A stretch of 64,000 bases of DNA, taken from assembly GCA_021787985.1 (NCBI GenBank), contig JAJYLG010000003.1, positions 1 through 64,000 on the forward strand, in the 5' to 3' direction. The notes under the pieces are model-generated. The model was not told where the DNA came from. It searched no databases and saw only the letters and a program-made list of their open reading frames with translations. Both the position numbers and the translations under genes were made by a program. This DNA comes from Chloroflexota bacterium (GTDB taxonomy: Bacteria; Chloroflexota; Dehalococcoidia; DSGV01). Below, in pieces: positions 1 to 64,000 of the stretch. Within the stretch, counting starts at the first letter, position 1. The number at the start of each line of letters is the position of its first letter.

Positions 1-120
1 ATGGGCTGCTTCCAGAACATGGACAGCGCCGAGCGGGTGATGTACGCCATCGCCACCCGGCTCAACGCAAAATGGGAGGGCCGCCCGCTCCCTCACTTCA
101 AAAGTCCACACTCATCTTGA
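1..120 (+). pseudogene. C-terminal end of a transposase-like protein (partial at window start)
   Basis: The frame open from base 1 ends at a TGA at 118-120 and gives 39 residues, with SAERVMYAIATRLNAKW and EGRPLPHF. The spacing of the Tyr/Trp and the Arg-Pro-Leu-x-x-Phe ending resembles the C-terminus of mutator/IS256-type transposases, which end soon after a similar stretch. The upstream part lies outside the window, so I cannot tell a full gene from a remnant. Overlap with the next reading frame and the transposase fragments at 1259-1720 favour a mobile-element remnant. The family call is an inference from a short match. Confidence 0.3.
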
Positions 121-500
121 CGTTACCCGCTCGCGGCCCATCCGCTTCGCTCGACGGGATCGACCTCGAAGCAGTCTGCTCCCGCGTCAGCGACTGGTTC
201 CAGGAAGCCGCTGGGGACGACATGGCGCTCGTGGGCGACGCCCTGGGCCTCGAGGTCCGCGCGCTGCCGGAAAGTGCATCGCCAGTCGGGTATCGAGCGG
301 TTTGGACTTGCCAGTGGAAGAACATCGGCATGACCGTTGACTTGTACGGGAAACGGGGAGGGCTGCCCTTCCGGCTGACCGTGGAGCTGCTCGGGCCCCG
401 GCGCCGACGGCGTAACGACCTGCCCCCTGTCCCTTCGACCCCCGACACTTCGCACGAGTCTGGCAGGTTGACTTCTCAAGGCCGACGGCCGAACGTGTGA
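72..500 (+). CDS. hypothetical protein, 142 aa
   Basis: An open frame of 142 codons whose middle part (DLEAVCSRVSDWFQEAAGDD through a VDLYGKRGGLPFRLTVELLG-like stretch) has the mixed composition of a real protein, whereas the two antisense frames over the same bases are Arg/Ser-rich. The C-terminal 30 residues are Arg/Pro/Ser-rich and may be read-through. The start is uncertain: the ATG at 72 lies inside the preceding frame and the first 25 residues look poorly structured, so a later start is possible. I do not recognise the family. It may belong to the accessory stretch that surrounds it. Confidence 0.35.
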   Translation: MGGPPAPSLQKSTLILTLPARGPSASLDGIDLEAVCSRVSDWFQEAAGDDMALVGDALGLEVRALPESASPVGYRAVWTCQWKNIGMTVDLYGKRGGLPFRLTVELLGPRRRRRNDLPPVPSTPDTSHESGRLTSQGRRPNV

Positions 501-626
501 TTATTACAGCCCGCAGACGGTAAGCGCTCGACCCATCGAGCGAATCCCGGCTGCAATCAATGCCCCAGGGGCCGCCAGAATGTGGCCCCTGTATTCTATC
601 CGGGCTGAGCGGGCAAAGGCTGCTTG

Positions 627-1271
627 ATGGACCCTGATCCCAATGGCGCCGGCCGTCCCGGAACCGAACGCGTCCGCATCTTCGTGGACTTCTGGAACCT
701 TCAACTCACGATGAACCAGCGCGAACGCACGGTGGCTGGTTCCCCGAACTTCCTGTTCGACAGGTCGAAGCTGCCCCCGTGGCTCGCCAAGAAGGCGGCC
801 GACAAGTGCGGTGTCCCGAGTCTTGCGTACGAGGGCATGCATGTATACGCGTCGTACGACCCGCGGGCCAACGACGAGAAGCTCAAGCGGTGGCTCTTGA
901 CTTGGGTAAACCGACAGCCGGGCGTTCAGGTCGTTCTGAAGGAGCGTAGACCCAAAGATGCGCCCCACTGCCCAGCTTGTCGATCGGAGGTGCCGACGTG
1001 CCCCGCCTGTGGCGGCTCGTTGAGGCGCACCCAGGAGAAAGGCGTGGATACCGCAATCGTCACGGACATGATTCGGCTCGCGTGGGAATCAGCCTACGAC
1101 GTCGCGGTACTGGTATCGTCCGACAGCGACCTCGTGCCAGCCGTTGAGGTCTTGGACCTCCGAGGTCGGAAGATCATCCAAGCCGGGTTCCCGCCAATCG
1201 GTAGCCATCTCGCGACTGCCTGTTGGGCTTCGTTCGACATGTTCGCCGAGCGAGACAGCTACCGTCGGTAG
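627..1271 (+). CDS. NYN-domain (PIN-like) protein with an internal zinc ribbon
   Basis: Residues 16-24 (VRIFVDFWN) carry the first acidic residue, Asp21, of the NYN/DUF88 (LabA-type) fold; KGVDTAIVTDMIRLAW and VLVSSDSDLVPAVE supply the later conserved Asp residues. This fold belongs to the PIN-like metal-dependent ribonucleases. Between the first strand and the KGVDT motif there is a CPAC...CPAC pair typical of a zinc ribbon, which I read as an insertion that binds a metal or nucleic acid. I chose the ATG at 627 over the TTG at 624. It stands alone between transposase remnants, so it may be cargo of a mobile element or a defence-type RNase; that role is inference. Confidence 0.75.
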   Translation: MDPDPNGAGRPGTERVRIFVDFWNLQLTMNQRERTVAGSPNFLFDRSKLPPWLAKKAADKCGVPSLAYEGMHVYASYDPRANDEKLKRWLLTWVNRQPGVQVVLKERRPKDAPHCPACRSEVPTCPACGGSLRRTQEKGVDTAIVTDMIRLAWESAYDVAVLVSSDSDLVPAVEVLDLRGRKIIQAGFPPIGSHLATACWASFDMFAERDSYRR

Positions 1272-1720
1272 CTCGGCGCGGCACGGATGCCGGCCGCTTC
1301 CCGGTAGGGCGCGGTCGCGGCGACCGTGGCGATACGCGCATCGAGCGCGCGCAGGCGCTCGTCGGCGAGCTGTACCGCCTGCAGGTCCTCGCGCGCGCGG
1401 CAGAGGTCGCGCACCGCTTCTTGCTCCGGCGTTGGGGGATGCACCGCGGTGAGCAGGCCCACGCGCAGCAGCCGCGCCAGCGAGTGCGCGTCGCGCCGGT
1501 CCGCCTTGACGCGGTCCCCGCTGCGCTGCGGGATCAGGGCCGGGGCGATCACCTGGCACGACACGCCCGCCGTCTCCAGCCGGCGCAGCAGCGAGAACCC
1601 CGCCGGCCCCGCCTCGTAGCACGCGAGCAACTCGCCACCGCTGCGCTTGACCAACGTGTCCGCTCGGCTCGCCGAGCTCTGTGCCGAGCGCGGAGTCCCC
1701 GAGCACGTCGGCTCAGACAA
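1259..1720 (-). pseudogene. IS110-family transposase remnant with internal deletion
   Basis: The minus-strand frame contains GGELLACYEAGPAGFSLLRR, CQVIAPALIPQRSGDRVKAD and RRDAHSLARLLR, the hallmark DEDD (RuvC-like) N-terminal domain of IS110-family transposases. After CRAREDLQ the sequence jumps to QLADERLRALDARI...TAPYRE, which in full-length family members lies roughly 100 residues further on, so an internal segment is missing. The frame then ends without the Transposase_20 domain and its serine. The first 25 residues are unrelated to the family. It is therefore a twice-damaged relic. The family assignment is firm; the deletion size is from memory of the family. Confidence 0.75.
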
Positions 1721-1830
1721 CGTGCGCCGGCATCCTTGTCACGGACCCGGTCGACGGACCGAGCGACGAGCAGTTCGAGCCAACCGTGGCGTTCGTCCGG
1801 GAGCAACAGCAGGCCGCCGGGATCGAGTAG
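1668..1830 (+). pseudogene. short remnants: integrase-like fragment and an orphan C-terminus
   Basis: Codons 1668-1720 read LAELCAERGVPEHVGSDN, close to the Gly-Val-Pro-x-x-Ile-x-Ser-Asp-Asn signature of the rve integrase core in IS3/IS481 transposases, with nothing of the domain on either side. In another frame 1725-1830 reads through 34 codons ending REQQQAAGIE and TAG, which looks like the natural C-terminus of a soluble protein of unknown family. Both sit at the junction with the IS110 relic on the other strand. These are fragments too short for firm assignment. Confidence 0.25.
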
Positions 1831-1885
1831 CCACGGCGGCTATGCGGAAGGCGTTCCACGACGCCCCACTCCGAATGCCATCACA

Positions 1886-2329
1886 TCAGACACGAGACCC
1901 GCGCCGTTCGAAGGTGAGGTCGAAGTCCTTCCTCCACGTCTGGCCGGCGTCCTCCGATGCTTCCCATCGACCGGCGATACGGTCGCGCTCCACAGTCGCG
2001 ACGAAGCGCTGGTGGAAGTCGGGGTCCTCGCGCAGCATCGTCCAGTCACCGTCACCGAAGGTCATGCGGAACACGCGGCACACGCCGCGTACATCGTGGT
2101 AGAGGACCGCGAACTGCTCGTCCGGATCGCTGCGCCCGAACACCATGTCCCAGGTGGAGTAGTCCTCGCCCAGCGCCGATCGCAGGACGATGAACGCATC
2201 GGCGAGCCACTCGATCGTTGCCGTACCGTGGACCTCGACGTCGGGGCTCTCGAGGAACCATGCGCCGGTCATCGTCAGCGCCCATTCGCCGACGAGGCCC
2301 TCCAGTTCCGCCACCGCCTCGTTCCTCAT
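1886..2329 (-). CDS. small beta-barrel protein, DUF1579-like
   Basis: A 147-residue soluble protein. LEGLVGEWALTMTGAWFL followed by a repeating pattern of short strands (HGTATIEWLADAFIVLRS, TWDMVFGRSDPDEQFAVLYH, RVFRMTFGDGDWTMLREDP, RITAGRWE-like, WRKDFDLTFERR) is the pattern of the DUF1579/lipocalin-like family, where a leading G-x-W strand opens a beta barrel. An upstream ATG at 2344 exists, but the sequence between the two ATGs contains GGAGGAG at good distance from the ATG at 2329, so I prefer the latter. Ligand and role are unknown. It is followed downstream by nothing related, being next to transposon relics. Confidence 0.6.
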   Translation of the reverse strand: MRNEAVAELEGLVGEWALTMTGAWFLESPDVEVHGTATIEWLADAFIVLRSALGEDYSTWDMVFGRSDPDEQFAVLYHDVRGVCRVFRMTFGDGDWTMLREDPDFHQRFVATVERDRIAGRWEASEDAGQTWRKDFDLTFERRGSRV

Positions 2330-2383
2330 CGCCCGCTCCTCCATGTGACGCGCATCGATTCCTCGTAGGGTGGCTGCTCGCAG

Positions 2384-2932
2384 TCAGTTCTTGGCCGGGA
2401 CATAGCTGAGGTTCAGCACGCCGCTCTTGAAGGTCTGCGCGCCGGCCAGCTCGAGCGGGGTGCGGGGCTCGTCCGGCGGAAAGAGCCGTGCCATGCCGCC
2501 GCCGACCACGATCGGGTGGACGAGCAGGTTGAGTTCGTCGAGGAGCCCCTCATGCAGCAGCCAGCGGACGGTCGTTGCGCTGCCGGAGAGGACGATGTCG
2601 CCGCCGTCCTGAGCCTTGATGTCAGCGAGCTTCCGGGCCGCGTCGCCGCTGATGAGCTCGGAGTTCTGCCACTCGGCCACCGTCAGGCTGTTGGAGACCA
2701 CGTACTTTTTCATCGCGTTGATGACGTCGCCGAACGGCTCGTCGGCGTGTTCCGGCCAGTACGCAGCCCACTCGTTGTAGAGCACGCGCCCCATCAGCAT
2801 GGCGCCGGCGGTCGCAAAGCCGGCGCTCACGACCGCCCCCGTCTCGTCATCGAAGTACGGGAAGTGCCACTGGTCAGGCGCCTCGGCGACACCGTCGAGG
2901 GAGATGAAGAAGTAGGACTTGATCTTGCGCAC
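2384..2932 (-). CDS. dihydrofolate reductase family protein (RibD C-terminal type)
   Basis: A 182-residue protein with SYFFISLDGVAEAPDQWHFP near the N-terminus, GRVLYNEWAAYWP, KYVVSNSL, GDIVLSGSATTVRWLLHEGL and HPIVVGGGMARLFP. These are the ordered motifs of the RibD C-terminal/DHFR-like reductase family (YyaP/YwjB group), which binds NADPH; the natural substrate is usually unknown. The start is a GTG at 2932 preceded by AGGAGG. It lies directly upstream in orientation of no partner, but the ArsR-SRPBCC pair on the same strand ends 42 bases before it, a neighbourhood in which such reductases are common. A broken paralogue lies at 3982-4085. Confidence 0.85.
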   Translation of the reverse strand: MRKIKSYFFISLDGVAEAPDQWHFPYFDDETGAVVSAGFATAGAMLMGRVLYNEWAAYWPEHADEPFGDVINAMKKYVVSNSLTVAEWQNSELISGDAARKLADIKAQDGGDIVLSGSATTVRWLLHEGLLDELNLLVHPIVVGGGMARLFPPDEPRTPLELAGAQTFKSGVLNLSYVPAKN

Positions 2933-2974
2933 TGCCGAGACCTCCTGTGCTCGTCTGTTTGTCGCGAGTCCGGA

Positions 2975-3487
2975 CTAGTGACCGGTCATCGGCCGCTTGC
3001 TGTCCTCGGCGAGGATCGCGTCGATCTGCCCGACCGCCTGGGCCATGCCCTCTTCCATGCCCATCGCCAGGACCTGCTCCATCGCCGCAGTGTCGGGGAA
3101 CACGGTCTCGATCGACATCCGCGTCCGTGCACCGTCGGCGGCGATCGTTACCCGCATCTCCATGAGCGGCAGGTCGGGGTTCGGCGTGCCGTCGGCGTTC
3201 GCGAAGCCGTCACGGAGCACGATGCGATGTGGCGCCTCGACCTCGAGCACCTCCCAGTACCCGCGCGGCTGGTCGCCCTCCGGGCCGGTCATGTGGTACT
3301 CGACGCGACCACCAGGCCGGAGGTCGTGTGCGGTGACGGTGGCCGGATAGGTCGGCGGTCCCCACCAGCGCTCGAGCTGACGCGGGTCGGCCCAGAGCTG
3401 CCACACCCGGTCGGGCGAGGCGTCGAACTCGGCGTCGAGCTTCATGGTCAGCGTCTCGGGGTCCTTGCGTACGGCGGTCATGGTCAT
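2975..3487 (-). CDS. SRPBCC (AHSA1-type) ligand-binding protein
   Basis: A 170-residue protein. KLDAEFDASPDRVWQLWADP, ERWWGPPTYPATVTAHDLRPGG, RVEYHMTGPEGD, GYWEVLEVEAPHRIVL and a C-terminal helix with GMEEGMAQAVGQID match the AHSA1/START-like SRPBCC fold, a hydrophobic cavity protein. The ATG at 3487 overlaps the stop of the upstream arsR-type gene by 4 bases (ATGA), and AGGAG lies just before it inside that gene, so the two are translationally coupled. Families of this type are regularly paired with an ArsR repressor; the ligand is not known. Confidence 0.88.
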   Translation of the reverse strand: MTMTAVRKDPETLTMKLDAEFDASPDRVWQLWADPRQLERWWGPPTYPATVTAHDLRPGGRVEYHMTGPEGDQPRGYWEVLEVEAPHRIVLRDGFANADGTPNPDLPLMEMRVTIAADGARTRMSIETVFPDTAAMEQVLAMGMEEGMAQAVGQIDAILAEDSKRPMTGH

Positions 3488-3825
3488 CGAGGTGGCTCCT
3501 TCGTCTCGTCGCTGATCAGTGCTGACATGCGAACGACCCGGCCGCGCCACAACTCCTCGTACTGGTCGAGCAACCGGCGAGCGATACGCAGCCCTTCGAG
3601 GTTGGTGCACACGACCTTGCGACGCCCGACTCGTTCCTTCGTGACGAGGCCGGCGCGCTCAAGGACGGCGATGTGCTTCTGCACAGCGGCGAAGCTCATC
3701 GAGTAGTACCCGGCGAGCTCGGCGACGCCCTCTTCCGCGTCGATCGCGCGACGCACGATGTCGCGACGGGTGGCGTCGGCGAGGGCGCCGAACATGCGGT
3801 CGAAGTCGGGCGGGGCGACTTGCAT
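3484..3825 (-). CDS. ArsR-family transcriptional repressor
   Basis: A 113-residue winged-helix protein: FDRMFGALADATRRDIVRRA, YYSMSFAAVQKHIAVLERAG (recognition helix) and GLVTKERVGRRKVVCTNLEG (wing). The motif order and the adjoining SRPBCC gene place it in the ArsR subgroup that is not metal-responsive; no vicinal cysteine pair is present. The reading frame is open 12 codons further upstream, but I choose the ATG at 3825: a good promoter (TTGACG, 17 bases, TATAGT) places the transcript start at that codon, so the message is probably leaderless. A perfect 32-bp palindrome covers the promoter and the start codon, so the protein very likely represses itself and the SRPBCC gene. Confidence 0.88.
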   Translation of the reverse strand: MQVAPPDFDRMFGALADATRRDIVRRAIDAEEGVAELAGYYSMSFAAVQKHIAVLERAGLVTKERVGRRKVVCTNLEGLRIARRLLDQYEELWRGRVVRMSALISDETKEPPR

Positions 3826-3853
3826 CGATACAACTATATAGTTGTATCGATGC
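3822..3853. promoter_or_regulatory. perfect 32-bp palindromic operator of the arsR-SRPBCC operon
   Basis: Bases 3822-3853 equal their own reverse complement; the centre is ACAACTATATAGTTGT. The repeat contains the arsR start codon at one end, the -10 hexamer and most of the -35/-10 spacer. It is far more AT-rich than its surroundings. Binding by the encoded ArsR dimer is inference from position and symmetry. Confidence 0.8.
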
Positions 3854-3861
3854 CACGTCAA
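3833..3861 (-). promoter_or_regulatory. arsR promoter, leaderless
   Basis: On the minus strand TTGACG (3861-3856) is separated by exactly 17 bases from TATAGT (3838-3833); seven bases later comes the ATG at 3825. Transcription would start at or next to the initiation codon. Confidence 0.7.
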
Positions 3862-3981
3862 TTCGCGACCGAACGCAGGTCCGAGCGATTGGCGCCGACG
3901 GTGATACGCTCGCGCTCGTGCACAGCTTCACGTCCGGGCAGGTCCGGATTCGGCACACACGGACGAATGGAGACGACACCG

Positions 3982-4085
3982 ATGGGACAGATCTACGCCA
4001 ACATGTCGATGTCGCTCGATGGGTTCATCGCCGGGCCGACAAGGACGTCCGCGTCGAAGGTGGCGCCGCCACCGTCCGGCAGTAG
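3982..4085 (+). pseudogene. relic of a second DHFR/RibD-like reductase
   Basis: An ATG at 3982 opens MGQIYANMSMSLDGFIAGP, the typical N-terminus of the DHFR-like reductases. Right after it, in a different frame, 4038-4085 reads DKDVRVEGGAATVRQ and stops; that is the late motif (K-D-V-x-V-x-G-G-A-x-T-V-R-Q) found about 100 residues downstream in the intact family. So the middle of the gene was lost, with a frame change at the joint, and the rest is missing. The intact relative at 2384-2932 is on the opposite strand and differs in sequence. Confidence 0.7.
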
Positions 4086-4127
4086 CTGCACGCCGGCGCC
4101 GACGGCGGGCTGTGGCGCCATCAGGGG

Positions 4128-4136
4128 TGCTATCAT
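4128..4136 (+). promoter_or_regulatory. extended -10 promoter of vapB, leaderless
   Basis: TGC followed by TATCAT (4131-4136) forms an extended -10 element; the vapB ATG at 4143 begins six bases later. No convincing -35 is visible, which suits an extended -10 promoter. No ribosome binding site precedes the ATG. Confidence 0.5.
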
Positions 4137-4142
4137 GGTGAC

Positions 4143-4367
4143 ATGCGACGCACCACCATCTCGATCGACGCCCCGCTCCTCCGGGACCTCCACCGCATGG
4201 CAGAGGAACGGCGAACCTCGATCGCGGCGATCATCCGCGAAGCGGTGGAAGAGAAGCTGGCGACCTTCCGGCCCCGGCCTCGGAGCCTGGGCATCGGTGC
4301 GTCGGGCCACCGCGACACCGCCCACCGCGCCGGGGACGAACGACCGGAACCTCGGCCGTGGCGCTGA
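4143..4367 (+). CDS. vapB: VapB-type ribbon-helix-helix antitoxin
   Basis: A 74-residue protein. RRTTISIDAPLLRDLHRMAEER forms the beta strand and first helix and TSIAAIIREAVEEKLA the second helix of a CopG/Arc/MetJ ribbon-helix-helix DNA-binding domain. The C-terminal 30 residues (RPRP..., Asp/Arg-rich) would be the disordered toxin-wrapping segment. It overlaps the toxin gene by 10 bases, the usual antitoxin-first arrangement. It probably represses its own promoter together with the toxin. Its -10 is six bases before the ATG, so the mRNA appears leaderless. Confidence 0.82.
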   Translation: MRRTTISIDAPLLRDLHRMAEERRTSIAAIIREAVEEKLATFRPRPRSLGIGASGHRDTAHRAGDERPEPRPWR

Positions 4368-4771
4368 TCCTGGACACCGGGCCACTGTACGCGTCGCTCG
4401 ACCGAAGCGACGCCGAGCACGTGGCGTGCAGGCGGCTCATCGAAGAGGCTGAAGAGCCGCTGGTCATTCCGGCTCCGGTGCTCGTCGAAGTGGATTACTG
4501 GATTCACACGCGCCTTCATCCGGGTGTCCTTGTGGCCCTGCTCGACGACATCGAGTCCGGTGCTTACCGCGTCGAAAACCTTATCGCCGCGGACTACGCC
4601 CGTGTTCGCTCGCTCTGCGACCGCTATGACGATGCGGACATCGGCTTCGTCGACGCCGCGGTCCTGGCCATCGTGGAACGCCTCGGCGAACCCAAGCTCG
4701 CAACCCTCGACCATCGGCACTTCGGGACACTCAGGCCGCGTCATGTTGACGCGCTGGTTCTCCTTCCGTAA
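4358..4771 (+). CDS. vapC: VapC-type PIN-domain ribonuclease toxin
   Basis: A 137-residue PIN protein starting at a GTG inside the end of vapB. LILDTGPLYASLD supplies the first acidic residue (Asp6), PAPVLVEVDYWI the Glu, DADIGFVDAAVLAIVERLG the third acidic cluster and LATLDHRHFG the last Asp. These four positions bind the metal ions for RNA cleavage in VapC toxins. All catalytic acids are present, so it is likely functional. Targets cannot be deduced from sequence. The pair lies among gene relics, typical of a mobile or plasmid-derived toxin-antitoxin module. Confidence 0.87.
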   Translation: MALILDTGPLYASLDRSDAEHVACRRLIEEAEEPLVIPAPVLVEVDYWIHTRLHPGVLVALLDDIESGAYRVENLIAADYARVRSLCDRYDDADIGFVDAAVLAIVERLGEPKLATLDHRHFGTLRPRHVDALVLLP

Positions 4772-4795
4772 GCGCCTCGCGGCGCGGAGTCAGCC

Positions 4796-5053
4796 GTGAG
4801 AATTGCTCACGACTCCGATGTGGACGCGCTGACACTTGCGCTCGACGAATCCTCCGTGGCCGACGGTTACGAAACCCGACTCGGCGTGATCGTCGACCTC
4901 CCCAGGTCGGTCACCTCGCCGTGGGCGTGCTGGTCGGAGGCGTGGGAGGCGTGGCGCGGCGTGCTGCGGTGCAAGTCCATCGAGCGTACCTCCGGTGAGA
5001 CCGGCAATCCGGCTGCTGTCTGTGCCGGTACAGCGCCGTTCATGGCCCGCTGA
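4796..5053 (+). pseudogene. frameshifted DUF2283-like small protein
   Basis: The first 34 residues (RIAHDSDVDALTLALDESSV...YETRLGVIVDLP) follow the DUF2283 pattern of a short strand with D-x-D-V-D-A-L and a G-V-I-x-D strand. After the Asp-Leu-Pro the frame becomes Trp/Ser-rich, while the neighbouring frame continues with a Val/Gly-rich run (VGHLAVGVLVGGVGG), so a frameshift is likely near 4905. DUF2283 proteins are small and often accompany toxin-antitoxin loci, as here 25 bases after vapC. If intact it would end at the first frame's TGA at 5051. Confidence 0.45.
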
Positions 5054-5108
5054 CGGCGCTCCGGGAGACTGATAGTCACGCGGAAGGCGATTCCCGAGCT
5101 GGTCTTCC

Positions 5109-6254
5109 TCACCACTGCACGAACATCGGCATGACCACGTGCACGTAGTCGTCGTGGCCGAGCGGCCGCAGCACGCCCGGGTTGCTCGGCCCGGACGTCT
5201 CCAGCGCCAGCTCGCCCGGCTCCAGCACGCTGAGCACGTCGATCAAATAGCGACTGTTGAACGCGATCTTCGATGGCTCGCCGTCCACCGCCGCGTCGAT
5301 CTCGCCGCGGTTGTCGCCCACCTCGTCCGCGCGGGCCGACACCTGCAGGCTGCCCGGCCCTCCGCCCTCGCCCGGCGTGACGTGCAGTCGCACGATGCCG
5401 CTGCCATCACGGGCGAAGATGGCCGCGATCTTCGTCTCGTGCAGGAACTCCTCCACGCTCACCCGCGCGCGGGTCGCGTACGTCGTGGGGATGAGCTGCT
5501 GGTAGTTGGGGAAGGTGCCGGGGATGAGCTGCGTCACCAGCTCGATGTCGTCGAGCCGGAAGAGCGCGCGCGTGCGCTCGCCGTTGACGGCCATCTGCAC
5601 GTCGCCCGACTCGCTCAGCAGCCGGCCGAGGTGGTCGAGGGTGCTCCAGGGGATGTTGACGCTGAACGGCTCGGGCGATCCTTCCGCGGAAGGGGCAGGC
5701 AAGCGCAGGCGGTGCACCGCCAGGCGGAAGCCGTCGGCTCCGGCGAGCTCGGCCACGCCGTCGGCCACCTGGACATGGACGCCGGTGAGCACGGGGCGCG
5801 AGTCGTCACGCGCGGCGGCGAAGACCACCTCCTCGATGGCGCGGCGCAGGCCGCGGGCCGGCAGCACGAGCCGCTGGCCGTCCGTCACCTCGGGCACGAC
5901 CGGGAAATCGTCGGCCGGCATCCCGCCGATGTTGGCCTCGTCGCGGCCACAATGCACGTTGAGCTGGCGGGAGCGCGGCGGGAGGGTAATCTGCACCGGC
6001 TGGTCGCCCTTGAGCTGGCTGACGAACTCGGAGAAGAGTCGGGCCGGGACGGTGATGGTCCCCTCTTCCGAGACCTGGGCGCCGATCCAGACGGTCAGCG
6101 CGATCTCCAGGTTGGTGGCGACCAGCTTGAGCCGGTGGTCGTCGGTGGTGAGCAGGACGTTGCTTACGACCGGCAGGGGCGAGCGGCTGGGCACGGCGCG
6201 GGACACGATGCCGAGGGCGCGCGCAAGGCTATCCTGAGGGATGGCGACCTTCAT
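5109..6254 (-). CDS. dnaN: DNA polymerase III beta subunit (sliding clamp)
   Basis: A 381-residue protein of normal clamp length. It opens MKVAIPQDSLARALGIVSRA and has the three repeated clamp domains: SRSPLPVVSNVLLTTDD-type strands early, DSRPVLTGVHVQV and DGFRLAVHRLRLP in the middle domain, and FNSRYLIDVLSVL and the ending HVVMPMFVQW in the third. The C-terminal V-V-M-P-M motif lines the pocket that binds polymerases and other clamp partners. The ring tethers the replicase to DNA. AGGTGA precedes the ATG. It is not next to dnaA or recF here; whether it is the only copy cannot be judged from this window. Confidence 0.95.
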   Translation of the reverse strand: MKVAIPQDSLARALGIVSRAVPSRSPLPVVSNVLLTTDDHRLKLVATNLEIALTVWIGAQVSEEGTITVPARLFSEFVSQLKGDQPVQITLPPRSRQLNVHCGRDEANIGGMPADDFPVVPEVTDGQRLVLPARGLRRAIEEVVFAAARDDSRPVLTGVHVQVADGVAELAGADGFRLAVHRLRLPAPSAEGSPEPFSVNIPWSTLDHLGRLLSESGDVQMAVNGERTRALFRLDDIELVTQLIPGTFPNYQQLIPTTYATRARVSVEEFLHETKIAAIFARDGSGIVRLHVTPGEGGGPGSLQVSARADEVGDNRGEIDAAVDGEPSKIAFNSRYLIDVLSVLEPGELALETSGPSNPGVLRPLGHDDYVHVVMPMFVQW

Positions 6255-6386
6255 GGCTCACCTGCGTAGGCATTTAGCCTGATGGCGTTGAATCGCCCTG
6301 ATGATACGCTGCGGCGCCCGGCGACACAACGTGATGAGCCCTCCCGCCAAGCCCGCGCCCGCGCAGGCGGGGGCAGGCTCGGCAGG

Positions 6387-7019
6387 TCAGCCGAGAATGG
6401 CGAGGGTATCGAGCGCCGGCTTCGCCGCTTGCAGGAAGCTGTCGAGGGTGCCGGCCGGCGCGGTGACGCTGACGACCCAGGCGCGCTCGGCCTTGACCAG
6501 GTACCACTGTCGGCCATCGATCTCCTGACCGCTCGTGGTGTGTCCGTGGAAGCTGACGGCGCGTGCGTCCATGCCGGCCAGGGTGGCCGGCTCTGGGCCG
6601 TGCAGGTCCGTCGCGCCGGACTGGCGCAACTCCTGGACCAGCTTGCCGGCGAACGCGTCGAGCAGGTCGTCGGGACCGGCGGGCAGGGCGAAGATGGTGA
6701 TCCTGCCCGAGCCGTCCGGCGGGGTGAAGACGTTGCCGGGCAGGGCGATCTGCTTGTCGCCGTACTGAGCCGCGACGGGCTGGACCTCCGACTTCCAGGC
6801 GTCCGGGACGTCCAGGGTGAAGGGATAGTACTGCGAGAGGTAGCGTTGAAAGCCGGGCGTCAGCGGCCGGGTGTTGAAGCTCACCGGGGTGGAGCCGGCC
6901 CCCACACCGGGTCGCTGCACGCGCGCGCCCTTACCGCACGCGGCGGCGAGCACGAGGAGGCAGGCGGCGAGGGCCGCGCTCGCAGCGCGCAGCGTGGAGT
7001 GCACGGGTGCTACCGGCAA
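6387..7019 (-). CDS. secreted lipoprotein, PsbP-like fold
   Basis: A 210-residue protein with a lipoprotein signal: a hydrophobic run ending LLVLAAAC, the Cys (residue 28) being the lipidation site. The mature part has a stretch YYPFTLDVPDAWKSE followed by GRITIFALPAGPDDLLDAFAG and ISV-like strands, the pattern seen in PsbP/DUF1795-type outer-surface proteins, where an F-x-L/I-x-x-P-x-x-W motif begins the domain. Function is unknown. It lies between dnaN and a potassium channel gene, all on the minus strand but with 130 and 95 base gaps, so an operon is not obvious. Confidence 0.7.
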   Translation of the reverse strand: MPVAPVHSTLRAASAALAACLLVLAAACGKGARVQRPGVGAGSTPVSFNTRPLTPGFQRYLSQYYPFTLDVPDAWKSEVQPVAAQYGDKQIALPGNVFTPPDGSGRITIFALPAGPDDLLDAFAGKLVQELRQSGATDLHGPEPATLAGMDARAVSFHGHTTSGQEIDGRQWYLVKAERAWVVSVTAPAGTLDSFLQAAKPALDTLAILG

Positions 7020-7114
7020 AGAGGCACGGGCGACCGGCTTCGCTCCGGTCGCCCGATGGTGGACGGGCTCACGCGGGCGAGTGTAGCAGAGGCGCCGCGG
7101 CCGGGCACGTGCCC

Positions 7115-8176
7115 TCAGTCCACCGGCGGCATGTGCACCGGGCGCCCGTCGTTCAGCCGCTCCAGCTCACGCTCGTCGCCGATGGCGATCATCTGGTCGC
7201 CCGGGTTGACGACGGTGGTGCGCGCCGGCCCGAGCAGGAGCTGCCCGGACGCCGCGCGGATGGCGAGCACCGTGACGTTGTGTGACCCCGCGAGCGCCTC
7301 CTCCACGGGTTTGCCGGCGAGGGCCGAGTCGGCGGTGACCAGCAGCTCGGCCAGCATCAGGTTGCCGCGCCGGCCGCCGATGAGCGTGTCCATCACTTCG
7401 ATGAAGTCAACGAACAGCGGCTGCAGGGCGGCGAGCGCCATGTGCCGGCCGCCGATCGAGTACGGGGAGATGACGCGGTCGGCCCCGGCCTGCCGCAGCT
7501 TGCGCTCGGCGCCGGCGTGGTCGATGCGGGCGACCACGAAGACGCGGGGGTTGATCGCCTTGGCGCTCAGCGTGATGTAGGTGTTGTCGGCGTCGGAGCC
7601 GACGGCGGCGATGAGGCAGCGGGCCTGCTCTACCCGCGCCTGACGGAGCAGCTCGTCGTCGGTCGCGTCGCCCTCGATGACCAGGTGGCGGCGGCGGGCC
7701 AGCGTGGCCAGCTCGCGCGACTGCTCGATGATGACGAAGGGCGCGCCGCGGTTGGCCAGGTCGGCGGCGACCTCCTGCCCCACCCGGCCGAAGCCGCAGA
7801 TGATGTAGTGGTCTTCCAGCTCGCGGATCCGGCCCAGCATGCGACGACCTCCCCAGAGACGCCCGAGCTCGCCTTCGACGGCGAAGCCGACGACGCCCGT
7901 AAGCGTGTACAGGACCCCGCCCACGCCGCCCACGATCAGCAGCATCGTGAAGAGCTGGCCGAGGCGCGAGAGCGGGTGCACCTCGCGATAGCCGACGGTG
8001 CTCAGGGTTACCACGGTCATGAAGAGCGCGTCGACGAGCCCCCACCCCTCGATGACCATGTATCCGCCGGTGCCCGCGGCGACGAGGGCGATGAGCAGCA
8101 CGAGCGACAGCAGCAGGCGACGATACGGCTCGTCGAGGTCCAGGAATCCGCCGACCAGGCGCCGCGCGCGGCTCAC
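7115..8176 (-). CDS. two-TM potassium channel with TrkA-N (RCK) and TrkA-C domains
   Basis: A 353-residue channel. Two membrane helices (about residues 20-42 and 75-100) flank a pore loop with TVVTLSTVGYREVHPLS, so the selectivity filter is T-V-G-Y-R rather than T-V-G-Y-G. A Rossmann RCK domain follows (DHYIICGFGRVGQEVA, IEGDATDDELLRQA, ADRVISPYSIGG) and then a TrkA-C domain at the end. RCK domains gate K+ channels by binding nucleotides or ions. The GTG start at 8176 overlaps the upstream gene's TGA by 4 bases, which fixes the start. A much longer open frame runs upstream on this strand but is non-coding read-through of the neighbour. Confidence 0.87.
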   Translation of the reverse strand: MSRARRLVGGFLDLDEPYRRLLLSLVLLIALVAAGTGGYMVIEGWGLVDALFMTVVTLSTVGYREVHPLSRLGQLFTMLLIVGGVGGVLYTLTGVVGFAVEGELGRLWGGRRMLGRIRELEDHYIICGFGRVGQEVAADLANRGAPFVIIEQSRELATLARRRHLVIEGDATDDELLRQARVEQARCLIAAVGSDADNTYITLSAKAINPRVFVVARIDHAGAERKLRQAGADRVISPYSIGGRHMALAALQPLFVDFIEVMDTLIGGRRGNLMLAELLVTADSALAGKPVEEALAGSHNVTVLAIRAASGQLLLGPARTTVVNPGDQMIAIGDERELERLNDGRPVHMPPVD

Positions 8177-8598
8177 GGGCCGCTCCCGCCACCGGCGAGC
8201 CGTTCGAGCGCTTCGTATTGGCGGCGGACGGGCGACGTGTCGAACAGCTCCTCGTGGCGCCAGATGAGGCCGCGGCGCTCCTCGAAACGCATGGCGGTCG
8301 GCGGGAAGACGACGGGCAGATTGGCGAGCGCGCGGAAGCGGAGGCGGTAGCCCCGCACCCAGGCCACCGCCGTGCGGCCGCGCGTGAAGACCTCCACCGA
8401 GTCCCAGTCGGCCGACTGCACGTCGGCGAAGGCGGCGTAGTACTCGGCGATCGCGTCGCGGCCGCGCAGCGGCGCGTCGAGCGTGGGGTCGCGCAGCTCG
8501 GCGTCGAGCGCGTACCAGAAGACGATGGCGGCGGGGTCGAGCGAGCGCACGGCCTCGAGGTAGGCGTCGACCAGGGCACGGACGCGGGTGGTGGCCAC
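8173..8598 (-). CDS. SnoaL-like (NTF2-fold) protein
   Basis: A 141-residue protein. RALVDAYLEAVRSLDPAAIVFWYALDAELRDPTL, GRDAIAEYYAAFADVQSADW and MRFEERRGLIWRHEELFD follow the SnoaL/NTF2-like cone fold: three helices, then a curved sheet with the R-G-R-D-A-I-x-x-Y segment. Members are small hydrolases, isomerases or binding proteins; no active residues can be named here. The likely GTG start is at 8598, since the upstream extension is low-complexity and overlaps a hairpin. Its end overlaps the start of the channel gene (GTGA), so both are made from one message. Confidence 0.72.
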   Translation of the reverse strand: MATTRVRALVDAYLEAVRSLDPAAIVFWYALDAELRDPTLDAPLRGRDAIAEYYAAFADVQSADWDSVEVFTRGRTAVAWVRGYRLRFRALANLPVVFPPTAMRFEERRGLIWRHEELFDTSPVRRQYEALERLAGGGSGP

Positions 8599-8669
8599 GA
8601 CCCGAGTATCGTCGGGGAGCGGAGAAGGGAAAAGGGCGGAGGAGAGGAGGGAGGAGGCGGCCTGCCCGC

Positions 8670-8690
8670 CCTGTCTGCCGGCCAGACAGG
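8670..8690. repeat. short hairpin in a divergent intergenic region
   Basis: CCTGTCTG (8670-8677) and CAGACAGG (8683-8690) are exact inverted repeats around a 5-base loop, in the 154-base gap between two divergent genes. The surrounding bases contain further CCTGCC/GGCGG near-repeats. It resembles a dispersed REP-like hairpin, but could also be a binding site for a regulator. Confidence 0.5.
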
Positions 8691-8752
8691 CCGCCGGGCT
8701 GGCGGTAAACAGGCGGTATGCTGGCGCGGGGACTCGTCGTGGAGGCGGCGCC

Positions 8753-9409
8753 ATGGTTGCCCGGCCGCGGATCGAGGTCTTCGAGCAGCGGGCCGCGGAT
8801 TACGATGCCTGGTTTCGCGGCCCCGCCGGCCGCGTGCTCTTCCCGATCGAGGCGGATACCGTGCGGCTGGTGCTGCAGGGCGCGCCGCGGCCCTGGCTGG
8901 AGGTCGGCGTCGGCACGGGCGCGTTCGCGGCGGAGCTGGGCGTCGAGCTGGGGCTGGACCCGGCAGGCGAGCCGATGCTCTACGCTCGGCGGCGCGGCGT
9001 CACGTGCATCCAGGGCGTGGCGGAGGCGCTGCCGTTCCGTGATGGCAGCATCGGAGCGCTGCTGCTGGTGGTGACGGTCTGCTTCCTCGAGGACCCGACC
9101 GTCGCGCTGCGTGAGGCGGCGCGCGCGCTGGCTCCGGGCGGGCGGGTCATCATCGGTGAGGTAACGGCGGACTCGGCCTGGGGCCGGGCGTACCGCAAGC
9201 TGGGCGAAGCAGGCCACCCGTTCTACGCGCCGGCGCGCTTCTTCACCATGCGCCAGACGGAGGAGCTGCTCGCCGCCGTTGGGCTGCGGGCGACACGCTA
9301 CGCGAGCACGCTTGTGCAGCCGTACGCGCGCCTGCCGCAGCCGGAGCCGGCCCGCGCGGGCGTCGCGGAGGGCGCGTCGTTCGTGGCGATCGCGGCCGCG
9401 CGGGCGTAG
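8753..9409 (+). CDS. SAM-dependent methyltransferase (class I)
   Basis: A 218-residue protein. RIEVFEQRAADYDAWF is the usual opening; PWLEVGVGTGAFAAELG is motif I binding S-adenosylmethionine, VELGLDPAGEPM gives the acidic residue of motif II (Asp), QGVAEALPFRDGSIGALLLV and AARALAPGGRVIIGEV complete the UbiE/COQ5-like Methyltransf_11 domain. The substrate is not evident. The ATG at 8753 has GGAGGC seven bases before it. The gene diverges from the SnoaL-like gene. Confidence 0.85.
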   Translation: MVARPRIEVFEQRAADYDAWFRGPAGRVLFPIEADTVRLVLQGAPRPWLEVGVGTGAFAAELGVELGLDPAGEPMLYARRRGVTCIQGVAEALPFRDGSIGALLLVVTVCFLEDPTVALREAARALAPGGRVIIGEVTADSAWGRAYRKLGEAGHPFYAPARFFTMRQTEELLAAVGLRATRYASTLVQPYARLPQPEPARAGVAEGASFVAIAAARA

Positions 9410-9487
9410 CGGCCGCCCGCCACGGTTGGTGCTCGGAGGGGAGCGCGCGGCGGTACGATAGAGCCACGGAGCAGAGGGAGGGAACGA

Positions 9488-9883
9488 ATGGCCGCACTAT
9501 CGCCAAGTCTGGTGGACTTGCTCAAGGGGCCGAACTTCGCCCACCTGGCGACCCTCAACCGCGACGGGTCACCGCAGGTGACGCCGGTTTGGGTCGACAC
9601 GGACGGGACGCACGTCCTCGTCAACACCAGCTTCGGGCGGCTGAAGGAGCGCAACGCGCGACGCGACCCGCGGGTGATGCTGAGCGTGCTGCGCCACGAC
9701 AACCCGTACGCCCGCGCGTTCATCAAGGGTCGCGTGCTGGAGCTGCGCGAGGAGGGCGCCGGTGCGCACATCGACGCGCTGGCGCGGCGTTACATCGGCG
9801 CCGAGCGCTACGCGCTGCCGCTCGGCGAGCGCCGGGTGGTGATGGTCATCGAACCGGAGCGGATAACCGACCAGGGGCTCTGA
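9488..9883 (+). CDS. PPOX-class flavin/F420-dependent oxidoreductase
   Basis: A 131-residue split-barrel protein. FAHLATLNRDGSPQVTPVWV, GTHVLVNTSFGRLKERNARRDP, RVMLSVLRHDNPYARAFIKGRV and HIDALARRYIG match the pyridoxamine-phosphate-oxidase-like family, in particular the branch often named PPOX class F420-dependent proteins. The R-x-K-x-x-N-A-x-R-D-P segment contacts the cofactor phosphate in this branch. Cofactor (FMN or F420) and substrate cannot be told from sequence alone. GGGAGGGAACGA precedes the ATG. Confidence 0.83.
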   Translation: MAALSPSLVDLLKGPNFAHLATLNRDGSPQVTPVWVDTDGTHVLVNTSFGRLKERNARRDPRVMLSVLRHDNPYARAFIKGRVLELREEGAGAHIDALARRYIGAERYALPLGERRVVMVIEPERITDQGL

Positions 9884-10032
9884 GCGTCGACGCGACCGAT
9901 TGAAGGCCGACGAGGGCCGCGCGCGCCTGCTCGGGCGAGGTCGTCGGCCGATGGTCGAGCGAGTCGACCCTGAAGCGGCGACCGGAACGGCGCGCCGGGT
10001 GACGCAGATGCGGGGGGCGCGGTGCTCCTCCC

Positions 10033-12258
10033 TCAGACGCCCCGCAGTTGCTTGCGCTTGCTGGCGACGTAGTCGACCAGGATGTACTCGCCCAGCTTGT
10101 CCGGGGTGGTGTAGAAGACGCGCCCCTTGTTGATGCGGGCCACCTGGTTGACGAACTCCTTGAGGTAGTAGTTCCGGTCAAGCATGAATGTGTTAATGAC
10201 GATGTCCTTCTGGGTGCAGCGCCGGACTTCCTTCAAGGTCTCGCGGATGGTGATCGGGCTGGGCGGGTAAGCGAAATACGAGCGGCCGCGCTCGAGGTGG
10301 GCGGTGGGCTCGCCGTCGCTGATCATGATGATCTGCCGTGTACCGACCTTGTGCTTGGATAGCAGGTTCTGCGCCAACATCAGCGCGTGGTGCATGTTCG
10401 TGCCGAGCACGGACTCGTCCCAGCGCACGTACGGAAGCTGGTCCGCCTGCAGCTCGCGGGCGTAGGCAGAGAAGCCGATGGTGTACAGGCTGTCCCGCGG
10501 GAACATGCTGCGGATCAGGTTGTTGAGCGCCATGGCGACCTTCTTGGCTGCCTGGAACGAGCCGCGCAGCGCCATCGACCAGGAGAGGTCGAGCATGATG
10601 ACGGTCGCCGTCTGCGTCAACGTTTCCGTGCGATAGACTTCGAAGTCGTCGCCCTGCAGCTTCACCGGCACGCCCGGGCCGTTGCGGTAGACCGCGTTGC
10701 GGATCGTGCGCTCCATGTGCAGCAGGAACGGGTCGCCGTACTCGTAGATCTTCGTGTCCTCGTCGCGGTCGCCGCCAGAGCCGCGCTCACGAGTCGCGTG
10801 CCTGCCGAAGGAGTCCTTCTTGAGCTGGGCATAGATCTCAGCGAGGGCGCGCTGGCCGATCTTGCGCGTGCCGCGCGGCGTCAACTCCCAGGTGTTGCCG
10901 CGCTTGCGGATGTAGCCGGCCTCCTCGAGCACCTCCAGCAGTTTGCGAAGCTGTTCGAGCGCTTCCGCGGCCTCGTCGCCGAGCACCTCGCGCAGCTTCT
11001 CCAGGTCGACGTCCTCGACGTCGCCGCCATACTGGGTTCGCTCGAGCTGCCGTTCCAGCTCGTCGATCGACTGCATGCGGTCCATGAGATGCATCGCCTC
11101 GCGCAGGTCCAGCTCCTCGTCGCCGCGGAAGGGGTACTGATTGCGCAGGTCGCGTGACGGCAGCAGGTACTCGAGGTTGGCCGCGAGCTGCGCCAGTTCG
11201 CTCTGGAGCTGTGGGTCCCCGATCTTGTCCATCAGCAGGTCCTGGAGCTGCTGCCGCATGTCGGCCGGCAGGCTGTCCAGCAGGCTCTGCATCTGCGCCA
11301 TCTGCGCTTGCATCTGAGCCAGCAGCTCGTCCAGGCTCTGCGGCGGGTTCGGCCCGAACATGTCGCCGTACTGGCGCATGAACTGCTCGAAGTCCGGCTC
11401 CTCGCCGCGGGCGCGCTGCTCCAGCATCTGGTTGAGGTCGTGGGCCATGTCCTTGATGCGCTGGAGCTGCTCCGGCGTCATGTCCTGGATGGTGCTGGAG
11501 AGGTCCTTGAAGAAGGTGTCCATCATCGCCTTCTTCAGCGTCTCCATCAGCTCCTGGAACTTGGCCTGGGCCTCCGGGTCCATGAACTCGTAGTTCTGGA
11601 GCTCCTTCACCGCACCGCCGACGTCCGCCGGGAGCTGGTCGAGGAAGCTCTGCTTGCGCTCGACGACCTTGCGCAGCATCTCTGCGAACTCGTCGGGCGC
11701 GCCCTCGCCCGCCTGCTGGCCCGACCGGCCGCTCTGCCCCTCGCCGGGCGCGCCCTCCCGCGGCCCGCCGGACGGCGGCTGGCCCGCCTTCCCGGTTGGC
11801 GAGTCACCTTCACCTTGCCCACCCTGTTGCTGACCGGGTTGCTGGGCCTGGCGCAGCGCCTGCTCGGCCTGCTCGAGGACGCTCGGCGTCCCCTGCTGGG
11901 ATCCCTCCGGGGCGCCCTGCTGGGGCTGGGCCTCCTGGGTGCGGCGGGTGAGCGTCTCCTTCTCCATCTGGACGATCTCGTTGAGCTGCTTCTTGATGTC
12001 GTCGAAGGCGCTGGAGAGGTTGTAGCGGTCGAGCGCCTGGCGTCGCTGCTGGCGGAGCTGCTGCAGGAGGTCGCGCAGCCCCGGGAGCCGCTGGCCGGAC
12101 GGGTCACGCATGCCGCGCTGCAGCATGTTGCGCAAGGCGTGCTGCAGGTCGCCGAAGTTCATCAGGTCGTCGGTGAGGTTGTCGAGGATGTGGTCCGGGT
12201 CGAGGTCCGGGATCTCCTGTGAGCCGTCCCACTCGGAGTAGCGGTAACGCAGCACCAT
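10033..12258 (-). CDS. von Willebrand factor A domain protein, partner of a MoxR/ChlI-type ATPase
   Basis: A 741-residue cytosolic protein. After RYRYSEWDGSQEIPDLDPDH comes a long, Gln/Glu-rich helical region with low-complexity Gly-Gln-Pro stretches (about residues 130-200), then repeated helices rich in Leu/Gln/Met, and a C-terminal VWA domain. The metal-ion site is DLSWSMALRGS (D-x-S-x-S), with the Thr in LGTNMHHAL and the Asp in MISDGEPTAH. The ATPase gene at 13237 lies upstream on the same strand; such VWA/AAA pairs act like magnesium chelatase subunits D and I to remodel or load a target, here unknown. The ATG at 12258 is preferred over an upstream GTG. Confidence 0.82.
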   Translation of the reverse strand: MVLRYRYSEWDGSQEIPDLDPDHILDNLTDDLMNFGDLQHALRNMLQRGMRDPSGQRLPGLRDLLQQLRQQRRQALDRYNLSSAFDDIKKQLNEIVQMEKETLTRRTQEAQPQQGAPEGSQQGTPSVLEQAEQALRQAQQPGQQQGGQGEGDSPTGKAGQPPSGGPREGAPGEGQSGRSGQQAGEGAPDEFAEMLRKVVERKQSFLDQLPADVGGAVKELQNYEFMDPEAQAKFQELMETLKKAMMDTFFKDLSSTIQDMTPEQLQRIKDMAHDLNQMLEQRARGEEPDFEQFMRQYGDMFGPNPPQSLDELLAQMQAQMAQMQSLLDSLPADMRQQLQDLLMDKIGDPQLQSELAQLAANLEYLLPSRDLRNQYPFRGDEELDLREAMHLMDRMQSIDELERQLERTQYGGDVEDVDLEKLREVLGDEAAEALEQLRKLLEVLEEAGYIRKRGNTWELTPRGTRKIGQRALAEIYAQLKKDSFGRHATRERGSGGDRDEDTKIYEYGDPFLLHMERTIRNAVYRNGPGVPVKLQGDDFEVYRTETLTQTATVIMLDLSWSMALRGSFQAAKKVAMALNNLIRSMFPRDSLYTIGFSAYARELQADQLPYVRWDESVLGTNMHHALMLAQNLLSKHKVGTRQIIMISDGEPTAHLERGRSYFAYPPSPITIRETLKEVRRCTQKDIVINTFMLDRNYYLKEFVNQVARINKGRVFYTTPDKLGEYILVDYVASKRKQLRGV

Positions 12259-12365
12259 GAACAGCCCCGCTCCCACCCGCCCGCGGCGGGCCGCGACGAT
12301 TCTGTCGCCGCGATATGGTCATCCTACCACCGGCGCCAGCGGGCCCGAGCGCAACGGGGGAATGG

Positions 12366-12548
12366 AACCACAGATGGACGCAGATGAACTTGGATGGGTG
12401 ATTCATGGGTGAAGGACCACCCGCTTCACCTGGACTCCGGGTGCGCCAAAGTTGAGGAGCAGGCATATCGTGAGGCCGGTGGCGCGCAGCGAGAGACGCA
12501 GCCCGTTGCCACCGAGTGACCCGCGTTCATCTGCGTTCATCTGCGGTT
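12366..12548. mobile_element. 183-bp element with 24-bp terminal inverted repeats
   Basis: AACCACAGATGGACGCAGAT (first 20 of the left 24-bp arm, 12366-12389) matches the reverse complement of 12525-12548 at 22 of 24 positions. The right arm itself is an internal tandem of TTCATCTGCG. The enclosed bases carry a gene remnant (next entry). Repeats of this ATCTGCG type are, from memory, widespread in intergenic DNA near GxxExxY genes. The right arm abuts the stop codon of the LOG-family gene. Confidence 0.6.
12403..12501 (-). pseudogene. C-terminal remnant of a GxxExxY-family protein
   Basis: The minus-strand frame ending at the TGA 12405-12403 reads LRATGL, then LLLNFGAP and VKRVV. Members of the GxxExxY family (PD-(D/E)XK nuclease-like, function unknown) end with a similar YL-x-x-T-G-L...LLINF...KR. 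Only about 33 codons remain and no start is present. The match is short, so this rests on the whole pattern and on the flanking repeats. Confidence 0.5.
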
Positions 12549-12550
12549 TC

Positions 12551-13153
12551 TCACGCGCGGCGGATGGTGCGTGGGCGGCGAGTGGGAGCGAGGGCGAGGG
12601 CGTCGAGCGCGGTGAGCGCGGCGGCGACGTCCGGCAGGGGCCGGACGAGGGCGAGGTGCTCCGGGCGAATGAAGCCGAGCTCGCTGGCGGCGCGCAGGTG
12701 GTCGAGCAGCCGGTCGAAGAAGCCGTCCAGGTTCACCCAGAGGACCGGCTTGCCGTGGAGGTCGAGCTGCTTCCAGGTGGTGATCTCGAACGCCTCCTCG
12801 AGCGTACCGAGCCCGCCCGGGAGGACGACGAACGCGTCCGACTCCGTCGCCATGACGCGCTTGCGCTCGTGCATGGAGGAGACGACGCGGGTGTCACTCA
12901 CTCCGCGATGGGGGCGCTCGTCGTCCATCAGCGCGCGGGTCATGACGCCGGTGACGGGTCCCCGGCCGGCGAGCGCGCCGTCGGCGCAGGCGCCCATCAT
13001 GCCGAACGCGCCGCCGCCGAAGACGAGCCGCCAGCCGCGGGCGGCGAGCCCCGCGCCGAGCGCGCGCGCGGCCGCCAGGTGGCGCTCTGGCACGCGGCGC
13101 GAGGAGCCGCAGAACACGCAGACGGACACCAGCGAACCGTCGCGGGAGGTCAT
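12551..13153 (-). CDS. LOG-family protein (nucleoside-monophosphate phosphoribohydrolase-like)
   Basis: A 200-residue Rossmann protein of the TIGR00730/LOG family. SVCVFCGSSRRVPERH binds the phosphate end, LVFGGGAFGMMGACADGAL is the G-G-G-x-x-G-x-M-G loop, and FVVLPGGLGTLEEAFE is the signature P-G-G-x-G-T-x-x-E with the catalytic Glu. Family members release the base from nucleoside 5'-monophosphates (cytokinin activation in plants). The start is taken at the ATG 13153. It lies between the ATPase and VWA genes on the same strand, with an inverted-repeat element separating it from the latter. Confidence 0.87.
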   Translation of the reverse strand: MTSRDGSLVSVCVFCGSSRRVPERHLAAARALGAGLAARGWRLVFGGGAFGMMGACADGALAGRGPVTGVMTRALMDDERPHRGVSDTRVVSSMHERKRVMATESDAFVVLPGGLGTLEEAFEITTWKQLDLHGKPVLWVNLDGFFDRLLDHLRAASELGFIRPEHLALVRPLPDVAAALTALDALALAPTRRPRTIRRA

Positions 13154-13236
13154 CTCGCTACTCTCCAGTCGAGGGCGTGGGTCCGACCCAGGCGCCACGG
13201 GCCGCCGGCCGCTGTTCGCCCGCGGTGCGCCGGATA

Positions 13237-14643
13237 TTACCCCCGATACTGCGAGCGGCCTGGCACCTTGTCCTTGTTCAGCCGCTTGTTGAGGTGCAGC
13301 CCCTCGAGAACGAGCTCGATCGCCGAGGCGATGACCGCGTCGTTCCCCGTCTCGCCCACCAGCTTGTGCACCGGCTGGACGAAGGCCGGAACCTGCTGCA
13401 GCGCGGTCACATAGTGGGCCGAGGGCATCTGCTCGCCCGCCTCCACCGAGAAGCCGCCCTTGAAGCGGGCGACGATCTCCTCCAGCTCTCCGACGCTGAA
13501 GTAGCGGTTGAAGACCGCCACGAGCGCGCCCTGCACGAGCTTCTCGATGATCTGCTCCTCGCGCCCGTCGTCCAGCGTCTCGAACTCCACCTTGCCGCTG
13601 AGCGTGGGCATGATGAACGCCAGGTCGGAGACCCTTGGCACCACGTATCGCTCGTCGAGCCGGATCGCGCGGCGCTGCGCGTTCGCCAGGAGCGCCTCGT
13701 AGTCCGCGATCGAGGCCCGCACGGAGACGCCGGAGCGCTGGTTGACGTCCGGGCTGCGTCGCGCCAGCCGGGTGATCTCGGCCACGATCTCCTTCACGAA
13801 CTGCGGGACGATGACCTCGTAGCCCTCGTCGTCGAAGTGGGCGCGCTCGCGCTCCATGATGTCGATCTCGTGCTCGACGGCGCGCGGGTAGTGGGTGCGG
13901 ATCTGGGCACCGTAGCGGTCTTTCAGCGGCGTGATGATGCGACCGCGGTTGGTGTAGTCTTCCGGGTTGGCCGACGCGACCACCATCACGTCGAGCGGGA
14001 GCCGCACGCGATAGCCACGGATCTGGACGTCGCGCTCCTCCATGATGTTCAGCAGGCCGACCTGGATGCGCTCGGCCAGGTCGGGAAGCTCGTTGATGCA
14101 GAAGATCCCCCGGTTCGTCCGCGGGATCAGCCCGTAGTGGATGGTGAGCTCGTCGCTCAAGTAGCGGCCCTCGGCGACCTTGATCGGGTCCACCTCGCCG
14201 ATCAGGTCGGCGATGGTGATGTCGGGCGTCGCCAGCTTCTCGCCGTAGCGGTCCTCGCGGCGGAGCCAGGCGATCGGGGCGTTGTCGCCCCCGCGCTCCT
14301 GGAGGTCCCGGCCTTCCCTGGTAATCGGCGCGTACGGATTCTCCGGGATCTCCGTGCCGGCGAGGACGGGGATCTCCTCGTCCAGCAGGTTGGTGAGCGC
14401 ACGGATGATGCGGCTCTTGGCCTGGCCGCGCTCGCCCAGGAAGATGATGTCCTGGCCAGCAAGCAGCGCGTTCTGCAACGCGGGTAGGACGGTGTCCTCG
14501 TAGCCGACGATCCCCTCGAACAGCGGCTCACCCGAGCGGATGCGCTGGACCAGGTTCTTGCGGATCTCCTGCTTGACCGAAAGGACCTTGTAGCCGGACG
14601 CCCGCAGCTCGCCGACGGTCCGGGGTTTCTCGAGAACCGACAC
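13237..14643 (-). CDS. MoxR/ChlI-like AAA+ ATPase
   Basis: A 468-residue ATPase. IIFLGERGQAKSRIIRAL is the Walker A region (G-E-R-G-Q-A-K-S), GIFCINELPDLAERIQVGLL the Walker B region with Asn-Glu in place of Asp-Glu, and VMVVASANPEDYTNRGRI sensor 1. The N-terminal LVQRIRSGEPLFEGIVGYEDTVLPALQ and a lid domain complete a magnesium-chelatase-like module. The first residue is a GTG at 14643 with GGAGG before it. The VWA partner (10033-12258) lies downstream on the same strand. The deviating Walker motifs are, as far as I recall, usual in this branch, so ATP binding is still expected. Confidence 0.85.
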   Translation of the reverse strand: MSVLEKPRTVGELRASGYKVLSVKQEIRKNLVQRIRSGEPLFEGIVGYEDTVLPALQNALLAGQDIIFLGERGQAKSRIIRALTNLLDEEIPVLAGTEIPENPYAPITREGRDLQERGGDNAPIAWLRREDRYGEKLATPDITIADLIGEVDPIKVAEGRYLSDELTIHYGLIPRTNRGIFCINELPDLAERIQVGLLNIMEERDVQIRGYRVRLPLDVMVVASANPEDYTNRGRIITPLKDRYGAQIRTHYPRAVEHEIDIMERERAHFDDEGYEVIVPQFVKEIVAEITRLARRSPDVNQRSGVSVRASIADYEALLANAQRRAIRLDERYVVPRVSDLAFIMPTLSGKVEFETLDDGREEQIIEKLVQGALVAVFNRYFSVGELEEIVARFKGGFSVEAGEQMPSAHYVTALQQVPAFVQPVHKLVGETGNDAVIASAIELVLEGLHLNKRLNKDKVPGRSQYRG

Positions 14644-14648
14644 GACCA

Positions 14649-15275
14649 GTGCTACCTCCTCACCGTCCGCGTGCCCGGCGCCGGGTCGGGGCGGGCACGC
14701 GCCGGTGGCCGTATTCTACACCCGGTGAAGGGGGCCACCGGCGGAGGGCCGCCTGGTCTCAGCATCGGCACGGGGCGAGGAGGGCGTCAATAGACGTAAC
14801 ACAAGCGTCACATGGCCGCGGCGCCTCGAGTGGGCGGGCGGCCGCACGCCGGCGGGTCGGGGCGCCGCCGGAACGGGTGTTTGGTCTGCTGGCGGCGCTC
14901 GGGCAGCGTCACCAGTGGTTCCCTCCGGAGCTTGGAGGCCTGCGCATGCTCGATGGCCCGGCGGCCGGGCTCGGCGCCCGCGCCCAGTACCACGCGCTGC
15001 TGTTCCGGCGCCGCCTGTCCGTGACCGTCGAGGTATACGAGCACGATCCGCCGGTGCGCCTGACAGAGCGTGGCAACTGGGGCGAGCGCCCCTATCAGCA
15101 GTGTTGGGTGGTCGTCGCGGATGGCTCCGGCTGCACGGTGACGTGCGAGCTGGAGTACGAGCGTCCGCCCGGGCCGATGGCCGCGGTCGCCGACCGCCTG
15201 CTGGTGCGGCGGGCGTTTCAGCGCCTGCTGGAAGCGGAGCTGGCCGGGCTCGCCGCGGCCGGCGAGGCAGGATAG
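14649..15275 (+). CDS. SRPBCC-family protein, start uncertain
   Basis: The recognisable part starts near base 14850: RRVGAPPERVFGLLAALGQR, HQWFPPELGGLRMLDGP, YHALLFRRRLSVTVEVYEHD, RLTERGNWGERPYQQCW and ELEYERPPGPMAAVADRLLV, the polyketide-cyclase/SRPBCC fold with its final long helix. The frame is open back to a GTG at 14649, but the first 60 residues are Arg-rich and overlap the promoter region of the divergent ATPase gene, so they are probably not translated. No ATG exists in this frame between 14649 and 14904; an ATG at 14812 is in another frame. Either a non-standard start is used or the 5' end is damaged. Confidence 0.55.
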   Translation: MLPPHRPRARRRVGAGTRRWPYSTPGEGGHRRRAAWSQHRHGARRASIDVTQASHGRGASSGRAAARRRVGAPPERVFGLLAALGQRHQWFPPELGGLRMLDGPAAGLGARAQYHALLFRRRLSVTVEVYEHDPPVRLTERGNWGERPYQQCWVVVADGSGCTVTCELEYERPPGPMAAVADRLLVRRAFQRLLEAELAGLAAAGEAG

Positions 15276-15328
15276 GCGCGGCGGCCCGGTCGCATTACCG
15301 ACGGGGCCGCGCTCTCGCCGCGTGGCGG

Positions 15329-16486
15329 CTAGTCGAGCCGCTCGATGATCGTGGCGGTGCCGATGCCGCCGCCCACGCACATCGTCACCAGGCCGTAGCG
15401 GCCGTTGCGCCGCTCCAGCTCGTGCAGCAGGGTGACGAACAGCCGTGCGCCGGTAGCGCCCAGCGGGTGGCCCAGCGCGATCGCGCCGCCGTTCACGTTC
15501 ACCTTCGACATGTCCGGGTCGAGCTCCTTCTGCCAGGCGAGCACCACGGCCGCGAACGCCTCGTTGATCTCGACCAGGTCCATCTGGTTGAGCGTCATGC
15601 CGGTGCGCTTCATGATCTTGCGGGTCGCGAAGATCGGGCCGCTGAGCATCAGCTCTGGGTCCGTGCCGACGACGACCTGGTCAACGATGCGCGCCCGCGG
15701 CTTGAGGCCGAGCTCCCGCGCCTTCTCCGGCGTGGTGAGGAGCACGGCGGCCGATCCGTCGGTGATCTGGCTGGAGTTGCCGGCGGTGTGGGTTCCATCC
15801 TCCTGGAAGCTGGGCTTGAGCGTGCCGAGCACCTCGATGGTGGTGTTGGGGCGGATGCCCTCGTCGTAATCGATGACGGTCTCAACGCCCTCGAGGGCGA
15901 CCTTCACCGGCGTGATCTCGGGCAGGAACTTGCCTTCGGCCCGGGCCCGCGAGGCGCGCATCTGGCTCTCGAGGGCAAAGCGGTCGGCGTCCTGGCGGGT
16001 GATGCCCCACTTCTTGGCGATCTTCTCGGCGCTGATGCCCTGACTGGTGAGGACGTATCGGTCGGTCATCGAGCTGGTGAAGGGGAAGCCGGGCCCCTGG
16101 GTCATGTTGATGCCCATGGGCACGCGGGTCATCGCTTCCACGCCGGCGGCGACGACGACGTCCATCGCGCCGGAGCCGACCAGGCCGGCGGCGAGGTGCA
16201 CGGCCTGCTGGCTGCTGGAGCATTGCTGGTCCACCGAGGAGGCGGGGATCTCCATCGGCCAGCCGGCCGCGAGCACCGCGTTCCGGCCGATGTTGGCGGA
16301 TTGCTCGCCGACCTGCCCGACGCAGCCCATGATGAGGTACTCGACCTGGGCGACGTCGAGCCGAGTGCGATCGGCGAGTGACCGGAGGGTGTGGGCGGCG
16401 AGGTCTACCGGGTGGACGCCGGAGAGCACGCCGTTGCGCCTGCCAAGAGGCGTGCGGACCGCCCCGGCGATGACGACTTCGTGCAT
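15329..16486 (-). CDS. acetyl-CoA acetyltransferase (thiolase)
   Basis: A 385-residue thiolase. EVVIAGAVRTPLGRRNG opens the fold; DQQCSSSQQAVHLAAGLV holds the nucleophilic Cys, VNGGAIALGHPLGATGAR the His, and CVGGGIGTATIIE the second Cys that acts as base; EINEAFAAVVLAW supplies the N-E-A-F loop. It condenses or cleaves acyl-CoA chains. Sequence alone does not tell degradative from biosynthetic use; CoA-transferases elsewhere in the window suggest acid degradation. It is the third gene after the thioesterase and glpX on this strand, with a 110-base gap that contains a GGGGG/CCCCC hairpin near 16553-16575. Confidence 0.92.
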   Translation of the reverse strand: MHEVVIAGAVRTPLGRRNGVLSGVHPVDLAAHTLRSLADRTRLDVAQVEYLIMGCVGQVGEQSANIGRNAVLAAGWPMEIPASSVDQQCSSSQQAVHLAAGLVGSGAMDVVVAAGVEAMTRVPMGINMTQGPGFPFTSSMTDRYVLTSQGISAEKIAKKWGITRQDADRFALESQMRASRARAEGKFLPEITPVKVALEGVETVIDYDEGIRPNTTIEVLGTLKPSFQEDGTHTAGNSSQITDGSAAVLLTTPEKARELGLKPRARIVDQVVVGTDPELMLSGPIFATRKIMKRTGMTLNQMDLVEINEAFAAVVLAWQKELDPDMSKVNVNGGAIALGHPLGATGARLFVTLLHELERRNGRYGLVTMCVGGGIGTATIIERLD

Positions 16487-16596
16487 GATGGGTGAACCTC
16501 TCTTCTCTGCTGGCGCTCGCGCAGGATGCGCCGCTTGCGCCCTCAGGATACCACCGGGGGGTGTTCCGAGCCCCCGATGGCCAGCGCCGTTGTGGA

Positions 16597-17601
16597 TCAC
16601 ACGGTGATGCCGATGCCTCGCACCAGCTTCTGGAGCTGGCGGAAGTTGTGGCGCGCCTCCACCCAGCGGATCGTCCCGGAGAAGGAACGCATGACGATGG
16701 ACTGGGTCGTCGCGCCACCGCCGAAGTAGTGCACGCCTTGCAGGAGCTCGCCGTCGGTGATGCCGGTGATGGCGAAGAATACGTTTTCGCCACCCACCAG
16801 GTCGTTGGTGGACCAGACGCGGTCCAGGGCCAGGCCGGCCGCCCGGCATGCCTCGCGCTCGGCGTCGTCGCGGGGCCAGAGCAGGCACTGCATCTCGCCG
16901 CCCATGCACTTGAGCGCGGCGGCCGCGAGGACCGCCTCGGGCGCGCCGCCGATCCCGATCAACGCGTCTGCGCCGGTCCCTTCCATCGCGGTGCTGATCG
17001 CGCCGGCCACATCGCCGTCGGTGATGGACTTGATGCGGGCGCCGGCCTCGCGGATCTCGCGCACCAGGTCGGCGTGGCGGGGGCGGTCGAGCACCACGAC
17101 GAGCAGGTCGCGCACGTCCTTCTTCTTGGCGCGGGCGATGTTCTTCAAGTTGTCGGCGACGGAGGCGCGGATGTCGATCGCGCCGGCCGCCTCCGGGCCG
17201 ACGGCGATCTTGTTCATGTAGACGACCTCCCACGGGCAGTGCATGGTGCCGCGCTCGCAGAGCGCCACCACGGACACCGCGCCGGGCAGGCCCAGTGAGA
17301 GCAGGCGCGTACCGTCGATCGGGTCGACGGCGACATCGACCTCGGGCGGATTGCCGTTGCCGATGCGCTCGCCGTTGTAGAGCATCGGCGCCTCGTCTTT
17401 GACCCCTTCGCCGATGACGACGAGGCCGTCCATGTCGACCGAGGCGAGCGTGACCCGCATCGCCTCGACGGCGGCAGCGTCGGCCGCGTTCTTGTCGCCG
17501 CGCCCCATGAAACGGCCCGCGGCCATCGCGGCGACCTCGGTGACGCGGGCCAACTCCAGTGCCAGGTTCCGCTCGATCGTCGCGTGGTGGACGGTGGTCA
17601 T
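16597..17601 (-). CDS. glpX: fructose-1,6-bisphosphatase, class II (GlpX type)
   Basis: A 334-residue protein. RNLALELARVTEVAAMAAGR and GRGDKNAADAAAVEAMR are the usual opening; GLVVIGEGVKDEAPMLYNGE and VDVAVDPIDGTRLLSLG contain the metal-binding acidic residues (Glu and the D-P-I-D-G-T box); DALIGIGGAPEAVLAAAAL and GITDGELLQGVHYFGGGATT follow. It dephosphorylates fructose 1,6-bisphosphate (GlpX enzymes of some bacteria also act on sedoheptulose 1,7-bisphosphate) in gluconeogenesis. The ATG at 17601 overlaps the upstream thioesterase stop by 4 bases. The class I aldolase at 18317, divergent, does the preceding step. Confidence 0.94.
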   Translation of the reverse strand: MTTVHHATIERNLALELARVTEVAAMAAGRFMGRGDKNAADAAAVEAMRVTLASVDMDGLVVIGEGVKDEAPMLYNGERIGNGNPPEVDVAVDPIDGTRLLSLGLPGAVSVVALCERGTMHCPWEVVYMNKIAVGPEAAGAIDIRASVADNLKNIARAKKKDVRDLLVVVLDRPRHADLVREIREAGARIKSITDGDVAGAISTAMEGTGADALIGIGGAPEAVLAAAALKCMGGEMQCLLWPRDDAEREACRAAGLALDRVWSTNDLVGGENVFFAITGITDGELLQGVHYFGGGATTQSIVMRSFSGTIRWVEARHNFRQLQKLVRGIGITV

Positions 17602-18062
17602 GGTTGCTCCTCCCTCGGGTGACCATCGGGGTGGATGCGGCCGCGATCGTGCTCGCGGATCATCTGGGTGCTGGTGCCACGGGCCACCAGCCGACCGTGG
17701 GCGTCGAAGAGGCTCGCCTCGACATAGGCAACCGTGCGGCCAAGCCGCACGACCTGCGCCTCGGCCAGCATCGGCCCGGCGCGGACCGGCCGCAGGTAGG
17801 TGATGTGCAACTCGATGGTGGGACTGCCCATCTCCGGCCGCGGCAGCAGCGACCGCACGGCGAACGCCATGGTGGTATCGATCCAGGTGGCGACGATGCC
17901 GCCCTGAACCGTGCCGTTCGAGATATAGAACTGGTCGCGCGCGGGGAAGCGGATGCGCGCCCGCCCCGCGGCGCACTCGAGCACCTCGAGCTGCAGCAGG
18001 TGGTGGATGGGCGCGCTCGGCGCCCCGCGGACCGGCGATGTCGGCTGTGGCTCCGTGGACAT
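17598..18062 (-). CDS. PaaI-type hotdog thioesterase
   Basis: A 154-residue hotdog-fold protein. HHLLQLEVLECAAGRARIRFP, GTVQGGIVATWIDTTMAFAV (the helix with Gly-Gly and Asp that holds the active site) and PTIELHITYLRPVRAGPMLAEAQ followed by VAYVEASLFDAHGRLVARGT match the PaaI/4-hydroxybenzoyl-CoA thioesterase family. It hydrolyses acyl- or aryl-CoA thioesters; the substrate is unknown. It is the first gene of a minus-strand unit with glpX (4-base overlap) and probably the thiolase. The link between a thioesterase and glpX is not metabolically obvious. Confidence 0.88.
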   Translation of the reverse strand: MSTEPQPTSPVRGAPSAPIHHLLQLEVLECAAGRARIRFPARDQFYISNGTVQGGIVATWIDTTMAFAVRSLLPRPEMGSPTIELHITYLRPVRAGPMLAEAQVVRLGRTVAYVEASLFDAHGRLVARGTSTQMIREHDRGRIHPDGHPREEQP

Positions 18063-18238
18063 GTCGTTAACGATCTGAACACCCGCGACGGGGACGGCGC
18101 AAGACGCCGGGCGCCGAAACGCGCCCGATCATGGCGCGCAGGCGCGCGGTGTGCTTCCGCCCGCCGGAGGATACGCCCGCTCTTCCCCCTCCGCGAGATT
18201 CCACACTCTTCGGTACACCACCAAATCGTTGCCGCGCG

Positions 18239-18267
18239 TTTACAGCATCCGGCGGGCGACGTAGGAT
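18239..18267 (+). promoter_or_regulatory. sigma-70 type promoter of the aldolase gene
   Basis: TTTACA (18239-18244), a 17-base spacer and TAGGAT (18262-18267) give a near-consensus promoter. The leader to the ATG at 18317 is about 43 bases and contains GGGAGG at 18305-18310. Confidence 0.6.
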
Positions 18268-18316
18268 CGCAGCGCAGCGCGCCCGCGAGGGCGTCCCTCA
18301 CCGTGGGAGGTGCACG

Positions 18317-19234
18317 ATGGCGACGGAAACCCCGGCCGTGCGCGTGGCGCGACCGAGGCTCGAAGACATGGGGCTCAGCCTCGGCAAGCTCACGCGGCTG
18401 CGCCAGCTCTTCTACCAGCGCGGCCCGAAGAACGGCACGCTGATGCTGCTCCCGCTCGACCAGGGGCTCGAGCACGGTCCGCGGGACTTCTTCGACAACC
18501 CCGACAGCCTCGACCCGGCATACGTGCTGCGTCTCGCGCGCGACGGGAACTACAGTGGGGTGGCGCTCCAGGTTGGCCTGGCGAAGAAGTACATGCCTGA
18601 GGTCGCCGGCGAGGTGCCGCTCATCCTGAAGCTGAATGGGAAGACGGAGATCCCGCCCGACGATGCGCCGATTTCGCCGCCCAACGCGCAGGTGGAGGAC
18701 GCGGTGGCGCTGGGCGCCGTGGCGGTCGGCTACACGCTGTATGTCGGCTCCGCGCGCCAGGACGAGGACTTCGTGCAGCTCATGAGCGTGCGGCGCGAGG
18801 CGGAGCGACTGGGCATGCCCGTGGTGGTGTGGAGCTACCCACGCGGCAAGGCGGTGGAGGCGAAGGGCGGTCGCGACAGCACCTGGGCGGTGGAGTACGC
18901 GGCTCGCGTCGCCTGCGAGCTCGGCGCGGACATCGTGAAGGTCAACATGCCGGTGCACGACCCCGAGAAGGCGCAGCTCATGCCGAAGCCGTACAACGCG
19001 ATGGCGTACGACATGCGCGAGGCCTTCACGCGGGTCGTCAAGTCGGCGGGCCGCACGCCGGTCCTGCTCAGCGGCGGCACGAAGACGGGTGACGACGAGT
19101 TGCTCACCCGGGCGCGCGCCGCGCTCGAGGCGGGCGCCACTGGCTTCATCTTCGGGCGGAACGTCTGGCAGCGGCCGCATGCCGATGCGGTGGCGCTCAT
19201 CGAGCGACTCTGGGCGCTGCTCGGCCAGTTCTGA
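18317..19234 (+). CDS. class I fructose-bisphosphate aldolase (archaeal/DhnA type)
   Basis: A 305-residue TIM-barrel enzyme. LMLLPLDQGLEHGPRDF is the phosphate-end signature of the FbaB/DhnA family; VVVWSYPRGKAVEAKG, ADIVKVNMPVHDPE holds the Schiff-base Lys (in I-V-K-V-N), and VLLSGGTKTGDDELL and GATGFIFGRNVWQR bind the second phosphate. It interconverts fructose 1,6-bisphosphate with dihydroxyacetone phosphate and glyceraldehyde 3-phosphate. The start is the ATG at 18317 with GGGAGGTG before it. It diverges from the glpX unit, so both FBP-handling enzymes are adjacent. Confidence 0.92.
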   Translation: MATETPAVRVARPRLEDMGLSLGKLTRLRQLFYQRGPKNGTLMLLPLDQGLEHGPRDFFDNPDSLDPAYVLRLARDGNYSGVALQVGLAKKYMPEVAGEVPLILKLNGKTEIPPDDAPISPPNAQVEDAVALGAVAVGYTLYVGSARQDEDFVQLMSVRREAERLGMPVVVWSYPRGKAVEAKGGRDSTWAVEYAARVACELGADIVKVNMPVHDPEKAQLMPKPYNAMAYDMREAFTRVVKSAGRTPVLLSGGTKTGDDELLTRARAALEAGATGFIFGRNVWQRPHADAVALIERLWALLGQF

Positions 19235-19267
19235 GCCGGCAGGCGGCCGCGGAGATGACCGGGTCTC

Positions 19268-19290
19268 GGGGCGCGTCACAATCGCGCCCC
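19268..19290 (+). terminator. hairpin after the aldolase gene
   Basis: GGGGCGCG (19268-19275) pairs with CGCGCCCC (19283-19290) around a 7-base loop, 34 bases after the aldolase stop and 15 before the sigma factor ATG. The tail GTCTGGCGTTT has few T residues, so termination strength is unclear. Confidence 0.5.
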
Positions 19291-19304
19291 GTCTGGCGTT
19301 TGCA

Positions 19305-19871
19305 ATGAGTGGCAGGGAGTCCGAGCCGGTGGAATCTGGGCTGGGGATCGATGCGGTCCGGTGCTCAGCCGCCGAGGGGCGCGTCGCGCTCTTCGAGCGG
19401 ATCGTGGAAGAGAACGAGGCGGTGATCTATCGTTTTCTCTGCGTCACGATGGGCGAGCCGGAAACGGCGCGGGACATCCTGCAGGAGACGTTCATGAAGG
19501 CGTACCTGGCGCTGCCCCGGGCGCGCCCGGACACCAACTACCGCAACTGGCTGTACACCATCGCTCGCAACACCGCGCGCGACGAGTTTCGCCGCCGTAA
19601 GCGTCGCGTGCGGCTGGTCCATCGTGACGATCTGGAGGCGGAGAACGGCCCGGTGCGAGCCGACGAGGACGGGGTGCTGGCGCGCGAGACGCTGCGCACG
19701 GCCCTGGCCTCGCTCGAGCCGGTTACCGCGCAGTGCGTCGTGATGGTGGCGCAAGGCTTGACGTATGACGAGATCGCCCGCATTACTCGTATCTCGGCCG
19801 GCGCGGTGCGGGCACGGGTGCACCGGGCGCGAGAGTCGCTGCGCGAGTCCATGAAGGAGGAGCGGTGGTGA
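19305..19871 (+). CDS. ECF-type RNA polymerase sigma factor
   Basis: A 188-residue sigma factor with only regions 2 and 4. EAVIYRFLCVTMGEPETARD and ILQETFMKAYLALPRA are region 2.1-2.4, NYRNWLYTIARNTARDEFRR the -10 contact part, and SLEPVTAQCVVMVAQGLTYD with EIARITRISAGAVRARVHRA region 4 with its helix-turn-helix at the -35. The next gene is a zinc-type anti-sigma factor whose GTG overlaps this gene's stop by 4 bases, so they are coupled. An extended 5' frame exists but the ATG at 19305 is the better start. Confidence 0.9.
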   Translation: MSGRESEPVESGLGIDAVRCSAAEGRVALFERIVEENEAVIYRFLCVTMGEPETARDILQETFMKAYLALPRARPDTNYRNWLYTIARNTARDEFRRRKRRVRLVHRDDLEAENGPVRADEDGVLARETLRTALASLEPVTAQCVVMVAQGLTYDEIARITRISAGAVRARVHRARESLRESMKEERW

Positions 19872-20899
19872 CGGGCGGGCACGTCGAGCCGGTTGTCCTC
19901 AGCGCCTACGTCGACGGCGAGCTGGACGAGGCAGAGCGGGCGCGGGTGGGCGAGCATCTCGTCCGCTGTGCCGACTGCGCGGCCACGGCGGCCGGGTATC
20001 GCTCCGTGACCGTGACGTTGGCGGAGTACCTGGAACGACTACCCGTGCCCACGGTCGGCGAGGTCATCGAGGCGGCGACCGCGGGTGCCCGGCGGCACGA
20101 GGTCAGCTTGGCCTGGCGACGGGTGCGATGGGTCGGCAGCGTGGCCGCGGTAGCGGCGGTGGTGGCCGCGCTGGCGCTGCTGACGCCCATGGGTGAGGCC
20201 GCCGCGGGCGTCCTTTCGTGGCCGCCCGGCCGTGGCGCGGGCCATAGCGAGCTGGCGCGTGGCGTGCAGATGCCGACCGGCACGGTGGGCGCGGGCAGCC
20301 CGACCGTCGCGTTCACCACCACACGCCCGGCAGGGCCAACCGCGACGGTTACCGCTCCGGCATCCGCCGCGGCCAGTCCGGCGGCAACGACCGGCGGCTC
20401 GCCGACGGCGGCGGCCAGCGCGACGCCGACCTCGGGCGGGACCTACGCCGACCGCGGACCGACCTTCCCCGCGATGCTGCCTCCGCTCGATCCGGGCTTG
20501 AGCGCGGACCTGGTCTACGGGCCGGTGGCGGTCGACGGGCAATGGCTCGACCCGAAGCTCGCCGACACGCTCTCGTTGGTGGCAAAGATCAACGGCACGG
20601 ACTGCACCTTGCGCCGTGGGCTGCCGCAGCTCTTCGAGAGCTACTACGCCGTCGAGGTCCGCGGAGGCACCGACTGCGGACAGGATGGCGCCGTCATCAC
20701 GTTCTGGCTCGGCGACCGCAAGGCGAACGAGCAGGTATCGTACCGCTCGGACAAGCCGCTGCGCTACATCGTGCTGACGTTCGGCAGCAAGCCCGCGCCG
20801 TCGACCGCGCCGCCGCGCGCGCCGTATCCGTTCGTCAGCGACAACGGGCTGCCCGCCACGCCTACCCCCACGCCCACGCCGGCTCCGCCCGGCGGCTGA
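19868..20899 (+). CDS. anti-sigma factor with zinc-binding domain, one TM helix and extracellular domain
   Basis: A 343-residue protein. YVDGELDEAERARVGEHLVR and CADC give the H-x3-C-x2-C zinc motif of ZAS-type (zf-HC2) anti-sigma factors near residues 28-36. A hydrophobic helix (VAAVAAVVAALALL) crosses the membrane around residues 95-110. Then a long Ala/Thr/Pro/Gly-rich linker (about 60 residues) leads to an external domain with two Cys (NGTDCTLRRG and GGTDCGQDG, probably a disulfide) and a Pro/Thr tail. It would hold the upstream sigma factor until an envelope signal. The signal cannot be deduced. Confidence 0.85.
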   Translation: MTGGHVEPVVLSAYVDGELDEAERARVGEHLVRCADCAATAAGYRSVTVTLAEYLERLPVPTVGEVIEAATAGARRHEVSLAWRRVRWVGSVAAVAAVVAALALLTPMGEAAAGVLSWPPGRGAGHSELARGVQMPTGTVGAGSPTVAFTTTRPAGPTATVTAPASAAASPAATTGGSPTAAASATPTSGGTYADRGPTFPAMLPPLDPGLSADLVYGPVAVDGQWLDPKLADTLSLVAKINGTDCTLRRGLPQLFESYYAVEVRGGTDCGQDGAVITFWLGDRKANEQVSYRSDKPLRYIVLTFGSKPAPSTAPPRAPYPFVSDNGLPATPTPTPTPAPPGG

Positions 20900-20957
20900 A
20901 CCCACCGGGTGCTGGCGCTGCCGGCCTCGCGCCCTATCATGGGCGGGGGAGGTGGCC

Positions 20958-22130
20958 ATGACCCGTCCGGTCCGTTCCGTCGCCGCGCGCACCGGCGTCT
21001 TCACCGAGTCCGTTATTCGCGAGCAGACGCGCCTCGCGATGGAGTACGGCGCCATCAACCTGGCCCAGGGCTTCCCTGATTTCCCCGCGCCGCCCGCGCT
21101 CAAGCAGGCAGCGGTCGACGCAATCCTGGCCGACCACAACCAGTACGCCATCACCTGGGGCGCGAAGAGCCTGCGCGACGCCGTCGCCCGCAAGGCCGCC
21201 TGGTTCAACGGGCTCAACTGGGTCGACCCGGAACGGCACGTAACCGTGACCTGTGGTGCGACCGAGGCGATGATGGCGACCATGCTCGCGCTGGTCGACC
21301 CCGGCGACGAGGTGATCGTCTTCGAGCCGTTCTACGAGAACTACGGCCCTGACGCCGCGCTGTGCGGCGCGAGCCTGGTGTACGTGGCGCTGGCCGATCC
21401 CGACTTCCACCTGGATGTCGCCGCCCTCGAGCGGGCGTTCACGCCGCGCACACGGGCGATCATCATCAATACGCCCAACAACCCGAGCGGGCACGTCTTT
21501 TCCCGCGACGAGCTGGAGGCGGTCGCCCACCTTTGCCGTCGCTATGACGTGGTGGCGGTGACCGACGAGATCTACGAGCACATCCTCTACGACGGCGCCG
21601 AGCACGTGAGCATCGCCACGCTGCCCGGCATGACCGAGCGGACGGTGACGATCAGCGGCCTCTCGAAGACGTTCAGCGTGACGGGCTGGCGGCTCGGCTA
21701 CGTGATCGCGCCGGATCACCTGTCGGACGCCGTCCGCAAGGTGCACGACTTCCTCACGGTAGGCGCACCCGCGCCGCTGCAGGAGGCCGGCGCGGCGGCG
21801 CTCGCCATGCCGATGTCGTACTACGAAGAGCTGCGCGACATGTACGCTCACAAGCGCGCCATGCTCTACGAGAGCCTGGAACGCGCGGGCTTCCGCTGCG
21901 TGCTGCCGAGCGGAGCGTACTACATCATGGCCGACGTCCGGTCCCTGACTGACGAGGACGACATCTCGTTCTGCGGGCGGCTGGTGCGGGAGGTCGGGGT
22001 CGCGGCGGTGCCCGGCTCGTCGTTCTACCACACGGCCGAGCTCGGGCGGCACTGGGTGCGGTTCACCTTCTCGAAACGGGAGGAGACGCTCGAGGAGGCG
22101 GTGCGACGGCTGCAGCGCCTGCGCGGCTAG
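20958..22130 (+). CDS. class I/II PLP-dependent aminotransferase
   Basis: A 390-residue fold-type I aminotransferase. INLAQGFPDFPAPPALKQAA, NQYAITWGAKSLRDAVARK, VTCGATEAMMATMLALVDPG (cofactor phosphate helix), INTPNNPSGHVFSRDEL, VAVTDEIYEHILYDG (Asp to the pyridine N) and TISGLSKTFSVTGWRLGYVI with the PLP Lys. This pattern is that of the kynurenine/methionine/glutamine-type aminotransferase branch of the family. The amino donor is not resolved. GGGGGAGG precedes the ATG at 20958. It stands as a single transcription unit. Confidence 0.92.
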   Translation: MTRPVRSVAARTGVFTESVIREQTRLAMEYGAINLAQGFPDFPAPPALKQAAVDAILADHNQYAITWGAKSLRDAVARKAAWFNGLNWVDPERHVTVTCGATEAMMATMLALVDPGDEVIVFEPFYENYGPDAALCGASLVYVALADPDFHLDVAALERAFTPRTRAIIINTPNNPSGHVFSRDELEAVAHLCRRYDVVAVTDEIYEHILYDGAEHVSIATLPGMTERTVTISGLSKTFSVTGWRLGYVIAPDHLSDAVRKVHDFLTVGAPAPLQEAGAAALAMPMSYYEELRDMYAHKRAMLYESLERAGFRCVLPSGAYYIMADVRSLTDEDDISFCGRLVREVGVAAVPGSSFYHTAELGRHWVRFTFSKREETLEEAVRRLQRLRG

Positions 22131-22238
22131 CTCGTGCGTTTCCCCTGCGGCGCGAGCCGGCGCGGATGTGATGCGAGTCGTCGGGCTGCGTCCGAAGGCG
22201 GCCGGCCGGAACCCCCGCCTCGGCTCCGGGGCTCCGAT

Positions 22239-22868
22239 TCACGCTTCGACGCGGAAGTTGGTACCCAGCTCGGGGCCCGTGCCGAAGTAATGGCGGAAGA
22301 CGTAGAGGAGTGGGCTCCAGCGGCTCGTGTCGATATGGTTCGAGCCGGGGATGACGATGCGCTCGTGCGCATGAACGCGCTCCACGCGCGTCTCGATAGC
22401 CGCCGTCGGGGTCGGGCCGTCGCCTTCAACGGGCGTCGCGCGATGGATGGCCAGGACGCGGGCTTCGAGCTGGATGGGGCATTCGGCCACGCGGGGTGGC
22501 GCGACCACCTCTGAGGCGAGCGCCGTGAGCCCCGCGCATTCGAACTTCTTCGGTTCGAAGCGGTACCCCATGGCGACCTTGAAGCCGGGTACCGGGTCGA
22601 CGCCGGTGGTGTCGGCAATGCGCTCGACCGCCTTCCATAGTTCCGGCGAGGGCATGTTGATGACGCATTCCATGGTGCGCTCGATGTTCAAGAACCCCTG
22701 GCCGCTGGTCGCCATGCCGAGGACGACGCGGTTGCCGAGCGCCCACGACGAGGAAATCGGCGAGAGATTGGGCGTGCCGTCGGGACTTAGCGTGCTGATG
22801 AGCGAGACCGGCGTGCCGTAATAGAGTATCGACGGCTTGATGGTCCGATGTACGATTGCGTTGAGCAT
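22239..22868 (-). CDS. flavin reductase-like (FMN-binding split barrel) protein
   Basis: A 209-residue protein. ILYYGTPVSLISTLSPDGTP, NLSPISSSWALGNRVVLGMA, TSGQGFLNIERTMECVINMP and ERIADTTGVDPVPG are the ordered motifs of the flavin-reductase/split-barrel family that binds FMN. Enzymes of this family reduce flavin or act directly as FMN oxidoreductases; the substrate is unknown. It is transcribed from a promoter that mirrors that of the divergent ArsR-like gene; its -10 (TACATT) ends six bases before the ATG at 22868, so the mRNA seems leaderless. It may be the regulated partner of that ArsR. Confidence 0.8.
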   Translation of the reverse strand: MLNAIVHRTIKPSILYYGTPVSLISTLSPDGTPNLSPISSSWALGNRVVLGMATSGQGFLNIERTMECVINMPSPELWKAVERIADTTGVDPVPGFKVAMGYRFEPKKFECAGLTALASEVVAPPRVAECPIQLEARVLAIHRATPVEGDGPTPTAAIETRVERVHAHERIVIPGSNHIDTSRWSPLLYVFRHYFGTGPELGTNFRVEA

Positions 22869-22874
22869 GACTCG

Positions 22875-22946
22875 AATGTACCGGCCGCCTTGGCGCCATC
22901 GTTTCGGCCACGGACGAAACGATCCCGGATCTCGCCGCGGTATGGT
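22875..22946. promoter_or_regulatory. symmetric divergent promoter with central 9-bp inverted repeat
   Basis: ATCGTTTCG (22898-22906) and CGAAACGAT (22915-22923) are exact inverted repeats with an 8-base spacer. Each arm contains AACGAT at its outer edge, exactly 17 bases from a -10: TACATT (minus, 22880-22875) for the flavin reductase and TATGGT (plus, 22941-22946) for the ArsR-like gene. Each -10 is followed by six bases and the ATG. The dyad centre and the midpoint between the two start codons coincide at 22910.5. A protein bound to the repeat would block both -35 regions. Confidence 0.65.
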
Positions 22947-22952
22947 ACACGC

Positions 22953-23672
22953 ATGATCGGGACGGATACCTCCCCGGACACCCGCGACATCGCGCTCGCC
23001 TCCGCCGCCAGCCTCATCGGCGACGCTTCGCGCGCCGCCATGCTCTCGGCGCTGCTCGACGGGCGGGCGCTGACGGCCGGTGAGCTCGCCCGCGTCGCGT
23101 GGATCGCACCGCAGACCGCCAGCGGCCACCTTGCGCGGCTCGTAGATGGCGGGTTGTTGGCGCTCGAGGCCCGAGGCCGGCACCGCTACTACCGCATCGC
23201 CAACGCCGACGTGGCCCACGCGATCGAGGCGCTGTCCGCGGTCACGCCCCGACCGGGGCCACGGCTCACGCCCAACTCTCCGCCTGCCGCCATCCGGGCC
23301 GCGCGTACGTGCTACGACCACCTGGCGGGGCAACTGGGGGTGGGCCTCGCCGACGCGCTCGTGGGGCGGCAGATCCTGGCGCGCGGCGACCGGGAGTTTG
23401 TCGTGACCGCGGCCGGTGCCGGATGGTTCGCTGAGCTTGGGGTCGACCTGCAGGTGCTTCGGCAATCGAAGCGGAAGTTTGCCACGACGTGTCTTGATTG
23501 GACGGAGCGGCGGCACCACATCGCCGGAGCGCTGGGGGCGGCCGTCGCTGCCCGGTTTTTCGAGCTGGGCTGGGTTGCGCGCCTCGAGGGCAGCCGCGCG
23601 CTCCGCGTCACGGTCGCCGGCCGGGTCGAGCTGGACCGCGAGCTACGCCTCTCGGTCCACGTGCCTGCCTGA
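22953..23672 (+). CDS. ArsR-like helix-turn-helix regulator with long C-terminal domain
   Basis: A 239-residue protein, twice the usual ArsR length. ASAASLIGDASRAAMLSALL, AGELARVAWIAPQTASGHLA and RLVDGGLLALEARGRHRYYR form the winged helix. The C-terminal half (CYDHLAGQLGVGLADAL, CLDWTERRHHIAGALG, HVPA end) resembles the extension of ArsR proteins such as YczG-like regulators, with Cys and His (C-x-D-W-T-E-R-R-x-H-x-x-G-A-L-G) of unknown use. The ATG at 22953 follows a -10 (TATGGT) by six bases, without a ribosome site. It probably controls itself and the divergent flavin reductase through the shared dyad. Confidence 0.83.
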   Translation: MIGTDTSPDTRDIALASAASLIGDASRAAMLSALLDGRALTAGELARVAWIAPQTASGHLARLVDGGLLALEARGRHRYYRIANADVAHAIEALSAVTPRPGPRLTPNSPPAAIRAARTCYDHLAGQLGVGLADALVGRQILARGDREFVVTAAGAGWFAELGVDLQVLRQSKRKFATTCLDWTERRHHIAGALGAAVAARFFELGWVARLEGSRALRVTVAGRVELDRELRLSVHVPA

Positions 23673-23763
23673 ACCGGCTATGCGTCAGGTCAGGCCGTCG
23701 CTCGCGCCGGCGGCCGCCACGATGGCCGCGTGAGCGACCCGGCAATCGCGCCGGTACGGCAGA

Positions 23764-24630
23764 TCAGTCCGCCCGGGAGAACTGGGTCACGGCAGTCACC
23801 AGCATCAGAACGCCGAGCACCGCCACGATGGCGACCTCCAGCAGGACCGGCAGCCGCCAGCCGCCCCAAGTGATGCCGGGGTCCAGCACGAGCTGGATCG
23901 AGGCAGGCGGCGAGACGTACGCGAACACGGCCCGGCGCATCGGATCGACGGCGTAGGTCAGCGGGTCGAGGCGTGTCAGCACCTGAAGCCAGCCGGGCAG
24001 CCGGCTCAGCGGGAAGACAGCGCCGGAGAGGAAGAACATGGGCAGCACGAAGAACTGCATCACCACCTGGAACGACTCGACCTGCTGCATGCGGCTGGCG
24101 AGCAGCACGCCGAAGGCCGTCAGCGCAAAGGCGGTGAGCGCCATCTCGGCAACCAGCGTCAGCAGCAGGAGCGGCGCGTAGGGCACATGCACCAGCCCGG
24201 CCAGGGCCAGCATGATCACGCCCTGCAGGGTCGCCACCGTGGCCCCGCCGAGGCACTTGCCCAGCACGAGCGCGCCGCGCCGCACCGGCGCCACCAGCAT
24301 CTCGCGCAGGAAGCCGAACTCGCGGTCCCACACGATCGAGACGGCGGAGAAGATCGCCGTGAACAGCACGGTCATGGCGATCACCCCCGGGAACATGAAC
24401 GTCCGGAAGTCGAAGTTGCTGCCTTCCCCGCCCTGCACGAGCGGCGAAAGGCCCGTGCCGAGGATGAAGAGGAAAAGCACGGGCTGGGCCAGCGAGGTCA
24501 CGATGCGGATCCGGGAGCGGAAGAAGCGCAACAGCTCGCGCTTCCAGACGACGCGCACGCCGCGCAGGTCCTCGCGCCAGGTGCCCGCGGCGATGTGTAC
24601 TCCGGCGACCGGGGCGACGCTGGCGGTCAC
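23764..24630 (-). CDS. ABC-2 type transporter permease
   Basis: A 288-residue membrane protein with six predicted helices. VVWKRELLRFFRSRIRIVTS is the cytoplasmic lead-in; SLAQPVLFLFILGTGLSPLV the first helix; EFGFLREMLVAPVRRGALVL the conserved cytoplasmic loop that contacts the ATPase; MFFLSGAVFPLSRLPGWLQV the late signature. It belongs to the daunorubicin-resistance DrrB/ABC-2 family. The GTG at 24630 begins two bases after the ATPase stop, so the two form a pair. Substrate is unknown: drugs, lipids or polysaccharide in this family. Confidence 0.9.
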   Translation of the reverse strand: MTASVAPVAGVHIAAGTWREDLRGVRVVWKRELLRFFRSRIRIVTSLAQPVLFLFILGTGLSPLVQGGEGSNFDFRTFMFPGVIAMTVLFTAIFSAVSIVWDREFGFLREMLVAPVRRGALVLGKCLGGATVATLQGVIMLALAGLVHVPYAPLLLLTLVAEMALTAFALTAFGVLLASRMQQVESFQVVMQFFVLPMFFLSGAVFPLSRLPGWLQVLTRLDPLTYAVDPMRRAVFAYVSPPASIQLVLDPGITWGGWRLPVLLEVAIVAVLGVLMLVTAVTQFSRAD

Positions 24631-24632
24631 GT

Positions 24633-25673
24633 TCAGCGTCCCCGATGCGCGCGAACGAAGGGCAGGCTGCGCATCTGGTCGCCCGTCGACGCCTCGGCAT
24701 CGCGGATGGTGCGGCCGGTGTACGTCATGAAGACGTCGTCCAGGGTGGGGCGGGCGACGGAGACCGAGCGGATCGGCACGCCCAGGCCGGCGAAGAGCTG
24801 AGGGACGAACTGCTCGCCGCCGGGTACGTGGAACGTGACCATCTCCTCGCTGACCGTGGCCTCGATCTCGAACCGTTCGCGCAGCGCCAGGATGGCGGCC
24901 TCGGCGTCGTCCGTGCGGATCTGCACGCGGTCGCGGCCCACGCTCGCCTTCAGCTCCTCGGGCGTGCCCATGGCCACGACCCGCCCGTGGTCGATGATGG
25001 CGATGCGGTCGCAGAATTCCGCCTCGTCCATGTAGTGCGTGGTCATGAAGATGGTGATCTCCTCGCGCCGCTTCAGCTCGCGGATGTAGGCCCAGATGTG
25101 ACTGCGGGTCTGCGGATCGAGGCCGATGGTCGGCTCGTCCAGGAAGAGCACGCGCGGTGAGTGCAGCAGCCCGCGGGCGATCTCGAGCCGGCGTTTCATG
25201 CCGCCCGAGAACGTGCGCACGATGTGGTCGCGCCGGTCCCACAGCTCGACCATGGTCAAGACCTGGCGGATGCGATCCTCCACGATCGACCCGGGGACGC
25301 CGTACAGCTCGGCGTGGAAGCGCAGATTCTCCTTCGCGGTGAGGTAATCGTCCAGCGTGGTGTCCTGGAAGACGAGTCCGATGCGGCGCCGGACCTCTGC
25401 CGGAGCGGCCACGGCGTCGAAGCCGGCCACGCGGGCGGACCCGCTACTCGGTCGGACGAGCGTGCAGAGCATGGAGATGGTGGTGGACTTGCCGGCGCCG
25501 TTCGGCCCGAGGAATCCGAACGTCTCACGCGGCGCCACGCTGAAGCTGATGCCGGCGACGGCCTCCAGCTCGCCATAGCGCTTGTGGAGATCGCGGACCT
25601 CGATGGCGGGGACCGGGCCGCCATCCGGAGGCGCCGCGACCTCGGGCCGCGCGACGCCGACAGGAACGCTCAT
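24633..25673 (-). CDS. ABC transporter ATP-binding protein (DrrA type)
   Basis: A 346-residue ATPase. AIEVRDLHKRYGELEAVAGI, GFLGPNGAGKSTTISMLCTL (Walker A), the Q-loop in GLVFQDTTLDDYLTAKENL, FSGGMKRRLEIARGLLHSPR (signature), VLFLDEPTIGLDPQTR (Walker B) and FMTTHYMDEAEFCDRIAII (switch His). A 100-residue C-terminal extension (VQIRTDDAEAAILALRER...PTLDDVFMTYTG) is typical of the daunorubicin-resistance ATPase family. With the permease gene it makes an exporter. The operon has no further genes. Confidence 0.93.
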   Translation of the reverse strand: MSVPVGVARPEVAAPPDGGPVPAIEVRDLHKRYGELEAVAGISFSVAPRETFGFLGPNGAGKSTTISMLCTLVRPSSGSARVAGFDAVAAPAEVRRRIGLVFQDTTLDDYLTAKENLRFHAELYGVPGSIVEDRIRQVLTMVELWDRRDHIVRTFSGGMKRRLEIARGLLHSPRVLFLDEPTIGLDPQTRSHIWAYIRELKRREEITIFMTTHYMDEAEFCDRIAIIDHGRVVAMGTPEELKASVGRDRVQIRTDDAEAAILALRERFEIEATVSEEMVTFHVPGGEQFVPQLFAGLGVPIRSVSVARPTLDDVFMTYTGRTIRDAEASTGDQMRSLPFVRAHRGR

Positions 25674-25792
25674 ACTCGCAGTCTAGCACAATGACGTTGA
25701 CGTGAAGGTCTGATTCCTCGGGCGGTGGCCGGTTCCGCGCCCAGGCGGTAGCGTGGACTACGAGCGGGGGAGCCGCGAGGCGGAGGTGGGGC

Positions 25793-26287
25793 ATGGCAAT
25801 AGAGGTCCGCGAGGCGTTCCCGGATGAGCACGCACGGCTCGGCGATCTGGTGGTCCAGGCGTATCACGGGCTGCTGCTGGACGAGGCGTACGCGCGGGAG
25901 CTGCGGGACGTCGCCCGCCGGGCGGAGCAAGCGGTCGTCCTCGCCGCGGTGGACGAGCACTTCCAGCTCCTCGGTTGCGTCACGTACGTTCCCGGCCCGG
26001 GGCCGTACGCCGAGTTCGAGGCGGAGGACGAGGCGGGCATCCGGATGCTGGCCGTAACGCCGGCGGCCCAGCGACGCGGCGTGGGTGAGCTGCTGGTGCG
26101 CGGCTGCGTGGTGCGCGCGCAGGAGGAAGGAAAGGCGCGGCTCTCTCTCTTCACCACGCCGCGGATGCAGGCCGCGCAGCGGCTGTACGAGCGGCTGGGC
26201 TTCCGTCGCGCGCCGGAGCGGGACCGCCAGCCGACGCCAGAGGTGCGGTTGATCGGCTACGTGTTGGAGCTTCGAGCGGAGTCGTAG
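25793..26287 (+). CDS. GNAT-family N-acetyltransferase
   Basis: A 164-residue GNAT protein. EVREAFPDEHARLGDLVVQA begins the fold; GIRMLAVTPAAQRRGVGELL is the acetyl-CoA-binding motif A (Q-R-R-G-V-G), and LFTTPRMQAAQRLYERLGFR motif B with the usual Tyr and G-F. It transfers an acetyl group from acetyl-CoA to an amine; substrate unknown. GGAGGTGGGG precedes the ATG. The gene is alone, between the divergent exporter and the CoA-transferase pair. Confidence 0.86.
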   Translation: MAIEVREAFPDEHARLGDLVVQAYHGLLLDEAYARELRDVARRAEQAVVLAAVDEHFQLLGCVTYVPGPGPYAEFEAEDEAGIRMLAVTPAAQRRGVGELLVRGCVVRAQEEGKARLSLFTTPRMQAAQRLYERLGFRRAPERDRQPTPEVRLIGYVLELRAES

Positions 26288-26426
26288 CCTGCTGCCACCG
26301 GGCGGCCCGGCCTGCCGTCATCGCGCGGCGGTGGTCGAGGAACGATCACGAGGATGAAGGCAGCCCGCGCCAGAGACTCGAACGGCGGCACGGCGCGCGT
26401 TACCCTCGTGAGGGGGAGGGTGCGCG

Positions 26427-27623
26427 GTGCGACCGCTGGAGGGGCTACGCGTCGTTGAGGCGCCCGGCCGGCACGGCCACTACGCCGGGCGGCTGCTGGC
26501 CCAGCTCGGCGCCGAGGTGCTGCTGGTTGAACCGCCGTGGGGCGCCGCGGTGCGGCGCGAGCCGCCGCTCCTGGCGACGGCGTCGGCGCGTGACCGCTCG
26601 CTACAGCATCTGCACCTGAATGATGGCAAGCGCGGGGTCACGCTGGACCCGGCCACCGCGGATGGCCGCGCGCTCCTCTGGCGTCTCCTGCGCACCGCCG
26701 ACGCGTGCCTGCTCGCCTCGTCGGACGGCGGGATGCCGCCGGGCTGGCCCGGGCCGGACGAGCTGACCGAGATGCAACGGCTACTGGTGGTCGGCGCGCT
26801 GACGCCGTTCGGGCGCACCGGGCCCAAGGCCCGCTGGCGGGCGACCGACCTGGTGGCGCAGGCCGCCGGCGGCATCGCCGCGCTGACGGGCTTTCCGGAC
26901 GACCCCCCGGCCCGGGTCGGCGGCGAGCAGGGGCTGCACATGGGCTCGATCCACCTGGCCGGCGCCGTGCTCGCCGGGCTCGCCACGCGGGAGCGCACGG
27001 GCCGCGGCATCGTCTGCGAGGTCTCGCTGCAGGAGTCCGTGGCCGCGTCGGTGCAGCCGGACATCATGTTCTGGGATCTGCGGGGCGAGGTGCGCGGACG
27101 CTACGGCGAGGAAAGTGCGGCGCTGGGCGTCACCGTCTCACGATGCCTGGATGGCTGGGTAGCCACCTACCTGGTCCCCTGGCACTGGGACGGGTTCGTC
27201 GCCTGGGCGGCCGAGGATGGCCTGGCCGAGCCGTTTCTCGACCCCCGCTGGCAGGACCCGGCATTCCGGCAAGAGAACAAGGGGCAGGTCGATGACGCGC
27301 TGCGGGCCATCTGCGCGCGGCGGACGGCCGAACAGGCCGCTCGCGACGGACAGGCGCGCCGGCTGTTCGTCTTTCCCGTGCACGGACCGGAGCAGCTCCT
27401 GCGCGACCCACAGCTCGTGACGCGCGGTTACTTCCGCGCCGTGCGTGCCCCGGACGGCCGCCAGGCGACGCTGCCCGGCTCGCCCTGGCGCATGAACGGC
27501 GAGCCGCCACGGCCCGAGCGAGGCGCGCCGCGGCTTGGGCAGGACAACGTCGGCGTCTGGTGTGAGGAGCTGGGGCTGGCACGTGAGACGCTGGCCGCCC
27601 TGGCCGGGGCGGGGGTGGTGTGA
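26427..27623 (+). CDS. CaiB/BaiF family (class III) CoA-transferase, catalytic Asp not found
   Basis: A 398-residue class III CoA-transferase. LEGLRVVEAPGRHGHYAGRL, LAQLGAEVLLVEPPWGAAVR and HLNDGKRGVTLDPATADGRA are the family's opening. In active members an Asp lies in a stretch before A-G-x-x-A-x-x-x-x-A-L; here that stretch is EQGLHMGSIHLAGAVLAGLA (residues 167-186) with His171 at the Asp position and no nearby Asp. It may therefore be a non-catalytic subunit. The next gene begins one base after its stop. Heteromeric pairs exist in the family (BbsEF, SmtAB). Starts at GTG 26427. Confidence 0.87.
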   Translation: MRPLEGLRVVEAPGRHGHYAGRLLAQLGAEVLLVEPPWGAAVRREPPLLATASARDRSLQHLHLNDGKRGVTLDPATADGRALLWRLLRTADACLLASSDGGMPPGWPGPDELTEMQRLLVVGALTPFGRTGPKARWRATDLVAQAAGGIAALTGFPDDPPARVGGEQGLHMGSIHLAGAVLAGLATRERTGRGIVCEVSLQESVAASVQPDIMFWDLRGEVRGRYGEESAALGVTVSRCLDGWVATYLVPWHWDGFVAWAAEDGLAEPFLDPRWQDPAFRQENKGQVDDALRAICARRTAEQAARDGQARRLFVFPVHGPEQLLRDPQLVTRGYFRAVRAPDGRQATLPGSPWRMNGEPPRPERGAPRLGQDNVGVWCEELGLARETLAALAGAGVV

Positions 27624-27624
27624 G

Positions 27625-28860
27625 ATGGGCGGCGACATGGGCGGCGCCCTGCCGTTCACGGGGCTGCGCGTGCTCGATCTGAGCTGGTTCGCCGCGGGGC
27701 CGGTCTGCGCCAAGGTGCTGGCCGATTACGGCGCGACGGTGGTGCGGGTCGAGTCGCTGGCCAGGCTGGATTCGCTGCGGGTGAACAACCCCATCCCCGA
27801 GGGCTACGAGGGCTACAACGGCAGCGGCTACTTCAACAACTTCAACAGCAACAAGCTGTCGCTGCAGGTCGACCTCGGCCACCCCGCGGGCCTCGATCTT
27901 GCCCGCCGGCTGGGTCGCTGGGCCGAGGTGCTGGTGGAGAACTTCGCGCCCGGTGTGCTCCACCGCTGGGGGCTCGACTACGAGACGCTCAGCCGCGAGA
28001 ATCCGGGCATCATCGTTGTCTCCGCGCCCGCGTGCGGGTCGGAAGGGCCGCGAAGGGAGTATCGCGGCTTCGGCTTCGGCATCAAGGCGATCGCCGGGCT
28101 GAGCTGGCTGACCGGCAACCCAAGCCGCAAGCCGGTCGGCCCGCCCGGCGCCTTCCCGGACTTCGTGATCAACGCTGGTCAGGCGCTCGTCGGCGTCATT
28201 ACCGCGCTGCGTGCGCGCGAGCGGACCGGGCGCGGCTGCCTCATCGAGCTGGCGCAGTACGAGTCGACCGTCTGTGTTACCGGGCCGGCGATCGCGGCCG
28301 CGTCGCTGGGCGTGCCGCGCCGCGGACGGATGATGAACGGCAGCCCTTGGGCGTGCCCGCACGGCATCTACCCGGTGAGGGGCGCCGACCGCTGGCTTGC
28401 GTTGACGGTGACGACCGATACCGAGTGGGCGGCCTTGGGCCGTGTCGCGTTCGGCGAGCCGTGGGCAGCGGACCCGAGCTTCGCTACGCTCCTGGGGCGC
28501 AAGCGCCACGAGGACGATCTCGAGCGGGCGATAGCGGCCTGGACGGGCCGGCACGAGGGCGAGGCGCTCGCCGCCGCCCTGCAGGAGGCGGGCGTGCCGG
28601 CGCATGTCGCGAACACGAACCGCGATTTGCTGGACGACGACCCCCACCTGCAGGCTCGGGGCTACTACCGCACGCTGGTGCATGAGGAGCTCGGCCCCTG
28701 CCGCTACGACGGCGCGCCCTTCCGGCTGGAGGGCGTCGCGCACGGCCCGTTCCGCGCCGCACCGCTGCTGGGCGGGGACACCGACACGGTACTGCGCGAC
28801 CTGCTGGGCATCGGCGAGGACGAGATCGAGGCGCTGCACGCGAGCGGCGCGCTCCAGTGA
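27625..28860 (+). CDS. CaiB/BaiF family (class III) CoA-transferase
   Basis: A 411-residue class III CoA-transferase. FTGLRVLDLSWFAAGPVCAK, VLADYGATVVRVES, FNNFNSNKLSLQVDLGHPAG and NFAPGVLHRWGLDYETLSRE are family motifs; PPGAFPDFVINAGQALVGVI carries the catalytic Asp (residue 179), which forms mixed anhydride and CoA ester intermediates. It starts one base after the preceding paralogue's stop, so the two are probably translated together and may form a mixed complex. Donor and acceptor acids are unknown. The ATG at 27637 is an alternative start. Confidence 0.9.
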   Translation: MGGDMGGALPFTGLRVLDLSWFAAGPVCAKVLADYGATVVRVESLARLDSLRVNNPIPEGYEGYNGSGYFNNFNSNKLSLQVDLGHPAGLDLARRLGRWAEVLVENFAPGVLHRWGLDYETLSRENPGIIVVSAPACGSEGPRREYRGFGFGIKAIAGLSWLTGNPSRKPVGPPGAFPDFVINAGQALVGVITALRARERTGRGCLIELAQYESTVCVTGPAIAAASLGVPRRGRMMNGSPWACPHGIYPVRGADRWLALTVTTDTEWAALGRVAFGEPWAADPSFATLLGRKRHEDDLERAIAAWTGRHEGEALAAALQEAGVPAHVANTNRDLLDDDPHLQARGYYRTLVHEELGPCRYDGAPFRLEGVAHGPFRAAPLLGGDTDTVLRDLLGIGEDEIEALHASGALQ

Positions 28861-28944
28861 GGTACCGGGAATGGCGGACCGCGGCGTCAGCGAGCTGATC
28901 GCGAAGGCGAGGGCCTGAGCCGCATCCCTCGCAGGTGCTCGCTT

Positions 28945-28967
28945 GGCCTGCTTGCACCAGGCAGGCC
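28945..28967 (+). terminator. hairpin downstream of the CoA-transferase pair
   Basis: GGCCTGC (28945-28951) pairs with GCAGGCC (28961-28967) over a 9-base loop, 85 bases after the stop codon. No T-run follows, so it might be a dispersed repeat instead. Confidence 0.35.
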
Positions 28968-29048
28968 GGAATGACGGACGGTCGTTGCGCCCGCCTCATT
29001 TCATGCGGCCCTCCCGCCGGGCGCGGGCACGCGGACGAAACGTGCCCC

Positions 29049-29090
29049 GGATATTGTTGACTGAGTCGCGTCAGATACATGACAATATCC
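29049..29090 (+). promoter_or_regulatory. promoter and 9-bp inverted repeat before cysH
   Basis: GGATATTGT (29049-29057) and ACAATATCC (29082-29090) are exact inverted repeats separated by 24 bases. Inside lies TTGACT (29057-29062) and, 18 bases on, GACAAT (29081-29086), a plausible -35/-10 pair. A second, imperfect dyad TGAC...GTCA (29058-29073) sits between them. This stretch is unusually AT-rich. It is likely the control point of the sulfate assimilation genes; the regulator is not in view. Confidence 0.5.
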
Positions 29091-29107
29091 GCCAGGGAGG
29101 CACCCTG

Positions 29108-29839
29108 ATGCTCACGCCCGCATCCGACGCCCCTGGGCGGGCCTGCCCTTTCGCCCCTGACGAGCTCGACCGCCTCGCCGCTGAGCTGGAACACGGCGGG
29201 GCCGAGGCGACCGTCCGCTGGGCGATGGAGTCCTTCCACCCGCACCTGCGCCTGGCCTGCTCCTTCGGCGGTGCCGGCGGCATGGTGCTGCTGCAACTCG
29301 CCTTGCAGGTCCGCCCGGACGTGCACGTGTTCGTGCTCGACACCGGGCTGCTCTTCCCCGAGACGTACGCGCTGATCGATGAGGTCGAGCGGCGGTACGA
29401 GGTACGAGTGGAGCGGGCGCGACCGCCGCTCACCCTCGAAGAGCAGGCCGCGCGTCACGGCGACGCGCTCTGGGAGCGCGACCCTGACCGGTGCTGCGCC
29501 CTGCGCAAGGTCGGGCCGAACGCCGAAGCCCTGGGCGGCGATGTGCGCGCCTGGCTCACCGCGATCCGCCGAGAACAGACCGAGAACCGCGGCGGCACTC
29601 GCGCCGTCGAGTGGAACGAGAAGCTCGGGCTGGTGAAGGTGAGCCCGCTGGTCGGCTGGAGCGAGAGAGACGCCTGGCGCTACCTGGCCGAGCACGACGT
29701 CCCCCACAACCCGTTGCTCGACCGTGGCTACGCCAGCCTCGGCTGCTGGCCGTGCACGCGGCCGGTCGCTCCCGGCGAGGACTCCCGCGCCGGGCGCTGG
29801 GCCGGCTTCGGCAAGACGGAGTGCGGTCTGCACACCTGA
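29108..29839 (+). CDS. cysH: APS/PAPS reductase with [4Fe-4S] cysteines
   Basis: A 243-residue protein. LRLACSFGGAGGMVLLQLAL holds the P-loop-like S-F-G-G-x-G of the adenylyl-sulfate-binding fold, HVFVLDTGLLFPETYALIDE follows, and RCCALRKVGP plus GCWPCTRP supply the four Cys (CC...CxxC) that bind a 4Fe-4S cluster. KTECGLH near the end carries the catalytic Cys. Cluster-containing members usually reduce adenylyl-sulfate (APS) directly, though the presence of cysC keeps the PAPS route possible. The product is sulfite for cysteine synthesis. GGGAGG precedes the ATG at 29108. Confidence 0.9.
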   Translation: MLTPASDAPGRACPFAPDELDRLAAELEHGGAEATVRWAMESFHPHLRLACSFGGAGGMVLLQLALQVRPDVHVFVLDTGLLFPETYALIDEVERRYEVRVERARPPLTLEEQAARHGDALWERDPDRCCALRKVGPNAEALGGDVRAWLTAIRREQTENRGGTRAVEWNEKLGLVKVSPLVGWSERDAWRYLAEHDVPHNPLLDRGYASLGCWPCTRPVAPGEDSRAGRWAGFGKTECGLHT

Positions 29840-29878
29840 CCGCTCGTTACCCCCAACCTGCTACTTCGGAGGACAGCG

Positions 29879-30448
29879 ATGCGGAACGACGTCGCACAGG
29901 GCGCGGTGGTGTGGTTCACTGGCCTTTCCGGGGCGGGCAAGTCCACACTCGCCGGGTTGCTCGCCGCCGAGGTGGGCCGTCGCGGCACCCGCGTCGAGGT
30001 GCTCGACGGCGACGAGGTGCGTACCAACCTCTCCAAGGGCCTGGGCTTCTCCCGCGAGGACCGCGACGCCAACATCCGCCGTATCGGCTACGTCGCACGG
30101 CTGCTGGCGCGCAACGGCGTGCACGTCATCACCGCGGCCATCTCGCCTTACCGCGACGTCCGTGACGAGGTGCGACGCCTGGTCGAGGCGGACGGCGCCG
30201 CGTTCGTCGAGGTGTTCGCTCGCTGTCCGATCGAGGTGCTGGCGGCGCGCGACGTCAAGGGGCTGTACGCCCGCGCGCTGCGCGGCGAGATCCCCAACTT
30301 CACCGGCATCTCCGACCCGTACGAGGAGCCGCCGCGACCGGACGTGACCGTCCACAGCGACCGCGAGCGTCCCGAGGAGAGCCTGGCGCGGATCCTCGCC
30401 GTGCTCGAGTCGCGCGGGCTTGTGGCGTCGCCCGATCCGGCGTGGTAA
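29879..30448 (+). CDS. cysC: adenylyl-sulfate kinase
   Basis: A 189-residue P-loop kinase. [20 protein letters not shown] is Walker [61 protein letters not shown] and [20 protein letters not shown] are the standard CysC segments that bind APS and ATP. It phosphorylates APS to PAPS. It is 39 bases after cysH with a GGAGG-type site; the next transporter gene overlaps its end by 7 bases. In a genome where CysH accepts APS directly, the PAPS could serve sulfotransferases. Confidence 0.92.
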
Positions 30449-31578
30449 ACGGTCCCGACGCTGGGCGGTCCGCGCTCGGCCGACGCGGCCGGACGGTCGG
30501 CGCGGCGGCGGCCGCTGGTCGTCATGCGCGCCGCTCCGCCCGCGGTGGTCGGCTTGCCGCACGGCGCTGGTCGCTCGGCCTGGCGGGACTGGTGGCCCTG
30601 CTGCTCGGGCTCCAGTACCTGCGCATCGGCGCCGCGGGCGTCGGCCGCCTGGTCGCGGTCGTCGGCGGGCACACGTTCGCCGGTGCGGTCGGCGGTGGCT
30701 GGCTGCTGGCGTACGTCGTCGGCAGCGGCTCTCCGGTGGCGGCGGTCGCGCTCGGGCTACACGCGGGAGGCGCGCTGGGCGGCACGGCGCTCTATGGCAT
30801 GCTGGCGGGCGGGCGGCTGGGTGCGGCCTCCGGAGTGCTGATGGTCGGCGCGGTGGCGTGGCTGCGCGGCCGGCGCGTGCCCGACGCGCTCTACCCGGGA
30901 GTTATCGCTCTCGTCACGACGGCGCTGCTCTACCTGCCGGCATTCCCGCTCGGCTACCTGTTGGCGCGGACGGGCTGGTTCGACGCGGCGCGCGTGGCCG
31001 CACCCCCGCCCGTCCGAGGCGTGGCGACGCTATTCCTGCCATCCGCCGACTGGCTCGGCGCGCATCTCGGCGGCCTGCCCGTGTTCGCCCTCGGTCTGGT
31101 CGCGGTGGCGCTCGCGCTGCGCTGGTTCGAGGCGGCGCTGCCCGACGTGGGCGCGCGCGGCGGGGCGCTGCCCGGCTCGCCGTGGGGGCTCTTCGCGGTC
31201 GGATTCGCGCTCACCGTGGTGATGGTCTCGGCCGTCGCCGCGGTGGGCCTGCTGCTGCCGCTGACGATGAACGGCCGCATCCACCGCCGCCAGCTCGTCC
31301 CGTACATCATCGGGGCCGACGTCGGCACGTTCGTGGACAAGCTGTTCGTCGCGTCGCTCGTGGGCGGCGGAGGCGGCCAGCCGGCCGTGCTGGCGCTGCT
31401 GGCGGCCGTGCTGGCCACGGCCGTGGTCGTGCTCGCCGTGGCCGAGCGGCCCTTCAGCGGGTTGGCCTTGCGGCTGGCGGGACGGGCCACGCGCGATGGC
31501 CGTTCGCTGCTTGGCTTCGCGGTCGCCGTCCTCTCCGCGCCGCTGCTGCTGGTGCTGGCAGGCCGGCTCGCGGGCTGA
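30442..31578 (+). CDS. integral membrane protein, Na/Pi-cotransporter-like; predicted anion transporter
   Basis: A 378-residue protein with about nine hydrophobic helices after an Arg/Ala-rich first 45 residues. [20 protein letters not shown] and, in the second half, [20 protein letters not shown] with [17 protein letters not shown] recall the paired Q-S-S-S and G-A-N-I-G-T segments of the NptA (PF02690) Na+/phosphate family, though both are modified. Start at GTG 30442, overlapping cysC by 7 bases; the real start may be further in, after the Arg-rich lead. Location inside the sulfate genes suggests it moves sulfate or a related anion; that is inference. Confidence 0.65.
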
Positions 31579-31587
31579 TGCGCGTGG

Positions 31588-32757
31588 TCAGGTGCCGGCG
31601 AACGCCTGTCCGAGGACGGCGGCGACCTCGGGCCGGCTGAACTCGGGCGGAAGTGGCTCGCCCGTTCGCAGAAGCTCGCGCACGCGCGTGCCGGAGAGGG
31701 TGAGACGCGCCGCGTCGTCGTGCGGGCAGGTGCGGGCGGTGGCCATGGCGGCGCAGCGGCGGCAGTAGAAGGCGTTCTCGTAGAACAGCGGGGTGATGCC
31801 GAGGGCGGCCGGGTCGAACTCGGCGAAGATGCGTTGCGCGTCGTAGGTCCCGTAGTAGCTCCCGACGCCAGCATGATCGCGTCCCACGATGAAATGCGTG
31901 CAGCCGTAGTTCTTGCGGAGGATGGCGTGGAAGACCGCCTCGCGCGGCCCGGCGTAGCGCATCGCGGCCGGCAGCGTGCCGAGCAGCACGCGATCCGCCG
32001 GGTAGTAGCCGCGCAGCAGCACCTCGTAGCAGCGCATGCGCACATCGGCGGGGATGTCGTCGTCCTTGGTGGCGCCGATGAGCGGTTGCAGGAAGAGGCC
32101 GTCGACGTGCTCCAGCGCGACCTTCTGCAGGTGCTCGTGCGCGCGGTGCACGGGATTCCGCGTCTGGAAGCCCACGACGGTACGCCAGCCGCGCGCGGCG
32201 AAGGCGGCGCGGGCCTCGGTCGGGTCGAGATGGTAGCGGGGGAAGCGCGGCAGAGGCCGCCGCAGGACGGTGACCGGCCCGCCGGCGAGCAGCGTCCCCT
32301 CGCGGTACAGCGCGGCCACGCCGGGGTGGCCGTCGTCCTCCGTCCGATAGACGAGGCGCGCCTCCTGGCGCGGGTCGCGCTCGTAGAGGGACTCGACGTC
32401 CACCACGGCCACGGTGGCGCCGTCCTGGGAACGCAGCGCCAGCGAGTCGCCCTCGCGCAGGCGGTCGCGGAGCTCATCCGGCAGTGCCAGGGCGATGGGG
32501 ATGGTCCAGGGTAGGCCGTCCGTCAGGTGCATCGTGTGCACGACCGAGCGGTAGTCGTCGCCGCGGAGGAAGCCGTCGAGCGGGCTGAGCGCGCCGCAGG
32601 CGAACTGATCCACGTCGGCGAGCGTGCGCTGATCCACGGTTAGGGACGCGAGGCCGGCGGCGCGCTGGTCGAGCGCCGGCAGGGCAGCGGGCGGCGCGAG
32701 GCGGAGCACCAGGCTGCCGCCGTGTGGAGGCGGCCCGGGCAGGGGGTCGGGTGCCAT
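31588..32757 (-). CDS. sat: sulfate adenylyltransferase
   Basis: A 389-residue homo-oligomeric (Sat/Met3-type) ATP sulfurylase. VVGFQTRNPVHRAHEHLQKV contains the Q-T-R-N-P-x-H-x-x-H signature for ATP and sulfate; FLQPLIGATKDDDIPADVRM, FIVGRDHAGVGSYYGTYDAQ (G-R-D-H-A-G-x-G) and FYCRRCAAMATARTCPHDD, whose Cys set may hold zinc as in thermophilic enzymes, follow. It makes APS from ATP and sulfate, feeding CysC/CysH. It is convergent with the transporter gene, 9 bases apart, so has its own promoter. AGGAG precedes the ATG. Confidence 0.95.
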   Translation of the reverse strand: MAPDPLPGPPPHGGSLVLRLAPPAALPALDQRAAGLASLTVDQRTLADVDQFACGALSPLDGFLRGDDYRSVVHTMHLTDGLPWTIPIALALPDELRDRLREGDSLALRSQDGATVAVVDVESLYERDPRQEARLVYRTEDDGHPGVAALYREGTLLAGGPVTVLRRPLPRFPRYHLDPTEARAAFAARGWRTVVGFQTRNPVHRAHEHLQKVALEHVDGLFLQPLIGATKDDDIPADVRMRCYEVLLRGYYPADRVLLGTLPAAMRYAGPREAVFHAILRKNYGCTHFIVGRDHAGVGSYYGTYDAQRIFAEFDPAALGITPLFYENAFYCRRCAAMATARTCPHDDAARLTLSGTRVRELLRTGEPLPPEFSRPEVAAVLGQAFAGT

Positions 32758-32863
32758 CAGGGTTGGCTCCTCTCGTGCGGCAGCGGTCGAAGGCGGCGCC
32801 GCATATGTCGAGTATGTCGGTCGAGTTACATCATATCCCCATCGGCCCTGACGTGAGAAGGCC

Positions 32864-32885
32864 GCTCGAGGCTGGGTTCCCGCCT
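32864..32885 (+). repeat. dispersed 22-bp repeat, copy 1
   Basis: GCTCGAGGCTGGGTTCCCGC and the next two bases recur exactly at 36498-36519. Both copies are intergenic and are followed by a CGCC/GCGGGG-type GC-rich end. It lies in the 164-base gap between sat and the kinase. Confidence 0.6.
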
Positions 32886-32921
32886 CCGCCGGAGCATGCG
32901 AGGCTCAGGATCCTCGGTTGC

Positions 32922-34421
32922 TCAGCCGCCGGTCTCCGGGGCGACCGGCTGGAACGCGACCGTCTGCAGGGCGGGTAGGGTGATGCTGAAGGTGCTGCCC
33001 TCGCCCACGCGGCTCTCGACAGAGAGGGTGCCTCCGTGCGCCACGACGATCGAGCGGGCGATGGCGAGCCCGAGGCCGGAGCCTCCCCGCGCCCGGGTGC
33101 GCGACGGGTCGACGCGGTAGAGCCGGTCGAAGATGTGCGGCAGGTGTTCGGCAGGGATGCCGCGGCCCGTGTCGCGGACCCGTAGGACCGCGTCCGTGCC
33201 TTCGGCCTCGACGCTCACGCCCACGCTGCCACCCGGGTCGGTGAACGCGGCCGCGTTCTCGAGTAGGTTCCGCACCACGCGGCGAAGTGCGTCCGGGTCG
33301 CCCTCCACGGTGACGTTCGAGTCGAGCCGCAGCGAGACCTGGACGTGCGCCAACAGGTCGCCGACCTCCTCCAGCGCCTCGTGCGCGGTGCCCGCGAGCC
33401 GCAGCGGTTGAGACGGCCGCGGGCGCCGGCTCTCGCTGCTGGTGAGCGCGAGCATGTCGTCTACCAGGTGCGACATGCGCAGCGTTTCGCGGCGCAGCGC
33501 ACCGAGCATCCGCATGCGCTCCTGCGGCGTGCGCTCCATCTGCAGGAGGAGGACCTCGAGCGTGCTGCGGAACGAGGTCAGCGGGGTGCGCAGCTCGTGC
33601 GATGCGTCGGCGACGAAGCGCTGCTGGGCCACGAACAGCTCCTCCAGCTTGGCGACCATCCGGCGGAGCGCGTCGCCGAGCTGCCCGACCTCGTCCGCGC
33701 CGCATGGGAGGTCCGCCCGTCGCTGCCATTCACCCGAGCCGATGGCGTCGGCCGCCCGCAATATGCGGCGGAGCGGCCGCAGGCTGAGCCCCGCCAGCCA
33801 CGGCGCCGCGAGCAGCACCAGGACGATCCCGGCGGCGAGGCCGCCGAGGTCCACGATCAGCAGCCGCTGGAGGGTCGAGTTCGCCGCGGCCAGCGGCGCG
33901 GCCACTCGCAGCAGCCCGAGGGCCGCGCCGCCTCGGTCGCCGGCGGATATCAGCGGCAGCACGAAGACGGCGAAGCCGGCGCGGCCGTCGTTGGCGCGGT
34001 ACGCGACGCCGCCGGAGCCGGTCAGCGCGGCGAGGTCGCGCGATGGGGCGGGCGGTGGCATGGAGGAGGGAGTCCCGCCGCCCGCCCCGGTGGTCTGTGC
34101 GACGAGGGCGCCGGACGGGGCGAGGACCTGGCCGGCAAGCCCGGTGGTCTCGAGATCGCGCAGGATCGCGGGGGCAAGCCGCGCCAGCGCGTCCTCCGGT
34201 TGTCCCTCCGCCGGGCGGCCCGGGGGCGGCGGCGGATGGCGCTGGGCCACCAGGCGCGCCTCATCGCGCGCGAGCGCTTCGGTGCGCACGTACAGGAAGT
34301 CGCGCAACAGCACGTACTGGACCCCGATCAGGAGGGCGAGCAGCACGCCCATGACCGTCGCCAGCAGCGCGGTCAGACGCCAGCGGATGGTCCGCGGCCA
34401 CAGCCGCCGTGCGGTCAGCAT
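32922..34421 (-). CDS. membrane sensor histidine kinase (HAMP, HisKA, HATPase)
   Basis: A 499-residue kinase. A first helix (LTALLATVMGVLLALLIGVQ) at about residues 15-35, a 135-residue extracytoplasmic part with Pro-rich linkers, a second helix (LLIVDLGGLAAGIVLVLLAA), a HAMP region (RPLRRILRAADAIGSGEWQR), the H-box FVADASHELRTPLTSFRSTL and the ATP-binding boxes RNLLENAAAFTDPG, RDTGRGIPAEHLPHI and GSGLGLAIARSIVVAH. The ATG at 34421 overlaps the end of the response regulator gene by 7 bases. The stimulus is unknown. Confidence 0.92.
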   Translation of the reverse strand: MLTARRLWPRTIRWRLTALLATVMGVLLALLIGVQYVLLRDFLYVRTEALARDEARLVAQRHPPPPPGRPAEGQPEDALARLAPAILRDLETTGLAGQVLAPSGALVAQTTGAGGGTPSSMPPPAPSRDLAALTGSGGVAYRANDGRAGFAVFVLPLISAGDRGGAALGLLRVAAPLAAANSTLQRLLIVDLGGLAAGIVLVLLAAPWLAGLSLRPLRRILRAADAIGSGEWQRRADLPCGADEVGQLGDALRRMVAKLEELFVAQQRFVADASHELRTPLTSFRSTLEVLLLQMERTPQERMRMLGALRRETLRMSHLVDDMLALTSSESRRPRPSQPLRLAGTAHEALEEVGDLLAHVQVSLRLDSNVTVEGDPDALRRVVRNLLENAAAFTDPGGSVGVSVEAEGTDAVLRVRDTGRGIPAEHLPHIFDRLYRVDPSRTRARGGSGLGLAIARSIVVAHGGTLSVESRVGEGSTFSITLPALQTVAFQPVAPETGG

Positions 34422-35125
34422 CGCAGGGTGTAGCCCACGCCGCGCACGGTCTGGATCGGTTGAACGGGGTCGCGGCCCAGCTTCTCCCGCAAGTGGCTGA
34501 CGAACACTTCGACGACGTTGGTGTCGCCCGAGAAGTCGTAGCCCCATACGCGGTTCAGCAGCGCCTCCTTGCTCAGCACTTGGCGCGGGTGGGCCATCAG
34601 CGCGGCCAGCAGGTCGAACTCACGCGCCGTGAGGTCGAGGGGGCGACCGGCGCGGAAGGCTTCGCGCGTGGCGGGATTCAGCTCGATGTCGCCGACACGC
34701 AGCGCCTCTTCGCGCAGGGCGCCCGTGCGGCGCAGGACGGCGCGCGCCCGCGCCAGCAGCTCGATGAAGTCGAACGGCTTGGTGAGGTAGTCGTCGGCCC
34801 CGGTCTCCAGCCCCCGGACGCGGTCCTCGAGCGCGCCACGGGCGGTGACCATGATGATGCCGCATGCGGCGAGGCCGCGAAGGCGCTTGCACACCTCGAT
34901 GCCGTCCACGCCGGGGAGCATCAGGTCGAGGATCACGAGCTGCGGCTGGCGTCCACGCGCCAGGCGCAGCCCCTCCTCGCCGGTGGAGGCGACGTCGACC
35001 TCGAAACCCTCGTAGCGCAGCCCGAGCGCGATCAGGTCGGCGATCGTCTGCTCGTCCTCGATCACCAGCACCCGCGGCGAGGGCGCGTCTCCGGCGGCGG
35101 GTGAGACCCGGCCCTGGGGCGACAT
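34415..35125 (-). CDS. OmpR-family response regulator
   Basis: A 236-residue regulator. PRVLVIEDEQTIADLIALGL gives the acidic pair, LVILDLMLPGVDGIEVCKRL the phospho-acceptor Asp, IIMVTARGA the Thr, and DDYLTKPFDFIELLARARAV the Lys of the receiver domain. LDLTAREFDLLAALMAHPRQ, VLSKEALLNRVWGYDFSGDT and VSHLREKLG plus the ending TVRGVGYTLRC form the winged-helix DNA-binding domain. It is cotranscribed with the kinase (7-base overlap). The targets are unknown. Confidence 0.93.
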   Translation of the reverse strand: MSPQGRVSPAAGDAPSPRVLVIEDEQTIADLIALGLRYEGFEVDVASTGEEGLRLARGRQPQLVILDLMLPGVDGIEVCKRLRGLAACGIIMVTARGALEDRVRGLETGADDYLTKPFDFIELLARARAVLRRTGALREEALRVGDIELNPATREAFRAGRPLDLTAREFDLLAALMAHPRQVLSKEALLNRVWGYDFSGDTNVVEVFVSHLREKLGRDPVQPIQTVRGVGYTLRC

Positions 35126-35295
35126 GCGCGTTTCACCTCACCCAGTCCAGTCTAGTGGGCCCAGCCCGCAGACCCCTTCGAACCGCCTGAGGGTGAACGG
35201 CAGAGGGCGGTCCGCGGATGTTGCGGGCGCGAGCCAGACGGGTTGCTCGCGCCCGCATTGCGGCGCCTCGGCAGCGGCGGCCGCCTCCGGCCGGC

Positions 35296-35444
35296 CTAGC
35301 AGGGTGTTGCAGAATCTGTCTCGACCATCCCCCCACCCCCTTCCTGGCCAGGAAGGGGGCACGTTTCGTATCTGGGGGGACACCCCCAGGCCCCCGGCAG
35401 AGGGGTCAGACCCCTCTGGACTCCCCTTTTCAGCGACCTGCTAG
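35296..35444. mobile_element. 149-bp MITE-like element with CTAGCAGG terminal repeats
   Basis: The left end CTAGCAGGGTGTTGCAGAA and the reverse complement of the right end, CTAGCAGGTCGCTGAAAA, match over the first eight bases and at most later ones. Between them is no reading frame but several GC-rich short dyads (for example GGAAGGGG, GAGGGGTCAGACCCCTC). The base composition is unlike the flanks. The ending TTTTCAGCGACCTGCTAG is, from memory, of the kind carried by IS5/IS1182-type elements, so this would be a non-autonomous derivative. The stop codon of the next gene lies in its right end. Confidence 0.65.
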
Positions 35445-36352
35445 AACGGCGGCGCCTGGACGGTCGGCGTCGTCCCGGGAGCCGGAGGCTTTGGCGGGCC
35501 GCTCGGTCCGACGGTAAGGCCGGAGGCGCGCAGCAGGTGCAGCGCGGCCTCGGCAAGGTGGTGCGCGTCGTGCGCCTTCTCGACTGCCGTGGTGTAGCTG
35601 CCGGACTGGTACGCGCTGTAGGCGGTTCGGTAGAGCGCCTCGGCGCTGTCGTTCAAGCTGCTCGCAAGCGCGTTGCTCGTGCCGGCGAGCGCGGTATGGC
35701 CGGCGACGATGTCCTGGTAGGCGTGCGCGAGCTCGTTGGCGGCGCGGTCGGACGCGGATGGCGCGGGGCGGCCGGCCGGCGGGGCCTTGGGCTGCGGCCG
35801 CGACGCGGAGGACGGGGCCGAGCTGCCGAGCACGTCGTCGGCCTGATCGAGCACGCCGTTCGCGGCCTCACGGGCCGCCGCGGCCAGCTCGGACGCCTTG
35901 CGGTACTCCTTCGCGCTGCTCGCGGCCTGTGCCTGGCTGATCAGCGAGTCAGCGGAATCGAGGATGGCGGACAGCGCCGTGCCGTCCACTTTGCCGCCCG
36001 CGGCGGCCAGGTCTTGCTTGGCGGAGCCGAGCGCGTCTTGGGCCCTGGAGATCGCCGCGCTGGCGCCTGTAGCCGTGTCCGGTGCCGGAGGCGGAGCCGG
36101 GCAGCCAGCGGTCGGCGTCGTGGTTGACGATCCGGTGCTGGCGGTCGTGGTTGCCTCCGCCTTCGGTCCTCGCCCGGGATGGGGTGGGCAGGGACGCGAA
36201 GCTCGAGGGCCGGGCCCGGTGACGCCCGACGCGGCCGGCGTGGGCGTCGGCGTGGGCGTCTGTGCGAAGACGACCGCCGCGCCAACAGCGGCCGCGAGCA
36301 CAGCCGCACCCACGAGCGGAGCGGCCAGGAGCAGCCTGAGCCTGATGTGCAC
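35441..36352 (-). CDS. secreted Ala-rich helical protein with Pro/Thr linker
   Basis: A 303-residue exported protein. A signal peptide (LLAAPLVGAAVLAAAVGAAV, cleavage about residue 31 after FA) is followed by a T-P-T-P-T-P and Pro-rich linker, then two Ala-rich helical stretches (AAISRAQDALGSAKQDLAAA, LSAILDSADSLISQAQAASS, ELAAAAREAANGVLDQADDV) and a second Pro-rich linker, and helices with NELAHAYQDIVAGHTALAG. No enzyme motif is visible. It could be a cell-wall or surface scaffold. Its TAG stop lies in the end repeat of the MITE at 35296-35444, so the original C-terminus was probably longer. Confidence 0.65.
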   Translation of the reverse strand: MHIRLRLLLAAPLVGAAVLAAAVGAAVVFAQTPTPTPTPAASGVTGPGPRASRPCPPHPGRGPKAEATTTASTGSSTTTPTAGCPAPPPAPDTATGASAAISRAQDALGSAKQDLAAAGGKVDGTALSAILDSADSLISQAQAASSAKEYRKASELAAAAREAANGVLDQADDVLGSSAPSSASRPQPKAPPAGRPAPSASDRAANELAHAYQDIVAGHTALAGTSNALASSLNDSAEALYRTAYSAYQSGSYTTAVEKAHDAHHLAEAALHLLRASGLTVGPSGPPKPPAPGTTPTVQAPPF

Positions 36353-36497
36353 TGCAACCTCCTGTGCGGATATGGGCCGCCGCCAGGGCGGCCTTCTTCA
36401 ACATAGGAGGCGGGTCTGACGCCAGGCTGGCGCCGGGCTGAAGAGATCCTGAATCGGTGGCGGGACGTGAGCCGGAATCCAGCGGTGGGCGCAGCCC

Positions 36498-36519
36498 GCT
36501 CGAGGCTGGGTTCCCGCCT
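36498..36519 (+). repeat. dispersed 22-bp repeat, copy 2
   Basis: An exact copy of 32864-32885, here in the 245-base gap between the secreted protein and the sufT gene. It is followed by TCGCGGGGCAGGGCTC, which together with GGGAAGG downstream can fold weakly. Confidence 0.6.
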
Positions 36520-36597
36520 TCGCGGGGCAGGGCTCTTCGCGGGAAGGACGGTGGGTGCGTGGGAAGGGCGAGCCGGGCCGAGGCCCGGCAGGGCTGA

Positions 36598-36921
36598 CTA
36601 CCAGATCCCGAGCATCATCTTGACCTCGTCCGAGGCCATGGTGCGCGGATCCCACGGCGGGTTGAAGGTGATCTGGACGTCGACGTCCTTCACTCCGGGG
36701 AGGTCGCGCAGCGCTTGCCAGACCTGGCCTTGGATGATCCCGCCCAGCGGGCAACCCGGGCTGGTCAGCGTCATGGTGATCGTTACCAGCCCATCCGTCG
36801 CGACCTCGATGTCGTAGATCAGCCCCAAAGACATGATGTCGAGGCGGATCTCCGGGTCTTCGACGAGCTTGAGCCGCTCGCGGATGTCGTCGATGCTCGG
36901 CAGGGTCGTGTCGGTCGTCAT
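36598..36921 (-). CDS. sufT: SufT/MIP18 family (DUF59) Fe-S assembly factor
   Basis: A 107-residue protein. IDDIRERLKLVEDPEIRLDI and MSLGLIYDIEVATDGLVTIT, then MTLTSPGCPLGGIIQGQVWQ and VQITFNPPWDPRTMASDEVK are the DUF59 motifs; the Cys of S-P-G-C-P binds metal in relatives. In SUF operons such proteins (SufT) assist Fe-S maturation of target proteins. The ATG at 36921 overlaps the sufU stop by 4 bases, so it is the last gene of the suf operon. Confidence 0.88.
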   Translation of the reverse strand: MTTDTTLPSIDDIRERLKLVEDPEIRLDIMSLGLIYDIEVATDGLVTITMTLTSPGCPLGGIIQGQVWQALRDLPGVKDVDVQITFNPPWDPRTMASDEVKMMLGIW

Positions 36922-37394
36922 CGGGAACGCTCCACCTGGCGCGGCTGGCGGGACGAGTGCCCAGCGCGGGCGGCGAGCGCCTGGGCGAGCACCTTCCACG
37001 CCAGCAGCGCGCACTTGATGCGCACGGGGAATTTGTTGACGCCCTGGAGCACCTCCAGGTCGCCCAGCTCGGAGTCGGGCTCGGCGCCGCTGCTCATCAT
37101 CGCCTCGAAGGCTGCCCGCAGCGCCTCGGCCTCCGCGGCCGTCCTGCCGAGCACCGCCTCCGACATCATCGAGGCCGCGGCCTGGCTGATCGAGCAGCCG
37201 CGCCCACCCCAACCGATCGCGGCGATGCGATCGTCGTTGAAGGCGAGCTGCAAGGCGATCTCGTCGCCGCAGAGCGGGTTGAGGCCCTCTTCTGAGACGT
37301 CGGCATGCGCCAGCGGCGCGTGGTTCCGCGGGCTGCGGTAGTGGTCGAGGATGATCTCGCGGTACAGCTCATCCAGCTCGGGTTCGAGCGGCAT
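36918..37394 (-). CDS. sufU: SufU Fe-S scaffold/sulfur acceptor
   Basis: A 158-residue IscU-like protein. LDELYREIILDHYRSPRNHA, LNPLCGDEIALQLAFND, GWGGRGCSISQAAASMMSEA and VRIKCALLAWKVLAQAL carry the three Cys and Asp that bind zinc and accept persulfide from SufS. A 20-residue insertion region typical of SufU, compared with IscU, lies before the third Cys. The ATG at 37394 lies 26 bases inside the 3' end of sufS. A TTG at 37400 is an alternative. Confidence 0.92.
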   Translation of the reverse strand: MPLEPELDELYREIILDHYRSPRNHAPLAHADVSEEGLNPLCGDEIALQLAFNDDRIAAIGWGGRGCSISQAAASMMSEAVLGRTAAEAEALRAAFEAMMSSGAEPDSELGDLEVLQGVNKFPVRIKCALLAWKVLAQALAARAGHSSRQPRQVERSR

Positions 37395-38616
37395 AGCCAA
37401 ACACCTTCGCGGTCTCTGTCAGCGCGTCCGTCAGCGCGTCCACGTCGTCGCGGCCGTTGTAGACGTAAAACGACGCGCGGACCGTGGCCGGCACGTCGAG
37501 CAGTTGCATCAGCGGCTGCGCGCAGTGGTGACCGGCGCGCACTGCCACCCCAGCGTAGTCCAGCACGGTGCCCACGTCGTGAGGATGGATGTCACCGTAG
37601 TAGAACGAGATCACGCCGCCGCGCCGGGTCGCGTCCGGCGGCCCGAAGATGCGCATGCCATCCACCTCCGCCAGCCGCCCCAGCGCGTACGCGGTGAGCT
37701 GGACCTCGTGCTCGCGCACCGCGTCCATGCCCAGCGCCTCGAGGTAATCGAGTGCGGCGTCGAACGCGATCGCGTCGGCGTAGTTGGGCGTGCCGGCTTC
37801 GAAGCGCCACGGGACCTCGTTGTAGCGTGAGCGCTCCCACTCGACCTTCAGGATCATCGACCCACCGGCGAGGAACGGCCCCATCCGGTCGAGCAGCTCA
37901 TAGCGGCCGTAGAGCACGCCGACGCCGGTCGGCCCGAGCATCTTGTGGGCGGAGAAGGCCAGGAAGTCGCAGTGGAGCGCCTGGACGTCGGTGGCGATGT
38001 GCGGCACGGACTGCGCGCCGTCGACGAGCACGACGGCGCCGAACTCGTGCGCCAGGTCGATGAGCGGCCGCAGGTCGTTGATGGTCCCGAGCACGTTCGA
38101 CATGGCGGTCACGGCCACGATGCGCGTGGCTGGGCCGATCAGACGCCGGGCCGCGTCCATGTCGAGCGTGCCATCCGGCAGCAGGGGGATGAAGCGCAGC
38201 ACGGCGCCCGTCTCGGCGGCCGTGATCTGCCAGGGGACGAGGTTCGCGTGGTGCTCCATGTGCGTGAGGACAACCTCGTCGCGCGGCTTGAGGGTGGCCC
38301 GGCCCCAGGAGTGTGCCACCAGGTTGATCGCGGCGGTGGCGTTCTCGGTGAACACCACCTCCTCGGCGCGGCGCGCGTTGATGAAACGCGCCACGTGGGC
38401 GCGCGCGGCCTCGTACAGGTCCGTGGTCTCGGTGGCGAGGGTGTGGACGCCCCGGTGCGGGTTGGCGTTGTGCTGCTCGTAGACGCGGACCAGCGCCTCG
38501 ATCACCTGTCGCGGCTTCTGGGTGGTGGCGGCGTTGTCCAGGTAGACGAGCCGTCGGCCGCGCACCTGCCGCGCCAGGATGGGGAAGTCACGTCGGATGG
38601 CGGCGACGTCCAGCAC
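37369..38616 (-). CDS. sufS: cysteine desulfurase SufS
   Basis: A 415-residue class V aminotransferase-fold enzyme. RRLVYLDNAATTQKPRQVIE, HRGVHTLATETTDLYEAARA, VVFTENATAAINLVAHSWGR, VLVDGAQSVPHIATDVQA (Asp to the PLP pyridine) and FLAFSAHKMLGPTGVGVLYG (PLP Lys) are SufS motifs, and GVAVRAGHHCAQPLMQLLDV contains the catalytic Cys in the R-A-G-H-H-C-A signature. It supplies persulfide sulfur to SufU. It follows the Rieske-type ferredoxin gene by 11 bases and overlaps sufU. Confidence 0.94.
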   Translation of the reverse strand: MLDVAAIRRDFPILARQVRGRRLVYLDNAATTQKPRQVIEALVRVYEQHNANPHRGVHTLATETTDLYEAARAHVARFINARRAEEVVFTENATAAINLVAHSWGRATLKPRDEVVLTHMEHHANLVPWQITAAETGAVLRFIPLLPDGTLDMDAARRLIGPATRIVAVTAMSNVLGTINDLRPLIDLAHEFGAVVLVDGAQSVPHIATDVQALHCDFLAFSAHKMLGPTGVGVLYGRYELLDRMGPFLAGGSMILKVEWERSRYNEVPWRFEAGTPNYADAIAFDAALDYLEALGMDAVREHEVQLTAYALGRLAEVDGMRIFGPPDATRRGGVISFYYGDIHPHDVGTVLDYAGVAVRAGHHCAQPLMQLLDVPATVRASFYVYNGRDDVDALTDALTETAKVFGYAARTRAG

Positions 38617-38627
38617 GTCGATTCACC

Positions 38628-38933
38628 TCACACTTCGATTGCAATCGCGCCGTCCTCCACCACCACGCGGTAGACCTTCACCGCCCGCACTGCCGGCAGT
38701 CGGGTGACACGGCCGGTGGTCACGTCGAACCGCGCACCGTGGCGCGGACATTCGATCTCGCAGCCGTCGAGCGCGCCCTGGTCGAGCGGACCGCCGTCGT
38801 GCGTGCAGACGTCGTCTATAGCGTAGACTGCGCCGTCGCAACGGCAGAGGGCGATCCGTTTCTCGCCGATGTCCAGGACACGCACGGTTCCCGGAGCAAG
38901 CTCGTCTAGCCGGCCGGCCGGATGGAGGGCCAT
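38628..38933 (-). CDS. Rieske [2Fe-2S] ferredoxin
   Basis: A 101-residue protein. DVCTHDGGPLDQGALDG and CEIECPRHGARFDVTTGRV give the C-T-H and C-P-x-H-G pairs (two Cys, two His) that bind the 2Fe-2S cluster of biphenyl-dioxygenase-type ferredoxins. There is no signal peptide, so it is cytosolic. It is 3 bases downstream of the sufD stop and 11 before sufS; such ferredoxins recur in SUF operons of Chloroflexota and Actinobacteria and may carry electrons for cluster assembly. Confidence 0.9.
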   Translation of the reverse strand: MALHPAGRLDELAPGTVRVLDIGEKRIALCRCDGAVYAIDDVCTHDGGPLDQGALDGCEIECPRHGARFDVTTGRVTRLPAVRAVKVYRVVVEDGAIAIEV

Positions 38934-38936
38934 GCC

Positions 38937-40175
38937 CTAGCCTTGCTCCTGCACCTTGCGGGTGACCGCCGCGCCCACGTGCTCGCGCAGCGGCTCATAC
39001 GGGACCCGCCCGAAGACCTGCATGAGGAAGCCTTCCACCAGCAGGCGCGTCGCCTGACGTTGTGGCAGGCCGCGCGACTGCAGGTAGAAGAGCTGCTCCG
39101 GGTCCACCGGGCCGGCCGAGGCGCCGTGGCCGCAGCGCTCGACCTCGCTGGTTAGGATCTCGAGCACCGGGTCGGCCTCGGCGCGGGCGCTGTCGCTCAG
39201 CAGCAGGTTGCGGTCCTCCTGGTTGGCGTTCGCCATGCGGGCCGAGGGGTTGATCCGGACGAGGCCGTAGTAGGCGGCCAGCGCCTGGTCGGCGACGGCC
39301 GACTTGTAGAACAGGTCACTGAAGCTGCGCTCGCCGAAGTGGTCCTGCAGGGTGATCACGTCCATCTGCTGGCGGCCGGAACCGAAGAAGCTGCCCAGCA
39401 TCTCGCTGTGCGAGAAGGCGCCGTCGAGCCGGGCGTCGAGCCAGAGCTTGGCGAGGCGGCCGCCGATGCCCACCTGCAGGTCGCGGTAGCGCGCGTGGCC
39501 GCCCAGCACCACGCGATTGTGGGCGATCCAGGCCGCGTCTCCGCCGAGCTCCTGCACGGTGTAGAGGTCGAGCTGAGCGCCGTCGTCAACGAAGACCTCT
39601 CCCAGCGCGGGCAGCAGGCTCTCGCCCGTCGCGCCGGACGTTAGGTAAAGCACGACGGTAGCGCGCGCGCCCTGCTCGACGTGGATCAGGTGGCGGAAGC
39701 CGGCCAGCTCGCCCGCGAGCCTGGGCCGGTAGCGGATCACCACCGGTTCTTGCAGGTCACGGTCGCGCGGGATGCGGACGTAGACGCCGTCGCTCCAGGC
39801 GGCCTCGGCCAGCGCCTCGAACTTGCCGTCGGAGTGGCCGACGAGCAGGCCGAGCCGCTGGCGCGCCTCCGTCTCGCCGAGCGCCTGATGCAGCGGCCGA
39901 GCGAGCGGCGCGCCCGATTCCACCGTGATCGCCCGACCAGGCGGCGTGCGCAGAAAGCGCAAGGCGAGCGCGCCGGGGTCGAGCCGACCCAGGTCGGCGT
40001 AGCGCCATGCGCGCTCACGCGGGGTGGGGAGCGGCAGATCGTTCGCGGCCGCCGCGGCCTGCTGCCGCCGCTCCGTCAGCCAGGCAGGCTCGCCCAGCGC
40101 CTGGGAGCGCGCGACCAAGGCATCGGTCTGCAGGGGGGTCAGCTCGGTCGTCGTCCCCGCGATTGCGTTCGTCAT
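38937..40175 (-). CDS. sufD: SufD, Fe-S cluster assembly scaffold subunit
   Basis: A 412-residue protein of the UPF0051 family. The N-terminal part (LPLPTPRERAWRYADLGRLD) is specific to SufD; the C-terminal part (RILVNPSARMAN-like RINPSARMANANQEDRNLLL, DPVLEILTSEVERCGHGASA, GPVDPEQLFYLQSRGLPQRQ) is the beta-helix core shared with SufB, including the C-x-H-G/A motif that contributes to the cluster site at the SufB-SufD interface. It forms the SufBC2D complex. It begins 22 bases after sufB. Confidence 0.92.
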   Translation of the reverse strand: MTNAIAGTTTELTPLQTDALVARSQALGEPAWLTERRQQAAAAANDLPLPTPRERAWRYADLGRLDPGALALRFLRTPPGRAITVESGAPLARPLHQALGETEARQRLGLLVGHSDGKFEALAEAAWSDGVYVRIPRDRDLQEPVVIRYRPRLAGELAGFRHLIHVEQGARATVVLYLTSGATGESLLPALGEVFVDDGAQLDLYTVQELGGDAAWIAHNRVVLGGHARYRDLQVGIGGRLAKLWLDARLDGAFSHSEMLGSFFGSGRQQMDVITLQDHFGERSFSDLFYKSAVADQALAAYYGLVRINPSARMANANQEDRNLLLSDSARAEADPVLEILTSEVERCGHGASAGPVDPEQLFYLQSRGLPQRQATRLLVEGFLMQVFGRVPYEPLREHVGAAVTRKVQEQG

Positions 40176-40197
40176 CAGCGCCGTATCCTCCCTCGGC

Positions 40198-41598
40198 TCA
40201 GCCGACCGATCCTTCCATCTGCAGCTCGATGAGCCGGTTGAGCTCGACCGCGTACTCCATCGGCAGCTCCTTGACGATCGGCTCGACGAAGCCGTTGACG
40301 ATCATCTTGGCGGCCTCTTGCTCCGGGAGCCCGCGGCTCATCAGGTAGAAGAGCTGCTCCTCGCCGAGCTTGCCGACGGTGGCCTCGTGGGCGATGGTCA
40401 CGCGGTCGGCGTCGATCTCCATCGTCGGGTAGGTGTCCGAGCGTGAGTCCTCGTCGATCATCAGCGCGTCGCAGCGGACGCTCGAGGTGGCGTCGCCGCA
40501 CTCGGGATACACCTTGACGAGCCCGCGGTAGGAGGTGCGCCCGCCACCCTTGGAGACCGACTTGCTGACGATCATGCTCGTCGTGTTCGACGCGGCGTGC
40601 ACGACCTTGCCGCCGGCGTCCTGGTGCTGCCCGGGACCGGCGAAGGCGAGCGATAGGATCTCGCCGTGCGCGCCCGGCTCCATCAGGTAGACGGACGGGT
40701 ACTTCATGGTCAGCTTGGAGCCCAGGTTCCCGTCGACCCACTCCATCACGGCGTCGGCGTAGGCGACGGCGCGCTTCGTGACCAGGTTGTAGACGTTGTT
40801 GCTCCAGTTCTGGATGGTCGTGTAGCGGACGCGGGCGCCGCGCTTGACGATGATCTCGACCACGGCGCTGTGCAGCGAGTCCTCGCTGTAGATGGGCGCC
40901 GTGCAGCCCTCGACGTAGTGCACGTACGAGCCCTCGTCGGCGATGATGAGCGTCCGCTCGAACTGGCCCATGGCCTCGGAGTTGATGCGGAAGTAGGCCT
41001 GGAGCGGGATGTCGACCTTGACGCCCGGCGGGACGTAGATGAACGACCCGCCGCTCCACACTGCGCTGTTGAGCGCCGCGAACTTGTTGTCCGCGGGCGG
41101 CACGACCGTCCCGAAGTACTGACGGAAGATCTCGGGGTGCTCTTTGAGCCCCTGGTCGGTGCCGAGGAAGACGACGCCCTGCTTCTCCAGGTCTTCGCGA
41201 ATGTTGTGGTAGACGACCTCGCTGTCGTACTGGGCGCCCACGCCGGCGAGAAACTTCTTCTCCGCCTCCGGGATGCCGATGCGGTCGAACGTGCGCTTGA
41301 CGTACTCGGGCACGTCCTCCCAGGAGCGGGCGTCGCGGTCGGTGGCGCGGACGTAGTAGAAGTACTCGTCGAAGCGGATCTCGCTCAGGTCGCCACCCCA
41401 GCTCGGCATCGACTTGGTGTAGAAGATGTCGAGCGCACGGTGACGGAGCTCACGCATCCAGTCGGGCTCGCCCTTGATGCGCGAGATCTGGTCGACGATT
41501 TCGTGCGACAGACCGCGGCGCGAGCGGAATACGGGCTCCTCGGCGTCGTGGAACCCCCACTTGTACTCGGAAACGATGTCACGGGCTTCCGTGGTCAT
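40198..41598 (-). CDS. sufB: SufB, Fe-S cluster assembly scaffold
   Basis: A 466-residue protein of normal SufB length. [80 protein letters not shown] and [40 protein letters not shown] are SufB motifs; the conserved Cys in the E-G-C-T-A-P segment and the late Cys and Glu take part in cluster assembly. Start at ATG 41598. It is 25 bases after sufC; the order C-B-D differs from the common B-D-C or B-C-D orders. Confidence 0.95.
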
Positions 41599-41623
41599 CC
41601 GGTTTACTCCTCTCCCCTGCGCA

Positions 41624-42388
41624 TCAGGCCGGCGCGCCCACCGGGATGAACGGGTCGTAGCCCTTCGCCTCGACCTCGTCGGCCAGCTCGCGGCCGCCAC
41701 TGGTGACGATCCTGCCGGCGTAGAGGATATGGACGCGATTGGGCGTGATGTAGTTGAGGATGCGGTTGTAGTGCGTGATGAGCACGACACCCAGATCCGG
41801 TCCCAACAGTCGGTTGACGCCCTCTGCGACGATCCGCAGCGCGTCCACGTCGAGGCCCGAGTCCGTCTCGTCGAGGATGGCGATCTCGGGCTTGAGCACG
41901 GCCATCTGCAGGATCTCGGCACGCTTCTTCTCGCCGCCGCTGAAGCCGTCGTTCACGTAGCGGCGCGCGAACTCGCGGTCGACCTTGAGCTTGGCCATGG
42001 CGTCGTTCAGGAGCTGGGTATACTCGCGGACCGGCACGTCCTGGCCGCGGCGCTGGTTGAGGGCGTGGCGCAGGAAGTTGACCAACGTCACGCCGGGTAC
42101 GGCCGCCGGGTACTGGAACGAGAGGAAGAGGCCGGCCCGCGCCCGCGCGTCGGGTGTCCAGTCGGCGATGTTCTCACCCCGGTAGCGGATCTCACCCTGC
42201 GTCACTCGGTAACGCGGATGGCCCAGGAGCGCCGAGGCGAGCGTGGTCTTGCCGGAGCCGTTGGGCCCCATGATGGCGTGGACCTCACCCTTGCTCACGA
42301 CCAGGTCGATCCCCTTGAGGATCTCCTTGTCGTTGACCTCGACGTGCAGGTCGTGCACCTCGAGCGTGGGCGTTGCCGATTCGGTCAT
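41624..42388 (-). CDS. sufC: SufC ATPase
   Basis: A 254-residue ABC-type ATPase. [20 protein letters not shown] is Walker [21 protein letters not shown] the Q-loop, [20 protein letters not shown] the signature, [20 protein letters not shown] Walker B (D-E-T-D, typical of SufC), and [20 protein letters not shown] the switch His. It powers SufBC2D. It starts 35 bases after sufR, an interval too short to rule out an internal promoter but consistent with one operon. Confidence 0.95.
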
Positions 42389-42423
42389 TGCGTGCTCCAA
42401 CCGTCCTTCAGACTTCGTCTTGC

Positions 42424-43095
42424 TCACCTCGCCTGCTCGGTCGCGACGCCGGCGGGCACCGGCTCGGCACGTTGCGGCAGGCGGATGACGTATTCGCACA
42501 GCGCGGCGCCGCGCACCGCGGTGCCGACCTGGTCGACCTCGGCGCCCAGGAGCAGGCGGATAGTCCGCTCCTCGCTGGCGCAGACGGCGGGTGTCGCCAT
42601 CGCCGCCCGCCGGTGTGGGCAGGAGACGTTGAACAGGTGATACCCGTCTGGCCGGCGCTCCCAGCCGCTGAGCAGGCCCTCCTGCTGGAGCGCCGTCACC
42701 AGCGACTCGATCCGCTCCTCCAGCGAGCGGCCGCCCACCTGGTGACGGTACTCGTCGACCATACGGTCGCTCAGGCGGCTCAGCACGGTGTCTACCAGGC
42801 TCTGGCCCTCGTCGCCCGGCGCGAGCGCGCACAGCTCACCGAAGAGCCGCTCGACCAGGCGCGGGTAACCGGTGCTGGCCAGCTCCATCGCCTGTTCCGT
42901 TGGGAAGTAGACGAAGTGCGGCCGGCCGAGGCCCGACTTCTCGGGCTGATAGGCAACCAACCCCTGGGCGGCTAGGATGTCCAGGTGACGCCGCAGCGCC
43001 GGCTGCGCGATGTCCAGCTCATCGGCCAGCTCGGAGACGGTCGCCTGGCTTCGCGCGCGCAGGATCTCGAGGATATGTTCGCGAGTCGACTTCAT
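42424..43095 (-). CDS. sufR: SufR-type Fe-S-sensing repressor
   Basis: A 223-residue protein. STREHILEILRARSQATVSE, LADELDIAQPALRRHLDILA and GLVAYQPEKSGLGRPHFVYF form a DeoR/MarR-like winged helix. The C-terminal half has Cys at CPHRRAAMATPAVC and GAALCEYVI: three Cys spaced as in SufR, which binds a 4Fe-4S cluster. Holo-SufR represses the suf operon and itself. As the first gene of this operon it fits. A promoter (TTGAAA, 17, CAGACT) precedes it. Confidence 0.87.
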   Translation of the reverse strand: MKSTREHILEILRARSQATVSELADELDIAQPALRRHLDILAAQGLVAYQPEKSGLGRPHFVYFPTEQAMELASTGYPRLVERLFGELCALAPGDEGQSLVDTVLSRLSDRMVDEYRHQVGGRSLEERIESLVTALQQEGLLSGWERRPDGYHLFNVSCPHRRAAMATPAVCASEERTIRLLLGAEVDQVGTAVRGAALCEYVIRLPQRAEPVPAGVATEQAR

Positions 43096-43126
43096 CGCTG
43101 GTCACCACCGGGAGCCCTTCGTTCCC

Positions 43127-43155
43127 AGTCTGGCACGGGTTCGGCCGGCTTTCAA
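43127..43155 (-). promoter_or_regulatory. putative suf operon promoter
   Basis: On the minus strand TTGAAA (43155-43150), 17 bases and CAGACT (43132-43127). TTTCAA (43150-43155) and TTGAAA (43175-43180) form an inverted pair with a 19-base spacer in an AT-rich 35-base island, so an operator for SufR may overlap the -35. The -10 is a weak match. Confidence 0.4.
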
Positions 43156-43213
43156 GCCTTTCGTGCATTTTTTGTTGAAAAACTCGCCGGACCGTCGCGG
43201 GTGGCCTCCGCGG

Positions 43214-43243
43214 TTGTGGCCGGACCCGGCCGCCACCGATACT
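43214..43243 (+). promoter_or_regulatory. putative leaderless promoter of the J-domain gene
   Basis: TTGTGG (43214-43219), 18 bases and GATACT (43238-43243); the ATG at 43251 follows after seven bases. This supports the second of two adjacent ATGs as the start. Confidence 0.35.
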
Positions 43244-43250
43244 CCGCATG

Positions 43251-44363
43251 ATGAGGACGGTTGACCTGTATGCCGTGCTCGGGGTGCGCCGGACGGCGAC
43301 GGATGCCGAGGTCAAGATCGCATATCGCCGCCTCGTCCAGGAGTGGCACCCCGACCATAACCCGCACCGCCAGCAGGCGGCCGAGCGCTTCACGCGGGAG
43401 CTGAACCGCGCGTTCCAGGTGCTATGCGACGCCCGGCGGCGGCACGACTACGATCGCGCGGATCCCACGGCGGGTCTGGCGAGCGGGGTGCGCGGCGATG
43501 GTCGGCCGTGGAGCGCCAATGGCTCCGCCTCCGGCGACGGTCGCGCGTTCGGTTCGGCTCAAGGTGCGGGCACGGGAGCTGCCGACTCGGCGGGTGCGCC
43601 GGGCAGCCGAGCGCCTGGGCCAGGGGGGCGGGGCGAGCCCTCGCGTCCGCGGCTGCTCGTGGCCCCGGCGCATGTCGACCTCGGCGCGGTGCGCCCGGAC
43701 GAGCGCGTCACCGTGTACCTCGCCGTCGGCAACCTCGGCGGCGGCACGCTGCGCGGTTGGGCCGAGGCGGACGTGCCCTGGCTGCACGTGGAGCCGCGCG
43801 ACTTCTACGGGAACCAGGCGCACGTGGCGCTCCGTCTGCTGTGGGGCGAGGCGTCCGGCCTCGAGGCCGGGCGACGGCACGGCGCGCTCGTGCGCGTCCA
43901 TGCCGAGGGCTGCGAGACGGCGCTGGTGACGCTCGTCGTCGAGACCGTGGCGGCGGTGCAGCGGGCGAGGAGCGCGAGCGAGCGGGACGACCGTCCGCCG
44001 TCCGAGTTCTCGCCGAACCCGCGGCGCCCGCGTGTGCGTCCGCTCACGCTTCTGCCGGAGCGAATCGAAATCACGGGAATCCGCGCGGGCGAGTCACGCT
44101 CGGTGTCGGTGACCGCGTTCGCCACCGTTCCCAAGCTGTTCGATGGCACGGTGGAGTCGCGCTGTGCCTGGGTCATCACCGACGGCCACCTGCGCTCGCT
44201 GGAGCCGGGGGTGGCAAAGCTGGTCTTTCGCGTCGAGGTCCCGGACGTCTGGGACGGCGCGGTGGACCTCGAGACCAGCGTGCGTGTGGAGTCGCGCTTG
44301 GGCGTCGCCGACCTGCCGATCCGCGTCCGTGGCGGGGAGCCGTCCCGCGCAGGCTCTCGGTAG
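43251..44363 (+). CDS. J-domain protein with two C-terminal beta domains
   Basis: A 370-residue protein. Residues 1-70 are a J-domain: DLYAVLGVRRTATDAEVKIA, YRRLVQEWHPDHNPHRQQAA and FTRELNRAFQVLCDARRRHD; the central motif is H-P-D, so it can stimulate a DnaK ATPase. After a Gly/Ser/Ala linker (about 80-125) come two similar segments of about 95 residues, each starting with an L-x-x-G-x-x-x-x-E strand (HVDLGAVRPDERVTVYLAVG and RIEITGIRAGESRSVSVTAF) and holding a W-L/V motif (VPWLHVEP, CAWVITDG). These look like Ig-like beta sandwiches. There are no zinc repeats as in DnaJ. Substrate is unknown. Confidence 0.75.
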   Translation: MRTVDLYAVLGVRRTATDAEVKIAYRRLVQEWHPDHNPHRQQAAERFTRELNRAFQVLCDARRRHDYDRADPTAGLASGVRGDGRPWSANGSASGDGRAFGSAQGAGTGAADSAGAPGSRAPGPGGRGEPSRPRLLVAPAHVDLGAVRPDERVTVYLAVGNLGGGTLRGWAEADVPWLHVEPRDFYGNQAHVALRLLWGEASGLEAGRRHGALVRVHAEGCETALVTLVVETVAAVQRARSASERDDRPPSEFSPNPRRPRVRPLTLLPERIEITGIRAGESRSVSVTAFATVPKLFDGTVESRCAWVITDGHLRSLEPGVAKLVFRVEVPDVWDGAVDLETSVRVESRLGVADLPIRVRGGEPSRAGSR

Positions 44364-44426
44364 GCGGAGCCTGATGGCCGCCCGGCCCGTTGCCGCTTTG
44401 CGACCGCCATCCGTAGTGTGGCCGGC

Positions 44427-45155
44427 ATGAACGAGCGGACGCCACTCCACCTCCAGGGGCGGCCGGGCGATGTGGCGCCAGTGGTGCTGCTGCCTGGCGA
44501 CCCGGGGCGCGCCGAGCGGATCGCGGCGCGGCTGGAGCAGCGGCGGCAGTACACGGCCGTCCGCGGGCTGCCGGGCTTCACGGGGGAGTACGGCGGCCGG
44601 CCGGTCAGCGTCCAGGCGACCGGGATGGGCGCTCCCAGCGCGGCAATCGTCGCCGAGGAGTTGCTGATACTCCGTGCGCGCGCGCTGGTGCGCGTGGGCA
44701 CATGCGGCGGCACGAGCGACGCCACTCCGCCCGGCTCGCTGGTAATCGTCACGGCGGCGGTGCCGCTCGACGGGACAACGCGGCAGTACCTGGGCGGCGA
44801 CCCGTTCGCGCCCACCGCGTCTCTCGATGTGGTCGAGGCGCTGCGGAGGGCGGCTGCGGCGCACCGCGCGCCGTACCGGGCCGGCCTCGTCTGCACGGAG
44901 GACGCGCTCTACGCGGAGGAGCACGAGCATGCGGCGCGCTGGGCCGCCCGCGGTGTGCTGGCGCTCGAGATGGAGTGCTCGGCGATCTTCACGGTGGCGG
45001 CGCTGCGTGGTGCCCGCGCCGGCGCGGTGCTGCTGGTGACGAACCGGGCGGCGGAGCACGCCCGGCTCGAGGGCGAGGCGATGGAGCGGGGCACCGACCT
45101 GCTGCTCAGCGTGGCGCTGACGGCCGCGCGGGCGCTGGCCGGAGGGGAGCGATGA
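44427..45155 (+). CDS. nucleoside phosphorylase (PNP/uridine phosphorylase family)
   Basis: A 242-residue PNP_UDP_1-family enzyme. VVLLPGDPGRAERIAARLEQ, TGMGAPSAAIVAEELLILRA, VRVGTCGGTSDATPPGSLVI and LALEMECSAIFTVAALRGAR are the ordered motifs: the first binds phosphate (Gly-Asp-Pro), the T-C-G-G strand follows, and E-M-E-C-S is the ribose-binding Glu-Met-Glu. It splits nucleosides by phosphate; the base preference (uracil or purine) is not certain. The ATG at 44427 is chosen over a GTG at 44418. Confidence 0.88.
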   Translation: MNERTPLHLQGRPGDVAPVVLLPGDPGRAERIAARLEQRRQYTAVRGLPGFTGEYGGRPVSVQATGMGAPSAAIVAEELLILRARALVRVGTCGGTSDATPPGSLVIVTAAVPLDGTTRQYLGGDPFAPTASLDVVEALRRAAAAHRAPYRAGLVCTEDALYAEEHEHAARWAARGVLALEMECSAIFTVAALRGARAGAVLLVTNRAAEHARLEGEAMERGTDLLLSVALTAARALAGGER

Positions 45156-45227
45156 CCGCTGGGGCGTGATGCCCTGGTCTGCTCGCCACCACGGAGACGA
45201 GCCGGGGCGCGTGGCATGGCTGGGGGC

Positions 45228-45256
45228 TTGACAGTGGCCGGACGATTCGGAAAAAT
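45228..45256 (+). promoter_or_regulatory. promoter of arsR, leaderless
   Basis: TTGACA (45228-45233), 17 bases and AAAAAT (45251-45256). The ATG at 45263 follows six bases later, so transcription would begin at the start codon. No ribosome binding site is present. Confidence 0.7.
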
Positions 45257-45262
45257 GCGAAC

Positions 45263-45631
45263 ATGAAGCGTTTACCTGCCGAGCTCGTCCCCGAGACGGA
45301 GCTGCGACTCCTGCGGGCGCTGGGCAACCCGGTGCGGCTGGCCGTGGTAGCGGCGCTGGCCCGCAGGGGCGAGTGCGTGTGTGGGGAGCTGCTGCCGGAC
45401 CTGCCGATCGCCGCGTCGACGCTCTCGGAGCACCTGTCCGCCTTGAAGGAGGCCGGGCTGGTTCGCGGTGAGGTGCAGGGGCCCTACCGCTGTTACTGCC
45501 TCGAGCCGGCGGCTTTGGACACCCTTGCTCGGTACCTGGGGCAGCTCGCCGCCCGTGCCCGCGGGAGCGCGCCCGTGGCAGCAGCTCCGTACCGCGTCGT
45601 CGCGGACGACTGCTGCCCGCGGCTGCACTGA
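45263..45631 (+). CDS. arsR: ArsR-family arsenic-type repressor
   Basis: A 122-residue winged-helix protein. LRLLRALGNPVRLAVVAALA, RRGECVCGELLPDLPIAAST, LSEHLSALKEAGLVRGEVQG and PYRCYCLEPAALDTL are ArsR motifs. E-C-V-C-G-E-L carries the Cys pair typical of metalloid sensors of the helix 3 type; an extra CC occurs at the C-terminus (VADDCCPRL), a feature of ArsR proteins that bind As(III) near the end. It precedes arsM by 64 bases. The promoter appears leaderless. Arsenite as inducer is inferred from arsM. Confidence 0.88.
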   Translation: MKRLPAELVPETELRLLRALGNPVRLAVVAALARRGECVCGELLPDLPIAASTLSEHLSALKEAGLVRGEVQGPYRCYCLEPAALDTLARYLGQLAARARGSAPVAAAPYRVVADDCCPRLH

Positions 45632-45695
45632 CCGTGGCTCATGTGGCGGATCTTCTGTGCGGGTGCGCTTCGGAATTTCTCGAAGGAGGGAAGCA

Positions 45696-46475
45696 ATGGC
45701 GGACGAAACTTTCGGTTGCTGCGGAAGCGGCGCCGGGCCCAAGGCGCAGCCGGTGGCGCTTCGAGAGGGCGACGCCGGACAGGTGGACAGCGCGCTGATC
45801 AAGCTGCACGTGCGGCAGGTCTACAGTCAGCGGGCGAGGGGCGTGTCGGGAAGCTGCTGCCCTTCGAACGTTGCCGAAGAGGTGGGGGCGGATCTGCCGG
45901 ACACGGCAGTGAGCTACGGCTGCGGGAACCCGCTGGCGCTGGGTGAGATGCGGCCGGGCGAGGTGGTGCTGGACCTGGGAAGTGGCCCCGGGCGCGACTG
46001 CCTGCTGGCCGCGCGTGCGGTCGGCGCGACCGGGCGTGTGATCGGCGTGGACTTCTCTGACGACATGCTGGAGCTGGCGCGGCGCAACGCGCGTGCCGTC
46101 GGCGCGACGAACGTCGAGTTCCGCAAGGGTGATATCGAGGCGCTGCCAGCAGAGGACGCCGGCGTCGATGTGGTGATCTCCAACTGCGTGATCAATCTGG
46201 CGCCGGACAAGCGGGCCGTCTTCCGCGAGGCGGCGCGCGTGCTGTGCCCGGGAGGTCGCTTCCACGTCGCCGACGTGGTACTGCTGCGCGATCTGACGGC
46301 CCCGCAACGGGCTGACCTGGATGCCTGGGCTGGCTGCGTGTCCGGCGCGATCGCCGTCGATGAGTACCGGGCCGGGTTGGTGGCGGCGGGCTTTCGCGAG
46401 GTGACGATCGACGTGGAGCCCGGCGCGAGTGGGGGCGCGTGGGCGTCGGCTCACATCCGCGCGGTGCGCGGGTAG
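45696..46475 (+). CDS. arsM: arsenite S-adenosylmethionine methyltransferase
   Basis: A 259-residue enzyme. RQVYSQRARGVSGSCCPSNV and SYGCGNPLALGEMRPGEVVL, DLGSGPGRDCLLAARAVGAT (SAM motif I), RKGDIEALPAEDAGVDVVIS and NCVINLAPDKRAVFREAARV (with the N-C-V-I-N Cys of ArsM), and WAGCVSGAIAVDEYRAGLVA. The Cys in S-C-C, N-C-V-I-N and A-G-C bind As(III) in ArsM enzymes. It methylates arsenite to volatile or less toxic forms. GGAGGG precedes the ATG at 45696. It is the only partner of arsR here; no arsB or arsC is nearby. Confidence 0.92.
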   Translation: MADETFGCCGSGAGPKAQPVALREGDAGQVDSALIKLHVRQVYSQRARGVSGSCCPSNVAEEVGADLPDTAVSYGCGNPLALGEMRPGEVVLDLGSGPGRDCLLAARAVGATGRVIGVDFSDDMLELARRNARAVGATNVEFRKGDIEALPAEDAGVDVVISNCVINLAPDKRAVFREAARVLCPGGRFHVADVVLLRDLTAPQRADLDAWAGCVSGAIAVDEYRAGLVAAGFREVTIDVEPGASGGAWASAHIRAVRG

Positions 46476-46893
46476 GTACAACTTGCATCTGCCGCGCCTA
46501 CGGTTGGTCGCGGTGGGCGAATGTATGCTCCGGCATGGGTTCGTGAACTTGTCGAAATCAGCGAAACGGGTCTGGTGGGCCGCCGCCCGGCCGGTCAGCC
46601 GCAGGGTGCAGCTCTGGGATCCGCTGGAGCGGCGGACGTTGCCGGTAGCCGCCATCAGGCCCCAGGCGAGCGCGCATGAGCCTCCCGGGCCCTGTCCCAG
46701 CACCAGCGAGAGCCTGGCGGTGGGACAGCGTTCGGCTGATCGGAACCGCGTTCCCGACCGAACGTTGCAAGCGACACGCCTGGCTTGACGAGGCCGCGAG
46801 CAACGCGGCTCGCGTGACGCCGGCTGTGGAAGCTCACACGCGCAGCGACCACCGATGGCGTTGGGATACGTTATGCTGCTTCTGGAGCGTGGC
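46476..46893. other. 418-base region with no supported gene
   Basis: No frame with protein-like composition or a family match was found on either strand. The two longest frames (plus 46429-46788, minus 46558-46803) are Arg/Pro/Gly-rich and lack start signals. The base composition resembles coding DNA, so a degraded gene is possible. Confidence 0.4.
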
Positions 46894-47787
46894 ATGACGT
46901 TCACCGTCGACGATTTCCCCAGCCTGATTCGCCTGCTCGGCGAGCACCCGGAGTGGCGCGCGGAACTGCGACGCCACGTCCTGTCGGAGGAGCTGCTGGA
47001 GCTGCCGACCATCGTGCGACAGGTGGCCGACCAGCTCGCCACGCTCACGGCGAGGGTCGACGCGCTGGCCGACCAGCTCGGCACGCTCACGGCGAGGGTC
47101 GACGCGCTGGCCGTCCAGCTCGGCACGCTCACGGCGAGGGTCGATGCGCTGGCCGAGGCCCAAGCGCGGACCGAGGAGCGGCTCACGCGCCTCGAGGAGG
47201 TTGTGGAGCGGCTGGCCGAGGCCCAGGCGCGGACCGAGGAGCGGCTCACGCGCCTCGAGGAGGTTGTGGCGCGGCTGGCCGAGGCCCAGGCGCGGACCGA
47301 GGCCGAGCTGGAGAAGCTGATCGGCCGGGTGGATGGGTTGGCGCGGGACGTGAGGCGGCTGCAGGCGGACGTGGGCGCGCTGAAGGGCGACAGCCTGGAA
47401 CAGCGGTACCGGCGGCACGCCAGCGGCTACTTCGGGCGGCTGTTGCGCAAGACCCGCGTGGTTGCGGACGAGGAGTGGCGTGACCTGCTGGAGGACGCGG
47501 TGGAGCGCGGGCAGTTGTCGGAGGAGGAAGCCGGCGACCTCGGGCTGGTGGACCTGGCGCTGCAGGGAGTGTGGCGCGCGGATGGGGAGCCGGTGCACGT
47601 GCTGGTCGAGGTGTCGGCGAAGGTGGACGTGGATGATGTGGCGCGAGCGGCGCGTCGGGCGGCGCTGCTGACGCGGGTGGCCGGTCGTACCCTTCCGGCC
47701 GTGGCGGGGACAGAGTTCAGCGGCGGCGCACTGGATGAGGCCGCGCGCCGCCAGGTGCTGCGGTTTTCGGACGGCGCGAGCGTCTAG
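46894..47787 (+). CDS. coiled-coil protein with tandem heptad repeats and a DUF3782/nuclease-like C-terminal domain
   Basis: A 297-residue protein. MTFTVDDFPSLIRLLGEHPE and WRAELRRHVLSEELLELP form a helical start common to a Chloroflexota and cyanobacterial family. Residues 45-140 are a continuous coiled coil of exact repeats (3 x 14 and 2.4 x 21 residues). The last 130 residues (LEQRYRRHASGYFGRLLRKT, DLGLVDLALQGVWRADGEPV, HVLVEVSAKVDVDDVARAAR) have an E-V-S-A-K strand and a D-x-x-L-x-G-x-W segment like DUF3782 proteins, which belong to the PD-(D/E)XK nuclease-like fold. Function is unknown. I chose the ATG at 46894; 13 upstream codons are also open. Confidence 0.7.
   Translation: MTFTVDDFPSLIRLLGEHPEWRAELRRHVLSEELLELPTIVRQVADQLATLTARVDALADQLGTLTARVDALAVQLGTLTARVDALAEAQARTEERLTRLEEVVERLAEAQARTEERLTRLEEVVARLAEAQARTEAELEKLIGRVDGLARDVRRLQADVGALKGDSLEQRYRRHASGYFGRLLRKTRVVADEEWRDLLEDAVERGQLSEEEAGDLGLVDLALQGVWRADGEPVHVLVEVSAKVDVDDVARAARRAALLTRVAGRTLPAVAGTEFSGGALDEAARRQVLRFSDGASV
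47026..47151 (+). repeat. three tandem 42-bp repeats inside the coiled-coil gene
   Basis: Three copies of a 42-base unit encoding a 14-residue heptad pair (A-D-Q-L-G-T-L-T-A-R-V-D-A-L), with 1-2 base differences each. Near identity at the DNA level means recent expansion or gene conversion. Confidence 0.85.
47152..47301 (+). repeat. 2.4 tandem 63-bp repeats inside the coiled-coil gene
   Basis: The 63-base unit 47152-47214 encodes 21 residues (AEAQARTEERLTRLEEVVER and a Leu), is repeated in 47215-47277 with two base changes in the last part, and partly in 47278-47301. Its length, three heptads, keeps the coiled-coil phase. Confidence 0.85.
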
Positions 47788-47839
47788 CGAAGGCTGGGCG
47801 GTCCGGCGGCGGGCGGTCGCGGTCGGCGTGGGTGCATCG

Positions 47840-48529
47840 CTACAGCCGCATCTCAGGCACGGGGTCGGTCCAGCGCAAGCGAGCGCCGGTCCACGCCTGA
47901 ACCTCGGCGGCCGTGAGCCCGGGGGCGACCTCCTTCAGGACGAGCCCCTCGGGCGTGACCTCGATGACCGCCAGATCGGTGACGATCAGTTTGACCGCAG
48001 CCACGGCCGTCAGCGGGTAGGTGCACTCCTCGAGCACGCGGGGCTCGCCCTCGCGCGTCACGTGCTCCATCGCGACCACGAGACACCTGGCGCCGACGGC
48101 CAGGTCCATCGCGCCCCCGATGCTGCCGCCGCCCCGGGCCGGCACGAGCCAATTGGCGAGGTCGCCTTTCTCCGAGACCTGGAGTCCGCCCAGCACGGCC
48201 ACGTCGATGTGGCCGCCGCGGATCATGGCGAACGACTGCGCGCTGTCGAAGAATGCCGCGCCTGGCACGATCTCGACCGGCTGACCGCCGGCGTTGATGC
48301 GGTCCTGGTCGAAGCGCGCGTCCTCCTGAATGATCGCGCCGTAGCCGAGGATCCCGTTCTCGGACTGGAAGAGGACGGTGACCTCCGGCGGCAGGAAGTT
48401 GGCGACCAGGGTGGGCAGCCCGAAGCCCAAGTTCACCACCATCCCATCACGCAGCTCCCGCGCGACGCGCATGGCGATCAGCTCGCGCGTCAGCCCGGTT
48501 GGACGCTCACGTGTACCAGCGGATGACAT
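47840..48529 (-). CDS. 3-oxoacid CoA-transferase subunit B
   Basis: A 229-residue class I CoA-transferase beta subunit. MRVARELRDGMVVNLGFGLP, TLVANFLPPEVTVLFQSENG and ILGYGAIIQEDARFDQDRI; the Glu in S-E-N-G-I-L-G is the catalytic residue that carries CoA. GGLQVSEKGDLANWLVP and GARCLVVAMEHVTREGEPR follow. With subunit A it moves CoA between succinyl-CoA or acetyl-CoA and a 3-oxo acid. Its ATG lies 23 bases inside the end of subunit A, so the two are co-translated. Confidence 0.92.
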   Translation of the reverse strand: MSSAGTRERPTGLTRELIAMRVARELRDGMVVNLGFGLPTLVANFLPPEVTVLFQSENGILGYGAIIQEDARFDQDRINAGGQPVEIVPGAAFFDSAQSFAMIRGGHIDVAVLGGLQVSEKGDLANWLVPARGGGSIGGAMDLAVGARCLVVAMEHVTREGEPRVLEECTYPLTAVAAVKLIVTDLAVIEVTPEGLVLKEVAPGLTAAEVQAWTGARLRWTDPVPEMRL

Positions 48530-49196
48530 GTCGGTCCCCCTTCACGATGCGGTCGACATAGACGGAGGGCGTCACGACCAGCTCCGGATCGAGCTCACCG
48601 GGCTCGACGATCTCGTCGACCTCGGCGATGACGACGTCGGCCGCGGTCGCCATGACGGCGTTGAAGTTGCGTGAGGCGTAGCGGTAGACGAGGTTGCCGA
48701 AGCGGTCCGCCTTGTGCGCCTTGAGGAAGGCAAAGTCGGCCCGCAGCGGGTATTCGAGCAGATAGTCGCGGCCGTCGATGGTACGTTTCTCCTTGGCCGC
48801 CTCCACGACGGTGCCGACGCCCGTCGGCGTGTAGAAGGCGCCGATGCCCGCGCCGCCGGCGCGGATGCGCTCGGCCAGCGTGCCCTGAGGCATCAGCTCC
48901 AGCTCCACCAAGCCCTGGCGGTACTGCTGCTCGAAGCGCGACTTCGCCGCGCTCGAAGCGCGGATGGCGAACGAGCAGACCATCTTCTTGAGCTGGAAGC
49001 TCTCGCAGAGGTCATCCAGTCGGTCGCCGATCCCGATGTTGTTGGCGATGCCGGTGATGCCCTGCACGCCCTTGTGCTTCAGGGCCAGGATCAGCGTGGT
49101 CGGCGACCCGGCCGAGGCGAAACCGCCGAACATGATCGTCGCGCCGTCGAAGACGTCCGCGATCGCCGCTTCGGCGGATGGGAACACCTTCTCCAC
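48507..49196 (-). CDS. 3-oxoacid CoA-transferase subunit A
   Basis: A 229-residue alpha subunit. VFPSAEAAIADVFDGATIMF, GGFASAGSPTTLILALKHKG and GITGIANNIGIGDRLDDLCE, KKMVCSFAIRASSAAKSRFE, GQGLVELELMPQGTLAERI-type segments and GVGTVVEAAKEKRTIDGRDY, LLEYPLRADFAFLKAHKADR are class I CoA-transferase motifs (AtoD/ScoA-like). The GTG start at 49196 is chosen; the frame is open further upstream but without family sequence. Substrate among acetoacetate, oxoadipate and others cannot be told. Confidence 0.92.
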   Translation of the reverse strand: MEKVFPSAEAAIADVFDGATIMFGGFASAGSPTTLILALKHKGVQGITGIANNIGIGDRLDDLCESFQLKKMVCSFAIRASSAAKSRFEQQYRQGLVELELMPQGTLAERIRAGGAGIGAFYTPTGVGTVVEAAKEKRTIDGRDYLLEYPLRADFAFLKAHKADRFGNLVYRYASRNFNAVMATAADVVIAEVDEIVEPGELDPELVVTPSVYVDRIVKGDRHVIRWYT

Positions 49197-49399
49197 CGGC
49201 CACCTCCAGCAGACGACGATTGGCGGCGGCGTGTTGCGAGCGCCACGCGCGCAGGACCGCCCGTCGGGAGCGGCCTCAGGATAGCGCCGCCGCGGACGCT
49301 CGCTCAAATGATGATGCGCATAGGCATCTTGACAAGAGTCGCTGGCCATGCCATCCTGCTGACGACGCGGCACGCCGGCCCCACCCCGCCGGGGTCGGG

Positions 49400-50176
49400 G
49401 TGCTGCGTTCGCTGTGGGGAGGAACCCGCACGGAGCGCTTCGCGAACCCGTCCGAGGCCGCCTTCGCTGCGTTGCTCGATGCCTTCGCCATCGAGTGGCG
49501 CTACGAGCCGCACACGTTGATCATCGAGCGCCGGGGCGAGCTGCCGCTGGCGGCGTTCGCCCCCGATTTCTACTTGCCGCGCTTCTCCCGCTATGTGGAG
49601 CTGACCACGCTGCGGCAGCGCTGGGTGACGGTCAAGCACCGCAAGCTCCGCCGCGCGCGGGCGGCGTGCCCGTGGCTACGGGTCACGTTGCTCTACCGCC
49701 GCGATCTGGCGGAGATTCTGGCGGGTCCGCGCCCGGCCGAACCCCTCCCCCCCGGCTCGGTCGACCGAGCCGCCGCGGAGGTCGTGTCGCGGTGGCGCCC
49801 GGCCGTCCCCTGGCTGATCGGACTCGGCGAATCCGGGGATGCCTTGCGGGCACGGTTGGGACGAGCGCTCGAGATGCCGTCCAGCTCGGTCTTGCTGGAG
49901 CGGTGCGGTGGGGCGGCACGGCCGCAGATCGCGCCTGTCCCGCCCGCCGGCGCCGACCTGCTCCTGTGCTGCGGCACGCTGGACACGGGATTGGCGTGTC
50001 ACCTTGCGTTGCGGGCCTGCTGGCGAACCGCGCCGCGCTCGGTGCGCGTGATCGCGCCGCGAGAGCGAGAGCGCCGGCGGCTGGTAGACCTCCCGCTGCT
50101 CGTGCGGCCGTGGGAGGTAGCGGGGGAGCGGCGGGGAGAAGGGATCGTCGCGGGTCTGGCCGTGGCCGCGGGTTGA
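49400..50176 (+). CDS. fusion of a PD-(D/E)XK nuclease-like domain and a PRTase-like domain
   Basis: A 258-residue protein. The first 110 residues (ERFANPSEAAFAALLDAFAI, EWRYEPHTLIIERRGELPLA, AFAPDFYLPRFSRYVELTTL, TVKHRKLRRARAACPWLRVT, LLYRRDLAEIL) follow the VSR/PD-(D/E)XK pattern: E in the first helix, D in A-P-D-F, E in V-E-L, K near V-K-H-R-K. The second part (VPWLIGLGESGDALRARLGR, LLLCCGTLDTGLACHLALRA, CWRTAPRSVRVIAPRERERR) has the alternating strands of a phosphoribosyltransferase-type Rossmann domain. The GTG at 49400 is the first start after a low-quality lead. Role unknown. Confidence 0.6.
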   Translation: MLRSLWGGTRTERFANPSEAAFAALLDAFAIEWRYEPHTLIIERRGELPLAAFAPDFYLPRFSRYVELTTLRQRWVTVKHRKLRRARAACPWLRVTLLYRRDLAEILAGPRPAEPLPPGSVDRAAAEVVSRWRPAVPWLIGLGESGDALRARLGRALEMPSSSVLLERCGGAARPQIAPVPPAGADLLLCCGTLDTGLACHLALRACWRTAPRSVRVIAPRERERRRLVDLPLLVRPWEVAGERRGEGIVAGLAVAAG

Positions 50177-50653
50177 GGCGGAGAAAAAAGCCCCGAGCAA
50201 CCTTTCCCTAGGTTCGGCGCCTCACCCTTCTCCGGACGTTTGGGACTGGGAGGCTTTCGCCTGCCCGCCCCCGCCGGAGTCGTCCGCACCGGACCGTGTC
50301 CAGCTGCTCGGGACATCAGCAATGTAGGGCCGGCTCCGACGGCGCGTCAACAGAGATCGGGCGCTCCGTCCCACAAAAGTTGCCGGGCCGATCCGCGGTT
50401 TGACGCTGGTTTCCCGAATGCCACACAGGTCCTCCGCAGGTTATCCGCACGGTTCGTGGACAACTCCCCCATCCTCGGGCGGCACATCGACGGGACCGCT
50501 CGGCGGGCGCTTGAGCCATACAGATCTCCACTCAGCGACCTCTCGTCGGCCGCGTCCCTCATGTGCATGTGCGGCCGCGCCGATGCTCATCAGAGAAGGC
50601 GCGTGCACGGGGCTGTGCCGGGTGGCGGCGGTGCGCCCGCGGGAGGAACAGGG
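50177..50653. other. 477-base region before the hybrid kinase gene
   Basis: No gene supported. The kinase frame stays open back to 50240 but is Arg/Ser/Pro-rich there and lacks family sequence. A weak stem (GAGCAACCT...AGGTT) lies at about 50194-50216 after the preceding gene. At 50441-50463 two DnaA-box-like nonamers (TTATCCGCA and its partner CGTGGACAA) face each other. The rest shows nothing. Confidence 0.4.
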
Positions 50654-53600
50654 ATGGCCGACGATGTGGCCAGCACGGTGCGGGTCCTGCGCCGCACCCT
50701 GGGGCTGAAGGCGGCCGCGTGCTTTTGCGCCGACCCCAGCGGCAGATTCTGGCGCTGGTCCTGGGGCCGCTGGAACGCGTCCGGCTGCAGCAAGGCCGGC
50801 GACCCGGCCGATGACGCGTTGCGCTGGCTGGGCGCGGCCTCGCGCGACCCGAACCAGCTCATCACGTCGCTCTCCGAAGCGGACCCGGACGACACCTGGA
50901 GCGGCGCCGTCGTCGCCGTGAGCGGTGAAGGTGCCTCGATGTGCGCCGTGGTCGGCGTGACGCCCGACCTGCCCACAGACGATCTGCGCGCGGCGCTCCG
51001 GGCCGCCGCCGATGCGATGGCGGCATCGCGCGAGCGCCAGACACTGCGCGAAGCGACGGTGGCGTACGAGGCCGCCTTCCGCCGCCAGGTGGAGCGCATG
51101 ACGGCGGTTCACACGGTGACGCAGGCGACGCTGGCGCGTCTCGCGGCCGGCGGGTCGCTCCAGGAGGTGCTGACGGCGGTCGCGCAGGGCGCGCGCACGC
51201 TGATCCTGGCGGACGAGGCGGCGCTGCTGGAGCCGGGAGCGCCGGCCAACGCCTGGTGCACCATCGACGGCACGGGCGCGCGCTGGGAGCAGCCGCGGCG
51301 GGAGCTGTCGGATGCGGTCCAGCGGGCCGCGCGCGACGGGAGCCCGTCGCGGCACGCCGCTCCGGCCGGGGCCGTGCTGGCGGTCCCCATGCTGGCGCTG
51401 GACCAGCAGAGCGGCGCGCTGGGCTTCTTCCGCAGCGAGGGCGCGCCGCGCTTCAGTGACCTTGACCGCGTGGTCGCCGCGCACTTCGCCTCGATCGCGG
51501 CCATCGCCTGCCAGAACGCGCGCATGGTCCAACGGGCGCACGCCGAGGCCGAGCGCCAGGCCGCGCTGTCCGCCATCGGCCGCGCGGCGCACGCGGCCGA
51601 CGACGAGCGGGCGCTGGGATCGGTGCTGCCTGCCGTGCGCGAGCACAGCCGCGCCGAGGTGGCGGCCTGGGTTCACGTCGACGGCGAGACGGCCCGCGTG
51701 CGGGCGATCGACCCGGAGGACGCAGCCTGGCCGTCCGGCGCGCTCGACGACCTGGTGCGGGCTATCGTTCGGGGTGAGCCGCCTCCCGAGACCGAGGACC
51801 CGCGAGTGCCGATGGTGCGCGTGCTCGCCGGCCGGACGCCGTCGGCCCTGGTTCTCTGGCGGCCGGACGGACTCGGCTGGGACGATGAGACGCGCGCTTT
51901 TGTCGATGCGGCCGCGGTGGAGTTCGAGCGGGGGATCGAGCAGGCGCGCCGCCAGAGCGAGCTGCGCGCGACCGTCAACCGCCTCGAGCACCTGGTGCAG
52001 GAGGCCAGCGACGCGATCTTCTGCATCGACTCGGAGGGAAAGCTGGTCTTCGTCAACGACCGCTTCTACGAGGAGTCGGGCCTCGGTCCCGATGAGGTGC
52101 TCGGAACGGTCGCCGAGACGCTGGTCCTGGAGCCGTTCCGCGACGAGGCTCCCGGGATGCTGAAGGCGGCGCTCGTCGGGCAGCGAGCTGAGGGCGAGTT
52201 CCGCGTACGTACGCGCTTCGGGCCGCGGGACTACTCGATCGCCCTCGCGCCGATGCTGGGCTCGGACGGGCAGGTCGCCGGCGCGCAGGGCATCGCGCGC
52301 AACATCACGTTGCGCAAGCAGCGCGAGCGCGAGCTGCTGCGCCGCAACGAGGAGTTGACTCGCCTCGACCACACGAAGACGGAGTTCTTGTCGCTGGTCA
52401 GCCACGAGCTGCGGACGCCGCTCACTTCCATCCGCGGCTATGTGGACCTGCTGCTTGACCCGGACGGTGCACCGCTCGACGAGGAGCAGCGCCAGAGCCT
52501 GGACATCGTGCGCTACAACGCTGACCGGCTGATGTCGCTCATCAACGACCTGCTCGACTTCAGCCGGATCGAGGCCGGAACCATGCGCCTCAATCCGATG
52601 CCTTCCGACCTGGGGAAGATCATCACGGCCACCATCGCCACGATGCGCACCGACTTCGAAGCGCGATGCCAGGTCTGCGAGTATCGCGGGGAAGGGGTGC
52701 CGCGCCCGGTCTTCGCCGACGGCGAGCGGCTGGCGCAGGTGTTGACGAACCTGCTCAGCAACGCGACCAAGTACACGCCTTCCGGCGGGCGTATCGGCGT
52801 GGTGGCCCGCTACGGCGACGGGCAGGTAGAGATCGACGTCGCCGACACGGGCGTCGGGATCAGCCGGGCGGACCAGGACGAGATCTTCTCGCGCTTCTTC
52901 CGCGCCGAGAACGAGCACACGCGCGCGGTCGGCGGCACGGGGCTTGGCCTTGCGATCACCAAGTCGCTCGTCGAGATGCATGGCGGCACGGTCGCGGTGC
53001 GCAGCGAGCTGGGCAAGGGCTCGACCTTCACCGTTACGCTGCCGCTCGCGCGCAGCGGCCCGCCGCCACTGCGCGAGCACGTCATGCCGGCCCCACACGC
53101 GCGCCGGCGGCAGCAGGGCCGCGCGCGCCGTGTGCTGGTCATCGAGAGCGAGCCGCAAGTGGCGAAGCTGCTCGAACGCCGTCTCGCGCGCAACGGCTTC
53201 CGCGCGCAGGTGGTGACCGGCGGACAGGCGGCGGAGAAGGCGCTGGACGGCCAGCCACCGGACGCGCTGCTGCTGGACGCCGGCCTGCCAGACATGGACG
53301 GGCTGGACCTCGTGCGCAAGTTGCGCGCCAATCCTTCTACCAGCCGGCTGCCCGTGGTGGTGTATTCGGGCGCCGGGCTGCAGGAGTCGGCGGTGGAAGC
53401 CGGGGCCGACCGCTATCTGCCGCGCTCGGTGCCGCTGGAAGAAGTCGTGGGCGCGCTCGACGAGGCGACGCGCGCCCTGGGCGCGCCGCGCGCCCTGGTC
53501 GTGGACGACGAGCCCGTGGTGCGCGAGGTGCTCCGCCTGGCGCTCGAGCACTTCGGCTTGGACGTCAGCTCGGCGGCGACCGGCCAGGAGGCGCTCGACC

Positions 53601-53866
53601 TGCTGCAGCGGCGGCCGCCGGACGTGCTGATCCTCGACCTGATCATGCCCGCGATGGATGGCCTCACGGTGCTCGAGCGGATCCGCTCTGGTGAGGGCAC
53701 CCCGGGTCTACCGGTCGTCGTGCTGTCGGGCGCGCCGCCGACGGGTTGCGAGACCGGACGCCTGGAGGAGTTGGGCGTGCTCGCGAGGCTGCAGAAGCCT
53801 GTCTCGGTGGAGGAGCTGGCGCAGGTGGTAGGGCGTGTCGTGCCGCTGCACCAGCCGGCTGCGTGA
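50654..53866 (+). CDS. cytosolic hybrid histidine kinase: GAF-GAF-PAS-HisKA-HATPase-REC-REC
   Basis: A 1070-residue soluble protein. Two GAF-like domains (about 150-260 and 290-420), a PAS domain (LVQEASDAIFCIDSEGKLVF to IARNITLRKQ), HisKA with FLSLVSHELRTPLTSIRGYV (His584), ATPase boxes NLLSNATKYTPSGGRIGVV, DTGVGISRADQDEIFSRFF and GTGLGLAITKSLVEMH, then two receivers. REC1 (Asp875 in LLLDAGLPDMDGLDLV) has E-S in place of the Asp pair and lacks the Lys; REC2 (Asp995 in ILDLIMPAMDGLTVL) is canonical. The ATG at 50654 has GGAGG seven bases before it. The next gene overlaps by one base. Confidence 0.92.
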   Translation: MADDVASTVRVLRRTLGLKAAACFCADPSGRFWRWSWGRWNASGCSKAGDPADDALRWLGAASRDPNQLITSLSEADPDDTWSGAVVAVSGEGASMCAVVGVTPDLPTDDLRAALRAAADAMAASRERQTLREATVAYEAAFRRQVERMTAVHTVTQATLARLAAGGSLQEVLTAVAQGARTLILADEAALLEPGAPANAWCTIDGTGARWEQPRRELSDAVQRAARDGSPSRHAAPAGAVLAVPMLALDQQSGALGFFRSEGAPRFSDLDRVVAAHFASIAAIACQNARMVQRAHAEAERQAALSAIGRAAHAADDERALGSVLPAVREHSRAEVAAWVHVDGETARVRAIDPEDAAWPSGALDDLVRAIVRGEPPPETEDPRVPMVRVLAGRTPSALVLWRPDGLGWDDETRAFVDAAAVEFERGIEQARRQSELRATVNRLEHLVQEASDAIFCIDSEGKLVFVNDRFYEESGLGPDEVLGTVAETLVLEPFRDEAPGMLKAALVGQRAEGEFRVRTRFGPRDYSIALAPMLGSDGQVAGAQGIARNITLRKQRERELLRRNEELTRLDHTKTEFLSLVSHELRTPLTSIRGYVDLLLDPDGAPLDEEQRQSLDIVRYNADRLMSLINDLLDFSRIEAGTMRLNPMPSDLGKIITATIATMRTDFEARCQVCEYRGEGVPRPVFADGERLAQVLTNLLSNATKYTPSGGRIGVVARYGDGQVEIDVADTGVGISRADQDEIFSRFFRAENEHTRAVGGTGLGLAITKSLVEMHGGTVAVRSELGKGSTFTVTLPLARSGPPPLREHVMPAPHARRRQQGRARRVLVIESEPQVAKLLERRLARNGFRAQVVTGGQAAEKALDGQPPDALLLDAGLPDMDGLDLVRKLRANPSTSRLPVVVYSGAGLQESAVEAGADRYLPRSVPLEEVVGALDEATRALGAPRALVVDDEPVVREVLRLALEHFGLDVSSAATGQEALDLLQRRPPDVLILDLIMPAMDGLTVLERIRSGEGTPGLPVVVLSGAPPTGCETGRLEELGVLARLQKPVSVEELAQVVGRVVPLHQPAA

Positions 53867-54258
53867 TGCCAACGGTTCTCGTCGTCGATGACGATCCGGA
53901 CATTCGCAACCTGGTCCGCCTGGCGCTACAGCGTTCGGGCTATGGCGTGCTGGAGGCGGGCGACGGCCGGATCGCGCTCGATGTGGTGGCCGCCGACCAC
54001 CCGGACCTGGTCTTGCTCGACCTGTCGATGCCCGTGCTCGACGGCCACGCGACCCTCGCCGCCCTGCGCTCCGACCCTGCCACCGCTGATCTGCCGGTGG
54101 TGATCATCTCCGCGCTCAGCACCGTGGTCGACCGTCGCGAGCTGCTCGCGGCGGGGGCGCAGCGCTTTGTCGGCAAGCCGTTTCTCCCGCGCCAGTTGGT
54201 CGAGACGGTGGCAGAAGTTCTCGGCCGCCTGCAAGGGGCGGAACGCGGCGTTTCCTGA
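53866..54258 (+). CDS. single-domain response regulator
   Basis: A 130-residue receiver. TVLVVDDDPDIRNLVRLALQ gives the acidic residues, LVLLDLSMPVLDGHATLAAL the phospho-acceptor Asp52, VVIISALST the Ser and QRFVGKPFLPRQLVETVAEV the Lys. There is no output domain. Its ATG shares a base with the kinase stop codon, so it probably takes phosphate from that kinase. The output partner is not visible here. Confidence 0.92.
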   Translation: MPTVLVVDDDPDIRNLVRLALQRSGYGVLEAGDGRIALDVVAADHPDLVLLDLSMPVLDGHATLAALRSDPATADLPVVIISALSTVVDRRELLAAGAQRFVGKPFLPRQLVETVAEVLGRLQGAERGVS

Positions 54259-54279
54259 GCCGATGCCGGGGCGCAGCAG

Positions 54280-54308
54280 GAGACCCCCGACCGTCGGCCG
54301 GGGGTCTC
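54280..54308. terminator. strong hairpin after the response regulator
   Basis: GAGACCCCCG (54280-54289) pairs with CGGGGGTCTC (54299-54308) around a 9-base loop, followed on the plus strand by GTTTCGT. It is 22 bases after the response regulator stop and can serve genes converging from both sides. Confidence 0.75.
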
Positions 54309-54373
54309 GTTTCGTGGTCGCCTGCTCGCGGCACCTGTCTAGCGCCTGCCTGCAGCAGGCGGGCCAGGTAGAG

Positions 54374-54404
54374 GCGGGCCCGTCGCCACCAGGAGAGGGC
54401 CCGC
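54374..54404 (-). terminator. hairpin after the first LTD-like gene
   Basis: GCGGGCCC (54374-54381) pairs with GGGCCCGC (54397-54404) over 15 bases, ending 6 bases from the stop of the minus-strand gene at 54410. No clear T-run. Confidence 0.5.
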
Positions 54405-54409
54405 GTCAG

Positions 54410-55534
54410 CTACCAGGCGAAGTACTCGCCCGACACGCCGAGCGGAGTGTAGAAGAACGATAGCGAGTCGTGCGTGTCGGCGATGTAGCCCGTCGGGCCG
54501 GCCGCGCGGTCCCAGCTACCCTTGCAGGCGTCCGGGTTGGATTGCTGCGCGGAGCCGGTGTAGATCTTGCAGCTTGCGCCGGCCGCCACCGCCCCGTTGC
54601 CGCTGAAGGTGAACTTGGCGCCGCTGGACCCCACGGTCATCACCAGGCCGTCCGGGTTCCATGGCACGACGCCGAAGTTCTTCATCTCCACGTACTCGTT
54701 CGGCTGGCCGGACGTCGGGTCGTACCAGCGCACGGCAGCCACCTGGAGGGCCGGGCCGCCGAGCGCACGGGCGATATTGATCCACGCGCCCAGGTCATCG
54801 CGGTCCAGATGGTACTTCAGCGAGAAGACCAGCTCGTCGTTGAAGCTGGGATTTGTGTTGCCAAAGAGGCTCAGGATGAGCCGCCGCGCGCCCGAGTCGT
54901 TGTTCCACAGCAGCCGTTCGATCGGAGCGCAGGCCTTCTCCGTCCCCGGCGTGCCGCTGCCGACCTGATTGGTGCGGCAATAGATCGACTGGGTGTCGCG
55001 CTGGCCGGTGGTGTCCACGTTGGCGACGTTGAGGGCGCCCGGCGTGGCGGAAACGTTGGTGGCGCCGACGAAGCCGTTGATCGTGATGTCGATTCGCTTC
55101 CCGCCACACGTCTGCGAGTCCGCCGGCAGGCCGGTGCCGGAGATCGAGCCGGCGACGAAGTTCGCGTAGTTGACCTGCGTCTCGCCCGGCACCGGGTTGG
55201 AAGGCGTGATCGGCGTGAAGGTCGTGCCGCGCCCGGAGCCCGTGCCGGCGAACTGCCACGGCGACGGCTGGGTCACGTCCTCGCAGAGGACGCCGACCCA
55301 ATAGGGCTGGCCGGCGAACGTCTGCTGGGTGAGGCCCCAGACCTCGAGCGTGTTGCCGGCGGGCAGCGCCTGGCCGTTGAGCGTCGCCAGGCCCTCGAAG
55401 ACCATCGGCGGGTTTCCGGGCGTCTGTGCCCGCACGGTCCCGGCGTCGCGGGCGAACAGCGCGCTTGCCGCCAGCACGAGCGCGAGGACGCCGAGCGCCG
55501 CGGCCCGGCGGGGACTGGGTACGAGCTGTCTCAT
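54410..55534 (-). CDS. secreted protein with lamin-tail-like C-terminal domain (paralogue 1)
   Basis: A 374-residue exported protein. Signal peptide: LGVLALVLAASALFA, cleavage near residue 36. The mature N-terminus reads VFEGLATLNGQALPAGNTLE and VWGLTQQTF. Then a Cys-containing central part (VLCEDVTQ, SQTCGGKRIDITING, IYCRTNQVGSGT, EKACAPIERLLWNN) and a C-terminal domain with NEYVEMKNFGVVPWNPDGL, FTFSGNGAVAAGASCKIYTG, which follows the lamin-tail (LTD) pattern: E-Y-V-E-x-x-N strand, then F-x-F and a loop with Gly-x-x-x-Lys/x-Ile-Tyr. GGGAGG precedes the ATG. A paralogue follows at 55662. Confidence 0.75.
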   Translation of the reverse strand: MRQLVPSPRRAAALGVLALVLAASALFARDAGTVRAQTPGNPPMVFEGLATLNGQALPAGNTLEVWGLTQQTFAGQPYWVGVLCEDVTQPSPWQFAGTGSGRGTTFTPITPSNPVPGETQVNYANFVAGSISGTGLPADSQTCGGKRIDITINGFVGATNVSATPGALNVANVDTTGQRDTQSIYCRTNQVGSGTPGTEKACAPIERLLWNNDSGARRLILSLFGNTNPSFNDELVFSLKYHLDRDDLGAWINIARALGGPALQVAAVRWYDPTSGQPNEYVEMKNFGVVPWNPDGLVMTVGSSGAKFTFSGNGAVAAGASCKIYTGSAQQSNPDACKGSWDRAAGPTGYIADTHDSLSFFYTPLGVSGEYFAW

Positions 55535-55617
55535 CGGCGGACCTCCCTGTCGCTGCGAAGCTGGACGACCATCGCCGCCGATCGCCGTCCTGCCGTCCAC
55601 TATAGTGCGGGCAGTCG

Positions 55618-55651
55618 GCCGAGGGCCGGCGCGAACGCGCCGGCCCTCGGC
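55618..55651. terminator. long hairpin between the two LTD-like genes
   Basis: GCCGAGGGCCGGCG (55618-55631) pairs exactly with CGCCGGCCCTCGGC (55638-55651); loop CGAACG, itself partly pairing. It lies 11 bases after the stop of the minus-strand gene at 55662 and should end its message. Confidence 0.75.
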
Positions 55652-55661
55652 TTTCGCGCGT

Positions 55662-56765
55662 TTACCAGGCGTACTTCTCGCCCAGCCAGACGCCGAAGGC
55701 GAACTGGAGCTGGTCGTGCGTATCCGCCAACTGGCCGTTGGGGCCGGGCGGGGCGCTCCAGGTGCCGGCGCAGGCGTCCGACTGACCCGAGGGCACCGCG
55801 TAGATCTTGCAGGTCTGGCCGCCATTCAGCGTGAAGCTGCCGAAGCTGAACACGTGCCCGCTCGACTGGACCGTCATCGTGATGCCGCCCATGGTCTGCG
55901 AGGCCGGCCCGAAGTTCTTCATCTCGACGTATTCGCCCGCCTGGTTGGCGGCGCTGTCGACGTAGTGGACCGCCGATACGCGGACCATCGGCCAGTTGAG
56001 CGCCGTGGCCAGGTTGGTGAGCGTCTTGATGTCGTCGCGGTCGGCGTGGAAGCCGATGGCGGTGGTCAGGTAGTTCTCGAAGGTCGGGTTCGTGACGCCG
56101 AACAGCGCCAGCACGATGTTCATGGCGCTCGGCTCGTTGTTCCAGAGCAGGCGCTCGAAGGCGGAGCACTCGTTCGTCGGCATCTGCACGGTCACACCGC
56201 CGCCCAGCGAGGCCGGGGTGTTGCCGCCCACAGTGTCGGTGCGGCAGGGGAGGCCGTTGGGATCACGCTGGCCGCTCGTGTCCAGGTTGATCGTGGCCGA
56301 TGGAGTGAAGGTGCCCGGGTTCGGCGGGGCCGGCGTGGGCGTGGCGAGCAGGCCGTTGACGGTGAACATGTAGCTCGTCGCGCTGTTGCAAGAGCCGCTC
56401 GCCGCGAGGTAGGCGTAGGCGCCGCTGGCGTTGCTGTTGACGCGGCCGGCCTCGGTCACCAGGTCCGGGCCGTAGCTGGGGAACGTCCCGGTCGTTGTGC
56501 CGCAGAGGACGGCCATCTGAGCGCCGGGGAAGCCGGGGATCGGCTTGAGTCCCCACACTTCCACGGTCTGGCCGGCCGGCAACGGCTGGCCGCCCATGGT
56601 GAGCGAGCCCTCGAACACGGTGAAGTTTGCCTGCGGCGGGGTCTGGGCCCGGGCCGCGCGGCCGTCGAAGGGTGCCACCAGCATGATGGCGGATACCGCG
56701 GCTACGGCGGCTAGAACGACCAGCCGGCGCGGCGCGGCGAGCGCGGGGCGTATGCGCTGAAGCAA
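55662..56765 (-). CDS. secreted protein with lamin-tail-like C-terminal domain (paralogue 2)
   Basis: A 367-residue exported protein. Signal: VVLAAVAAVSAIMLVAPF, cleavage near residue 45. The mature N-terminus TVFEGSLTMGGQPLPAGQTV-EVWGLK matches paralogue 1, as do AVLCG, GQRDPNGLPCRTDTVGGNTP, ERLLWNNEPSAMNIVLALFG, EYVEMKNFGPASQTM and KIYAVPSGQSDACAGTW. The upstream ATG at 56783 lies before a ribosome site (GGGAGGG) that is followed by a TTG at 56765, so I take TTG as start. The function is unknown; both genes are same-strand tandem copies separated by a strong hairpin, so they are transcribed on their own. Confidence 0.75.
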   Translation of the reverse strand: MLQRIRPALAAPRRLVVLAAVAAVSAIMLVAPFDGRAARAQTPPQANFTVFEGSLTMGGQPLPAGQTVEVWGLKPIPGFPGAQMAVLCGTTTGTFPSYGPDLVTEAGRVNSNASGAYAYLAASGSCNSATSYMFTVNGLLATPTPAPPNPGTFTPSATINLDTSGQRDPNGLPCRTDTVGGNTPASLGGGVTVQMPTNECSAFERLLWNNEPSAMNIVLALFGVTNPTFENYLTTAIGFHADRDDIKTLTNLATALNWPMVRVSAVHYVDSAANQAGEYVEMKNFGPASQTMGGITMTVQSSGHVFSFGSFTLNGGQTCKIYAVPSGQSDACAGTWSAPPGPNGQLADTHDQLQFAFGVWLGEKYAW

Positions 56766-56910
56766 ATCGACCCTCCCTGGCATGATTCTTCGACCGGCGC
56801 GCTGCCCGCCCGGTCCTGTAGTGATCAACGCCGGGACCGCGGCGCGTGTTACGCACATGGTCTCGAGCGTCACGGTATGCCCGGACGGGCACTGGATGCA
56901 ATGCGCAGGC

Positions 56911-56948
56911 GTGCGCCGGGCCGGACGGGAACGTCCGGCCCGGCGCAC
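56911..56948. terminator. perfect 17-bp hairpin after amt
   Basis: GTGCGCCGGGCCGGACG (56911-56927) pairs exactly with 56932-56948; the loop GGAA reads GNRA-like on the plus strand. It lies 22 bases beyond the stop of the minus-strand amt gene. No T-run follows, so it may end transcription by another means or be a dispersed repeat. Confidence 0.7.
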
Positions 56949-56969
56949 GCCACGCGCGGAAGGCTGTGC

Positions 56970-58640
56970 TCAGGCGGAGCCCATCGCGGGCCGCGGCACC
57001 ATCCCGCCCGGCAGCGGCGGCACGGTCTCGCCGCCCAGCGGCTCCGGCTCGAACGGGTAGGCGTGCGTGCCCATCTCCGGCAGGTCCAGGCCCGCCAGCT
57101 CGTCCTCCGGCTTGCTGCGCAGAACGCCCAGCCACTTGAGGACGGAGAAGAAGGCATAGCTCAGCCCGAACGCCAGGGCGAAGCAGACCACCCCGCCGAC
57201 GAGTTGGGCGACGAACTGGCCGCCGTCACCGAAAAGCAGCCCTTTCGCCTGCAGCCCGCCGTAGTTGGCCGTGCCGTCGGCGAACAGCCCCAGGGCGAGC
57301 TGTCCCCAGAGACCGTTGACACCGTGCACCGAGATCGCGCCAACCGGGTCGTCCACGTGCATCACGCGCTCGAAGAACGCCATGGCGACGACGACCAGCA
57401 CGCCGGCGATTCCGCCGATGACCACGGCGCTGATCGGGCTGACCCAGCCCGATGGGGCCGTGATCGCGACCAGGCCAGCGAGCAGCCCGTTCATCATGTA
57501 CCCGGGGTCGTACTTCCGCTTTTCGACCCAGCCGTAGGCCATCGCCGTCACGGAGCCGGCGGCACCGGCCAGCATGGTGACGACCGCGACCTCGCCGATG
57601 CGCAGGTTGCCGTTCCCGGACGCGCCCAGCGTCGAGCCGGGGTTGAAGCCGAACCAGCCGAACGCCAGGATGAAGGTCCCCAGGGCGGCCATGTTCAGGT
57701 TGTGGCCCGGCATGGCGTTGGGGCTGCCGTCGCGGTTGAACTTGCCCAACCGCGGCCCCAGCACCATGGCGCCGGCGAGCGCCGTCCAGCCGCCGACCGC
57801 ATGGACCACGCCGCTGCCCGCGAAGTCAAGGTATCCCTTGCCGAGGTGCGCGGCGGCGAGCTGGGAGAGCCAACCACCCCCCCACGCCCAGTTGCCGAAG
57901 AGCGGATAGACGATGGTGCTGATGAACAGCCCGAACAGCATGAACCCGGCCCAGCGCCAGCGCTCGGCCATCGCGCCGGTCGGGATGGTGGCCGCCGTGT
58001 CCATGAACACCATCTGGAAGAGGAAGAGGACGGCGACCGCCGAGTCGAGCACGTTCGGGCCCAGGAAGAAGCCCTTGTAGCCGATGATCCCCCAGTCGGT
58101 GCCGGCGATGTGCCAGGTCAACTCCTTGTTGAGCAGGCCGACGCCGCCGAGGTTGCTGATGCCCACGTTGCCGACCCCGCCGAACTGGAACGCGAAGCCG
58201 ACCGCCCAGTAGCCGAGCATGCCGATGCCGTAGATCATGAAGTTCGTCATCATCACGTGCATCGCCGACTTGGCGCGGCAGAAGCCGGTCTCCACCAGGG
58301 CGAACCCGGCTTGCATGAACATGACGAGGTAGCCGGTGACCAGCACCCAGATGAAATTGGATGCCAGCCGGTTCTGATCGACGAAGCTCGCCAGCTTGGC
58401 CGCGAACGGCTCGGTCTGTGCGGCCTTCTGGCAGTCCTCGGCCGTGATCGTCGCGCCGACGCCGGCAACCCCGGCCAGGTTGTCGCACGAGGACATGTCC
58501 ACGCCGCTCGGGTTGGGCGCCGGCGGCGCGGCCAGGGTGGTCGTCGGAAGGACCGCCGCGGCGAGCAGCGCGACGAGGAGCAGGACCGGCAGCCACCGGT
58601 ACGCGCCCCGCAGGCGTAAGTGAGCCAAGAGGGTAGTCAT
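56970..58640 (-). CDS. amt: ammonium transporter
   Basis: A 556-residue membrane protein with 11 helices. A signal-like first helix (LPVLLLVALLAAAVLP) is followed by a 50-residue outside segment, then FVDQNRLASNFIWVLVTGYL, MQAGFALVETGFCRAKSAMH, MVFMDTAATIPTGAMAERWR, FAGSGVVHAVGGWTALAGAM (first pore His in the V-H motif) and ISVHGVNGLWGQLALGLF (second pore His). The pore Trp/Phe and Asp needed in Amt proteins are in place. It moves ammonium/ammonia. AAGGAG precedes the ATG. No glnK gene is next to it, and the long C-terminal tail may carry regulation instead. Confidence 0.95.
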   Translation of the reverse strand: MTTLLAHLRLRGAYRWLPVLLLVALLAAAVLPTTTLAAPPAPNPSGVDMSSCDNLAGVAGVGATITAEDCQKAAQTEPFAAKLASFVDQNRLASNFIWVLVTGYLVMFMQAGFALVETGFCRAKSAMHVMMTNFMIYGIGMLGYWAVGFAFQFGGVGNVGISNLGGVGLLNKELTWHIAGTDWGIIGYKGFFLGPNVLDSAVAVLFLFQMVFMDTAATIPTGAMAERWRWAGFMLFGLFISTIVYPLFGNWAWGGGWLSQLAAAHLGKGYLDFAGSGVVHAVGGWTALAGAMVLGPRLGKFNRDGSPNAMPGHNLNMAALGTFILAFGWFGFNPGSTLGASGNGNLRIGEVAVVTMLAGAAGSVTAMAYGWVEKRKYDPGYMMNGLLAGLVAITAPSGWVSPISAVVIGGIAGVLVVVAMAFFERVMHVDDPVGAISVHGVNGLWGQLALGLFADGTANYGGLQAKGLLFGDGGQFVAQLVGGVVCFALAFGLSYAFFSVLKWLGVLRSKPEDELAGLDLPEMGTHAYPFEPEPLGGETVPPLPGGMVPRPAMGSA

Positions 58641-58689
58641 GCGCAGTTTCGCTCCTTGTGAAGGTGGTGCGCGCTGGGCGCGCGGGTCG

Positions 58690-59217
58690 TTACTCCGCGG
58701 CGACGCCGCGGCGCTTCGGCTTCGTGCGTCCGCGCACCACCTCCCTTCTGTCCCCTCGCTGCAGGTCCTGCCGCACGTGCCGCCGCACGACGTCGAGCGC
58801 CGGCGCCTGGTGGCCGGCCAGCAGCCGGACGTGGAAGTCCCGCATCCCTTCCGCCCCCTGCAGGCGGATGGAGCGAGCTCCGGGGACGAACCCGCGGAAC
58901 TCGCTCCAGCGGCGGAACACCACGTTGTTCAGCCCCACGCCATCGCTGGTGAAGCGGTAGCGCACGGGGATGGAGAGGATCCCGTACGCGAAGGCGATGG
59001 CGATGAGCTCGAAGAGGTAGGGGACCGCGCCGCTAACGGCGAGGAGCAGCAGGATCAGCCCGAAGGCGTAGAGGTTCGTCCGCTGCAGCAGCATCCGCTC
59101 GCGGAAGCCCAGGCGAACCTCGGCGACGGCGCGGCCGGCGGGGGACTGGCCATGCGGCAGCCAGACGCGCATCAGCAGTAGCAACAGCGAGGCGCCGAGG
59201 AGTGCGAGCGCGGGCAT
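58690..59217 (-). CDS. two-helix membrane protein with PH-like domain
   Basis: A 175-residue protein. Two hydrophobic helices (ALALLGASLLLLLMRVWLP and FGLILLLLAVSGAVPYLFE with IAIAFAYGIL) are followed by RYRFTSDGVGLNNVVFRRWS and EFRGFVPGARSIRLQGAEGM, a bacterial PH-like (DUF5673-type) segment in which F-T-x-D-G-V and W-x-x-x-x-x-F are typical. The C-terminus is basic (KPKRRG). It follows the TPR protein gene by two bases, so they form a pair. Function unknown. Confidence 0.65.
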   Translation of the reverse strand: MPALALLGASLLLLLMRVWLPHGQSPAGRAVAEVRLGFRERMLLQRTNLYAFGLILLLLAVSGAVPYLFELIAIAFAYGILSIPVRYRFTSDGVGLNNVVFRRWSEFRGFVPGARSIRLQGAEGMRDFHVRLLAGHQAPALDVVRRHVRQDLQRGDRREVVRGRTKPKRRGVAAE

Positions 59218-59219
59218 GG

Positions 59220-59813
59220 CTACGCCTCCCTCGGAAGCGAGCGGCGGGCCCCGACGCCCGCCGGCCACCGCTGCAGAAGCCGGCGGAAGGCGGGCGGCGG
59301 GAATGCCGGCGCCATCCGGTTGTACTGGTTGGCCGCCCGGCGGTCCGCCACGCGCAGAAGCTCCGCGCAGGTGCTGCGACTGGCGGCATCGGGTGCGTCG
59401 GTCTGGAGCGCCGCTTGCAGCGATGCCGCCGCCTCTCTGGCGTAGCCAAGGCGCAGCAGGAACTCGCCCTCCTTCCACCGCACCACGAACGAGCGGGGGG
59501 CGAGCGCCACGGCCCGATCCATCTGCTCGCGGGCCGAGGCGAAGTCGTGGGGGCCCAGCAGCAACGCCAGGGCGAGGTAGGCACGCGCCGGCGCGTCCGC
59601 CGGCTTCAGCGCCACGGCGCGTCGCAGGGGCTCGAGGGCGCCCGCGAAGTCGCCCTCGTTGCACAGCGCGGTCCCCAGCGCGCGCGCGGGCGCTGGCTCC
59701 TCGGTATGGAGGGCGCACAGACGATGCATGGCGGCGATGGCGCGCTGCGTACGGCCGGCGCGGTAGTCGTCGACGGCCAGGGCGAGCTCGTCTTGATACA
59801 GGTCCGGTGCCAC
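59220..59813 (-). CDS. tetratricopeptide-repeat protein
   Basis: A 197-residue soluble helical protein. LALAVDDYRAGRTQRAIAAM, PARALGTALCNEGDFAGALE, PLRRAVALKPADAPARAYLA, LALLLGPHDFASAREQMDRA and LRLGYAREAAASLQAALQTD are successive TPR units with A-x-x-x-L-G/Y-A-x-F/Y spacing. The last 45 residues are outside the repeat. It probably binds a partner; being directly upstream of the PH-like membrane protein, that protein is a candidate. Confidence 0.75.
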   Translation of the reverse strand: MAPDLYQDELALAVDDYRAGRTQRAIAAMHRLCALHTEEPAPARALGTALCNEGDFAGALEPLRRAVALKPADAPARAYLALALLLGPHDFASAREQMDRAVALAPRSFVVRWKEGEFLLRLGYAREAAASLQAALQTDAPDAASRSTCAELLRVADRRAANQYNRMAPAFPPPAFRRLLQRWPAGVGARRSLPREA

Positions 59814-60033
59814 GGCGGTGGTTGCCTCCTCTATCGCGAGGGACGAATCCCTTCCATTAATGGACGCTACGGGTGCGTGATTTCGCGCTCATTACGGCGA
59901 GATGACGATCACATGACACGGCGGCTTGCGTCGATTGGTAGGAGGGGCCGCGGCACGTGTAACGAGGACTTCATCCCCATGAAACATGGCCGAAACGTGG
60001 TGGCGCGAGCATGACATCAGACGGAGGTGCGAG

Positions 60034-60132
60034 ATGGCCGCAGGGATCGCCTTCATCCTCCTGGCCGCGGGATTCGTGGCGGCGTCATCGGTGATGCAGC
60101 GGCGGAGCCGCCGCAACGACGAGGCGGAGTAG
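60034..60132 (+). CDS. small membrane peptide, 32 aa
   Basis: The frame starts ATG at 60034 with CGGAGGTGCGAG before it (well placed GGAGG) and encodes one hydrophobic helix (AAGIAFILLAAGFVAASSVM) followed by QRRSRRNDEAE and TAG at 60130-60132. Hydrophobic N-terminus and Arg-rich C-terminus fit a single-pass membrane peptide with the charged end in the cytosol. It is followed by two hairpins and the antiporter gene (94 bases away). I do not recognise the family; KdpF-like peptides have similar size but no kdp genes are here. Confidence 0.6.
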   Translation: MAAGIAFILLAAGFVAASSVMQRRSRRNDEAE

Positions 60133-60140
60133 CGCCGAGG

Positions 60141-60203
60141 CCCTTCCGGCGAAGGGTTGGCAGTTCAACGAAACGGTGGCGCGCGGTTCTGGCCGCGCGC
60201 CAC
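60141..60203 (+). promoter_or_regulatory. two tandem hairpins before the antiporter gene
   Basis: CCCTTC-CGGC-GAAGGG (60141-60156) and GTGGCGCGCGG (60176-60186) with CCGCGCGCCAC (60193-60203) over a 6-base loop, both exact. They lie between the small peptide gene and the antiporter GTG at 60227. They could end the peptide transcript, or form a structured leader for the antiporter. I matched no named riboswitch. Confidence 0.5.
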
Positions 60204-60226
60204 CGCGCGTCTTGGGGTGACGGGTC

Positions 60227-61417
60227 GTGGCACAGGGAGCGGGGCTGCTGTCGTCGCTGGCGCTGATCTTGCTGGGCGGGCGCCTCGCGGGCGCGCTGAG
60301 CAATCGAATCGGCATGCCGGCGGTGCTCGGGAAGCTGCTGGCCGGACTGGCCATCGGCCCGGCGTTCCTGGGACTGGTTCACATGGACGCGTCGCTGAAC
60401 GGTTTCGCGCAGGTGGGGGTCATCCTCCTGATGTTCGTCGCCGGCCTCGAGACGGACACACGGGAGCTGCGCCGCGTGGGGGCGGCGGCGAGCCTCGCGG
60501 CCGTGGGCGGCGTCGTGCTGCCGCTGGCGGCGGGGACGGTGGTCGCGCGGGCGGCGGGATACCCGTTCCGGGAGGCGCTGTTCACCGGCGCCGTGCTGAC
60601 CGCGACGAGCGTGTCGATCACCGCCCAGACACTCCAGGAGCTCGGCTATCTGAAGACACGCGTGGGCGCGGCCGTGCTCGGCGCGGCCGTGATCGACGAC
60701 GTGCTGGGCATCCTGGTGCTTGCCGTGGTGATGGGGCTGGACGCGGGGGGCAATCTCGCCCTGCCGATGCTGAAGCTGGTCGTCTTCATCCCGGCGGCGA
60801 CGCTGGTCTCGCTATGGGCGGTGCCGCTGATGATGCGCCACGTGGACCGGCTGCGCGGCGCCGAGGTGCGGCTGGGGATCGCCCTGGCGCTGGTGCTGTT
60901 CTACGCCTGGTCAGCCGAGGAGCTGGGCGGCGTGGCGGCGATCACCGGCGCCTATTTGGCCGGCATCGCGCTGGCGCGCACGGGCGCGCGCGACCACACT
61001 TCCGATGCCGTGCGAACGCTGGCCGAGGGCTTCTTCGTGCCGATCTTCTTCGTCAGCGTGAGCCTCTCGCTCAGCCGGGCCGACCTCGCCGCGGCGCCGC
61101 TGTTCACCGTCGCGCTGGTGGGGGTCGCGATCGTCACCAAGCTGGTCGGGTCGGGCCTCGGCGCTCTGGCCGGGCGCATGCCGGCCGGCGACGCGCTGCG
61201 CGTCGGGGTGGGGATGATCTCGCGCGGCGAGGTGGCGCTGGTCGTTGCCACCGTCGGGCGGGAGTCGGGGCTCGTATCACCGGTGATCTTCTCGGCGGCG
61301 GTGGTGGTGACGGTCGTGACGACGGTCGTCACGCCGCTGCTCCTGCGGCTGGTCTACCGGGGTGCGTCCGCGCCGGCGCCCGCCGGCGTGCTCTCCGCGG
61401 CGGCCGTGGCCGAGTAG
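60227..61417 (+). CDS. CPA2-family cation/proton antiporter (Na+/H+ or K+/H+)
   Basis: A 396-residue protein with about 12 helices. SNRIGMPAVLGKLLAGLAIG, GVILLMFVAGLETDTRELRR, TGAVLTATSVSITAQTLQEL, GAAVIDDVLGILVLAVVMGL (the paired acidic motif D-D in helix 5, as in NapA) and GVGMISRGEVALVVATVGRE near the end. These are KefB/NapA-type signatures. The Asp-Asp pair usually means electrogenic sodium/proton exchange. It has no C-terminal RCK domain. The GTG at 60227 is the start. Its end overlaps the convergent cheX-like gene by 64 bases. Confidence 0.88.
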   Translation: MAQGAGLLSSLALILLGGRLAGALSNRIGMPAVLGKLLAGLAIGPAFLGLVHMDASLNGFAQVGVILLMFVAGLETDTRELRRVGAAASLAAVGGVVLPLAAGTVVARAAGYPFREALFTGAVLTATSVSITAQTLQELGYLKTRVGAAVLGAAVIDDVLGILVLAVVMGLDAGGNLALPMLKLVVFIPAATLVSLWAVPLMMRHVDRLRGAEVRLGIALALVLFYAWSAEELGGVAAITGAYLAGIALARTGARDHTSDAVRTLAEGFFVPIFFVSVSLSLSRADLAAAPLFTVALVGVAIVTKLVGSGLGALAGRMPAGDALRVGVGMISRGEVALVVATVGRESGLVSPVIFSAAVVVTVVTTVVTPLLLRLVYRGASAPAPAGVLSAAAVAE

Positions 61418-61938
61418 CCCGCCGGGCTCAGGGCGGACGTCTCGGCGGCCACGGAGCGATGTGGGCCGCCCTGCGGCGACGCGGCCTCGAGGGCCAGATG
61501 CATCGCCAGGTTACCGGCCTGCGTGACCAGCGGCACGGTCACGCGGCGGATGTCCACCGTGGAAAAGGTCACGCCGTTGCCGACGAGCAGGGCCGGGGGC
61601 GAGATGACGATGGTGATGCCGCGTGTCTCGAGGACCTGCCCAGCGATGCCGGTGATCACGTTGCCCAGCTCGGCGACCCCGCTCTGCACGATCTCGTCGA
61701 GCGCGGTGCGTCGCTCGCCCAGCATCCGCGAGGCGAGCGCGAGCGCGGTGCGCTCGCTCATGCCGTAGAGCACCATGCCGCGCACGTGGCCGGTGACGCC
61801 GACGAGCACGGTGACCTCCTCGGTGGCGTGGGTCGATCGCTGGGTTCGCATCTCGCCGGCCTGCGGCGGCTCGCCGAGCTCCTGGGCGAGCACGTCCACC
61901 GCGGCTTCCACGAACGCGGTGACTACCCCGAAGTGCAT
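61354..61938 (-). CDS. CheX-like phosphatase domain protein
   Basis: A 194-residue protein. FGVVTAFVEAAVDVLAQELG, ATEEVTVLVGVTGHVRGMVL, YGMSERTALALASRMLGERR and DEIVQSGVAELGNVITGIAG are the CheX/CheC fold: the E-L-G-N motif (Glu and Asn in two helices) is the CheY-P phosphatase site. The last 45 residues are Ala/Ser/Pro-rich. It precedes a CheY-like gene? It follows it: the regulator at 61969-62328 is upstream on the same strand by 30 bases. GGAGG lies before the ATG 61938. It probably dephosphorylates that receiver. Confidence 0.82.
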   Translation of the reverse strand: MHFGVVTAFVEAAVDVLAQELGEPPQAGEMRTQRSTHATEEVTVLVGVTGHVRGMVLYGMSERTALALASRMLGERRTALDEIVQSGVAELGNVITGIAGQVLETRGITIVISPPALLVGNGVTFSTVDIRRVTVPLVTQAGNLAMHLALEAASPQGGPHRSVAAETSALSPAGYSATAAAESTPAGAGADAPR

Positions 61939-61968
61939 GGTCACCTCCCCGGAGCCTCGATCACGGGT

Positions 61969-62328
61969 CTAGCCGCCCAGCAGCTTGTGCACGGCTGCCA
62001 GCACACGGTCTTTCTCGAACGGCTTGACGACGAAGTCGCGGGCGCCCGCCCGGATCGCCTCGATGACGATCGACTGCTGGCCCATGGCGGTCAGCATCGC
62101 CACCCGAGCGTCCGGGTCGAGTAGCCGTATCGCCTTGAGCGCCTCGATCCCGTCCATCTCCGGCATCGTGATGTCCATCAGCACCGCGTCGGGACGCTGG
62201 TCGATGTAGACGTCGACCGCCTCCCGTCCGTTCGACGCCTCTACGACCTCGTGACCCTGTTCGGTCAGCAGTCGCGCGGTCCGCATGCGCATGAACGCCG
62301 CGTCATCGACCAGCAGCACCTTCGCCAT
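61969..62328 (-). CDS. CheY-like response regulator
   Basis: A 119-residue receiver. KVLLVDDAAFMRMRTARLLT, PDAVLMDITMPEMDGIEALK (phospho-acceptor Asp), VAMLTAMGQQSIVIEAIRAG (Thr) and DFVVKPFEKDRVLAAVHKLL (Lys). The start D-D-A-A-F-M-R resembles motility-type CheY proteins. It is the first gene of a two-gene unit with the CheX-like gene; no other chemotaxis or kinase genes are within the window. Confidence 0.93.
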   Translation of the reverse strand: MAKVLLVDDAAFMRMRTARLLTEQGHEVVEASNGREAVDVYIDQRPDAVLMDITMPEMDGIEALKAIRLLDPDARVAMLTAMGQQSIVIEAIRAGARDFVVKPFEKDRVLAAVHKLLGG

Positions 62329-62524
62329 GGCGCGGGGAGCCTCCCTGGACTCTCGGGCGGAATCGAGTCGTTCAACTGGTGTATCGACCCAAGACGGCGG
62401 TTCTTAACGGCCGGCCGCTCGCCGAGGTCGGTGCGACGCCGTGAGCGCGTAGGGACCACCACCGAGGCGCTGTCGGTGCGGACCCCGCTTCAGGCGTCGG
62501 GGGCGCGTCCGAGACGATCGGCTC

Positions 62525-63202
62525 GTGGGGATCGACACCATGCCGGTCGGCGACTCGGCCCCTGGCGGCGGCTACCGTGCCGGGCTTCGTGGCGACGTGC
62601 GCGCCGCTGCCGCGGCCGCGATGCGCTCCGCGATCCCGGACGGGCTCGCGCAGATGGCGCACCCCGCCTTCGACTCGCTGCTCGCCCTCGCGCTTCAGAG
62701 CGGACCGCCGGCCGGCGGCGGACCGGCGGCGGCCAGTGCCGGGACGTTCGTCAACATCCCCGGTGCGCCTCCGCCGCATCGCTATCACTACAGCAACGAC
62801 CCGCAGGGATGGCGCGAGCTCACCCGCGCGGTCGGCAACGACTACCTTGGCTCGACGATGGCGCCGATCTTCTACCGCCAGATCGAGCAGGAGTCCGGGT
62901 TCGACCCGGCCGTGGTGACCGGCCGGAGGCGCAGCTCCGCCGGTGCGGAGGGCATCGCCCAGCTCATGCCCAGCTCCTATCCCGGGGTGGATCGCACCGA
63001 TCCGGAAGCGAGCCTGGTCGCCGCCGCGCAGACGATGCGTGACTACCTCGAACGCTATGGAGGCGACGTGCGTAAGGCGCTCGCCGCCTACAACGCGGGT
63101 CCGGGGACGGTGGACGGCCTTGTGGCCGCCCGCGGCTCCGACTGGGAATCCGGCCTCCCATCCGAGACCCGCCGCTACCTCCGGAGCATCCTCGGTGCAT
63201 GA
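62525..63202 (+). CDS. lytic transglycosylase (SLT domain)
   Basis: A 225-residue protein. The C-terminal half is an SLT/lysozyme-like domain: FYRQIEQESGFDPAVVTGRR (catalytic Glu in E-S-G-F), SAGAEGIAQLMPSSYPGVD and LVAAAQTMRDYLERYGGDVRKA with LAAYNAGPGTVDG. It cleaves peptidoglycan. There is no clear signal peptide at the N-terminus: the first 60 residues are Ala/Gly-rich. An export route is thus uncertain. The next gene starts 7 bases before its stop, so the pair are coupled. The start is GTG 62525, or ATG 62540. Confidence 0.85.
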   Translation: MGIDTMPVGDSAPGGGYRAGLRGDVRAAAAAAMRSAIPDGLAQMAHPAFDSLLALALQSGPPAGGGPAAASAGTFVNIPGAPPPHRYHYSNDPQGWRELTRAVGNDYLGSTMAPIFYRQIEQESGFDPAVVTGRRRSSAGAEGIAQLMPSSYPGVDRTDPEASLVAAAQTMRDYLERYGGDVRKALAAYNAGPGTVDGLVAARGSDWESGLPSETRRYLRSILGA

Positions 63203-64000
63203 ACCGCCCGCTCGCGCCAGCCTTGCCATCGCGGCGCTGACCCAGGGGCGGCCGTATCGCTGGCCGCGGGCGCTGTTGGCTGCCGTGGCCGTGATCCAAC
63301 TGCTGGCGCTGGCAGCGCACGCGGCGTCCTGGGACCGCCTGGAGCTGACACCACCCGTGACGCTCTCGCGCGCCTCGGCGGCGGTGCCGGAGCATCGCAC
63401 GGCCCCGCGACCGTCGACGGTCCGAGAGACCGCGCAAGGCGCCGCGCGGCAAGACGCCGGCCCGGCACGTTGGCAGCGACCCGACCCGGCCCTGCAGCCG
63501 GTCGCCGCCTACCACGTGGTGAACGCGGCCTCTGGCGACACGCTGAGCGGCATCGCGGATCGCTTCCACGTCGCGCTGGATACGCTCGTCGCCGCGAACC
63601 CGAAGCTGGAGGACCCCGACCGGCTTTCGGTCGGCCAGGCGGTGGTGGTGCCGATGGCGGACGGCGTCCTGTACGCGTGGCAGGCCGGGGACACGCCGGA
63701 GTCCGTCGCACGGCGCGCCGGCATCGCCTTAGGGGCGCTGCTCGACGCGCCGGGCAACCAGCCGCTGGCGGCGGGCCGCGTGCCGCGGCCGGGCGAGGTC
63801 GTGCTCCTGGCCGGCGTGCGCGCGCCGGCACGCACGAGGCCGCACTCGACGGCCCTGTCCACGGCCACGCCCGTGGGTCAGGACGCGTCCGGTTGGGTGA
63901 GGCCGGTGCCGGGGTCCGTGTTCGGGACCTTGTTCGGCAGGGTGGACGCGCTGCACCCGCGGGGGCACCACGGCGTGGACCTGCGCGCCGGCTACGGCGA
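63195..64000 (+). CDS. LysM and M23-peptidase protein (partial, runs off the window)
   Basis: The first 268 codons of an envelope protein. A membrane anchor (LLAAVAVIQLLALAAHAASW) lies at about residues 27-46. YHVVNAASGDTLSGIADRFH, VALDTLVAANPK and DRLSVGQAVVVP are a LysM domain and LYAWQAGDTPESVARRAGIA with RPGEVVLLAG a second, weaker one. GWVRPVPGSVFGTLFG, HPRGHHGVDLRAGYG begin an M23 (lysostaphin-type) domain with H-x-x-x-D zinc ligands; the rest is outside. It would cut peptidoglycan crosslinks, together with the transglycosylase upstream. The GTG at 63195 is the likely start, overlapping that gene by 7 bases; a nearby ATG (63199) is in a frame that stops after 13 codons. Confidence 0.85.
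   Translation, partial: MHEPPARASLAIAALTQGRPYRWPRALLAAVAVIQLLALAAHAASWDRLELTPPVTLSRASAAVPEHRTAPRPSTVRETAQGAARQDAGPARWQRPDPALQPVAAYHVVNAASGDTLSGIADRFHVALDTLVAANPKLEDPDRLSVGQAVVVPMADGVLYAWQAGDTPESVARRAGIALGALLDAPGNQPLAAGRVPRPGEVVLLAGVRAPARTRPHSTALSTATPVGQDASGWVRPVPGSVFGTLFGRVDALHPRGHHGVDLRAGYG

Follow-up and report, generated by a model that had tools for sequence, protein, structure and literature searches.

The start of arsR in the stretch of DNA analysed here (64 kb, called the window) lies within a long perfect palindrome. The ArsR protein encoded downstream very probably uses the core of this palindrome as its operator and would thereby repress its own leaderless promoter. Comparison with 82 relatives narrows the functional unit down to 18 bp, TACAAC-N6-GTTGTA. 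This core is present in the window as TACAAC-TATATA-GTTGTA (3829–3846, no strand) and presumably bound by an ArsR dimer. The locus joins an already known kind of system; the interesting part is the comparison of two registers in which promoter and start codon are placed on the operator.

The palindrome extends from 3822 to 3853, again without strand, and reads GCATCGATACAACTATATAGTTGTATCGATGC. As the initial annotation had claimed, these 32 bp are identical to their own reverse complement. It is the longest perfect palindrome of the window, the runner-up measuring 24 bp. In a first-order Markov model, perfect palindromes with an arm of at least 16 bases are expected 2.8 × 10⁻⁴ times per 64 kb and 0.015 times per 3.5 Mb. 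The inner 30 bp occur as a single copy in the source assembly, a draft of 3.5 Mb in 189 contigs.

On the minus strand, the elements follow each other in the order TTGACG (the −35, 3856–3861), a 17-nt spacer, TATAGT (the −10, 3833–3838, at the dyad centre), seven nucleotides (TGTATCG) and the ATG of arsR (3823–3825), which is exactly the geometry that had been described beforehand. TTGACG-17-TATAGT, with 10 of 12 consensus matches, has the looks of a good promoter of the sigma-70 type that leaves no space for a leader before the ATG; one match of this kind was found, versus 0.1 in shuffled sequences. No Shine-Dalgarno sequence precedes the ATG, which we infer to be the transcription start as well. 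Leaderless genes have been reported to carry TANNNT some 12 bp upstream of their start (PMC3160421), a pattern with which the 7 nt separating the −10 from the ATG agree. A terminator, sought along with the promoter elements, was not found. The palindrome had also been said to contain the −10, the spacer and the ATG. This holds for the −10 and the ATG, but the spacer is covered with only 15 of its 17 bases, and the −35 is entirely outside.

A dimer of ArsR sitting on 3829–3846 would cover the −10 and the transcription start. RNA polymerase would then probably be unable to open the promoter, and arsR, the SRPBCC gene and possibly a RibD_C gene would remain off until a signal releases the repressor. 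The mRNA would begin at the ATG, with −10, transcription start and start codon sharing one palindrome. It is the leaderless nature of the mRNA that would bring the start codon into the operator, and no separate control of translation follows from this position; the switch would act on transcription only. The original proposal, that promoter and translation start are switched at once, was therefore very likely right as to a block of transcription but overstated as to translation.

The arsR gene (3484–3825, minus strand) encodes, by sequence and predicted fold, a winged-helix repressor of the ArsR family with 113 amino acids. Its stop codon overlaps the ATG (ATGA) of the gene of an SRPBCC (AHSA1) protein (2975–3487, minus strand; Pfam AHSA1, E = 2.4 × 10⁻²³). 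After a gap of 42 bp, the same strand carries a dihydrofolate-reductase-like RibD_C gene (2384–2932, minus strand; Pfam RibD_C, E = 3.4 × 10⁻²¹), probably the third gene of the operon. RibD_C is found near arsR in few relatives only. An SRPBCC gene follows arsR in 104 of 106 loci, a count that includes repeats of one site and more distant paralogues.

AlphaFold predicts for the window's ArsR a winged helix similar to that of solved ArsR proteins (pLDDT 88). A protein of solved structure, M. abscessus Mab3862 (PDB 7r22), is 53% identical to it, and the two findings together place the protein in the ArsR/SmtB winged-helix family. The Pfam/NCBIfam cut-offs of curated ArsR models are narrowly missed (HTH_5, 21.5 versus 22 bits; HTH_metalloreg, 49.2 versus 55). 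The stretch SFAAVQKH of the recognition helix is invariant across 29 aligned orthologues. A metal sensor of the ArsR, SmtB, CmtR or CadC type was rejected: the sequence contains neither CxC nor any other recognisable metal site, be it of Cys or of His/Asp type, its single cysteine (C73) is not conserved among the orthologues, and the CmtR model scores 26.7 against a cut-off of 150. An SdpR autorepressor was likewise dismissed (NF033789, 40.7 versus a cut-off of 100 bits).

Scanning the genomes of bacteria and archaea provided 80 related loci, to which the window's own class added three close ones (L005, L096 and L097). DNA upstream of arsR is available for 82 of these 83, the remaining one being situated at a contig end. 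TACAAC-N6-GTTGTA stands at the arsR start in 82/82, in some of them with one to three changes; this means 79 of the 80 scanned loci, the other being the one cut by the contig end, and all three close ones. The bearers span several bacterial phyla. The initial reading as an operator over a leaderless promoter is thus well supported by comparison with the upstream DNA of other ArsR-SRPBCC pairs: they show the same core at the start of arsR, TTG-N16-18-TAnnnT and no leader. The commonest form of the core is TACAACC-N4-GGTTGTA; the TACAACT-ATAT-AGTTGTA of the window departs from it symmetrically, with a change in either half. The −10 itself explains part of the conservation seen at the centre bases.

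In the source genome and 25 further ones, 26 in all, the core is essentially confined to the position before arsR; elsewhere it occurs at about control levels. A multi-site regulon is unsupported in the source genome, where the core is a single site and matches with two mismatches look like background (21 versus 12 in the control), and equally in the relatives, where matches with one mismatch are few. The genome of L022 has a second operator with one mismatch (TACAACCGTATGGTTGTG, L115:1501–1518); it precedes a short-chain-dehydrogenase-like gene and lies about 2.7 kb away from the one at arsR. A literature search for the operator sequence yielded no relevant report, and a DNA search of plasmids only a partial match in Streptomyces, in which the operator was not recognised. 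This Streptomyces plasmid (L120, ~1140–1460) carries an arsR-SRPBCC pair of which the SRPBCC gene is annotated; its arsR is unannotated, apparently frameshifted and has no recognisable operator.

The loci fall into two types. Type A, with the window and 14 relatives, has its −10 in the middle of the palindrome and its ATG on the edge. In type B, which comprises 68 relatives, it is the ATG that occupies the exact centre (ATG GTT GTA), and the −10 lies on the upstream edge. TTG-N16-18-TAnnnT occurs at the centre register in 15/15 type-A loci, with TTG and TAnnnT placed as in the window, and at the edge register in 0/15. The TAnnnT at the dyad is mostly TATGGT, the start codon follows 6–9 nt downstream at the palindrome edge, and in all 15 the spacing is, by sequence comparison, consistent with a leaderless transcript. 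A central ATG is excluded as the start in six of the 15, being out of frame in five and replaced by ATA in the window. In type B, the edge register shows TAnnnT in 67/68 and the TTG of the −35 in 63/68; a full promoter at the centre is found in 0/68. The dyad ATG (once GTG) is in frame with arsR in 67/68, so that the protein would start with Met-Val-Val or, in a few cases, Met-Val-Ala. From one register to the other, the −10 is displaced by 13 bp, and so is the start codon when the commonest spacing is compared. As far as the alignments tell, promoter and start shift by 13 bp as one block against a fixed operator. TATGGT is already present at the centre in five type-B loci, which could resemble intermediates.

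Type A is one clade (SH-aLRT 98–99). It mixes bins of Chloroflexota, Actinomycetota, Rokubacteria and Dormibacterota, which makes transfer or bin errors likely. In the free tree, type B is arranged around type A, yet forcing all of type B into one clade gives a tree that the test does not reject (p-AU 0.43). Paraphyly of type B is thus not significant by this test, and which way the shift went is judged from outgroups. Two cyanobacterial plasmids with arsR-SRPBCC (L118 and L119, ~1182–1201) show ATTCAAC(C/T)ATATGGTTGAAT with the annotated ATG exactly at the dyad; their ArsR is about 45% identical to that of a type-B member. Two more distant ArsR genes (L008 and L009) have the palindrome TACTGAACCATATGGTTCAGTA, imperfect in L009, again with an in-frame ATG at the centre; the half-site differs from both TACAAC and the cyanobacterial ones, but the layout is similar. 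Since these outgroups share the dyad ATG, the dyad start would seem to be the older of the two. We lean, if not strongly, to the view that the operator doubles as coding sequence for the first residues of its repressor, mostly with ATG at the dyad and Met-Val-Val in the right half-site, and that promoter and start have slid 13 bp downstream as a block in the clade of the window while the operator sequence was kept. No description of a family-wide dyad start codon or of the 13-bp re-registration was found in the literature searched.

Might the palindrome work at the level of RNA? Transcription would then come from upstream and the palindrome would be a hairpin in the mRNA that hides the AUG. 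Such an RNA would indeed fold strongly (−38 kcal/mol, z = −4.2). The sole promoter found, however, starts transcription at the ATG, and an RNA from there retains just four palindrome bases and has no unusual fold (z = −0.5), which makes the hairpin unlikely. In type B, where transcription would start at the dyad, a hairpin is impossible, and the conserved pattern of two half-sites with a variable middle is that expected for a protein dimer. Control by such a hairpin appears highly improbable. It is also very unlikely that another regulator binds the palindrome or that the opposite strand is the one controlled. Of course, both the inner TATAGT and the outer ATG have a mirror image, −10 and ATG can be read on both strands, and a divergent leaderless gene starting with the ATG at 3850 of the plus strand is conceivable; one relative, L013, even has an intact RibD_C gene divergent across the operator. 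The plus strand, however, offers no −35, its frame from 3850 matches no family, and the palindrome stays with arsR in all relatives, whatever adjoins upstream.

A further possibility, that the full 32-bp perfection is selected, e.g., by a larger or cooperative ArsR complex, would refine the operator reading and not replace it. The 16 perfect bases per arm speak for it, as do long arms in a few relatives (26 bp in L018, 30 bp in L066 and near-complete over 32 bp in L020). Yet the flanks outside the core pair no better than shuffled partners in types A and B (P 0.23–0.73), and symmetry outside the 18-bp core had to be rejected as a conserved trait. We consider such selection unlikely; by this comparison, the symmetry beyond the core, up to 32 bp, is peculiar to the source genome. 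Palindrome arms can be perfected by chance or by quasi-palindrome correction, and either chance or template-switching correction of an imperfect palindrome would explain the present one. Of the 32-bp operator initially proposed, the conserved 18 bp thus remain; conservation does not extend to the outer symmetry or to the mirrored ATG that forms part of it.

Autorepression by ArsR, the preferred reading, is known from M. tuberculosis. Rv2034 represses its own gene, and the footprinted region, −30 to +3, holds a palindrome whose halves are separated by 4 bp (PMC3338718). The transcript was mapped as leaderless and is 17-fold up in starvation (PMC3898074). An SRPBCC (polyketide_cyc2) gene is next to it, and there is no response to seven metals. 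Rv2034-Rv2035-Rv2036 thus resembles the window and type A in having an ArsR gene followed by an SRPBCC gene. Its palindrome centre, as read from the published sequence, is TAAACT with the start codon just after, i.e., the type-A layout; in the window, too, the SRPBCC gene directly follows and the palindrome lies over the −10 and reaches the start codon. By analogy, the window's register has an experimental precedent in Rv2034. The systems differ in the half-site, CCGTAAGT in Rv2034 and TACAACC in the window's family, and in reach: Rv2034 has further reported targets (phoP, dosR), whereas the source genome shows a single site. Actinobacterial ClpC2 is likewise an autorepressor, and its gene has a suggested leaderless transcript and a pseudopalindrome on the promoter elements (PMC10030653). 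As at arsR of the window, the operator is close (1–2 nt) to the start codon; repressor family and half-site, however, are unrelated, and there are often two operators. Mab3862 belongs to the same ArsR subfamily as the window's protein, and the genes named 'metalloregulator ArsR/SmtB' by PGAP that have SRPBCC neighbours group with it as a close known system. A report on its operator or function was not found in the literature searched.

The operator predicted from the comparison is TACAACC-N4-GGTTGTA in the ArsR-SRPBCC pairs of Actinomycetota, Chloroflexota and others, a large group that has received little study, with a related sequence in cyanobacteria. The position of the operator indicates the correct start codon of the ArsR proteins in this group. 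Repressor site, leaderless promoter and start codon on shared bases, and re-registrable, make up a comparative system; if the proposed slide is true, it is a natural example of a promoter and a start codon moving beneath a fixed operator. With its single target, the layout would lend itself to a direct reporter screen for the sensed signal.

Two observations concern the DNA upstream of arsR. At 3982–4113 of the plus strand, divergent from arsR, lies what is left of a second RibD_C-like gene, MGQIYANMSMSLDGFIAGP continued in a different reading frame by ADKDVRVEGGAATVRQ-stop, with an apparent internal deletion; the intact divergent RibD_C gene of L013 occupies the same place. It is followed on the plus strand (4143–4771) by genes for a ribbon-helix-helix and a PIN-domain protein with overlapping ends, a toxin-antitoxin pair of the VapBC-like kind.
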